This document shows, piece by piece, positions 1 to 35,034 of a DNA stretch of 35,034 nt. Under the pieces are notes generated by a model. That model had not been told where the DNA came from, searched no databases, and was given only the letters and a program-made list of their open reading frames with translations. Source of the DNA: Coriobacteriia bacterium (GTDB lineage: Bacteria > Actinomycetota > Coriobacteriia > Coriobacteriales > UBA8131); contig WQXH01000020.1 in NCBI GenBank assembly GCA_009784945.1, positions 1 to 35,034 of the forward strand, given 5' to 3'. Position numbers and translations under genes: made by a program. Every line of letters starts with the position of its first letter. Positions within the stretch are counted from its first letter, which is position 1.

Positions 1-35
1 AGCCCGTCGAAAATCTCTCTCCTACAATTAATTGG

Positions 36-109
36 GGTGGACGACGGGGCTTGAACCCGCGACCTACGGAGCCACAGTCCGTCGCTCTGCCAACTGAGCT
101 ACGTCCACC
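36..109 (-). tRNA. tRNA-His (GTG)
   Basis: Read on the minus strand, this folds as a full cloverleaf. The 7-bp acceptor stem pairs 102-108 with 37-43. The anticodon loop CTGTGGC gives GTG (His). The G at 109 lies opposite the C at 36, matching the extra G-1:C73 pair diagnostic of tRNA-His. The CCA end is encoded at 33-35. No terminator is visible in the 32 bases left in the window. Confidence 0.96.
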
Positions 110-115
110 ACGTCG

Positions 116-173
116 CAGTGTGCTGCGCTAAGCTACACAACCCAGGCAAGCTGGATTGTTCCGCCCGCTACGC
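116..173. repeat. 58-bp direct repeat, copy 1
   Basis: This 58-bp segment is identical base for base to 244-301. It begins 6 bp upstream of the tRNA-His 5' end, so it sits where the tRNA-His promoter should be. Between the copies (174-243) is GC-rich DNA with a CAAAGT...ACTTTG inverted pair and a GGGGGCCCC palindrome. No coding function is apparent for the short ORFs that cross the repeat. It looks like intergenic repeat sequence duplicated recently near a tRNA. Confidence 0.9.
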
Positions 174-243
174 AACTGCTCCTTCTCCCCACAAAGTCCT
201 TCGCTTCGCTCAGTGTACTTTGCGGGGGCCCCAAAGGGCACAA

Positions 244-301
244 CAGTGTGCTGCGCTAAGCTACACAACCCAGGCAAGCTGGATTGTTCCGCCCGCTACG
301 C
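244..301. repeat. 58-bp direct repeat, copy 2
   Basis: This is the second copy of 116-173, in the same orientation with a period of 128 bp. Identity ends abruptly on both sides (115 versus 243, and 174 versus 302), so it is a discrete duplication. The following 302-378 lead into the tRNA-Pro promoter region. Confidence 0.9.
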
Positions 302-378
302 CACACCTCCCATAAGGGCAAAAGGGAAGTATACCAGAAGCCTCCGCACTTGTCGCACAATCTTGAGGTAAGTACTGT

Positions 379-384
379 TATAAT
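379..384 (+). promoter_or_regulatory. -10 element of the tRNA-Pro promoter
   Basis: A consensus TATAAT ends 13 bp before the first base of tRNA-Pro, the expected distance for a tRNA promoter. The -35 position (about 356-361) is not close to TTGACA, so only the -10 box is claimed. Confidence 0.6.
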
Positions 385-397
385 TCTGAGTTTGCGT

Positions 398-471
398 CGG
401 GGCGTAGCGCAGTTTGGTAGCGCACCTGCTTTGGGAGCAGGGGGTCGAAGGTTCAAATCCTTTCGCCCCGA
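398..471 (+). tRNA. tRNA-Pro (TGG)
   Basis: The cloverleaf is complete: acceptor stem CGGGGCG with CGCCCCG, anticodon stem CCTGC/GCAGG around the loop TTTGGGA, giving anticodon TGG (Pro). The discriminator is A471 and the CCA end is encoded at 472-474. A strong intrinsic terminator begins immediately after the CCA. Confidence 0.96.
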
Positions 472-474
472 CCA

Positions 475-518
475 GCAATCCTCTTGTAGACCATCGGTCT
501 TCAAGAGGATTGCTTTTT
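475..518 (+). terminator. tRNA-Pro intrinsic terminator
   Basis: A 12-bp perfect stem (475-486 with 502-513) continues after one mismatch into AGACC/GGTCT around a 3-nt loop. It is followed by five T residues. It starts at the base after the encoded CCA. A second, covarying copy lies at 767-805. Confidence 0.9.
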
Positions 519-651
519 GCGAAAGGATTTGAACCTGTGAAGGGCGAGGGCGTTTAGCGGGGTGCCAGTGGCACGCCGTAGCCCGAGCTCGCGAGGAGCA
601 GAGCGACGAGCAGGGTGTGGATTGCGAAGCAATACACACAAATCTTTTCGC
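519..651. repeat. Inverted tRNA-Pro T-arm fragment and palindrome cluster
   Basis: Positions 519-536 are an exact 18-bp inverted copy of the T-arm/acceptor segment of the adjacent tRNA-Pro (449-466). A one-mismatch partner of 519-531 occurs at 639-651, so the ends can pair. Inside are GTGCCA-g-TGGCAC (562-574) and a one-mismatch hairpin at 615-639. No protein is convincing in any frame. I read it as non-coding palindromic repeat DNA derived in part from the tRNA. Confidence 0.6.
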
Positions 652-659
652 CTCCGTTT

Positions 660-712
660 GTCGAAGTCGAGTAGCCTCGGGGTGAGATTCCCCGGGGCTA
701 CTCGACTTCGAC
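660..712. repeat. 23-bp hairpin
   Basis: A 17-bp perfect inverted repeat (660-676 with 696-712) continues into six more pairs (677-682 with 690-695, one of them G-T) around a 7-nt loop. There is no T-run on either side, so it is not a classical terminator. It lies between the two terminator copies and may belong to the same palindromic repeat unit. Confidence 0.75.
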
Positions 713-766
713 ACGCGCCCTTGACACACGCGGCTACCTCCAGATTACCTATCGTCACTATGACCA

Positions 767-805
767 GCAATCCCCTTAAAGACCATCGGTCTTCAAGGGG
801 ATTGC
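767..805 (+). terminator. Duplicated tRNA-Pro-type terminator without a tRNA
   Basis: This is a near copy of 475-513, even preceded by the same CCA (764-766), but no tRNA lies in front of it. Stem changes are compensated on the other arm (CCTCTTG/CAAGAGG becomes CCCCTT/AAGGGG), so the hairpin is preserved. The trailing T-run is short (TTT). It probably records a lost second tRNA gene, or a duplication of the tRNA 3' flank. Positions 806-878 hold nothing I recognise. Confidence 0.6.
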
Positions 806-878
806 TTTAAGCAGAGGGGCTGCGCCCAATGCGCCGCATCACAAAAGACTAGGAAGCACCTCTCAGTTACGAGTAACC

Positions 879-2087
879 TTACAACCTCGCATGTTGAGCC
901 AGGTGAGCAGTCATGACAAGATCGATATCACTCGTGATATCTTTGTCTATAAGCCCACCGCTGGCCATTTCGTACATAATTTCCATGGTCTCTTCATGTG
1001 TGCGCGTGTCGTGATAAGGACGCTTGGAGCCTACAGCCTCATAGATATCTGAACAGGCTATCAGTCTCGAAGGAAAGTCTAAGTCGTCTCCCTCTTTTCC
1101 AAAAGGATAACCCGACCCGTCAAGTTTTTCGTGGTGGCATGAGGCCCACTTGCAAATATTCTCAAATCCTGGAATCGTCGACAGCAAGTCATGGGTATGC
1201 AAGGCATGATTCTTGATGACATCAAATTCGGCAGCAGTGAGCTTGCCTGGCTTTTCCAGTATTTCCGTAGGAGTTTGAAGCTTGCCGAGGTCATGAAGTG
1301 CAGCTGCCAGGTATATCTGCGCACGGGTTTCGAGATCCAGGTTGTAATGTGCGCATAGATTCCAAACGATGTCGGCACTTTGCGTAGAATGCTCTTTGGT
1401 GTATTCAGATTTGTAGTTGACTATACGAGCCGTAAGCACCGCAATAGAAGTGGTGTCATTAATCGAAATGTCCCAAGAAGGAATTGCCTTTTCTGCGGTC
1501 TCGACTATCCTGTCATCGCGCAACGACAAGAGCATTTCTTCATCAAGAACGCTCAGCATGGCATCTGCGGCTCTCTTGGTGTAGCGTGTGCCTGTAAGCT
1601 CCTTGATATGTTGGTGTACCTCCGGCAAGCGGTCTGGGGGGATAGTTTGCAAATGAAACTCAACATCGACCATGTCTGCAATGGCAATCAGTTCCGCACC
1701 TAGCGAAAACTCGCCGTCGCGTCGCCTAAAAGGCCCATTTCCGTCGGGCTGCTCATGGTGAAAAAGAATATAATCACTTGCATCAGCCCTGAGTGGCAAG
1801 GTTCCTACATTACGTTGTCCGTATCGACAGTGTAAAACCAAATTGATATCCTGACCGGGGCCAGGACGTTCCGACAGAATATACTCAGTGAGAGCATTGT
1901 CGTGAAACATGGCGCAGGTAGTAATTGCAGAAATCTCATCTTCATCTAGGCCTAGATGACGTCCCATTGCAGCGCACAGAGTGGATATTCGCTTTCCGTG
2001 ATTTGCGCTGCATCCCAATAGATTACTCTCAACAATGTCCAAGGCTGTGGAGATTGTTTTGACCAGTTCGTCCATTTTTACTAACAT
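879..2087 (-). CDS. Tandem HD-domain phosphohydrolase (HD-GYP type)
   Basis: A 402-residue cytosolic protein with two HD-GYP-like modules. The C-terminal module is complete: HD in ALHDLGK (about 264-269), the downstream KNHALHTH helix (292-299), and HHEKLDGSGYP (318-328), the GYP signature of c-di-GMP phosphodiesterases. The N-terminal module keeps HD at 62-63 and HHEQPDGNGP at 110-119 but has no GYP. The start is ATG, with AAAGGGAGG about 7 nt upstream. It lies 42 bp downstream of the PAS/GGDEF-like gene on the same strand, so the two are probably co-transcribed. There is no membrane segment. By family it should hydrolyse a cyclic dinucleotide; the role of the first domain (regulatory or active) is unknown. 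Confidence 0.85.
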   Translation of the reverse strand: MLVKMDELVKTISTALDIVESNLLGCSANHGKRISTLCAAMGRHLGLDEDEISAITTCAMFHDNALTEYILSERPGPGQDINLVLHCRYGQRNVGTLPLRADASDYILFHHEQPDGNGPFRRRDGEFSLGAELIAIADMVDVEFHLQTIPPDRLPEVHQHIKELTGTRYTKRAADAMLSVLDEEMLLSLRDDRIVETAEKAIPSWDISINDTTSIAVLTARIVNYKSEYTKEHSTQSADIVWNLCAHYNLDLETRAQIYLAAALHDLGKLQTPTEILEKPGKLTAAEFDVIKNHALHTHDLLSTIPGFENICKWASCHHEKLDGSGYPFGKEGDDLDFPSRLIACSDIYEAVGSKRPYHDTRTHEETMEIMYEMASGGLIDKDITSDIDLVMTAHLAQHARL

Positions 2088-2129
2088 TTTCAGCCTCCCT
2101 TTCGTAAAACTAGTCCCTTGTAAAAAATA

Positions 2130-3059
2130 CTATCCATCCGAAGATATGCGTGATCCAGACGCAATCTCGCTCTTACGCATAACGCCGTAAGCACGCTCAA
2201 CAAGTGTGTGTATAGTATCGGTTTCATTAGCCATAGTTACCCCTATGGAAGCGGTAACAGAAAAATTATCTATTATTGAAGGCACATCCGACCCTTCGAC
2301 CAAATATCGTATTTTATCGGCAAGCAAGGTGGCCTCGTACTCTTTTTTCACCTCAAACACTCCAATGAATCCTCTTTCCTGCCAATAGGAAAAGTGATCA
2401 GATGGTCTGATGTTGTAGAAAATGGATTTAAAAACGTTTTCTTGCAAGCAGGCTGCAACTTCTTCGCCATACTTTTCATTTACACTTTCTATACCATCAA
2501 CGGTAAAAAACAGTACACAAAAATTATTCTGAGATCTCTTTAGATCATGAAGCTTGTAGGCTATATAGCTTTCTGCTTCTCCGTTGCTGGAGCTGCTTCC
2601 CGTTTGATTGCTAAAGGGGGTCGCGGGCACGATATTTGCCCTACAATAATCATGTCTGGTAGACATCCTGGGTGTAAATATTTCTACTGCACCAATAGTT
2701 TTGCCATTTTCCACAATGGGAAACACGTTGACATGAATGAGGATGCGGTAGCCATCTTTGTGTCTGAGGAACACTTCATCTTGCCGTTGTCTTCCGTCAA
2801 GAATACTGGCAAACAAAGGGCACCCCAAATTGCATAGAGCCCGCCCGTCGCAATCTATATGCTCAAGCAGATTGCTCTGACAGCACCTGCCCAAGATCTC
2901 ATCAGCCTGGTAGCCAGTTATCTCTTCAGCAGCTTTGTTCCAGAAGGTAATCTGTCTTTCCGTATTTACAAAATAGACCCCATCAAGAAGGTTGTCTATT
3001 ACTGTGAGATAAAGACTTTCCGGCTTTATCCCAAGTGCGCTTTCAGAAGTCTCGTTCAA
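2130..3059 (-). CDS. PAS domain protein with degenerate GGDEF domain
   Basis: A 309-residue protein starting at TTG, with GGAG 8 nt upstream and no good ATG alternative. Residues about 15-130 form a PAS domain (LLDGVYFVNTERQITFWNKAA) with a cysteine-rich insert (C59, C60, C70, C76, C80) that could hold a redox centre or metal. Residues about 165-300 keep the GGDEF fold (FFTVDGIESVNEKYGEEV, TASIGVTMA), but the active-site loop reads WQERGFIGVF (226-235) instead of GGDEF. Diguanylate cyclase activity is therefore unlikely. With the HD-GYP gene downstream, it may sense a signal and bind nucleotide to control the hydrolase; that is inference. Confidence 0.8.
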   Translation of the reverse strand: MNETSESALGIKPESLYLTVIDNLLDGVYFVNTERQITFWNKAAEEITGYQADEILGRCCQSNLLEHIDCDGRALCNLGCPLFASILDGRQRQDEVFLRHKDGYRILIHVNVFPIVENGKTIGAVEIFTPRMSTRHDYCRANIVPATPFSNQTGSSSSNGEAESYIAYKLHDLKRSQNNFCVLFFTVDGIESVNEKYGEEVAACLQENVFKSIFYNIRPSDHFSYWQERGFIGVFEVKKEYEATLLADKIRYLVEGSDVPSIIDNFSVTASIGVTMANETDTIHTLVERAYGVMRKSEIASGSRISSDG

Positions 3060-3385
3060 TCGTTACTCCATCTATTATGTTTGTCCTAAGGTGCAATTGC
3101 ACGCTACCACTATTAACCAACCGTTATTACCGCAATTATCGCTAAATACCACCGCTTATTGACTCCTAGAGAAATATACAACAACTGCAAGGCAATAACA
3201 ATACACAGTTGTGTGTCACTATTCCCACAAGTGCTGAAAGGTTGTTTTACGCACCACTTTGTCGGCATTTTGTACTACATAACGCTGTTTTGACACTGTT
3301 CTCGCTGTAAAAAGAGTCTTTAACATCCCCAGTCACCAATCACCCATGTAGCTCAGCCCGTGACACACCCCCTGAGCGTTACGAA
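3060..3385. other. Intergenic region upstream of the PAS/HD operon
   Basis: About 325 bp with no convincing gene on either strand. It holds a perfect 12-bp palindrome GTGCAATTGCAC (3091-3102), 32 bp upstream of the TTG start of the PAS gene, a plausible operator. A CATAAT hexamer nearer the start (minus strand) could serve as -10. The rest is unremarkable to me. Confidence 0.4.
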
Positions 3386-3424
3386 GTTGAAAACTCCCCT
3401 GGAAAACTGAGTTCCCAGGGGAGT
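3386..3424 (-). terminator. Terminator of the rbr-perR operon
   Basis: Read on minus: ACTCCCCTGGGAA...TTCCAGGGGAGT (one bulge), then TTTT. It lies 43 bp after the perR stop codon, the expected position for the end of the rubrerythrin-perR transcript. Confidence 0.85.
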
Positions 3425-3467
3425 GGAGGCAATATTTGGCTAATAATGCTTCTGGCCAAAGACGATA

Positions 3468-3848
3468 TTAGGTGCTGCAGTTGGGGCATAGGCCGTTAAA
3501 GCTCAGACTGTGCCCTTTGATTTCAAAGCCATGCATTTCTCTCAAGTCATCAAAGACATTGGGTAGTTGCGTGGATATGTCAAAGACCTGCTTGCAATTC
3601 TCACAAATGAAGTGGCAATGGTAGCTGCAGTTATGGTCGTAGTGTATAGAGCCATGGAAGCTCCCAATGTTGAGCAACTCTCCGTACTCCGAAAGCATGC
3701 TCAGGTTACGATACACCGTAGCCTTGCTAATAGATGGATGCTTGTCAACAACATACTCATAGACCTGCTCAGCAGTAGGGTGACTGGCAAGTTCACACAC
3801 AGCATCAAGCACCAACTGTCGCTGAATAGTATTTCGTTTAACAGTCAT
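3468..3848 (-). CDS. perR: Fur-family peroxide-stress repressor (PerR-like)
   Basis: A 126-residue Fur-family metalloregulator. The winged helix includes HPTAEQVYEYV (23-33) and the recognition helix SKATVYRNLSML (41-52). The dimerisation domain has the histidine-rich HYDHNCSYHCHF and two structural zinc pairs, C82/C85 and C121/C124. The C-terminal HGFEIKGHSLSFNGLCPNC resembles PerR rather than Fur. It begins 3 bp after the stop of the rubrerythrin gene, so the two share a transcript. That pairing is the main reason for calling PerR (peroxide sensing) over Fur or Zur; the metal actually sensed cannot be read from sequence. Confidence 0.85.
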   Translation of the reverse strand: MTVKRNTIQRQLVLDAVCELASHPTAEQVYEYVVDKHPSISKATVYRNLSMLSEYGELLNIGSFHGSIHYDHNCSYHCHFICENCKQVFDISTQLPNVFDDLREMHGFEIKGHSLSFNGLCPNCST

Positions 3849-3851
3849 TGC

Positions 3852-4394
3852 TTAGAAATATCTATCTAATAGACCCTGGAAAGCCATACCGTGACGTGCT
3901 TCGTCCTTGCACATTTCATGTACGGTGTCATGGATGGCATCAAGGTTGAGCTGCTTGGCCTTGGTGGCAATGTCCTTCTTGCCTTGCGTTGCGCCATGCT
4001 CGGCCATTACACGCATTTCGAGATTTTTCTTAGTAGAAACATCAACAACCTCGCCCAACAACTCGGCAAATTTTGCAGCATGCTCAGCCTCTTCCCAGGC
4101 AATTCTCTTGTAGGCCTCAGCAACCTCTGGATAACCCTCACGGTCTGCCTGACGGCTCATGGCCAAATACATACCGACCTCGGTGCACTCGCCCATAAAA
4201 TTCTGACGCAGACCTTCAACGATCTCTGGGTCAGCATCCTTAGCTACACCAATTCTGTGTTCGTCTGCGTATACCAGACCCTCGCCAGCTTGCTCAATAA
4301 ATTTGTCTTGAGGAGCGCTGCATTGCTTGCAGCTCTCGGGGGCACTTTCGCCCTCATGAACGTAACCACAAATAGTACAAATAAACTTGGCCAT
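3852..4394 (-). CDS. Reverse rubrerythrin (N-terminal rubredoxin)
   Basis: A 180-residue peroxide-reducing diiron protein. The domain order is inverted relative to classical rubrerythrin: a rubredoxin-like Fe(SCys)4 site comes first (CTIC at 6-9, CKQC at 22-25), followed by a four-helix erythrin domain. Diiron ligand motifs are visible: GECTEVG (68-74), WEEAEHA (100-106), EMRVMAEHG (126-134) and DEARH (164-168). By family it reduces H2O2 to water in the cytosol of anaerobes. The start is ATG, with AAGGAG about 6 nt upstream. It is the first gene of an operon with the PerR-like repressor, behind a consensus promoter overlapped by a Fur/PerR-like dyad. Confidence 0.92.
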
Positions 4395-4425
4395 TATTAC
4401 TCCTTAATAGTAATTGTTCCTAATA

Positions 4426-4463
4426 AATAACAAGTATTATAGATTCAATTTTAAGTTTGTCAA
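4426..4463 (-). promoter_or_regulatory. rbr promoter with possible PerR box
   Basis: On minus, TTGACA (4458-4463) and TATAAT (4436-4441) are separated by 16 bp, a near-perfect sigma-70 promoter. Its -35 overlaps the murB stop codon. An AT-rich imperfect dyad (ATAA...TTAT, 4427-4440) overlaps the -10 and is a candidate PerR operator. The promoter is well supported; the operator is weak. Confidence 0.7.
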
Positions 4464-5500
4464 GTGAGGCGCAAAGAAATATCCGGGATATATTCGGGCT
4501 CTTGCTCAAGGGTAATACCAAATGTTGTTTTAACTCCCAAGACAACTTCGGCTTTAAAGAGCTCAAGGTCTTTGGGCGATCTAGCGCACAGATTGGTGAC
4601 GACCAAAGCATTGTCAGGGTAGATTTGCATACCATGTGCACGGTAGGACTTGAGGCCGGCCATCTCGATAAGCCAGCCAGCTGAAAACTTTATTAGACCA
4701 TCCGACATTTCCCAGTGCGGGGCACTCGGATGCAGTGCGAGCAGCTCGCGTGCTTCCAGATTGCCAACTACAGGGTTTTTGAAAAACGAGCCTGCGCTGG
4801 CGATTAACTGTGGATCAGGCAGCTTGCTACCCCGTATTGCAATCACAGCATTGCGTAAATTAACCGGAGAGAAGTCAGTGATGGAGAGAGTCTCCAAGTG
4901 CTCTGCCAAGGAGGGGTAAAATGGGGGAGCGAGCTGCTGCTTGCCTAAGCGCAGGGTGACAGAGCTGATTATGTGATGTCGAGTCTTGGGGTTTTTAAAG
5001 ATGCTGTTGCGGTACGAGAATCTACAGTCCTCAGCCCGTAAAACAGAAAACTGGTTGGTATTAGTGTCGTAGGCTTCCAGTTCAACCAGGCTGTGAGCAA
5101 TCTCTTGACCATAGGCTCCAACGTTTTGTATTGGTGTGGCTCCCATGTAACCAGGAATAGCGCTCATCGCTTCAACGCCGCTGAGACGAAGATTCACCAA
5201 TCGCTCAACTGTTTCGTCCCAAATCTCGCCAGCGCCAATGCGGTAGAGAGCAAAGTTGCAGTCTTGACTCACCAGTTCAAAGCCTTTGATCCGGTTGAGA
5301 ATGATAAGCCCATCGTAGTTGCCCTGTGCAATTACGTTAGAGCCTGCGCCCAAAACGAACCAGGGTATTCCCCTGTCTCGCGCATAGGAAACTGCGGCTA
5401 CAAGTTCATTAGTGGAAGTAATTTCTACTACATACCTGGCGGTTCCGCCAAGGCGCATAGTGGTAAGTGAGGCAAGGGGGATATTTTCCTTGTAGTGCAC
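4460..5500 (-). CDS. murB: UDP-N-acetylenolpyruvoylglucosamine reductase
   Basis: A 346-residue flavoenzyme catalysing the NADPH-dependent second step of UDP-MurNAc synthesis in the cytosol. FAD-binding motifs are TTMRLGGTARYV (13-24), VLGAGSNVI (49-57) and AIPGYMGATPIQNVGAYGQEI (114-134). R164 in YRNS and S238 in SAGSFFKNP match the conserved substrate arginine and proton-donor serine, and a Glu lies in the C-terminal LEQEPEYI. The length and the extra FYPSL loop fit the type I (E. coli-like) class. The start is GTG with only a weak AGG upstream. It stands alone, with the rbr promoter inside its 3' end. Confidence 0.95.
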   Translation of the reverse strand: MHYKENIPLASLTTMRLGGTARYVVEITSTNELVAAVSYARDRGIPWFVLGAGSNVIAQGNYDGLIILNRIKGFELVSQDCNFALYRIGAGEIWDETVERLVNLRLSGVEAMSAIPGYMGATPIQNVGAYGQEIAHSLVELEAYDTNTNQFSVLRAEDCRFSYRNSIFKNPKTRHHIISSVTLRLGKQQLAPPFYPSLAEHLETLSITDFSPVNLRNAVIAIRGSKLPDPQLIASAGSFFKNPVVGNLEARELLALHPSAPHWEMSDGLIKFSAGWLIEMAGLKSYRAHGMQIYPDNALVVTNLCARSPKDLELFKAEVVLGVKTTFGITLEQEPEYIPDISLRLT

Positions 5501-5622
5501 TAATCACAACCTGTCGTTGGTTTAATTGAGCTGTACAAATTGCCCGGCATCGACTCGAAGGTCACAAGGTTTCGAGGGCGTACTCGTTGAGAGCTGCAAC
5601 AGCAGCAAATACGATGCTCTGG

Positions 5623-5695
5623 CGCGCCTGGTAGGATTCGAACCTACGACCAACAGATTAGAAGTCTGCGACTCTATCCCCTGAGCTACAGGCGC
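5623..5695 (-). tRNA. tRNA-Arg (TCT)
   Basis: Minus-strand cloverleaf with acceptor GCGCCTG/CAGGCGC. Anticodon stem GCAGA/TCTGT encloses CTTCTAA, giving anticodon TCT (Arg). Discriminator G; CCA encoded at 5620-5622. No obvious terminator follows. The upstream 5696-5920 contains an imperfect TTGGGAG/CTCCCAA hairpin (5708-5749) of unknown role. Confidence 0.96.
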
Positions 5696-5899
5696 ACTGA
5701 GGGCTCATTGGGAGCGCAGTCTTGGCGTAACACCCTGCCTGCCTCCCAAGCGTTTACAAGTATAGCTGTTTATCTCAGGCTTTGCTGTGCCAGTTAGCAT
5801 TGAATTGAATGCCGACTCAATGCTCCTGCCAAGCACAACTGAGAGCTTGAGGATTCTCATCTAGTGGATTCTTATCATAAATCAAACCGCTATAACCGC

Positions 5900-5905
5900 T
5901 ATAAT
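5900..5905 (+). promoter_or_regulatory. -10 element of the tRNA-Leu promoter
   Basis: TATAAT ends 15 bp upstream of tRNA-Leu. The expected -35 window is AT-rich but does not match the consensus. Confidence 0.5.
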
Positions 5906-5920
5906 AGCTAGCTGTCGAGT

Positions 5921-6003
5921 GCGGGCGTGGCGGAATTGGCAGACGCGCCAGGTTTAGGTCCTGGTGAGGATTCCTCGTGAAGGTTCGAGTCCTTTCGCCC
6001 GCA
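5921..6003 (+). tRNA. tRNA-Leu (TAG)
   Basis: A class II tRNA with acceptor GCGGGCG/CGCCCGC and a long variable arm (about TGAGGATTCCTCG). Anticodon stem CCAGG/CCTGG encloses TTTAGGT, giving anticodon TAG (Leu). Discriminator A6003; CCA encoded at 6004-6006. It is followed at once by a strong terminator. Confidence 0.96.
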
Positions 6004-6005
6004 CC

Positions 6006-6043
6006 AAAAGTGTCAGATAGCTTAGCAGTTATCTGACACTTTT
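6006..6043 (+). terminator. tRNA-Leu terminator
   Basis: A perfect 14-bp inverted repeat, AAAAGTGTCAGATA with its complement, around a 10-nt loop. The descending arm ends in TTTT. It begins within the encoded CCA of tRNA-Leu. Because the stem is A-rich on one side and T-rich on the other, it could act in both directions. The remaining 6044-6250 shows no feature I can support. Confidence 0.9.
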
Positions 6044-6250
6044 GCATAAGGCGAAATTACCTCATAAGCGGACTTTCTCAAGATTTCCCAAGGGAATCAT
6101 CTGGCTCTCCTGTATTCGATTCTGCTGGGCTGCAGTAAAATCGAAGTATTGTAGTGAAAATAGTCCTCAAAGAAGGGCTAATAACAGATCATGGTGTAAA
6201 AATACACTACATAGGTTCTATATTAATGCAGTCAGTGGTAAAATGGGGTC

Positions 6251-7201
6251 ATGAGTGCATTCATCAGCCATGAGTCAGCTTTAGAGTACTGGCGTAAACT
6301 ACGTGTGATACCAGACGGTAGCATAAGGCAGCAAAAGAAAGTCCTGCTGCCAGAAAAGCCGCCTACTACCAAACAGGTGAAGCAAATCGGACTCACGCAG
6401 CCAGTTCATGTCATGTTCAGAAAAGCAAACACACGCTGGGTATCTCAGACGATGAGGCAGCATGTATTCTCAAGTGAAGTCGCTGCTGGTTGTTTCATTA
6501 AGGTTAAGAGCGATCTAGCAGTGAGCTCTCCCGAGTACTGCTTTCTTCAGATGGCAGGCACGTTGTCGTTAATAAAGCTTATTGAGCTCAGCTATGAGCT
6601 TTGTGGCGGATACTCCCTTCCTAACAAAAACGAGTTAAACCCTCCAGAGCGGGGGTTTTACCAGCGCAACCCTCTTGCAAGCTCAAAGAGCCTCTGCACT
6701 TTTGTAGAAAGGATGACTGGTCATAAGGGGCGTCAGAAGGCCAATCGAGCATTGCGCTGTCTTCAGGCTGACTCTGCTTCTCCCATGGAGACCAGGCTTA
6801 CCATGCTTTTGACCCTGCCGTATCAGCTTGGCGGTTTTGGGTTGAGCGCCCCAACTCTCAACAGTCGTGTATACCCAGAGGGCGGCGCAAAAAAGGTCTC
6901 TCATAAAAGCTCATATGTCTGTGATCTGTTTTGGTCAGAAAAAATGCTGGCGGTTGAGTATGACAGCGAGCAGCACCACAGCAGCACAACAAAGATCTTT
7001 GAGGATGCCAAGAGGAGAAATGCATTGAATCGAATGGGTATCACTGTGGTAACTGTGACCAAGCAACAACTATATAACAGCGCGGAGCTGGAGAAGGTGG
7101 CAAGGATTATAGCCAGCTACTTGAGAAAAAGGCTGGTGCTTAAGAATCCAGGATTTGCCCAGGCTCATCGTGCATTACGTGAGGAACTGTTTGAGCCCTA
7201 G
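6251..7201 (+). CDS. Uncharacterised protein with C-terminal DUF559/Vsr-like nuclease fold
   Basis: A 316-residue soluble protein with no signal peptide. The N-terminal 170 residues match no motif I recognise. The C-terminal part (about 175-300) looks like a small PD-(D/E)XK or Vsr-like endonuclease domain: SPMETRLTMLL, then VCDLFWSEKMLAVEYDSEQHH (D, E and D spaced as in DUF559), then EDAKRRNALNRMGITVVTVT. A weak GGGG precedes the ATG. The YjbR gene follows after 13 bp on the same strand. No methylase or antitoxin lies next to it, so a restriction role is not supported. Nuclease activity is a prediction from motif spacing only. Confidence 0.6.
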   Translation: MSAFISHESALEYWRKLRVIPDGSIRQQKKVLLPEKPPTTKQVKQIGLTQPVHVMFRKANTRWVSQTMRQHVFSSEVAAGCFIKVKSDLAVSSPEYCFLQMAGTLSLIKLIELSYELCGGYSLPNKNELNPPERGFYQRNPLASSKSLCTFVERMTGHKGRQKANRALRCLQADSASPMETRLTMLLTLPYQLGGFGLSAPTLNSRVYPEGGAKKVSHKSSYVCDLFWSEKMLAVEYDSEQHHSSTTKIFEDAKRRNALNRMGITVVTVTKQQLYNSAELEKVARIIASYLRKRLVLKNPGFAQAHRALREELFEP

Positions 7202-7214
7202 CGAAAGGAGAGTA

Positions 7215-7598
7215 ATGGATAACACAAGATTGGACGCTGTTTTGCTTGCTAAGAAAGGCGTTGAGAAGGACTTCAAGGCAGAGTGGGAATGGTGGCGGTA
7301 CCTGATTGATGGCAAGATGTTTGCTGCTTTGCTTCGCCCTTCGGCCCAATATGACCCAAAGTATGCCGAGCGGGATCTTCTCACTTTGAAGTGTGACCCA
7401 TTGTATTCTGAGCAGCTACGGGCTGAGTATTCCGACATACTTCCAGGCTTCTATACCGATAAGCGCAACTGGATTTCTATCAGGTTCGATGGCGCTGTGC
7501 CTGACGAGCTTATTGTGGAGCTTTGCGAACACTCGTACCAGCTGGTGCTGGCAAAACTCACCAAGAAACGACAGTGTGAGATAAATGAGCTTGAATGA
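7215..7598 (+). CDS. MmcQ/YjbR family protein
   Basis: A 127-residue protein of the YjbR fold. Diagnostic segments are EWWRYLIDGKMFAALL (near residues 24-39), LTLKCDP, and PGFYTDKRNWISIRFDGAVP, followed by an LCEHSYQLVLAKLTKK helix. Members are small DNA-binding-like proteins of unclear function. I chose ATG 7215 because AAAGGAG stands 5 nt before it; a longer in-frame start at 7155 would lie inside the previous gene and lacks a ribosome site. It is probably co-transcribed with the upstream gene. Between it and the convergent MFS gene (7599-7759) is only a weak hairpin (7702-7716). Confidence 0.85.
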   Translation: MDNTRLDAVLLAKKGVEKDFKAEWEWWRYLIDGKMFAALLRPSAQYDPKYAERDLLTLKCDPLYSEQLRAEYSDILPGFYTDKRNWISIRFDGAVPDELIVELCEHSYQLVLAKLTKKRQCEINELE

Positions 7599-7759
7599 CT
7601 TAACTCAGCAGGTCGGCAGCGGGATTAACTTCCGCGTTGCAAGGTACGCTCAGTTGCGGGACAAAGGGGTCGGAGCTGGCGTCACTACAAGCGTAGAATG
7701 GGACAGCAGCCCTGTCAGGTTCTGATTCAAACCACTACCTCCCTCAAAAAAGAAGCTGT

Positions 7760-8983
7760 TTACTCATATTGTTTTGACTTAATAGCAGGGGCAGTTTCGT
7801 AGTAGGCAAAGGCAATGAAGGCTGCAATGACGATACAACAGGCAGCAAATATCAAGGGTGCCTGGAGCCCAAAGGTATCGGCGAGTCGACCGGCTATGGC
7901 TACGCCAATTACACAACCACCAATTTCACCAACCATTTGCACACTTGAGATGGCGGTAGAAGTGTACTTAGTGTCTATTGACTCGCCAATAACTGCTGCT
8001 TGATACAAGGCGTAGACCCCTGATCCACTCCAACCTACAAACACACAAAGAGCAATGGCAAGAGGCGAAGTAAAGTACAGCAGGCCAAGAGGCGACACCA
8101 CACTTAACAGGGTAAACATGATAATCATTGGCTTGCGGCCAAAGGTATCCGACAGGCTGGGAACCACAACGCCCCAAACAACTGCGCCCACGCCAAATGC
8201 TGCCATTATTAAACTCCAAGTAGCGGGCTCAAAGCCTTTGACAACCTCGAGGAAAGAAGGAGCAAAGGTCAGTATTCCTACATTCCAGGTCATGATAAAG
8301 CTGCTAAAGACCAGAGAAGTTATCACATTTCTGTTCTTAAATATGACAAGGCTGTCTTTTAAAGAGGTCTTTACATCTTGCGCAACTAAACCAACTCCTT
8401 GGCTCATGTCAGGCTCTTTAAGCACCCTGAGCACGAGGAAGGCAACAATCACGCCAGGAATAAAGGTGAGAAAGAAGGTAATTCTCCAATTAAATGCCAT
8501 GCATAAGGCAACAAGAAGAACTGGGGCAATCAGGTTGGCAATGATGCCCATGGAGGTCGTTGATATGAGCCCCATGTTGAGGCCTCTGCGTTTGGGAGTC
8601 GATTGAGCCATGGCAAAAGCTTGAACAAGGGGAAAAGTTGGACCATACAATAGCCCCATAAGAAATCTGATGGCAATGAACATAACAAGACCATTGGATA
8701 GGCCTGTTAAAAAGGCGCATACGGAGGACAAAAGCGTGAGGGCACCAAGCATGCGCTTCTTGTTGGCAGTGAGATCAGAAAACATACTCCCAAAAAAGCC
8801 AGAGAGTGCCCACGCAAGCGCAAACACAGCCATGGTGAGACCCAAGTCGGTATAGCTCAGCTGTAGATCCGACTCAATAAATGGCCAAAGATTTGCAATG
8901 GCAAATCGGTCAAACATGGCAAAGCCAAAGCAGAGCATACAAATAGCGACCATTTTATTTTCGTATGATAGAATCTTTTTCAT
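7760..8983 (-). CDS. Major facilitator superfamily transporter
   Basis: A 407-residue inner-membrane protein with about 12 hydrophobic segments in two six-helix halves. The loop after helix 2 carries a degenerate MFS motif (GSMFSDLTANKKRML), and the second half has SLSDTFGRKPMII, the equivalent loop. The opening FGFAMFDRFAIANLWPFI resembles anion/carboxylate symporters (ACS-like), so an organic acid substrate is possible but not provable. The start is ATG with AAAGG 8 nt upstream. It is monocistronic on minus. Two ATTGCAAT-type elements upstream (9011-9018 and 9040-9046) may be regulatory. Confidence 0.85.
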   Translation of the reverse strand: MKKILSYENKMVAICMLCFGFAMFDRFAIANLWPFIESDLQLSYTDLGLTMAVFALAWALSGFFGSMFSDLTANKKRMLGALTLLSSVCAFLTGLSNGLVMFIAIRFLMGLLYGPTFPLVQAFAMAQSTPKRRGLNMGLISTTSMGIIANLIAPVLLVALCMAFNWRITFFLTFIPGVIVAFLVLRVLKEPDMSQGVGLVAQDVKTSLKDSLVIFKNRNVITSLVFSSFIMTWNVGILTFAPSFLEVVKGFEPATWSLIMAAFGVGAVVWGVVVPSLSDTFGRKPMIIMFTLLSVVSPLGLLYFTSPLAIALCVFVGWSGSGVYALYQAAVIGESIDTKYTSTAISSVQMVGEIGGCVIGVAIAGRLADTFGLQAPLIFAACCIVIAAFIAFAYYETAPAIKSKQYE

Positions 8984-9519
8984 CCCCGCAACCTTTCTAG
9001 GTTAACCACTATTGCAATCTTACTCCTATAAGAAATGAGTTGCAATAAAGCTCAATATTCATCGCAAAAAAAACACATTTGCCGTTACTGTACTTTGCAC
9101 ACTTCTGTCATTGCGCAACGATTTGCGAAGCAAAACCGTCTTTGCAGGCCTATGAGACCCTGCAACATCACTTTGCGACGAACAGGATAACAAAGTGGGC
9201 GCTAACAGTAACCATTTGTCAAGGTGCCTTGCGCTGGCAACAACGAGCACAATTAAGCCCAACTAGGCTGAATTACCACGCATTGTGCAGGGTTATAGTG
9301 GCTAAGTACTAGCCATGCTTGTTTGACTCTGATTCAGAGTAGTTTGGCAAAGCGCAAAGCTTTAACACGTCAAAAGACTATGAATACTTTATCACTAAAA
9401 AACTGTCAAGCAAGTATAGATGCCACTGCTAAGCTATCAATTAAGCATATTACTTTCAATAGTTTTACTTTAGCCTCTTCTGCTATTTGTTCATGGCATT
9501 ATCAACCGGGATATCAATC
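8984..9519. other. Intergenic region upstream of the MFS gene
   Basis: About 535 bp with no supportable gene on either strand. It contains ATTGCAAT (9011-9018) and a second partial copy (9040-9046) just upstream of the MFS start. The remainder is AT-rich with short ORFs that look random. I see no tRNA, clear RNA fold or IS remnant. Confidence 0.4.
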
Positions 9520-9559
9520 GTCAAAAGAAAACCTCCCAGGTGCTCTTTCCTGGGAGGTT
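9520..9559 (-). terminator. Terminator of the small DUF1858-like gene
   Basis: A perfect 11-bp stem, AACCTCCCAGG/CCTGGGAGGTT (9530-9540 with 9549-9559), with an 8-nt loop. On minus it is followed by TTTTCTTTT. It lies 22 bp past the stop of the gene at 9582. Confidence 0.9.
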
Positions 9560-9581
9560 AAATCTTGTTGCCATGTTGAGG

Positions 9582-9794
9582 CTAGTCGAGCTCTGCTAAT
9601 ACCTTTTCGATGGCAGCGAGCTTATCTTCGGTCATCTTGGCCTGGGGGATTTTGCCCAGTTTATTAAAGGACATTCCGCCTACAAGCTTCATCTTGGGGT
9701 CGGTAGCAAAACCGGGAATGATCTTATCAATCGCCTCTTTTGCTTCGGGACTTTTTCTGATTTCTTTAATGGGAGTGTCAAGTGTAAATGCCAT
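9582..9794 (-). CDS. Small orphan domain protein (DUF1858-like)
   Basis: A 70-residue soluble protein, MAFTLDTPIKEIRK at its start. The pattern TLDTPIKEI..SPEAKEAIDKIIPG, then MKLVGGMSFNKL, then a final helix AAIEKVLAELD resembles a small helical domain that I recall mostly as a C-terminal appendage of clostridial glycosidases and other enzymes; here it stands alone. I chose the ATG at 9794 because GGAAGGA lies 6-7 nt before it. It has its own terminator. A TTGAC-N4-GTCAA dyad lies about 120 bp upstream. Function unknown. Confidence 0.65.
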   Translation of the reverse strand: MAFTLDTPIKEIRKSPEAKEAIDKIIPGFATDPKMKLVGGMSFNKLGKIPQAKMTEDKLAAIEKVLAELD

Positions 9795-9912
9795 AAGTAT
9801 TCCTTCCTGCACCGCAGCCTATCTGTGAATAACAGTGATTCACAGTACGGCTGATATCTAAAAATGAAGATGACAGGTAATGCATCCTTACAAATCATAT
9901 TGTAAGCCAGAA

Positions 9913-9926
9913 TTGACCAAAGTCAA
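9913..9926. promoter_or_regulatory. Candidate CRP/FNR-type operator
   Basis: TTGAC-CAAA-GTCAA is a perfect dyad with the 5-4-5 layout of CRP/FNR-family sites. It lies between two divergent genes, about 120 bp from the small gene start (9794) and about 180 bp from the LuxR start (10104). The rest of 9795-10103 has no gene that I can support. One 14-bp site can occur by chance. Confidence 0.35.
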
Positions 9927-10103
9927 ATTACAGTTTTATCAACTCATGTTCTTGCCAGCAATGGCCGCGCGCGCAAGCATCTTCAATATACCTACACAAA
10001 GAATAATAGCCTGTGGTATTATAGGTGGAGCTATAGAAAGGGGTACTACTTTCTACCGTCGGTTACTTTTTGCAGGCGTACTCCATACATACTTCGGAGA
10101 CCT

Positions 10104-12851
10104 ATGAGCTATCTGTCCAGCAAAACTGCACCACCGCTTCTGCCTTCTCGCATTGTATCTTTGAGCAGGCGACGAGTCGATTTACGCCAGGCGTATGAAA
10201 AAAGGCTTACCATGGTAGTTTCTATTGCTGGTGCTGGCAAGACTACCTGTTTGGGGCAAATGTATCAGCAGGCACAAAACTCTGGACTCAAGGCTTTTTG
10301 GCTTACCTTAGACCAAAGCGACAACGAGCCAGTCAGGTTTTGGAGTTCTTTTTTTGCTACATTAGAAGAGCTGGGGATTACACTTCCTGACTCTCTGTTG
10401 GCCAGCCTGATAAAAAACCCACAAGCCAGAATCAATGTGCTTAAAGAGGCAATGGGTCAGATTGCGTCTGCTCAGACAAGCATACTTTTGGTTCTTGACG
10501 ACTATCAAGTCATCGACAGCAAGGCTATTAATGAGGGGTTAATCTTTTGGGTAGAACACATGCCTGCCAACATGCATATTGCTCTGGCAAGCCGTCGCAT
10601 ACCCGCATTTCAACTTTCGCGCTTAAGGGGGCAAGACCAACTCTTTGAGATACACTCAAGCGAACTCTTCTTTGATTTTTCTGCTACAGTTTCCTTTGTG
10701 AGGCACGTCAAGGGCATCTCTGCTTCTGATGATGCAATTCGCGAGCTGTATGAACTAACTAATGGCTGGACGGCAGGTCTGCAGATCGTTCTTTCCGAGC
10801 ACCTTAAAGGGGAGGCTGTGGCAGGAGCGTCATTGGTCTCACCAAAGGCAGCCCGGCACCTCAGAGAGTATATTGCTGAGGAGATTCTCTATCAACTGGA
10901 CTCATCGCAAAGAGAGTTCTTGTTTAGCATCGCGCTCCTCAACAGGTTTTCCATTGACCTTTGTCAAGAGCTCACCAGCTTGCAGCAGAGTAAGCAAAAC
11001 GTTGACTCTCTCGTGCAAAGTGGCCTCTTTATCTCGCAGCTGGATGAAGCAGGGGAGTGGTATCACTTCCATCCATTATTCCTTGAGGTCTTAAGGCATC
11101 AACTTAAAAGCATCAAACCCAGTGTTATCAGGGAGCTGTATCTAAGAGCCAGTGAGTGGATGGAGCAGCAAGGCTTTCTTGATGAAGCAATTGAGTACGC
11201 TTTATTGGCCAAGGATGACGATAGAGTCATCAGGCTGTTTGAGCGCACTTTGCTCGAGGCCTTTAATAAGCTGGATGGTGAGTGGTTCGTGCTTAATGAG
11301 TCAAAACAGAGGGTGTGGTTACAATCGCTTTCTAAGGAGCGCTACAAGGAGAGCCTGCCGTACCTTTTGCTCAACGCCTGGAGCAACTTTGTGGCTTCCA
11401 GGCCGCAGGAGAGCATGACGTATTTGCAGCTCGTCAACGAAAATCTCGAGCAAATGTGCAGTGACAAGAATGACCCCATCATTCCCCTGGGAGTTAAGGA
11501 GATAGTGGTTACCATTGAGGCTGGCAATGCCAATATGGCTGGTGATTATCGACACGCAATCATGCTATCGCGCAACAGCCTAGATCACATGCAAGGCGGG
11601 AGCGTCTGGTTTAAGGTAACCCTTCTGTGCCTTTTGGGTCAAGCGCTGGCGCGTGTTGGTGAGACTGATGAATCGCTCAGGATCTATTATCAGGCAAAGT
11701 CGGTAGCCACCGCATTTGGCGGAAGACAGCTGGAGCAATTCTGCTCCTACGAAATAGGAAAGCAGCATTATCAGCAAGGCCACCTTGGTCTCGCCGCAGA
11801 TATTTGGCAAAGAGCAATCTCTTCGTATGAGGGAGCAGGATCGCTCGAATTCTTTTCTATGGGCCTCTTATACCTTGGCCTTGGAAACCTCAACACTTTC
11901 AGGGGGGATATAGACGACGCAGAATTTTACTTAGAAAAAGCACGTTCAATTTTGCCGCAGTCTAACAATCTGTATTGCCATTTGGAGTTGCAGGTTGCGC
12001 TTGCGTATTACTATGAGGCTCAGGGGCGCCACATCGAAGCACTCAATATCATTGCTGCTGCCTCTGAATTGGCAATCTCAAGTTATAGCGAGGTGATTCG
12101 TCGCAATTCTGCATGGGAGACCTTTGTGTGTTACGCAAAGATTGCTCTTACTTCGGGCGACTCATACACAGCGTCAACGGCACTTGCTACCCTAAACGAA
12201 TACATAGTTGCCGACGATTCATACTACCGCCTTCAAGCTTTGCTGGTATACGCAGGCTTTCTCAAGGAGCTCGGCAGCACAGAAGAGACACTTAAGGTGT
12301 TGGCGGATGTTAACGTAGATGCTCAAAGAACCGGATACCTGGGAATTGCCATAGAAGCCATGACCATGAGAGCCCATTGCCTCAGCTCCCTTGGACAACT
12401 GGATGCCGCCACGCTTGAACTCATGTTAGCGCTTGATGCAGCAGGGGAGGGCGGCTACCTCAGACCCTTCCTCGTTGGCAGTACTGTTGTTGGAGAACTG
12501 CTCTACAGAATACTGCATGAGCGCAAGGGTCAAAGTGGGCTACTCAAGAAGCGCCGTGCACTCTGCAGGCACATACTCAACGCACGGCAAAAGCAAAATC
12601 GCGAGGCTGAGTCTGACCTCCTTAAGTCCAGGGTCAACCTTTCCAGGCGCGAAGAAGACATACTGAGCTTGCTGGAACAAGGACTCACCAAGCAAGAAAT
12701 ATCTGAGAAGCTACATGTTTCGATAAATACCGTCAAGACTCATGTCAAGAATATCTATCGCAAGCTCGAAGTGCATGACAGAGCTGCTGCCGCCCAGGTG
12801 GCTAATAGGAACGCCAAACAAATTCACCCCCTCATATCACCCCCTGGGTGA
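10104..12851 (+). CDS. MalT-type LuxR transcriptional regulator
   Basis: A 915-residue signal-transduction ATPase with DNA-binding tail (LAL/MalT class). The N-terminal NTPase has a P-loop SIAGAGKTT (40-48) and Walker B LLVLDDYQ (near 130). It is followed by a winged-helix-like region, then about 450 residues of TPR-like helical repeats for effector binding. The C-terminal LuxR helix-turn-helix begins NLSRREEDILSLL (about 845) and continues with TKQEISEKLHVSINTVKTH. The start is ATG with GGAG 5 nt upstream. The large number of such regulators beside flavoproteins in this bacterial class suggests it controls the downstream fixC/fixX-like genes; the ligand is unknown. Confidence 0.9.
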   Translation: MSYLSSKTAPPLLPSRIVSLSRRRVDLRQAYEKRLTMVVSIAGAGKTTCLGQMYQQAQNSGLKAFWLTLDQSDNEPVRFWSSFFATLEELGITLPDSLLASLIKNPQARINVLKEAMGQIASAQTSILLVLDDYQVIDSKAINEGLIFWVEHMPANMHIALASRRIPAFQLSRLRGQDQLFEIHSSELFFDFSATVSFVRHVKGISASDDAIRELYELTNGWTAGLQIVLSEHLKGEAVAGASLVSPKAARHLREYIAEEILYQLDSSQREFLFSIALLNRFSIDLCQELTSLQQSKQNVDSLVQSGLFISQLDEAGEWYHFHPLFLEVLRHQLKSIKPSVIRELYLRASEWMEQQGFLDEAIEYALLAKDDDRVIRLFERTLLEAFNKLDGEWFVLNESKQRVWLQSLSKERYKESLPYLLLNAWSNFVASRPQESMTYLQLVNENLEQMCSDKNDPIIPLGVKEIVVTIEAGNANMAGDYRHAIMLSRNSLDHMQGGSVWFKVTLLCLLGQALARVGETDESLRIYYQAKSVATAFGGRQLEQFCSYEIGKQHYQQGHLGLAADIWQRAISSYEGAGSLEFFSMGLLYLGLGNLNTFRGDIDDAEFYLEKARSILPQSNNLYCHLELQVALAYYYEAQGRHIEALNIIAAASELAISSYSEVIRRNSAWETFVCYAKIALTSGDSYTASTALATLNEYIVADDSYYRLQALLVYAGFLKELGSTEETLKVLADVNVDAQRTGYLGIAIEAMTMRAHCLSSLGQLDAATLELMLALDAAGEGGYLRPFLVGSTVVGELLYRILHERKGQSGLLKKRRALCRHILNARQKQNREAESDLLKSRVNLSRREEDILSLLEQGLTKQEISEKLHVSINTVKTHVKNIYRKLEVHDRAAAAQVANRNAKQIHPLISPPG

Positions 12852-12916
12852 TAGAGATTGTGTTAGTCAAGATCCTATAATCTCTCAATACATCCATTCT
12901 TAGATGGGAGATGACC

Positions 12917-13444
12917 GTGGCTACTAAAACCCCCATGATTAAGCTCAATCCCAAGATGATTCAATTTCTTAAAACTCAAGATTTAAGTGGGATGATTCGC
13001 TTATCCAACCTCTTTGCTCCGCAGGTATTTGCCAACTTCTTTCCAAAGCTGAGCTCAAAGCAGCAAGCCGCTCTTAACAAAATCATGCCTGTGGGCGGCA
13101 CGAAGCGTCTGTACATGAAGCTGGAAGGAACGCTGACTCCACCTATTGTCATGCAGTTGTCTCAGCCCATGGTAATGAGCGTTATGTCAGAAGAAGCAGT
13201 AAAAGCCGAAGGCATCAAGGGTCTCAAGATACACATAGATGACCTGCCGGCGATGATAGACAGCGTAAGTGGGTCGGGTGATATATTTGGCGCACTCAAG
13301 GGCCTCAAGGGGCAAACAGCTGCTGTGCTGGGTCTTATGACGACCTTTGCGCCGATGGTATCGCTTGGCCCTTCCGAGATGAAGGACATGCAAGCCAGAG
13401 CCATGGAGCATTTCAAGCCCGTATTGAGATTCCTGCCCACGTAG
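12917..13444 (+). CDS. Conserved hypothetical protein, SCP2-like
   Basis: A 175-residue protein, probably soluble or weakly membrane-associated, starting at GTG with GGGAG 6 nt upstream. An ATG two codons earlier touches that ribosome site and is less likely. The sequence has amphipathic stretches (LYMKLEGTLTPPIVMQLSQP) and a C-terminal hydrophobic segment (QTAAVLGLMTTFAPMVSLGP), loosely like sterol-carrier/SCP2 folds; I do not recognise the family firmly. It sits between the LuxR regulator and the fixC-like gene. A TATAAT (12876-12881) suggests its own promoter, and a small GGCAAG/CTTGCC hairpin follows its stop codon. Confidence 0.65.
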   Translation: MATKTPMIKLNPKMIQFLKTQDLSGMIRLSNLFAPQVFANFFPKLSSKQQAALNKIMPVGGTKRLYMKLEGTLTPPIVMQLSQPMVMSVMSEEAVKAEGIKGLKIHIDDLPAMIDSVSGSGDIFGALKGLKGQTAAVLGLMTTFAPMVSLGPSEMKDMQARAMEHFKPVLRFLPT

Positions 13445-13635
13445 TTCATATGTGGCAAGGTGCAATTCTTGCCCCTTGTTTGTAAAAGTAAGTTTTCAGT
13501 GACCTAAATACGATAATTAGTATTCGTAGCGAAACTACTGTTCTAAGCAGAAAGGAGGAAGCTTACTAAGGCAACCTTGACAGGTGATGCAAGTATCAGT
13601 TAGTAAATCAGCACGTTCCTCAAAAGGAGGTTAGT

Positions 13636-14988
13636 ATGGCAGAGAATTATGATGTAGTCATTGTTGGAGCTGGTCCATCCGGTACCATTGCGGCAAAGAA
13701 GGCCGCTGAAGGTGGATGTAAGGTAGTAATGCTTGAACGCGCAGCAGTTCCAGGACAAAAGAACATGTCTGGAAGCTATTTCTTCAAGTCTTACATGGAG
13801 GAGCTATGGCCAGGCTATAATGCCCAAGACTTTAACAAGGGGCATGTCAAACTTGGTGGAGCAGCAATCCTCTACAACCTTGACAATGATCACACGAACT
13901 ATGGCATGATGGTACAGCCAGGCTGGGAAGCCATGCAAGAGATGCAGACCATCTTCCGCAACGAGACCGATCCCTGGATTGCAGAACAAGCAGTCAAGTC
14001 AGGAGCAGAACTGGTGTGCGCTACCGTAAGCGACATCATCTGGGATGGCGATCGAGTCATTGGTGTTAAAACCGACAAGGGAGACTACATGGCTCCCATC
14101 GTATTGGAGTGCTCTGGTCTTCACTCCATCCTCGGCACCAGATCTGGTTTGACCAACTGGGGCCCCGACAAGATCATGTTGGGCCTCAAATATATCTACA
14201 AGGGAGACCCCGAAGAGCTCCGTAAGATGATGAACACCTACTGGGATGACAATGGCGACGAAGTCGACTATGGCGCATTTCCCATCATGGCCGGTAACAA
14301 TCCTGAGTTCTGGGGTGCCCACGTAGTGGTTGAGCCTGGACGCGACGGCATTATCAACCTCATCATCTATCAGTGCCTCCAGGAGATGATGGACAACAGA
14401 ACCAACATCCACCAAAGAGCACAGTGGCTTATTCAGCTTGCACCTTATAAGAATATCATTGACGCTTCTGAGTTCATCTATGTTAACTTCCACTGCCTCG
14501 CCTCGGGCGACCTGGTTGGATATGCTCCTAAGAGCTACCTGCCAGGCCTGATGGTTTGCGGAGATGCAGGCGGCTTTGCTCAGCCTATGGATAACTTTGG
14601 TGCTAACTGTGCTCAAGCACAGGGTGTCATTGCTGGTGAGCTTTGCGCAGAGATGAAAAAGGCTAATGACTACTCTGAAGAGATGTTTGCTCAATACGAA
14701 GAGCGCTGGAAAGAGACCTGGATTGGTCGCGATAATGTGCCTGAGCTTAACAACATCATGCGCAGCGGCGCCCTTGATGTCATCATGGAAGCCATGGATA
14801 AAAACTTCAAGAGCTTCTTCAAACTGAAGTTTGAGAACAAGGCTTATATCGACATCGTACAGGCGAATATACCGTTCATGATTCCCGTTATGGGCGAGGT
14901 TCCCATCCTTATGAGCGCCATGAAGGGCATCTCAAGAATGGGAATCAAGCAGGTTAGCGATATGATGGCCCTCTTGGCCGATGATTAG
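13636..14988 (+). CDS. FixC-like FAD-dependent oxidoreductase
   Basis: A 450-residue flavoprotein related to FixC, ETF-quinone oxidoreductase and geranylgeranyl reductases. The N-terminal Rossmann motif is VIVGAGPSGTIAAKKAAEGG (8-27), followed by an acidic residue in MLERA. The second FAD motif is GLMVCGDAGGFAQPMDNFGA (about 310-330). It has a strong AAAGGAGG before ATG. The ferredoxin gene follows after 39 bp. In FixABCX systems FixC passes electrons from the ETF-like FixAB to quinone or ferredoxin, but no fixA or fixB lies in this window. The substrate is therefore open; a dedicated reductase for an organic acceptor under LuxR control is possible. Confidence 0.85.
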   Translation: MAENYDVVIVGAGPSGTIAAKKAAEGGCKVVMLERAAVPGQKNMSGSYFFKSYMEELWPGYNAQDFNKGHVKLGGAAILYNLDNDHTNYGMMVQPGWEAMQEMQTIFRNETDPWIAEQAVKSGAELVCATVSDIIWDGDRVIGVKTDKGDYMAPIVLECSGLHSILGTRSGLTNWGPDKIMLGLKYIYKGDPEELRKMMNTYWDDNGDEVDYGAFPIMAGNNPEFWGAHVVVEPGRDGIINLIIYQCLQEMMDNRTNIHQRAQWLIQLAPYKNIIDASEFIYVNFHCLASGDLVGYAPKSYLPGLMVCGDAGGFAQPMDNFGANCAQAQGVIAGELCAEMKKANDYSEEMFAQYEERWKETWIGRDNVPELNNIMRSGALDVIMEAMDKNFKSFFKLKFENKAYIDIVQANIPFMIPVMGEVPILMSAMKGISRMGIKQVSDMMALLADD

Positions 14989-15027
14989 GCAACCGCTCAT
15001 CAGACTACATTTCGAAAGGAGTTCCTT

Positions 15028-15366
15028 ATGGGAAAAAAGGATTGGTATAGAGTTGACCCCGGTATCGTTGAAGGCAGGATGTCCCCTGCAGAAGTGCGCG
15101 ATATTATTGACGGAAAATTTGAGATGATCCCCAAGACTAAAGAGCACATCAAGGTGGATCAAGACAGGTGCATCGGTGATGCCTGTGCAATTTGCGCTTC
15201 GTGCTGCCCCTCTGGCTCGTTTGAGATGGTAGACGGCAAGGCATACTGGAAATACGGCATGACCCACTGCCTCGAGTGTGGCATTTGCCAATACGTATGC
15301 TCTGTTGCAGCCATCGACTGGTCATATCCAGAAGCCGGCACTGGCGTTATCCTTAAGTGGAGCTAA
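15028..15366 (+). CDS. FixX-like ferredoxin
   Basis: A 112-residue ferredoxin-type protein. The first cysteine cluster is C48, C53, C56, C59 and C60 (followed by P); the second is C81, C84, C87 and C91. That allows two [4Fe-4S] clusters, whereas many FixX proteins keep only one, so it may be a two-cluster variant. AAAGGAG stands 7 nt before the ATG. It directly follows the FixC-like flavoprotein and probably acts as its electron partner. A strong terminator closes the pair. Confidence 0.85.
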   Translation: MGKKDWYRVDPGIVEGRMSPAEVRDIIDGKFEMIPKTKEHIKVDQDRCIGDACAICASCCPSGSFEMVDGKAYWKYGMTHCLECGICQYVCSVAAIDWSYPEAGTGVILKWS

Positions 15367-15420
15367 TACATCTGCTTATCTTAACGATTGAGTTGCGATT
15401 ATTTGCAACGAAACAACGAA

Positions 15421-15451
15421 TGAGGGCAGCCCCTGCGGCTGCCCTCATTTT
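15421..15451 (+). terminator. Terminator of the fixC-fixX-like operon
   Basis: An 11-bp perfect GC-rich stem, TGAGGGCAGCC/GGCTGCCCTCA, with a 5-nt loop and TTTT. It lies 55 bp past the ferredoxin stop codon. Confidence 0.92.
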
Positions 15452-15583
15452 GTACGGTGCGAGCTTGCGTTTAAACACGCAGCACCACAATGAGACGCTG
15501 TTAGCCTATACTTACCCTGGTAGCTTTAGAGGGTTTTAGAGAGTTGACGCGCTCGTTACTAGCAAAAGAGGGAGCATAACCAC

Positions 15584-16378
15584 ATGGTTCTCAGCAAGGC
15601 AATAGAGGATATCCGAGATCACCAAGGCTTCATCTGCGACATGGACGGTGTTTTGTACCATGGAGAGCAATTACTTGATGGCGTCAGGGAGTTTGTACTG
15701 TGGCTAGAAAACAGTGGCAAGCGCTACCTGTTCTTAACCAATGCCAGCAGTTATACGCCATTAGGGTTAAAACAAAGACTTGCGCGTATGGGGCTCGTAA
15801 TAAATGAGTCCAAGTTTTATACCAGCGCCCTGGCAACTGCGCAGTTCCTCAACAGCCAGGCACCCGGTTGCTCAGCTTATGTCATCGGAGACTCTGGTTT
15901 GCATCATGCCTTAAACGAGGTTGGAATCAGCATGAACGAGGTTAATCCCGATTATGTTGTAGTAGGAGAAACCCGCGATTATAACTATGACAAAATCACC
16001 CGCGCCATAGCCTTTGTGCGAAACGGCGCAAAGCTTATAGGTGCCCATCCTGACATGACCAGCCCCAGCGAAGATGGCTTGATACCGGCAGCTCGAGCCC
16101 TTGTAGCTCCCATCGAGTTGGCAACAGAGCGAAAAGCCTACTTCGTAGGCAAGCCAAACGCCCTTATGATGCGCACCGGACTCAGAATGCTCGGAGTTCA
16201 CTCGTCAGAGGCAGTCATTATTGGCGACCGCATGGATACCGACATAATTGCAGGAATAGAAACCGGCCTCACTACGGTATTGGTTCTCTCTGGGGTAACT
16301 TCGCGTAACCGCATCAAAACCTTTCCCTACCGTCCCATGTACGTCCTGGATAATGTTGGGAAGATCGTTGGAAAGTAG
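15584..16378 (+). CDS. HAD-IIA family phosphatase (NagD-like)
   Basis: A 264-residue cytosolic HAD hydrolase. Motif I is ICDMDGVLY with nucleophile D19 and acid/base D21. Motif II is FLTNAS (51-56), motif III K191 in FVGKPN, and motif IV GDRMDTD (215-221). The C2-type cap between motifs II and III fits the NagD/4-nitrophenylphosphatase class, which acts on sugar phosphates or nucleotides. The start is ATG with GGGAG about 9 nt upstream. It stands alone between the FixX terminator and tRNA-Gly. The substrate cannot be read from sequence. Confidence 0.88.
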   Translation: MVLSKAIEDIRDHQGFICDMDGVLYHGEQLLDGVREFVLWLENSGKRYLFLTNASSYTPLGLKQRLARMGLVINESKFYTSALATAQFLNSQAPGCSAYVIGDSGLHHALNEVGISMNEVNPDYVVVGETRDYNYDKITRAIAFVRNGAKLIGAHPDMTSPSEDGLIPAARALVAPIELATERKAYFVGKPNALMMRTGLRMLGVHSSEAVIIGDRMDTDIIAGIETGLTTVLVLSGVTSRNRIKTFPYRPMYVLDNVGKIVGK

Positions 16379-16452
16379 ATGGTTCATGGTATGCAGCCTG
16401 GCACCCTACATATCTTTCACGTAATCAACGTAGGCAAATGCAAAAGAGTTGG

Positions 16453-16525
16453 AGCGGCAGACGGGACTCGAACCCGCAACAATCAGCTTGGAAGGCTGAT
16501 GCTCTACCAATTGAACTACTGCCGC
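16453..16525 (-). tRNA. tRNA-Gly (TCC)
   Basis: Minus-strand cloverleaf with acceptor GCGGCAG/CTGCCGC. Anticodon stem TCAGC/GCTGA encloses CTTCCAA, giving TCC (Gly). Discriminator T; CCA encoded at 16450-16452. It lies head-to-head with leuS. Confidence 0.96.
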
Positions 16526-16664
16526 TTATTACTGCAAACGATACTGTAAAGGAACTCATCAAAAATTTCAATGGCTTAACTGAGGTGAGTCATGCACTTG
16601 AGCGATTTTGTTATACTATCCTCTTGGAGAAAACGGTTTTTACTTACCTATACAAGGAGTTTCC

Positions 16665-19256
16665 ATGCAGCAGTATGACCCTCATTTTATTGAGGAAAAG
16701 TGGCAAAAGATCTGGGATAAAAACGACATTGACCTCATGCAGCCCGATAATGAAAAGCCACCTTATTACGTTTTAGAGATGTTTCCATATCCCAGCGGCG
16801 ATGTGCACATGGGGCATGTAAGAAACTACTCAATTGGAGACGTAATCAGTCGCTACAAGCGCATGCAGGGGTTTAATGTTTTACACCCAATAGGCTGGGA
16901 CTCCTTTGGATTGCCTGCCGAGAATGCTGCTATCAAGCAAAACTCCAGTCCCCAAAAATGGACTTACGAGAACATCGATAAGCAACGTGCCTCGCTTAGG
17001 CGCCTGGGATTTTCATATGATTGGTCTCGAGTGGTTATTACCTCAGATGCCGATTACTACCAATGGGGACAATGGATCTTCCTTAAGTTTTGGGAGATGG
17101 GTTTGGTTGAGCGTCGGTCTTCGCCAGTCAATTGGTGTCCAGACTGCAATACGGTTTTGGCTAACGAACAAGTCTTAGGAAACGACGGACACTGCTGGCG
17201 CTGCAAAACCATCGTTGAGAAGCGTGAGCTTGAGCAGTGGTACTTCAACATCACCTCATACGCCGATGAGCTCCTGGAAGATCTGGATGAGCTCAAGGGC
17301 TGGCCTGAGCGCGTCAAGCAAATGCAGGCAAACTGGATAGGAAAAAGCACGGGTGCCAATGTGGTCTTTACCCTTTGTGATGAAAATGGCAATGCAACGG
17401 ATGAGACAATTACCGTGTTTACCACACGACCCGACACCCTCTTTGGCTGCAGCTTCTTCTTGCTTGCCCCCGAACACCCCTTGGCTTTGCGTTTAAGCAA
17501 GGGCACGGAGTATGAAGCAGCTGTCAACACGGTGCGTCTATCGGTAGAAAAGGCAAGCTCTGTTGAACGCGAAATGACCGAGCGCGATAAGAACGGAGCC
17601 TTTACAGGGCGATATGTCATTAACCCGGTCAGCAACCAAGCAGTGCCTATATGGGTGAGCGATTACGTGCTTATGGAATACGGAACAGGGGCGGTCATGG
17701 CCGTGCCGTCTGGAGATCAACGCGATTTTGAATTTGCAAAGAAGTATGGGCTGCCTATCCCGCCCGTTGTGGTATCAAAGGATGATCCACTACTCGCAGA
17801 GCTTGCCAATCAAACCGACACCAGGCTGCTGGATGTACCTTGGGATGAGGCGTATACGGGCAGTGGGTTTATGGTGCAAAGCGGCGAGTTTACCGGGCTG
17901 GCTGGCGGCAAGGACTCTGAAGGATCAAGTGCGGTCATTAATTGGTTGAGCGAGCGAGGCCTCGGAAGCGCGTCGGTTAACTTTCGCTTACGCGACTGGC
18001 TCATCAGTCGTCAGCGTTACTGGGGCAATCCAATTCCAGCCGTTCATTGTAAACACTGTGGTATAGTGCCCCTCCCTTACGAGGATCTGCCGGTCATCTT
18101 ACCTTTGGATCTAGACGTAACCGCTGGTGAGAGCTTAGCTGATCACAAGGAGTTCTGTGAGGTGAACTGCCCTTTATGCAGACAACCTGCCAGGCGCGAG
18201 ACTGATACCATGGACACCTTTACCTGCTCAAGCTGGTATTACCTGCGTTATGTGGACGCTCATAATAAATCGCTGCCCTTTGATGGAGACACTGCGGATA
18301 AGTGGCTGCCAGTTGATCAGTACATAGGAGGCATAGAGCACGCCATCTTGCATTTGCTTTACTCGCGCTTCTTTACCAAGGCACTGCGTGATGCGGGGCT
18401 TCTCGGTAGTACGGGTGCGCGCAGCCTCTTGCAACTCGGTGAGCCCTTTAAGAACTTGCTCACCCAAGGTATGGTCAAGCTTGATGGCGAAACAATGAGC
18501 AAGTCCAAAGGCAACGTAGTACCCCCCGAAGACATGATTGCACGCTACGGTGCCGACACGCTCAGGGTCTATATCCTCTTTATGGCGCCGCCAGACAAGG
18601 ATTTGGAATGGAGCCAGGAGGGGCTCGAAGGCATCTGGCGTTTTTTAAACCGCGCATGGCGTAGTGTCTATGACTTGTTGGGAGAGTGTGTTGTAGACTC
18701 CGAAAACAATGTGCTCTCCATCTACGATCAAGATCTCACCTCAGCAGATGCCGACTTGCGAGGACAAGACCTGAACCGAGACATCCATCGTGTCATTGGC
18801 AAGGCAAAAGACGACATAGAGCGCTTTAACCTCAACACAGCCATAGCGGCTATTATGGAGCTGTTGAACTCGGTGAGCGCCTACATCAAGCTGCCACGAG
18901 AACTGCGCAACGAAGAGCTTTGTAGACGCGCAGCTGAAGCGCTTACCTTGCTACTGGCCCCTATGGCACCCCATATTGCCGAGGAGCTATGGTGTGTGGT
19001 GTTGCAAAACGAAAGGAAGGGCAGCGTGCATGCACAAGCCTGGCCTGCTCATGACCCAAGTCAGGCGCAGGCCACAATGGTTGAGCTGGCTGTGCAGGTA
19101 AACGGCAAGGTGAGGGCGAGAATTACGGTTGCACAAGATGCCAACGAAGCAGAAGTTAGGACAGAGGCTCAAGCGGCCGTTGCTACCCTTCTTGATAATG
19201 CTGAGCCACGTAAAATTATTGTGGTAGGTGGCAAGCTGGTCAATATCGTAGTTTGA
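16665..19256 (+). CDS. leuS: Leucyl-tRNA synthetase
   Basis: An 863-residue class I aminoacyl-tRNA synthetase. The HIGH box is HMGH at 48-51 within [11 protein letters not shown], and the KMSKS box is TMSKS near 610. A zinc-binding CPDC...CWRC lies at about 160-185. The CP1 editing domain has TTRPDTLFG, and the C-terminal anticodon-binding and LeuRS tail end in [15 protein letters not shown] chose the ATG at 16665 because AAGGAG stands 5 nt before it; an upstream in-frame start at 16608 lacks one. Length and motif order are normal for the bacterial enzyme. A standard T-box fold is not evident in the 139 bp before it. Confidence 0.97.
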
Positions 19257-19408
19257 GCTGACCAGCTGAGCTGAACGCTGCGATGCTTTGGTAACTCCTT
19301 TGGCCATCTCAAAACATCAAGGAAGTGTTGTTTTAGTGTTACGGATTTGTAGCGTAATGAGCCTCAGGCTGCTTGCGTGCCGCTTTTTGATAAAATATGG
19401 GTCTGCGT

Positions 19409-19480
19409 GGGCGTTTGGCGCAGCGGGAGCGCGCTTCCTTCACACGGAAGAGGTCGCTGGTTCAAATCCAGTAACGCCCA
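19409..19480 (+). tRNA. tRNA-Val (CAC), hybrid after element integration
   Basis: Acceptor GGGCGTT/AACGCCC. Anticodon stem CTTCC/GGAAG encloses TTCACAC, giving CAC (Val). Discriminator A19480; CCA at 19481-19483. The 3' half from about 19439 is inside the repeat that bounds the mobile element, and the integrase lies 108 bp further on, so this half was probably supplied by the element. Its T-stem GCTGG/CCAGT has a G-T wobble at the first pair, whereas the distal copy at 26704 has a perfectly paired stem. Confidence 0.95.
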
Positions 19481-19483
19481 CCA
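19439..19483. repeat. attL (in tRNA-Val)
   Basis: 45 bp shared with 26687-26731 at 42 positions. The first 17 bases, from the anticodon loop to the variable loop, and the last 16 (T-stem to CCA) are identical; the three differences lie between. Crossover is likely in the first 17-bp block, typical of tyrosine integrases using the anticodon loop. Confidence 0.8.
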
Positions 19484-19552
19484 GAGTTTTCGCAGGTAAA
19501 TCGCATAAAGAGTCATCTACCTTCCCACCTTCAACCACAAACGAGAATAAAA

Positions 19553-19574
19553 TTTCTACAAAACTTCTACAAAT
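19553..19574. repeat. Integrase arm-type site pair, attL side
   Basis: Two tandem 11-bp units, TTTCTACAAAA and CTTCTACAAAT, directly downstream of the integrase stop codon. The same pair occurs at the far end (26549-26570) in the same orientation. An 11-bp period places both on one face of the helix, as expected for arm binding by the integrase N-terminal domain. Confidence 0.6.
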
Positions 19575-19590
19575 AGTATGCAGAAGCGCA

Positions 19591-20802
19591 TTAAAAGTTG
19601 ACAATCTTGCCCATTTTAAGGGGCTTCATTTCCAATACTTTGCCCATGATTGCTGCTGCTTTCACATCATCTTCCCTCTGTGCATGGGCGTACAGGTCGA
19701 GGGTGATTCCTGTGGAGGCGTGGCCTAGACGGGCAGATACCGCCTTAATGTTCAACCCACTGCTCACCAAGAGAGTGGCATGGGTATGCCTTAGTTCGTG
19801 GACTTTCAACCCCTCAAAGCCATGCTCAGTGGTAAAGTCTCTCCACCAACGTCCGTAGTTGTCGGGGTCTGAATACTCGGCATTGCTGTCAGTCACCACG
19901 GGCGTACTGCCGCCTACCTCTGTGCCGTGCTGTTGGTAGTACTCAGTCTGCGTACTTTTCCAACGCCTGAGTTGTTCGATGGTGCCAGCATCAATGGACA
20001 CGGTGCGGAGCCCAGCTTTTGATTTGGGTGCCTTGGTTGTGCGGTCTTTCTGTAGCGTGTGCCTGATTTCAATGTGGCCATGAACAAGGTCTATGTTCCC
20101 CCACGTCAGTGCCAGCATCTCGCCACGTCTCATACCGGTTGCCAGCACAATTCTTGCACCGGAGATTCTTGCTAGTTGGAGGATACTATCAACCTCGCGG
20201 CTGCGGCTCAAGGCTCTTTCATTGGCGTTAAAAGCCTGTAGCAGCCTGCCAACCTCCTCTTTGCTCAGTGCCTTGCGCTTAGTCTCAAGGGGAAGCTGCG
20301 GACGCTCTACGCGCTCACAGGGGTTGTACATGAGAATGTCATCATTCACCGCCAGCTTGAGGATACTGTGGAGTACAAGACTGGCAGTCTTTATCATATG
20401 AACTCCCAGTTTGTCCTCTACCTTCATATCTGCGTAGGCCGTCCTGATATTATGAGGGGCTATCTCTTTGAGTGGCGTGTCCTCAAAGTAACGGTTCAAG
20501 TGTCGTATTGCGTAATCCTCCTTTGCCATAGTAGAAGCTGCATACCTTTCAGATGATATACGTGTCTCGTGCCATTGAGCAGCGTACTCCCCAAAGGTCA
20601 CCTTGTCTGCATCTAAGCGCAACCCTCCTTCCAGTTCTCGCCGAAATTCCTCGCGGGCTCTCACCGCGTCAGCCTTGGTGCCCTTAACAGTTCTGGTTGC
20701 CTGTCGGTACTTCTTTGCTTTCTTATCGTAGCCGAGGGAGAAGCGTATTTCCCATGAGTACTTGGAAATCTTCCGTATTGTTCCTGCTCCTTTTATCTTC
20801 AT
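19591..20802 (-). CDS. int: Tyrosine recombinase (integrase)
   Basis: A 403-residue phage-type integrase. It has an N-terminal arm-binding domain (1-60, GTIRKISKYSWEIRFSLGYD), a SAM-like core-binding domain (about 68-160) and a C-terminal catalytic domain. The catalytic set is complete: R225 in ATGMRRGE, K in KSKAGLRTV (about 262), H335 and R338 in HELRHTH, H361 in GHAS, and nucleophile Y371 in LDLYAHA. An insertion of about 20 residues (196-217) precedes box I. AAAGGAGG stands 8 nt before the ATG. It reads toward the tRNA-Val gene it inserted into. Confidence 0.95.
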   Translation of the reverse strand: MKIKGAGTIRKISKYSWEIRFSLGYDKKAKKYRQATRTVKGTKADAVRAREEFRRELEGGLRLDADKVTFGEYAAQWHETRISSERYAASTMAKEDYAIRHLNRYFEDTPLKEIAPHNIRTAYADMKVEDKLGVHMIKTASLVLHSILKLAVNDDILMYNPCERVERPQLPLETKRKALSKEEVGRLLQAFNANERALSRSREVDSILQLARISGARIVLATGMRRGEMLALTWGNIDLVHGHIEIRHTLQKDRTTKAPKSKAGLRTVSIDAGTIEQLRRWKSTQTEYYQQHGTEVGGSTPVVTDSNAEYSDPDNYGRWWRDFTTEHGFEGLKVHELRHTHATLLVSSGLNIKAVSARLGHASTGITLDLYAHAQREDDVKAAAIMGKVLEMKPLKMGKIVNF

Positions 20803-20912
20803 AGCGCTGTCCTCCTTTCATGTCTTTTGTGTTGATGGTAATGACTTGCCTACTACATAGTTGCTCTGCGTCTACAGTATCTCCTTTCACTTGTTTACCT
20901 GAGAATACAAGG

Positions 20913-21809
20913 TTAATCTTCAATAGCTCGGCCAGACCCAGTGCTCTCGATTGCTTCTTGCATATCAGCGATACCGGGGAATTGGTAGGGGCGGGCATTG
21001 TTGTTGCCCTGCCATCGAAGTTCTCGGGCTCTTAACTCACGAGCAGGCTTGAACTGCATCTCTGGCTCAGAGGTTTTCGCAAGCCGCTTCAGCTCATTGC
21101 TGTACTTTTCTATGTGAGATTGGACACAGGCTATGCGAGGTTGGCCACCTGCTGATCCTGTGCGGATACGGTTTACCACTTTGCCGCATACAGGACACAG
21201 GCCGGGAGATTGCGTCTTGGTGACGGATGCCAGCGAGTGCCACGCACCCTCAAAGCCCTGCGGTTTTCTGAACTTGGGCTTGCCCTCAAACGTACCGATA
21301 TAACTTGGCCTTGAAAAATAGTTTGCAATCAAGTGCCCCAAAAGTAGCACGAGTTTGCGAGAGTCACTGTCGATGAACTCTTCTCTACTTTGGGCGAAGA
21401 GCGTGAATACCTGATTGCTGCTGTCAAGGTGTTCTCGCGTGCCCTCTATTAGGTGGCACTCTTCCTCATATTCACTCGGAATATCCAAGGGTGAAACATC
21501 AGCACCTCTGGCATTGTTCATGTCTAGAGGCAATAGTACCTTGATTTCAATATGGAAAAACTCACCACTCCAAGACTTGCTCAAGAAAAGCTCTGCGAAG
21601 TAGTTAATATCAGAACGGCTGGCCAGCCCGTTTCCGTAGGCGATAAGGCTGGCTACTCTATACAGGCATTCGCATTGAATGGCGGCTTCGTCCAAATGCA
21701 ACTTCTGTAACCCCGTAAGCTCGGGCACATCTACTATAGCCTTAATGTATTCCTCAGGGGTGAGCGCATTGGCTGGTTGGGCAAAATCAGATTTCTGCTC
21801 TGTTGTCAT
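20913..21809 (-). CDS. Element-encoded protein with a CxxC zinc-finger-like motif
   Basis: A 298-residue soluble protein. The ATG at 21809 has AAAGGAG 5 nt upstream; an earlier TTG or GTG start is less likely. The N-terminal 190 residues are mostly helical with no motif I know. Residues about 205-240 carry LCPVCGKVVN...RIACVQSHIEKY, a CxxC-C-H zinc-ribbon-like site often found near the end of element-borne Abi-type or DNA-binding proteins. It lies 110 bp upstream of the integrase on the same strand and is divergent from the XRE gene. It could be a regulator or an accessory protein; function unknown. Confidence 0.6.
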   Translation of the reverse strand: MTTEQKSDFAQPANALTPEEYIKAIVDVPELTGLQKLHLDEAAIQCECLYRVASLIAYGNGLASRSDINYFAELFLSKSWSGEFFHIEIKVLLPLDMNNARGADVSPLDIPSEYEEECHLIEGTREHLDSSNQVFTLFAQSREEFIDSDSRKLVLLLGHLIANYFSRPSYIGTFEGKPKFRKPQGFEGAWHSLASVTKTQSPGLCPVCGKVVNRIRTGSAGGQPRIACVQSHIEKYSNELKRLAKTSEPEMQFKPARELRARELRWQGNNNARPYQFPGIADMQEAIESTGSGRAIED

Positions 21810-21891
21810 GGTCTCTCCTTTACAAAGTACCACGCATTAAAATTTCTGAACGCTAGATGAATCTCGCAAAAGCTAAAGAACCGATATGGTA

Positions 21892-21910
21892 AATTGTAAC
21901 TATAATTGTA
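21892..21910 (+). promoter_or_regulatory. Divergent control region, tandem AATTGTA
   Basis: AATTGTA occurs twice with a 12-bp period (21892-21898 and 21904-21910) and surrounds a TATAAT (21901-21906). It lies in the divergent spacer between the zinc-finger gene and the XRE repressor, where an autorepressor would bind. No clear -35 is present. Confidence 0.35.
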
Positions 21911-21955
21911 GTGATGGCTGAGCAGGTCGTCAAGGAAAAGATAGGAGGAAGAAGA

Positions 21956-22171
21956 ATGCTGAGGCTGCGAATTGAGAGACAGAGGTTAGGGGTCTCTCAG
22001 GCGAGGTTGGCTGCTGCCACTCAAACAATGCACCCCTCAAGTATCGCTCAGATTGAGGCGGGCAGGAAGCCGGGGTTCAAGCAGAGACATCTGTTGGAAC
22101 AGGCAATGAGAGAAAAGGGATGGCAAGGAAAGGGCGACTTGTTTGAGGAGGTGTTAGATGAAAGCCCTTGA
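21956..22171 (+). CDS. XRE-family repressor
   Basis: A 71-residue Cro/CI-type DNA-binding protein consisting essentially of one helix-turn-helix: LRIERQRLGVSQARLAAATQ, then HPSSIAQIEAGRKPG. I placed the start at ATG 21956 because AGGAGGAA lies 7 nt before it; a longer GTG form (21911) lacks a ribosome site. It overlaps the Xis gene by 14 nt. By position it is the likely switch controlling excision and replication genes. Confidence 0.8.
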   Translation: MLRLRIERQRLGVSQARLAAATQTMHPSSIAQIEAGRKPGFKQRHLLEQAMREKGWQGKGDLFEEVLDESP

Positions 22172-22358
22172 AGGTTATCCTCCGTTCCTGACAGTCAAAC
22201 AAGCAGCGGGGGTCATGCAGGAATCGGAGAACACGATAAGGCGCTGGTGCAATGAGGACATTCTGCCTGCTGTGAAGTTTGCAGACGGTGGACACTGGCG
22301 CATAGTAAAGATAAAACTTGAGGCCATGATTGAAAAAGGAGAGTATCAAGATGTTTGA
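22158..22358 (+). CDS. Excisionase-like MerR-type HTH protein
   Basis: A 66-residue small DNA-binding protein of the Xis/MerR winged-helix class. FLTVKQAAGVMQESENTIRRW is the HTH, and HWRIVKIKLEAMIEK the wing and tail. A strong GAGGAGG precedes the ATG. It overlaps both the XRE gene and the primase start, so all three are translationally coupled. By position and fold it could bend DNA for excision or regulate the primase. Confidence 0.8.
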   Translation: MKALEGYPPFLTVKQAAGVMQESENTIRRWCNEDILPAVKFADGGHWRIVKIKLEAMIEKGEYQDV

Positions 22359-24558
22359 TGTTACTGAGATAAATGAAGAGACCGCCTCGGACAAGGCAGC
22401 CTCCTCAGAACTGTTCGACTGCGCGAACACTGAACAGTTTAACAAAACCACTGGCAATGCACCAGACCTGAAAGCTGCCGCGCTGGAATATGCGAGGCAA
22501 GGATACCCTGTATTTCCCTGTGTCACCAAAGGCAAAAAGCCGTTAACAGCAAATGGATATAAGAACGCAACCACTGACCCTGAAACAATAGAGAGATGGT
22601 GGTCGTGGAATCCAACGGCCAACATTGGACTTGTAACCAACAACATGTTAGTTGTTGATATTGATGGAGAATTGGGCGCAGAATCCTTGGCAGCCTGGGA
22701 AGCTATACAGGGCACCCTTCCTGAGACCGCCACAGCCCGTACGGGCGGCGGTGGAAGCCATCGCTTCTACAGGGTAAAGGAGCCAGTTAAGTGCCGTACA
22801 GCCGCCCTAGAAGGCGTGGACATCAGAGCGGACGGTGGGTATACCATTGTAGCTCCATCAATCCATCAAAGTGGTGCGGCCTATGCATGGAAGATACCGC
22901 TTGAGCAAATCGCCTATGCGTCCGAGGCTGTCATCAAGCTAGCCACTCATAGGAGTACGAAGAAGCCTGTTGATTCCTTGCCCGAGGGAAACCGGAACTC
23001 TGGCCTTACAAGCTTGGGCGGTAGACTGCGGGTTCGCGGAGCCAGCGATGTGCTCATACATGAGGCTCTTCACGAGGCCAACAGAGTGCACTGCACGCCA
23101 CCTCTGGGGCAAGAGGAAACGCAAGGTATTGCTGATAGCATAACTGGTTATCCTAAGGGTGAGCTTGCAGTCGACCACACAGGTGCTGGTTTATCTGAGC
23201 GGTATGCTGCTCGGTATTGTGGCCTTGCCTGTTACTGCCCTGCTATTGGCTGGCTCGTCTATAACGGTATTGTGTGGCAACGCTCAGACCTTGAAGCCTT
23301 GCAACTTATGGATAGCCTCACTCGAGATATGCTGGTAGATGCTAACACCCAGCTTGCACTTGCACACGATGGACTGGCGCAAGCCGAAATAGATGGTAAC
23401 AAAGAAGCAAAAAAGGAAGCAGGGGATAAGCTAAAGAGGGCAAGGGAATATCGCTCCTATGCCCTCAAGTGCAGAAGCACATCAACCATGAGTGGTGCAC
23501 TAAACCATGCGAGATGCCATCTTGCAATAGATCTTGGCCAACTTGATAACGACCCCTATTTACTTAACACACCGACAGGAACAGTGGATTTGAGGACGGG
23601 GATTACCAAGCCTCACAATCCAAAGGACTTCTGTACCAAAGTAACGGCGGTAGAGCCAGCAGACAGTGAGGAAGATATGCTCCTGCAAGACTTTCTGTCG
23701 TTGATATTTTCCGGAGACAGAGAGCTGATGCACTATGTCAAAGTTGCTTTGGGCTCAGGACTTATAGGTAAGGTCTTTGAAGAAGCCATGCTCTTGGCAT
23801 ACGGTGACGGTTGCAATGGCAAGAGCACCCTGTTCAATACTGTGGCGAATGTAATAGGTTCTTACAGTGGCAAGTTCCCCGCAGAGGCTCTGACTACCAA
23901 GGGTAAAAGTGCCAGACACGACCTAGCAGAATTATTGGCGGTCAGGCTTGCCTTTGCCGCCGAGACTGAGGAAGGAATGCGACTATCCAATTCGGTTCTC
24001 AAGCAGATTGCTTCCACGGATAACATATCGGCAGAACGTAAGTTCCATGACCCATTCGATTTTGACCCTTCACACTTGATGGTCCTGTCTACCAATCATC
24101 TGCCCAAGGTATCAAGCATCGACTATGGAACATGGCGCAGAATCAAGGCAGTACCCTTTGGCGCAAAGATACAAACTCCCGATACCTCATTTGCCGGAAA
24201 GCTACTAAAGGAATCAGGCGGGGCAATGCTGAGATGGCTTGCTGAGGGTGCCAAGGAGTTCATTGAGAATGGGTACAAGTTTCCATCCTGTGCGGCTGTA
24301 GACCGTGCCATAGAGATTTACAAAGCTTCCAATGATTGGCTGGGTGCCTTTCTGGAGGAATGCTGTGTGCTTGGTGAGGGGCAAGCTGGCGGCAGAGAAC
24401 TGTACTCTGCTTACCACTTCTGGGCTTCTCAGGCCAATGACTACATAAGGAGCAAGGCAGACTTCAAGGCAGCTTTGGAGAACGCAGGCTTGGAGTGGAG
24501 GAAAACCAACAAAGGCGTGCGCTGGTATGGGATTTCCTTAGTAACTCCAACTGTGTAG
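22351..24558 (+). CDS. Prim-pol / SF3 helicase replication protein
   Basis: A 735-residue replication protein of the phage/plasmid P4-D5 type. The N-terminal archaeo-eukaryotic primase-polymerase domain (about 40-210) starts GYPVFPC...KKPL and has catalytic D103 and D105 in VVDID with H137 in HRFY. A PriCT-like segment follows (about 215-270), then a D5-N domain. The superfamily 3 helicase has Walker A GDGCNGKST (about 486-494), then LAFAAETEEG and the sensor VLSTNHLPKV (about 578-587). The ATG at 22351 has AAGGAG 9 nt upstream and overlaps the Xis stop. It gives the element autonomous replication initiation. Confidence 0.93.
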   Translation: MFDVTEINEETASDKAASSELFDCANTEQFNKTTGNAPDLKAAALEYARQGYPVFPCVTKGKKPLTANGYKNATTDPETIERWWSWNPTANIGLVTNNMLVVDIDGELGAESLAAWEAIQGTLPETATARTGGGGSHRFYRVKEPVKCRTAALEGVDIRADGGYTIVAPSIHQSGAAYAWKIPLEQIAYASEAVIKLATHRSTKKPVDSLPEGNRNSGLTSLGGRLRVRGASDVLIHEALHEANRVHCTPPLGQEETQGIADSITGYPKGELAVDHTGAGLSERYAARYCGLACYCPAIGWLVYNGIVWQRSDLEALQLMDSLTRDMLVDANTQLALAHDGLAQAEIDGNKEAKKEAGDKLKRAREYRSYALKCRSTSTMSGALNHARCHLAIDLGQLDNDPYLLNTPTGTVDLRTGITKPHNPKDFCTKVTAVEPADSEEDMLLQDFLSLIFSGDRELMHYVKVALGSGLIGKVFEEAMLLAYGDGCNGKSTLFNTVANVIGSYSGKFPAEALTTKGKSARHDLAELLAVRLAFAAETEEGMRLSNSVLKQIASTDNISAERKFHDPFDFDPSHLMVLSTNHLPKVSSIDYGTWRRIKAVPFGAKIQTPDTSFAGKLLKESGGAMLRWLAEGAKEFIENGYKFPSCAAVDRAIEIYKASNDWLGAFLEECCVLGEGQAGGRELYSAYHFWASQANDYIRSKADFKAALENAGLEWRKTNKGVRWYGISLVTPTV

Positions 24559-24560
24559 TA

Positions 24561-24654
24561 GTGACAATAGGTGACGGTGGATTTCTTATATATACATAAA
24601 CTACCTTTCTTGGTTTGTATAGCAGTATGAATATCTATCGTCACCCTTCGTCAC
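24561..24654. other. Candidate replication origin (iteron-flanked AT-rich DNA)
   Basis: Directly after the primase-helicase stop, GTGAC occurs at 24561-24565 and GTGACG at 24571-24576; CGTCAC occurs at 24639-24644 and 24649-24654. The two pairs face each other around about 60 bp of AT-rich DNA (ATTTCTTATATATACATAAA within it). Short iterons around a melting region beside a replication gene is the layout of P4-type origins. This is an inference from layout only. Confidence 0.5.
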
Positions 24655-24753
24655 TTTGGCACACCACAGCGTATCCGGGCGAGCCCGCGCCTCTAGTGGC
24701 ATGGAGGATTTGAGGGCTGTTTGAATCTTAGAACACAACTGCGAGTTGGCGAA

Positions 24754-25342
24754 CAGTGGGCAAGCCATCCTCGCTGGGGCTCGGAGTTCCCCACTGCACA
24801 TCATCTTCCAGCCCCAAAAGAGATACACACTAAAGAGAGAGCTTGGCACACTCTTGCCACAGTAGGAGGGGGTAGGTATATATTGAGTAATGTAGCTATT
24901 TGGAGATTAGGAACTTCCCCATACAAACTTTTTCTTCATTTCCAGAAGTGTTCCCAAGAAGAGCCAGCACATATGGGCAGCTTAGTACCTGTCTTGAAAT
25001 ACCTTGTCATATTGCTATCATGGAGGACAGGGCGGAGTCGCAATTCTTACTGGCCTGACAAAGCATACCAGTCAAATCATCTGCTGCTCTACACGGTTTA
25101 TGACTCCCTGTCTGCCCATAGCTCCCTGTATGGTTCTCATGAGCTATACTTTGATATGCCAAATACCTATGTGGTTCATTATGAATCTCGTAAACATGCT
25201 TGTAGAAGGACATCTGTCCATCCTGTAGCATGTTTATATGCCACATGGGTGTTTGGCGACATAGGGCGGATGTCCTTCTTCATGCTGCTAACGGCGTTCA
25301 GAATCATCCTCCTTGCATACCTGATGAACGGGAAGGATGATT
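24754..25342 (+). ncRNA. Highly structured non-coding leader or ncRNA candidate
   Basis: The 785 bp between the helicase gene and the zinc-ribbon operon hold dense inverted repeats. Examples: CAGTGGG/CCCACTG (24754-24796); TGGGGCT/AGCCCCA (24775-24816); GACAGG/CCTGTC plus GAGTC/GACTC (25026-25112) with ACTGG/CCAGT inside; a 17-bp pair with two mismatches (25158-25174 and 25241-25257) enclosing perfect TAAACATGCT/AGCATGTTTA and GGACA/TGTCC; and AATCATCCT/AGGATGATT (25302-25342). One frame is open throughout, but its product (rich in W and H) is unlike a real protein. The boundaries are approximate; it matches no RNA family I recognise. Confidence 0.5.
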
Positions 25343-25344
25343 AC

Positions 25345-25944
25345 ATGGGCAGCTTCTGCGGTAGATGCCGGGCGCCAGTTGAAGATGGGGAGCTACATTG
25401 TCCCGAATGTGGAGCAGAGATTAACTGGGACAACAGTCACCCTGTGCCGCCGCCTCCACAACGACAGTATCAGCAGCAGCAATACGCTCCCTTTCCTAGC
25501 GAGCCTGTAGGATTTGAGCAAGCTCCGCTACTCAATACTTGGAAAACCTCAGTAGGCTTCTCAGTACTTGGCGTATTGGTGGGATTCCCTTTCATGGTGG
25601 TATTGATGATACTGATTGCGATACTGCCCGCCTTTGGTATCTATTTCCTTACAGGTATAGACCCTCAAGCTATTATCCCACTACTTGCTCCGAGTATCTT
25701 CTATGTGTTGGAGATAGTATACGCAGCAGTATTCTACCCTTCGTATTTCACTGAGAAGCCCAAGCTCAAGTCAAGCCGCATAATCTCGTTGCTAAATCTT
25801 GTGTTTGGGTTTGTCATTTTTGGTGTGCTGTGGAACAGCAACCTCACCAAGAAAAACAAGGGAATCTCATACATTGTCCTTATAGTTGGAACTGCGCTCA
25901 TGCTAGCCCAAATGCTTTTTGGCATATTGCTTTCGATGGTTTAG
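25345..25944 (+). CDS. Zinc-ribbon multi-pass membrane protein
   Basis: A 199-residue protein with an N-terminal zinc ribbon (C5, C8, C19, C22 in SFCGRC and HCPECG), then a P/Q-rich linker, then about four hydrophobic segments (about 70-105, 110-131, 145-163, 174-199). The ATG at 25345 has AAGGA 7 nt upstream, and that site is caught in the stem 25302-25342. The in-frame extension to 24721 crosses structured DNA and is not credible. It is followed after 8 bp by a second zinc-ribbon membrane protein. It resembles zinc_ribbon_2 membrane proteins of unknown role. Confidence 0.75.
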   Translation: MGSFCGRCRAPVEDGELHCPECGAEINWDNSHPVPPPPQRQYQQQQYAPFPSEPVGFEQAPLLNTWKTSVGFSVLGVLVGFPFMVVLMILIAILPAFGIYFLTGIDPQAIIPLLAPSIFYVLEIVYAAVFYPSYFTEKPKLKSSRIISLLNLVFGFVIFGVLWNSNLTKKNKGISYIVLIVGTALMLAQMLFGILLSMV

Positions 25945-25952
25945 GAGCTGTG

Positions 25953-26507
25953 ATGGAGAAGACAGAAAAGCTTGAACAGCAATCATTGCCTGTGCAAGAC
26001 CGTTGTAAGAACTGCCGGACGCCAGTCTATCCTGAGCAGAAGAACTGCCCTGAATGTTTAGCAAAGCTCCCTTGGAGAAAGGCGGCAAGAGGGCACCCGC
26101 CACAACTTGACTATAGTGACCGTAACAAGTATGGACAGGACACATCATGGATTCTTCCGGTAGCAATAGTTCTTGTCATAGCTCTCTCTATCTCATTGGG
26201 TAACTGGATGGGGTGCACACATCAAGAGACACCGGAGGCTGGTAGCAATAGCTCGTCTTCATCCTATGGGGGAGTTGGAGTTCTTCCACAAAACCCACCT
26301 CAAAAGCCAGAACTGCCAGAACCCGGTCAGCAGCCAATTATTGTCTGCACGAACTGTCAGAAAGTATTCCCTGTTGATGACTTTAAGACAATGACACAAC
26401 TAGAGGACGATGGCGAGACACACGCATATTATATATGCCCCAGCTGTGATTATCTTCTGAGTGTTCCAGAGGACTATTATTTGAGCCACCTTGAGGAATT
26501 CGATTGA
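25953..26507 (+). CDS. Zinc-ribbon single-pass membrane protein
   Basis: A 184-residue protein with an N-terminal zinc ribbon (C18, C21, C32, C35), one transmembrane helix at about 66-83 and a Ser/Pro-rich linker. A second C-terminal zinc site (C132, C135, C162, C165) lies within VCTNCQKVFP and YYICPSCDYLL. AGGAG stands 5 nt before the ATG. It is co-transcribed with the preceding multi-pass zinc-ribbon gene and is the last gene of the element. The two may form one complex. No known function; cargo (defence, surface or helper interference) is a guess. Confidence 0.75.
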   Translation: MEKTEKLEQQSLPVQDRCKNCRTPVYPEQKNCPECLAKLPWRKAARGHPPQLDYSDRNKYGQDTSWILPVAIVLVIALSISLGNWMGCTHQETPEAGSNSSSSSYGGVGVLPQNPPQKPELPEPGQQPIIVCTNCQKVFPVDDFKTMTQLEDDGETHAYYICPSCDYLLSVPEDYYLSHLEEFD

Positions 26508-26548
26508 TGTATAAGAAGCGACCCTGCGCTGCTGGGTTTTTAGGAAAA

Positions 26549-26570
26549 CTTCTACAAAAGCTCTACAAAT
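26549..26570. repeat. Integrase arm-type site pair, attR side
   Basis: CTTCTACAAAA and GCTCTACAAAT in tandem, matching 19553-19574. They lie 117 bp from the attR core. Nearby, CACTGACCAGTG (26621-26632) is a near-palindrome, and ATGGTTG/CAACCAT (26646-26677) is an inverted pair. No gene lies in 26508-26855. Confidence 0.6.
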
Positions 26571-26657
26571 ACCTTGGAATACCGTTGTTTAAGATGATGT
26601 ACGTTGATGTAAGAATTATCCACTGACCAGTGAAGATAGGTTATAATGGTTGAAGAT

Positions 26658-26731
26658 GGGCGGCCTGACGCAACCATTCGCCTCGATTCACACGGAAGAG
26701 GTCACTGGTTCAATCCCAGTAACGCCCACCA
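26658..26731 (+). pseudogene. Decayed tRNA-Val copy / attR
   Basis: The 3' part (26687-26731) is a near copy of the tRNA-Val 3' half, including anticodon loop, T-arm, acceptor strand and CCA. The T-stem ACTGG/CCAGT is perfectly paired. Upstream, GGGCG at 26658 and CGCA in the D-arm region align with the 5' half with one indel, and a TATAAT (26642-26647) lies 10 bp before it, like a tRNA promoter. The anticodon 5' strand (CTCGA) cannot pair with GGAAG, so it should not be functional. It is attR, and may be a dead second tRNA-Val. Confidence 0.65.
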
Positions 26732-26855
26732 AGACAAGGATATACGAATGAGGAACTACGAAATAAGTATCGAAAAACCTGTTAGACCTGATGCTGTGTG
26801 TTTAGGCTACCGAGTTTGGTCTTGATATTAGGTACAAGTAGCGGAGTAATATCAT

Positions 26856-27485
26856 ATGAGCAACGAAAAGCAAATTAACTTTAATAGCGCTGAAGAGCGT
26901 TCGCAGGTGGCTGGTCAAGCTGTGGGCGACCCTGAAATACTGGCCGCACTAATCGAGGGACTTTCCTCAGAACAAAGGCGCGTAAGGCAGTTTTCTGCCG
27001 CTGCCATCAAAGAGGTGGCAGGCAAGGATCCTGCTGTATTGCTCAAGTACGTGGCTTCCATTGCAGATGGTCTTCACAGGCCCGAGGCTCAAACCCGTTG
27101 GGAGTGCCTTGAAGCACTCTCGTGCATTGCGCCTCTGGATGCTACTGGCATGGAAGAGGTTATAGAAGGTGCCGAAACTTCGTTATTTGATGAAGAGAGC
27201 GGCATGGCGCACCTGGCTGCGATACGTTTTCTTTGTGCTTACGGCGCGCTGGATCCAAAGCGTGGCGCTACGGTTTGGCCTTTGATTGAAGAAGGTGTGC
27301 AAGTGTATCACGGCGACCCAGAGTTTGTTGACATGCTGGTGTCAGTTGAATGCTTTGCTTCGGGAAAGATCGACAAGGCCACAAAGAAGAGCCTCAAGGC
27401 ACGTATGGAGTTTGATGCAAACAACTATATGGGCACCGTTGGACGCCTTGCTGGGCAAATTGTTGCACTTTGTGACAAGAGGTAA
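26856..27485 (+). CDS. HEAT-repeat-like protein
   Basis: A 209-residue soluble protein built of helical pairs typical of HEAT/armadillo repeats: LIEGLSSEQRRVRQFSAAAI, ALSCIAPLDATGMEEVIEGA and AAIRFLCAYGALD. No catalytic motif; probably a protein-binding scaffold. GGAG stands 9 nt before the ATG. It is the first host gene after the element and is followed 81 bp later by isocitrate dehydrogenase, so the pair may be co-transcribed. The partner is unknown. Confidence 0.7.
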   Translation: MSNEKQINFNSAEERSQVAGQAVGDPEILAALIEGLSSEQRRVRQFSAAAIKEVAGKDPAVLLKYVASIADGLHRPEAQTRWECLEALSCIAPLDATGMEEVIEGAETSLFDEESGMAHLAAIRFLCAYGALDPKRGATVWPLIEEGVQVYHGDPEFVDMLVSVECFASGKIDKATKKSLKARMEFDANNYMGTVGRLAGQIVALCDKR

Positions 27486-27566
27486 TAAAGAGCTGCAAGT
27501 ACAGCAGAGGCACACCTTTGCCTTGCTTGCTACTAATTGGGTTTCGGCACAAACGACAGGAGAAAT

Positions 27567-28655
27567 ATGAGCAAGCACACAGTCACCTTGATTCCGGGCG
27601 ATGGAATTGGGCCCGAAATTACTACGGCCATGCGCAGAGTAGTAGAAGCTACCGGAGTTGACATTAATTGGGAGATAGCTGAAGCAGGCGCACATCTCAT
27701 GGAAAGTGTAGGCACGCCACTTCCTGAGTCAACTCTCAACTCCATAAGGAAGAACAAAGTGGCCATTAAAGGGCCGGTTACCACCCCGGTGGGTTCGGGC
27801 TTTCGCTCGGTTAACGTGCAGTTGCGCAAGGAATTAGACCTCTTTGTCAACCTTCGCCCCGCCTTTTCGTTGCCGGGCACTGGAGCTCGCTACCAGGACA
27901 TCGACCTCATCATCGTGCGCGAAAACACCGAAGACCTCTATGCTGGTGTTGAATTTGAAGAAGGCAGCCCTGAAGCACACGACCTTATCAAGTTTTGTGC
28001 CGACAAGGGGGCAGGAGCCATACGCAGTGACTCTGGTATCTCGCTCAAGCCAATTTCCATTACAGGATCCGAACGTGTAGTGGCCTGGGCGTGTGAATAT
28101 GCGCTCGCCAATGGGCGCAGTAAGGTCACTGCGGTTCACAAGGCTAACATTCTCAAGTACTCAGATGGACTTTTCCTTAAAGTGGCTTACGAAGTGGGAG
28201 CGCGTTACGAAGGTAGACTTGAGTTCGAAGATCGTATTGTTGATGCCTGCTGCATGGGTTTGGTCATGCGCCCGGAGGAGTTTGACGTACTGGTTCTCCC
28301 CAATTTATATGGTGATATCGTAAGTGATATCTGTGCTGGTATGGTAGGAGGTTTGGGTATTGCTCCGGGAGCCAACATTGGAACAGAGTATGCAGTCTTT
28401 GAGCCAGTGCATGGTTCTGCGCCTAAATATGAAGGCAAGAACATGGCTAACCCCACCGCTGAGCTACTCACTGCAGTGCTCATGCTCCGTCATTTGCAGG
28501 AAACTGAAGCTGCCGAGCGCATCCTCGGAGCTATCAGAGAAGTATTGGCAGAAGGAACTGCTGTTACCTATGACATAAAGCGCGTTAACACCGGCTCAAC
28601 TGACGGATGTGTTGGCACCAGCCAATACGCAGATGCAGTCATAGAAAGACTGTAG
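27567..28655 (+). CDS. Isocitrate dehydrogenase, IDH3-type
   Basis: A 362-residue beta-decarboxylating dehydrogenase converting isocitrate to 2-oxoglutarate in the cytosol. The substrate loop GFRSVNVQLRKELDL matches IDH rather than isopropylmalate dehydrogenase. Other conserved parts are IPGDGIGPEI, NLRP, ENTEDLYAGVE (Tyr), HKANILKYSDGLF (Lys) and DIVSDICAGMVGG (Asp). The coenzyme motif reads HGSAPKYEGKNMANPTA: K-Y at this position is the NADP-type pair of E. coli Icd, whereas IDH3 proteins usually have an acidic or neutral pair, so cofactor use is uncertain. AGGAG stands 5 nt before ATG 27567; the longer start at 27537 lacks one. Confidence 0.9.
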   Translation: MSKHTVTLIPGDGIGPEITTAMRRVVEATGVDINWEIAEAGAHLMESVGTPLPESTLNSIRKNKVAIKGPVTTPVGSGFRSVNVQLRKELDLFVNLRPAFSLPGTGARYQDIDLIIVRENTEDLYAGVEFEEGSPEAHDLIKFCADKGAGAIRSDSGISLKPISITGSERVVAWACEYALANGRSKVTAVHKANILKYSDGLFLKVAYEVGARYEGRLEFEDRIVDACCMGLVMRPEEFDVLVLPNLYGDIVSDICAGMVGGLGIAPGANIGTEYAVFEPVHGSAPKYEGKNMANPTAELLTAVLMLRHLQETEAAERILGAIREVLAEGTAVTYDIKRVNTGSTDGCVGTSQYADAVIERL

Positions 28656-28677
28656 GGCCGGGTGTCGACATCTGTCG

Positions 28678-28712
28678 TCCTGCAATGTTTTGCGCAGCAA
28701 ATTGTTGCAGGA
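28678..28712 (+). terminator. Weak hairpin downstream of idh
   Basis: TCCTGCAA/TTGCAGGA encloses a second TTTGC/GCAAA stem. There is no T-run after it, so it may be a rho-independent terminator of low strength or a processing site. Confidence 0.4.
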
Positions 28713-28863
28713 TCTACTACAGGTCTGCCAATAATGCAGGTAGGTTCTGCATCAAGAATGCATAGGATATGATAGTCTGAACAGTGGCAAGAACAGTGAC
28801 AAGCTTTCATACTGCCTGACTCTCTTCTCATACTGCTGTGTAGATATGTGATAGTATGCTGAT

Positions 28864-29592
28864 ATGCATACAACTGAAGCACATACACAGACAAGGGAGA
28901 GCCTCGTTAATGCGGCCTTAGAGCTTGTTTGGCCTACGCGATGCGCGGGCTGCGAGCGGGCTGGGGAGTTGCTCTGCGCATCCTGTGCCTCCAAACTCAA
29001 GTATATAGACAGGTCTTTTGCCTGCTCGCGCTGTGGAGCGCCTTTTGGATCTCTGGTGTGCACCGAGTGTTACAGCAGGGACGGCAGGCTCAAGCATTCC
29101 TTTGTGCACTCACTCTGTGCTGTATCGCTTGACGAGCTGTCGGGGCGCATCATCGTGCTATACAAGGACAACAACGAACGACGACTCGCCAGCGTGTTGG
29201 CTAAGATGATTGTAGACGCCCTGCCCGATGAATGGGCTCAATGGGCTGATATCCTCACCTGGATACCTGTCGATAACAAGTCATACCGACGCCGGGGATT
29301 TGACCATGCAGAAGCCATTGCTCGCTTAGTTGCGGAGCAATGCGCACTGCCTTTGCATGCCCTGCTTAAAAAGAAGCCCTGTAAAGATCAACGTCGCCTC
29401 AACAGAGAAGACCGCATCAATAATATCAGGGAGAGCTTTTCTGTTGCCCAACTGGCTGATGGCGAGTCTTCTAACGTGCTTTTACTGGACGATGTATTTA
29501 CGACGGGCTCCACGCTTGAGGCGGCAACATTAAAGCTCATGGAGAGTGGTGTCGAGGAGGTGCGTGTCGTGTGTATCGCGAGAGCCTGGTAA
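28864..29592 (+). CDS. comF: ComF family phosphoribosyltransferase-like protein
   Basis: A 242-residue protein of the ComFC/GntX family. The N-terminal zinc-binding region has RCAGC...LCASC and CSRCGAP...CTEC (about residues 25-70). The C-terminal type I phosphoribosyltransferase has the PRPP motif VLLLDDVFTTGSTLEAA (about 205-221). ComFC homologues act in DNA uptake or ssDNA processing. The ATG at 28864 has a weak ribosome site; no later in-frame start is better. In many Gram-positive bacteria comF precedes hpf (raiA), and here hpf occurs about 4.8 kb downstream. Confidence 0.9.
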   Translation: MHTTEAHTQTRESLVNAALELVWPTRCAGCERAGELLCASCASKLKYIDRSFACSRCGAPFGSLVCTECYSRDGRLKHSFVHSLCAVSLDELSGRIIVLYKDNNERRLASVLAKMIVDALPDEWAQWADILTWIPVDNKSYRRRGFDHAEAIARLVAEQCALPLHALLKKKPCKDQRRLNREDRINNIRESFSVAQLADGESSNVLLLDDVFTTGSTLEAATLKLMESGVEEVRVVCIARAW

Positions 29593-29607
29593 TATCTGCT
29601 AAAATTA

Positions 29608-29860
29608 AGACCCCTCGGGTCTGTGGTTGCGGAGCACGCTCACTCCCTCTGTGTGCTCCTAGTCCATGGTAGTCGCGGCCAAAAGGACCCACGTAAGCAA
29701 CACCACGGTGTTGTGAGCATGGCGCGACTTAGGTGTAAGACGTACCGTCTTAGACAAGAGGATAAGCCTCTGAGGCGAGAGAGCCAGTAGTAAGATAGTA
29801 TCAAGCAAACGTTCCAGTATGCGAGTGTGGGGACAAAGACCAGGTCAGCCGAGGGGCTTT
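29608..29860 (+). ncRNA. Structured RNA, candidate raiA motif
   Basis: About 250 nt with no ORF, starting 15 bp after comF. The ends are closed by CCCCTCGG (29611-29618) with CCGAGGGG (29849-29856). Internal stems include GGTTGC/GCGGCC (29625-29630 with 29675-29680), GGAGCAC/GTGCTCC (29631-29659), AGTCGCG/CGCGACT (29671-29677 with 29723-29729, an alternative pairing), CAACAC/GTGTTG (29698-29713), TAAGACG/CGTCTTA (29736-29752) and AGAGG/CCTCT (29757-29771). Size, comF context and the nearby hpf gene suggest the raiA-motif RNA, which usually precedes hpf/raiA. The fold is seen; the family name needs a covariance search. Confidence 0.62.
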
Positions 29861-29892
29861 ACTAAAAAGGAACTATGTAAGAAGGAGAAAGA

Positions 29893-30840
29893 ATGAGAAG
29901 GATTAAATGGGGCAAGTGCATCACCAAGATGTTTTTGGCGCTGGTGATGACTTCTTCCCTTGTAGTCATAAGTGGGTGTGAAGGAGTAACTGGCAGCAAA
30001 GACATTCCTCTTACTCCGGTGATATCCAACCCTGCTGTAAGCACTGACGGTGTGTTGAGGGTGGGAGTTGACACAACACTTCCCCCGTATGCCGGTTTAT
30101 TTGACGGCACAATCGTTGGAGTAGATGTTGACGTTGCTGCCGCCCTGGCTGAGCACCTTGGCCTGAGACTCGAGCTGGTGGATACTTCTGGCCAAAGCCT
30201 TGATGCTCTCCTCATTGAAGGCGCCGTTGACATGGTTATGGATATTGAGCAAACCGGTGGATCGGTGATTAGAGGCAGGCAGATAGGCCCTTATATCGAA
30301 AGCGGCCCGGCGCTCTTCACCATAGTACGATCCAGCTCTGCTCCCGAGGTAGATCTTGCCAGTCTGGTTGGAACCAGCATTGCAGCCCAAAGAGACTCAT
30401 TGTCTGCTTGGAGCCTTGAAGAAATGATTGCTGTGGGCACCGCAGACCCTCGTGAAACCCTTGATGAAGCCTTTGGCGCGCTCGTACGTGGTGAGGTAAC
30501 GTATGCAGCCGCAGATGCGGTGGTAGGCTCTTACCTTGCCTTGGAGTACGACAGCATCTCTTGTGTGGCAATGCTTGGCACTCCCATAGGTGTCTACATT
30601 GGTGTTGCGCCCGAAAACATCCAACTTGCAGATGCCCTCACTCAGGCTTTGCGAGATATACGAGACAACGGAGTGCTCGGCACGGTAATATCCAAGTGGC
30701 TTGGCCCGGTATCAGCTTCTGTTGTCATGGGAAGCTCTGCAATTACCTCGCAGGACACAAATGGTTCTACTGCCGTAGTTGATCCAGACGCGCCGGTAGA
30801 CATGGGCGAAGACCTACCTGACCCTTCTAATGCTGGTTAG
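29893..30840 (+). CDS. Amino-acid ABC transporter substrate-binding lipoprotein 1
   Basis: A 315-residue family 3 extracellular solute-binding protein. A signal peptide with lipobox VVISGC (about 24-29) predicts lipid anchoring. The mature part starts VLRVGVDTTLPPYAGLFDG, contains GVDVDVAAALAEHLGL, and ends in a Ser/Asp-rich tail after about 275. AAGGAG stands 6 nt before ATG. It is the first gene of the transporter cluster, 32 bp after the end of the candidate raiA RNA. The fold is typical of polar amino acids (Gln, His, Cys), but the specific ligand cannot be assigned. Confidence 0.85.
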   Translation: MRRIKWGKCITKMFLALVMTSSLVVISGCEGVTGSKDIPLTPVISNPAVSTDGVLRVGVDTTLPPYAGLFDGTIVGVDVDVAAALAEHLGLRLELVDTSGQSLDALLIEGAVDMVMDIEQTGGSVIRGRQIGPYIESGPALFTIVRSSSAPEVDLASLVGTSIAAQRDSLSAWSLEEMIAVGTADPRETLDEAFGALVRGEVTYAAADAVVGSYLALEYDSISCVAMLGTPIGVYIGVAPENIQLADALTQALRDIRDNGVLGTVISKWLGPVSASVVMGSSAITSQDTNGSTAVVDPDAPVDMGEDLPDPSNAG

Positions 30841-30997
30841 TCTACAAGCCTGTCTTGCCAAGACAACGCTTGGTTATCACTTACTTGAGCTTTCGAGTGC
30901 AAGAAGTTGCTGCGGTGACCTCAAAAGCTCAAATATTTACTCAATTACCCAAAAACGGCTCTTTTATGCAACACACAAGAGTTGTGTTACCCTATAG

Positions 30998-31010
30998 TAT
31001 CAGGGTGATA
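30998..31010. promoter_or_regulatory. Perfect palindrome upstream of second SBP
   Basis: TATCA-GGG-TGATA, a perfect 13-bp dyad ending 18 bp before ATG 31029. An AACACA/TGTGTT pair (30970-30988) lies just upstream. This is where an operator or transcription start would sit. The other DNA from 30841 to 31028 shows nothing else. Confidence 0.4.
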
Positions 31011-31028
31011 TTTCTGTTAGGAGGAAAC

Positions 31029-31829
31029 ATGTCCAAGAAAAGAAGTTTAGTTGGTTTGGCCATCTGTCTCATGATGGCAATAAGCCTGTCCCTGGTAGGC
31101 TGCGGTGGGTCTTCTGGTGGCCTGACCATAACCCCTGGCGTTCTCACAGTTGGATCCGACTGCGACTACCCACCCTTCATCGAAATGCAAGGAGGGCAAC
31201 CAAGCGGATTTGAGTACGATCTGTTGGCTGCCATAGCAGACGAGATGGGTCTTGAATTAGTGTACCTGGAGCCCCAAAACTTTGATACTCTTCTGGCTTC
31301 GGTTGCAGCAGGAACCAGAATGGATGTTGGGGTGTCCTCATTTACCATTACTGATGAGCGCAAGCAATTGGTCAACTTTACTATTCCCTACTTTGACTCC
31401 AATCAAGCCGTGGTTACCATGATTGACTCGAGCTACACCAATGCCATGGATCTGGATGGCGAGACAGTTGGCGCGCAGTCTGGCACCACTGGAGCAGACT
31501 GGGTAAGAGAAAACCTTGGCCCAGATACTGAGCTTAAAGAGTTTAATGGCGCATCTGAGCTCATGGCCTCACTCGTGGCCGGCGGCGTAGAGGGTGCTTT
31601 TTACGATGAGCCTACTGCTGCCTTCTTTGTAGCAAACACGTATACGAACTCGCACATAGTGCAGTCCATTCCTACGGGCGAACAATATGGCATAGCGGTG
31701 GCGCAAAATAACACTGAGCTTCTCAACACTATGAATGAAGCGATGATAGCTATTAAGAAAAATGGAGTTTTTGATGAGATTTTCAGCAGGCATTTTCCTG
31801 GAGTCTCACCACCAAGCCTGGCCGCCTAG
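31029..31829 (+). CDS. Amino-acid ABC transporter substrate-binding lipoprotein 2
   Basis: A 266-residue family 3 solute-binding protein. A signal peptide with lipobox SLVGC is followed by GGSSGG and the mature start VLTVGSDCDYPPFIEMQGG. The segments SGFEYDLLAAIADEMGLELVY and GVEGAFYDEPTAAFFV fit polar amino acid binding. I chose ATG 31029 because AGGAGG stands 5 nt before it; a longer in-frame ORF start at 30855 lacks a signal peptide and ribosome site. Two binding proteins feeding one permease suggests two ligands or two affinities. Confidence 0.88.
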   Translation: MSKKRSLVGLAICLMMAISLSLVGCGGSSGGLTITPGVLTVGSDCDYPPFIEMQGGQPSGFEYDLLAAIADEMGLELVYLEPQNFDTLLASVAAGTRMDVGVSSFTITDERKQLVNFTIPYFDSNQAVVTMIDSSYTNAMDLDGETVGAQSGTTGADWVRENLGPDTELKEFNGASELMASLVAGGVEGAFYDEPTAAFFVANTYTNSHIVQSIPTGEQYGIAVAQNNTELLNTMNEAMIAIKKNGVFDEIFSRHFPGVSPPSLAA

Positions 31830-31893
31830 TCTGCGAGCAATAACCGCCTGAGCTTGAAGCTCTGGCGGATGATGCACAGCACACGAGAGATAT

Positions 31894-33255
31894 TTGATTA
31901 AAGTGAACAAACACAGCACCGCTTCATCCACCATACGTTCTATACTGGTGACGATTGCGGTGCTGTCGCTCATTGTGTGCCTCACGGCTGGCTCAACGCA
32001 GGCTGTTGGCCTGACGATTAACAAGACTACTGCCCAGTCTAACCAAATCGTAGGAAACAACATAATTGGCGGCGTGCCTACCCGTATAACCTGGGAGGCT
32101 ACTGTAGGGGCAAATGAGACGGTCAAGCAAATCACCTTGGTATTTCCAGAGGGCACTGCGCTTGGAGAAGGAGCCAACAGCAAAGCAACGGTATTAGACG
32201 ACTTAACGCGTCTGGATGCCCCTCAAACGAGCACGATTTCCGCTGAGCAAACCACGGTCACTTTTGATGAGCCGGTTGCAAGCGGACTCTTGATACGCAT
32301 CGAGATGTACTTCATAGCTCTGCCTGAGGCGAGCGGCGAATACCGTCTTACCGGTAGTTATGTGGATAGCGCTGGCAAGGAAAGGGAGCTTCAAGCTTCG
32401 CGTGCCATCTCGGTTATCAGCGCTACTACCGTAGACGTCATTACACTGTGGATGGACGACCAGCCCTGGGTAGAGCTTTGGAACTCGGTGCTCTTCCTCA
32501 AAGTGTTCTTAAATCCCCAGCTCATCGTTGCTTCCATACCTGCTCTGTTTCTTGGGTGGCTCAGATCACTGCTCCTGGTGCTGGTTGGGTTTCCTTTGGC
32601 AATTCCCATTGGATTGGCCATATCCTTTTTACGCATGTCCAAGTTGAGAATAATACGCTTCTTTGCAGCCATCTATGTAAATGTAATTCGTGGAACGCCC
32701 CTCTTCTTGCAGATATACATAGCCTTTTTTGGGCTGCCATTTTTAGGTATAAGTATTGATTCTTATATCCTGGGTATCTTGGTTTTGGCGGTCAACTCAA
32801 GTGCATACTTGGCCGAGATATTCCGAGCGGGAATCCAATCTATTCCCAAGGGGCAGTTTGAGGCGTCAGCATCGCTGGGCATGCATCCAGCTCAAACGAT
32901 GTTTCATGTTATATTGCCACAGACGATTCGCAGGGTCATACCCACGGCAACCAGCGAATTCATACTGCTTTACAAAGACACCTCGCTGCTCGCTGCCGTA
33001 GGCGTCATGGAGCAAATGATGTTTGCCAAGTCGATGGTTGCCTCCACCGGCAATATGACGCCCTACATTGTCTCAGCCGGCTATTATCTTCTCATAACGC
33101 TGCCTCTCACCAAGATTATTGCCGAGTTTGAAAAGAAGCTCGCTGCTGCAGATGATAATAGCAGCGCTCCTGACGATAAGAAGAAGCCAAAGATGTCCCT
33201 ACTGGAACGCATGAAGTCAATACAGAAAATCAAGGCGCTAAGGAACAAGAAGTGA
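31894..33255 (+). CDS. Amino-acid ABC transporter permease with N-terminal extracytoplasmic domain
   Basis: A 453-residue permease. A signal-anchor (about 12-34) is followed by about 160 residues of a beta-rich extracytoplasmic domain, a layout I do not see in typical HisM/GlnP permeases. The transmembrane part (about 205-420) has the EAA loop [23 protein letters not shown] (about 308-330). The C-terminal tail is charged. The start is TTG at 31894 or GTG at 31903, neither with a strong ribosome site. It overlaps the ATPase gene by 4 bp (GTGA). The extra domain may contact the binding proteins; that is inference. Confidence 0.8.
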
Positions 33256-34016
33256 CCAGCATGTCTAGCTTACAGCATACCAATGAACAGCCCGTTGTGC
33301 GCATCATCGATTTGCACAAGTACTTTGGCAGCCTGGAAGTGCTCAAGGGTGTTGATTTGGAGGTTAGCAGGGGAGAAGTGGTAACCATCATGGGTCCTTC
33401 GGGCTCGGGTAAGTCCACCTTACTTCGCTGCATCAATTTACTGGAAAAACCAACCAGTGGCCAAGTGTGGTTTGATGATATCTGCATTACCGACCCAAAA
33501 ACCAATATCAACAAATTACGTGAGCATGTGGGCATGGTGTTTCAATCGTTTAATCTCTTTCCTCACCTGAGCGCCAAAGGCAACATTATGCTGGCACTAA
33601 AAAAAGTTCTCAAGCGCTCTCAAGAAGAGGCGGAACAAATTGCCCTGGATCAGCTCGCCAAAGTAGGGCTCTCCGATCGAGCTGATTATCGACCTTCGCA
33701 ATTATCTGGCGGTCAACAGCAACGCGTAGCCATAGCTCGTGCGCTTGCCATGGATCCACAGGTCATGCTTTTTGATGAAGCTACCTCCGCCCTCGACCCC
33801 GAGCTGGTACGCGGCGTGCTTGACGTCATGCGCGAGCTCGCAAAAGGCGGAATGACCATGATCGTCGTGACCCACGAAATGGGCTTCGCACGCGACGTAG
33901 CCGACAGAGCCGTCTTCATGGACGAAGGCGTCATAGTAGAGCAAGGCTGCCCCGAGGCTCTTTTTGACAACCCGCAGCATGAGAGGACTAGGGATTTCCT
34001 CGGCCACATCATCTAG
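33252..34016 (+). CDS. Amino-acid ABC transporter ATP-binding protein
   Basis: A 254-residue GlnQ/HisP-class ATPase. Walker [10 protein letters not shown] (about 49-57), Q-loop [11 protein letters not shown], signature LSGGQQQR (about 155-162), Walker [13 protein letters not shown] and H-loop VVTHEMGFA are all intact. The start is GTG at 33252, overlapping the permease stop, with AAGGA 7 nt upstream; ATG at 33261 is an alternative. It energises import through the permease. The operon ends at the IR 34050-34103. Confidence 0.93.
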
Positions 34017-34029
34017 CGGCTTCCTCTGA

Positions 34030-34217
34030 GCGGCATCTAGCCCTTCAAAGTAAAAATAGGCTTCGGTCATTTATTGATATAAACTCCCTCAGCCTATTTT
34101 TACGTTTCAGGGCTATCTGCTCGCTCAGAGAAACCCTCATACGGCTTCCGTCAAGCTAGCATCTGCTCATCAAGGCTAGATGCCGCTAGAGAAACCCTCA
34201 CACGGCTTCTATCAAGC
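34030..34217. repeat. Repeat cluster between transporter and hpf
   Basis: Two 30-bp direct repeats, 34127-34156 and 34188-34217, differ at 3 bases (period 61). GCGGCATCTAGCC (34030-34042) is an exact 13-bp inverted match of 34174-34186, and GCATCT/AGATGC also pairs inside. The terminator-like IR lies within this cluster. No ORF. It looks like intergenic repeat DNA marking a recombination junction. Confidence 0.65.
34050..34103. terminator. Probable bidirectional terminator / inverted repeat
   Basis: A perfect 12-bp pair, GTAAAAATAGGC (34050-34061) with GCCTATTTTTAC (34092-34103), around a 30-nt loop. The outer arms are A- and T-rich. It ends the transporter operon; the loop is longer than usual. 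Confidence 0.55.
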
Positions 34218-34257
34218 GGCATCACACAGCTCGCATTAGCTTTGCTGGGTGTCAAGG

Positions 34258-34281
34258 TATTGTCATAATCAATTGACAATA
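34258..34281. promoter_or_regulatory. 24-bp dyad upstream of hpf
   Basis: TATTGTCA, 8-nt spacer, TGACAATA: a perfect 8-bp inverted repeat 85 bp before the hpf ATG. It includes a TTGACA (34273-34278). It may be an operator or a promoter with weak -10. No other hpf promoter is clear. Confidence 0.4.
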
Positions 34282-34366
34282 GGATAACTCTCGGCTCTTC
34301 TCTACCCATTCATCTCAATTTTAGGGTATCCTTACTAGTAATATCCACATCGAGAGAGGGCACATC

Positions 34367-34954
34367 ATGGAGATCAAAATCACTGGAAGAAAAATGACTG
34401 TCAGCGATGCACTCAGGTCTTATGTTGAAGAGAAGATCGGCAATTCCTTAAAAGTGTTTAGCATTACTCCCATGAACGTAGAGGTAGTCTTGCGCAAGGA
34501 AAAGAACCCTGCTATTCCTAAGCCGGCTGTGGCCGAAGTCACCCTCGTAACCAAAGGACATATCATCAGAACCGAGGAAGCCGAAGAAGATATGTATGCT
34601 GCCATTGATGTGGCAGCGGCCAAAACTGAGAGGCAATTGCGTAAGTATAAAACCAGGGTCATTGACAGAAGGCAAAATGGCAAGAAGATAAGCGATACGC
34701 TCATGGTTGAGGATATCCTACCTTTGGCCGATGAGCATTTGGCACATCTGGAAGACGATGACCACATTGTACGCGTCAAGGAAATAGAGCTTAATGCCTT
34801 GAGCGAAGAAGAGGCACTCGTGCAAATTGATTTACTAGGTCACGACTTCTATGTGTATAACGATAGTAACACTGGTGCCGTAAACGTTATTTATCGCCGA
34901 AAAGACGGTAGTTATGGTCTGCTTAAGCAGCGCTTGGAGACTTTGAACGGATAA
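34367..34954 (+). CDS. hpf: Ribosome hibernation promoting factor, long form
   Basis: A 195-residue long-form HPF (also called RaiA/YvyD). The N-terminal domain MEIKITGRKMTVSDALRSYV...KVF binds the 30S subunit at the A/P sites. The C-terminal dimerisation domain is VRVKEIELNALSEEEALVQIDLLGHDFYVYNDSNTGAVNVIYRRKDGSYGL-like (about 135-190), which joins 70S into 100S particles. GAGAGGG stands about 6 nt before the ATG. It usually follows comF and is often preceded by the raiA RNA; here the RNA candidate lies 4.5 kb upstream, before an amino-acid transporter. Confidence 0.95.
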   Translation: MEIKITGRKMTVSDALRSYVEEKIGNSLKVFSITPMNVEVVLRKEKNPAIPKPAVAEVTLVTKGHIIRTEEAEEDMYAAIDVAAAKTERQLRKYKTRVIDRRQNGKKISDTLMVEDILPLADEHLAHLEDDDHIVRVKEIELNALSEEEALVQIDLLGHDFYVYNDSNTGAVNVIYRRKDGSYGLLKQRLETLNG

Positions 34955-34970
34955 GGCTGGTATAAAACAT

Positions 34971-35034
34971 ATGAGAGATGCCAAAAAAAGACGAAACACA
35001 GCACAGGGCAGCTCAAAAAAGATGATAATCAGCG
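34971..35034 (+). CDS. Start of a possible truncated CDS
   Basis: An ATG at 34971 opens a frame that runs to the window end (about 21 codons). It begins with a basic stretch (MRDAKKRRNTAQ) and then turns hydrophobic (MIIS), like a secreted or membrane protein. The ribosome site is weak. It does not resemble SecA, the usual next gene after hpf. Function unknown. Confidence 0.3.
   Translation, partial: MRDAKKRRNTAQGSSKKMIIS

What the first reader, a model, noticed from the sequence alone, without database searches (positions are those of the whole stretch)
19439..26731. Compact satellite-like integrative element in tRNA-Val with no virion or conjugation genes
Seen: tyrosine integrase, XRE/Xis overlap, prim-pol plus SF3 helicase, iteron-like DNA, structured non-coding stretch and two zinc-ribbon membrane proteins, between tRNA-Val repeats. 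Known: P4 and PICI satellites use exactly a prim-pol/D5 replicon plus integrase and hijack a helper. Inference: this is a small actinobacterial satellite or integrative plasmid whose helper is unknown.
Basis: partly seen in the sequence, partly recalled or inferred. Interest (0 to 1): 0.75.

Follow-up and report, generated by a model that had tools for sequence, protein, structure and literature searches.

The report
Small phage-satellite-like island in Coriobacteriia
A 7.2-kb mobile DNA island sits in a valine tRNA gene of a gut actinobacterium; it carries its own cut-and-paste and copying genes but nothing for building virus particles or conjugation, and it belongs to a recurring group of small islands that look like parasites of bacterial viruses.

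Summary
Window 19439-26731 is a complete integrative element of 7,248 bp. It is bounded by a 45-nt repeat of the 3' half of tRNA-Val(CAC), and two same-genus genomes have the empty site. Gene order is int<-, Zn-finger gene<-, ->XRE ->Xis ->PrimPol-SF3 helicase, predicted ori, two zinc-ribbon proteins. No capsid, terminase, relaxase or FtsK gene was found. Three features were added here: a predicted origin directly behind the helicase gene (two GTGAC iterons, AT-rich core, two inverted iterons); tandem 11-bp arm-type sites at both ends; and a 103-nt conserved non-coding block. The kind recurs: eight further att-bounded elements of 5.8-9.7 kb lie in various tRNAs across Coriobacteriia, with similar int/Xis ends but variable replicases and cargo. 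A same-family sibling in the same tRNA-Val site carries a terminase small subunit (TerS), the packaging gene of many PICI satellites. Best explanation: a PICI-like phage satellite that excises, replicates from its own ori and is packaged by an unknown helper (0.6). This element lacks TerS, and no helper prophage marker was found in its genome, so packaging is inferred; an integrative plasmid moved another way remains possible. Novelty: new variant of a known kind.

The parts
19409..19483 (+). tRNA-Val(CAC) target gene; its 3' half is re-supplied by the element
   Evidence: ARAGORN; empty-site alignment
19439..19483 (+). attL, 45 nt
19553..19574 (+). left arm-type integrase sites, two tandem 11-bp copies (TTTCTACAAAA CTTCTACAAAT)
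19591..20802 (-). int, tyrosine recombinase, 403 aa (P0001)
   Evidence: PF00589 1.2e-19; phrog_1 1.4e-56; relatives
20913..21809 (-). 298-aa orphan (P0002) with C-terminal CxxC...C zinc-finger-like motif, the int-linked partner gene; position of the PICI repressor
   Evidence: no family hit; 43% identical in L023; three Cys invariant in 13 int-linked proteins; AlphaFold pLDDT 68 with no fold match
21914..22171 (+). XRE-family HTH regulator (P0003)
   Evidence: PF13560/PF01381
22158..22358 (+). Xis/AlpA-like excisionase (P0004)
   Evidence: PF12728 6.3e-11; TIGR01764 above cut-off; phrog_66
22351..24558 (+). PrimPol - PriCT_1 - D5_N - SF3 helicase fusion, 735 aa (P0005)
   Evidence: PF09250 8.6e-40, PF08706 2.4e-28; TIGR01613 3.2e-61
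24561..24654 (+). predicted origin: GTGAC x2 (10-nt spacing), 64-nt core 70% A+T, inverted GTCAC x2 (10-nt spacing)
   Evidence: same layout, other iteron sequences, behind SF3 genes of L016, L017, L019, L020, L021, L022
24720..24822 (+). conserved non-coding block, 78% identical to L016 14010-14120; function unknown (packaging site or RNA?)
25191..25285 (+). nested inverted repeats / strong hairpin in the non-coding stretch
25345..25944 (+). 199-aa protein, N-terminal zinc ribbon plus hydrophobic segments (P0006), cargo
   Evidence: PF13240 20.7 bits, below cut-off of 25; hydrophobic segments by eye
25953..26507 (+). 184-aa protein, zinc ribbon - hydrophobic segment - Ser/Pro linker - second CxxC domain (P0007), cargo
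   Evidence: PF17032 27.8 bits, below cut-off of 28.9; hydrophobic segment by eye
26549..26569 (+). right arm-type integrase sites, two tandem 11-bp copies (CTTCTACAAAA GCTCTACAAA)
26687..26731 (+). attR, 45 nt (closest to the native tRNA-Val 3' half of empty sites)

Best explanation
An intact PICI-like phage satellite, that is, a small chromosomal island that parasitises a phage. Int, guided by arm sites at both ends and assisted by Xis, inserts the circle into and excises it from the 3' half of tRNA-Val(CAC). XRE and the int-linked zinc-finger protein P0002 keep it quiet or set direction. After induction, the PrimPol-SF3 protein binds the paired inverted iterons directly behind its own gene, melts the AT-rich core and primes replication. 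A helper phage's terminase and capsid then package the copies; lacking its own TerS, this element would use a helper-recognised cos/pac site, possibly the conserved non-coding block. P0006 and P0007 are cargo. Shown by sequence: boundaries, empty site, gene set, predicted ori, arm sites, recurrence, TerS in a same-site sibling. Inferred: helper dependence, packaging, and the roles of P0002 and the cargo.
For: 45-nt att repeat and empty sites. No structural, terminase, relaxase or FtsK family among the seven genes; leftover small ORFs listed. PICI gene order int<- regulator<- ->xis ->pri-rep, ori, accessory, as described in PMC6092414. Ori of two iteron sets flanking an AT-rich region immediately 3' of the helicase gene. 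Eight further complete 5.8-9.7-kb att-bounded elements in Coriobacteriia with no capsid genes recognised: L016 (tRNA-Val CAC), L017 (Lys), L019 (Glu), L020 and L105 (Gly), L086 and L170 (Pro), L177 (Ala). Tandem arm sites at both ends of window, L016, L019, L086, L170 and L177. Sibling L022 (G026, same family): an att copy of the same tRNA-Val(CAC) at 1878-1922, then TerS (phrog_309, 1.1e-34), the same type of ori, SF3, Xis, XRE and CGNR genes and the start of an integrase-like gene, with an ABC-F gene outside the att site. That TerS also matches Streptococcus satellite phage Javan259. The SF3 part matches a solved 'DNA primase', 7ola/7om0, which I recall, without having checked, as the SaPI5 primase-helicase.
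Against: The window element has no TerS and no recognisable phage-interference or capsid-size gene. No terminase large subunit (phrog_2, PF03354) or portal (PF04860) was found in the host genome or in sibling genomes, though the host genome is a MAG about 88% complete and not all TerL families were tried. The int/CGNR/Xis module is not satellite-specific: it also sits on prophages with TerL (L159, L162, L175, L234-L240) and on a mobilisable element in the same genome (L097). The paired-iteron origin is also found behind the helicase genes of L121-L123, of which L122 and L123 carry TerL, so it does not prove a PICI. TerS in L022 is a single case, and its left end is missing at the contig edge. 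At 7.2 kb it is smaller than the 12-15 kb typical of PICIs.
Confidence: 0.6

Rival explanations
1. A small integrative plasmid that excises and replicates by itself and is moved by a conjugative element in trans, or by transformation, with no phage helper.
For: A 6,886-bp circle with int(-), MerR, HTH and PrimPol-SF3 genes in the same order exists as a deposited plasmid of Thermaerobacter sp. FW80 (the record is terminally redundant). The host genome carries elements with relaxase- and MobC-like genes, judged by eye (L096, L097), one of which has the same kind of Xis, CGNR gene and integrase. No helper prophage marker was found in the host genome.
Against: No relaxase, MobC or FtsK gene in the element. 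No nucleotide similarity to L096 or L097 that would suggest a shared oriT. The same-site sibling carries a phage packaging gene, TerS, not a mobilisation gene.
Confidence: 0.27
2. A degenerate prophage: an internal deletion removed the structural genes of a prophage such as L162 or L234 and left the ends and the replication module.
For: TerL-bearing prophages of 27-38 kb in the same class carry int, often a CGNR gene, Xis and PrimPol-SF3 in the same relative order.
Against: Nine att-bounded elements of 5.8-9.7 kb in different tRNAs, six of them with arm sites found at both ends. All window genes are open with tight overlaps and no phage gene remnants were recognised. Independent deletions giving the same size class many times is unlikely.
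Confidence: 0.08
3. A reduced AICE (actinobacterial integrative and conjugative element) that lost its FtsK-type translocase.
For: AICEs use tyrosine integrases, Xis and sometimes PrimPol with partner Rep genes, one of them with a D5-like gene (PMC3218068).
Against: No FtsK/SpoIIIE Tra gene, the defining transfer gene. That survey found AICEs confined to Actinomycetales. None of the nine complete elements listed has a recognised FtsK gene; the one small element that seems to (L171) has a rolling-circle-type Rep, by eye, and a different layout.
Confidence: 0.04

Closest known systems
PICI (phage-inducible chromosomal islands; Gram-positive type, e.g. SaPIs)
   Same: int and a second gene leftward; xis, pri-rep, ori and accessory genes rightward; att in the chromosome; no structural genes; ori of two iteron sets around an AT-rich core directly behind rep; TerS in a same-site sibling
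   Different: 7.2 kb instead of 12-15 kb; leftward gene is a zinc-finger-like orphan, not a recognised HTH repressor; PrimPol-type primase fused to SF3; no TerS or interference gene recognised in this member; host class Coriobacteriia; helper unknown
PICMI (phage-inducible chromosomal minimalist islands, Vibrionaceae)
   Same: about 6-7 kb; int, an AlpA/Xis-like regulator and a replicative primase; an int-linked gene (iolg) that overlaps int, as the gene next to int does in some relatives (e.g. L086, L089); large non-coding regions; no capsid-remodelling genes (PMC10803314)
   Different: PICMI integrates downstream of fis and is known from Vibrionaceae; homology of the int-linked genes was not tested; packaging as concatemers is shown for PICMI, not here
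P4-type satellites
   Same: P4-family primase/helicase C-terminal domain (TIGR01613), AlpA/Xis-like regulator, tRNA integration
   Different: no Psu, Sid, Delta or cos recognised; no co-resident P2-like helper found
Thermaerobacter sp. FW80 plasmid unnamed2 (NZ_CP037897)
   Same: int(-), MerR, HTH, PrimPol-SF3 in the same order; true circle 6,886 bp; primase 32% identical over 94% of P0005
   Different: Firmicute host; deposited as plasmid; no convincing paired-iteron ori found behind the gene
AICEs (pSAM2/SLP1 type)
   Same: tyrosine integrase, Xis, PrimPol in some
   Different: no FtsK-type Tra gene

Membership tests
PICI | Conserved order: int<- repressor<- | ->xis ->pri-rep ->ori ->accessory (terS optional) | tested here: met
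   Gene map; definition read in PMC6092414. The identity of the leftward gene as repressor is not shown.
PICI | Replication origin immediately 3' of rep: two iteron sets flanking an AT-rich region | tested here: met
   24561-24654; predicted from sequence only
PICI | No phage structural or lytic genes | tested here: met
   PHROGs, Pfam and NCBIfam scans; small ORFs listed
PICI | Att sites not used by prophages | tested here: inconclusive
   tRNA-Val(CAC) holds small elements in window, L016 and L022 and a truncated one in L023; occupation by prophages was not surveyed systematically
PICI | Size typically 12-15 kb | tested here: not met
   7,248 bp; smaller satellites exist (PICMI 6.1 kb, PMC10803314)
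PICI | Master repressor (Stl/Rpr) or AlpA-type regulator of the island | tested here: inconclusive
   XRE and AlpA/Xis-like proteins present; P0002 has no known family or fold
PICI | Phage-interference or capsid-size genes, TerS in some | tested here: not met
   none recognised in this member; TerS only in sibling L022
PICI | Induction, packaging and transfer by a helper phage | not testable with these tools
   needs cultures or particle sequencing
P4-type satellite | Psu/Sid/Delta genes and a P2-like helper | tested here: not met
   no such family in PHROGs or Pfam scans
AICE | FtsK/SpoIIIE-type Tra protein | tested here: not met
   definition PMC3218068
IME (integrative mobilisable element) | Relaxase or Mob gene | tested here: not met
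   no oriT-like similarity to L096/L097
PICMI | int, alpA and primase at the fis locus of Vibrionaceae | tested here: not met
   inserted in tRNA-Val of a coriobacterium

The most novel reading that the evidence does not exclude
Coriobacteriia host a so far undescribed family of minimal phage satellites (5.8-9.7 kb) that share integrase/Xis ends and an int-linked zinc-finger control gene, swap replicases (PrimPol-SF3, DnaB-like, DnaD/DnaC) and cargo, and are mobilised mostly by infecting rather than resident phages, some with their own TerS and some with a borrowed packaging site such as the conserved 103-nt block.
Probability: 0.45. Interest if true: 0.7.

Novelty: new variant of a known kind. 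Interest (0 to 1): 0.55.

Why it matters
Phage satellites are well described in Firmicutes and Proteobacteria. For Coriobacteriia, common gut and termite-gut bacteria, I found no paper on them in the held library, and an actinobacterial prophage survey only supposes that small elements may be satellites (PMC10023795). If true, the finding gives a genome-defined satellite family, with att sites, predicted origins and a TerS-bearing member, in hosts where phage biology is little studied, and offers clear tests: look for the attP junction in virions. It also shows that the paired-iteron origin said to be unique to PICIs occurs behind the helicase genes of TerL-bearing coriobacterial prophages as well.

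Tried and rejected
Single-protein scans of viral and genome contigs with P0005 found nothing. Prophages with an SF3 helicase but no PrimPol (L014, L015, Corynebacterium phiCATYP, Streptococcus phages) were set aside as distant users of the same helicase. P0002: no family, no solved relative beyond a weak zinc-ribbon match (L24e, 0.011), no fold match. Rfam search of the structured stretch gave only plant-microRNA-type chance hits. The conserved block has no match in the phages collection or by exact pattern in IMG/VR; a weak third match (L156, 0.012) did not hold on alignment; its predicted folds are not convincingly stable. A four-copy pattern at 25550-25626 resembling the ori layout lies in a coding region and is taken as chance. 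A first, stricter scan for the ori layout missed the window's origin because its sixth base varies; the 5-base scan found it. TerS search across the order found only distant hits outside G026. Homologues of P0007 and P0002 were not found among phages.
Full report
WHAT IS THERE. The window holds a complete integrative element from attL (19439-19483, the 3' half of tRNA-Val(CAC)) to attR (26687-26731), 7,248 bp apart. The two copies agree in 42 of 45 bases. The attR copy is closest to the native tRNA 3' half; the attL copy, which now completes the tRNA gene, presumably came with the element.

GENES. Leftward: a tyrosine integrase (P0001) and a 298-aa orphan with a C-terminal CxxC...C motif (P0002). 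Rightward: an XRE regulator, a Xis/AlpA-like protein overlapping it by 14 bp, and a 735-aa PrimPol - D5_N - P4-type SF3 helicase fusion (TIGR01613 well above cut-off). Then follow 786 bp without a gene and two small proteins with zinc-ribbon motifs and hydrophobic segments. None of the small ORFs left over looks like a gene. No capsid, portal, terminase, relaxase or FtsK family was convincingly hit in Pfam, PHROGs or NCBIfam, and no defence system in PADLOC.

ENDS. Both ends carry two tandem 11-bp copies of the same word (TTCTACAAA-type, 19553-19574 and 26549-26569); in the whole window the 8-mer TCTACAAA occurs on the + strand only at these four places. Five other complete elements show the same layout with other words (L016 AGGACACAATC, L019 ACTACCACAGA, L086 TGGGTATAATT, L170 ATCCGCAAATC, L177 GGGGATATGTT), and sibling L022 shows it at its right end. 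These are best read as integrase arm-type sites and mark the elements as units with two functional ends.

ORIGIN. Directly behind the helicase stop codon, 24561-24654 has GTGAC twice at 10-nt spacing, a 64-nt core of 70% A+T, and the inverted word twice at 10-nt spacing. Random sequence of the same dinucleotide make-up gives such a pattern 0.005 times per 35 kb. The pattern was noticed first and tested after, so the stronger argument is recurrence: behind the SF3 genes of L016, L017, L019, L020, L021 and L022 the same layout appears with different iteron words. PMC6092414 describes this organisation, immediately 3' of the replication initiation gene, as shared by PICIs and no other known replicon. 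Here it also occurs, with longer and less A+T-rich cores, behind the helicase genes of L121-L123, of which L122 and L123 carry a TerL, so it is not proof of a PICI.

RECURRENCE. Searches of whole genomes and of named genome contigs place the host in Coriobacteriia; G019:C61, same genus as the host, coincides in length and match position with WRBR01000061.1 of the MAG Lab288P1bin85. Besides the window, eight complete att-bounded elements were found: L016 8.86 kb (tRNA-Val CAC, another family), L017 7.37 (Lys), L019 8.41 (Glu), L020 6.88 and L105 5.78 (Gly), L086 6.96 and L170 6.25 (Pro), L177 9.65 (Ala). L016 and L019 repeat the order int - (regulator/CGNR) - XRE - Xis - PrimPol-SF3. L086 has a DnaB-like helicase and an HsdR-N-like cargo gene; L170 and L177 have DnaD-like, and L177 also DnaC-like, loaders. 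No capsid, terminase, relaxase or FtsK family was recognised in the genes scanned from these elements; not every small ORF of every element was scanned. Zinc-ribbon cargo recurs in L019 and L177. The gene next to int varies strongly but keeps three cysteines in 13 aligned proteins.

THE SIBLING WITH TerS. L022 (G026, same family) contains, from one contig end to the other: an ABC-F gene taken to be chromosomal, a 45-nt copy of the tRNA-Val(CAC) 3' half (1878-1922), an arm-type tandem repeat, a TerS gene (phrog_309, 1.1e-34), the paired-iteron ori, an SF3 helicase gene, Xis, XRE, a CGNR gene and the start of an integrase-like gene at the contig end. The att copy closes this side, so there is no room for structural genes there. 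TerS without a large subunit in an att-bounded island is the packaging signature of many PICIs. This TerS also matches Streptococcus satellite phage Javan259, although that element carries an annotated large subunit too. The L022 contig is only 7 kb and its left end is missing.

HELPER. Terminase large subunit (phrog_2; PF03354) and portal (PF04860) profiles found nothing in the host genome or in seven or eight related genomes, while they rang in control genomes. The host genome is about 88% complete and not every TerL family was tried. A resident helper is therefore unsupported; an infecting or virulent helper, as shown for PICMI (PMC10803314) and reported for S. thermophilus islands (PMC13376191), would fit.

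ALTERNATIVES. The same kinds of integrase, CGNR gene and Xis occur on TerL-bearing prophages and on what looks like a mobilisable element in the host's own genome (L097), so the module alone does not decide between satellite, plasmid and prophage. A plasmid of Thermaerobacter (true circle 6,886 bp) has the same order of int, HTH and PrimPol-SF3 genes, showing that such elements can exist as circles. I give 0.6 to a satellite, 0.27 to an integrative plasmid, 0.08 to a degenerate prophage and 0.04 to a reduced AICE.

UNEXPLAINED. A 103-nt non-coding block (24720-24822) is 78% identical to one in L016 (another family, same tRNA-Val(CAC) site, opposite orientation), while the integrases and primases of the two elements are only 34-37% identical. 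Two 1-nt indels argue against coding. It is the strongest nucleotide-level link between the two elements and a candidate packaging site or RNA. It may also be a repeat found elsewhere in these genomes, which I could not test.

Noticed in passing
window 29610-29857 (+): raiA RNA (RF03072, 162.8 bits), outside the element, between a ComF-like gene and ABC-transporter genes.
   Followed up: no
window 24720-24822; L016 14010-14120: 103-nt non-coding block 78% identical between two tRNA-Val(CAC) elements of different families; no Rfam or phage match.
   Followed up: partly
L096 (G000:C2:82000-101900): Own-genome integrative element with what looks by eye like a relaxase (5144-6205 -), a MobC-like protein (6190-6672 -) and an integrase.
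   Followed up: no
L097 (G000:C5:6000-25900): Own-genome element in tRNA-Val(TAC) with MobC-like, cytosine methyltransferase and Vsr-like genes (by eye), Xis, an int-linked Zn-finger protein and an integrase.
   Followed up: no
L016 3463-6335: A second, oppositely oriented integrase with a CGNR partner next to tRNA-Met lies beside the tRNA-Val(CAC) element, so two elements appear to sit back to back in G063.
   Followed up: no
L121-L123, L110, L113, L115, L116 and others: Paired-iteron origin layout also lies behind SF3 helicase genes outside the small elements, including TerL-bearing prophages; PMC6092414 calls it unique to PICIs.
   Followed up: partly
left ends of the window element, L019, L170, L177: A CGCAGGTCA-like word follows the tRNA 3' end within about 20 nt in several elements, in L177 as part of an inverted repeat.
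   Followed up: no
L171 (SUUE01000003.1): 9.65-kb element in tRNA-Met with what look by eye like a rolling-circle Rep and an FtsK-like gene, a different kind of small integrative element in the same class.
   Followed up: no
L025 (NZ_CP037897.1): Thermaerobacter plasmid record is terminally redundant: bases 1-1570 equal 6887-8456, so the real circle is 6,886 bp.
   Followed up: yes
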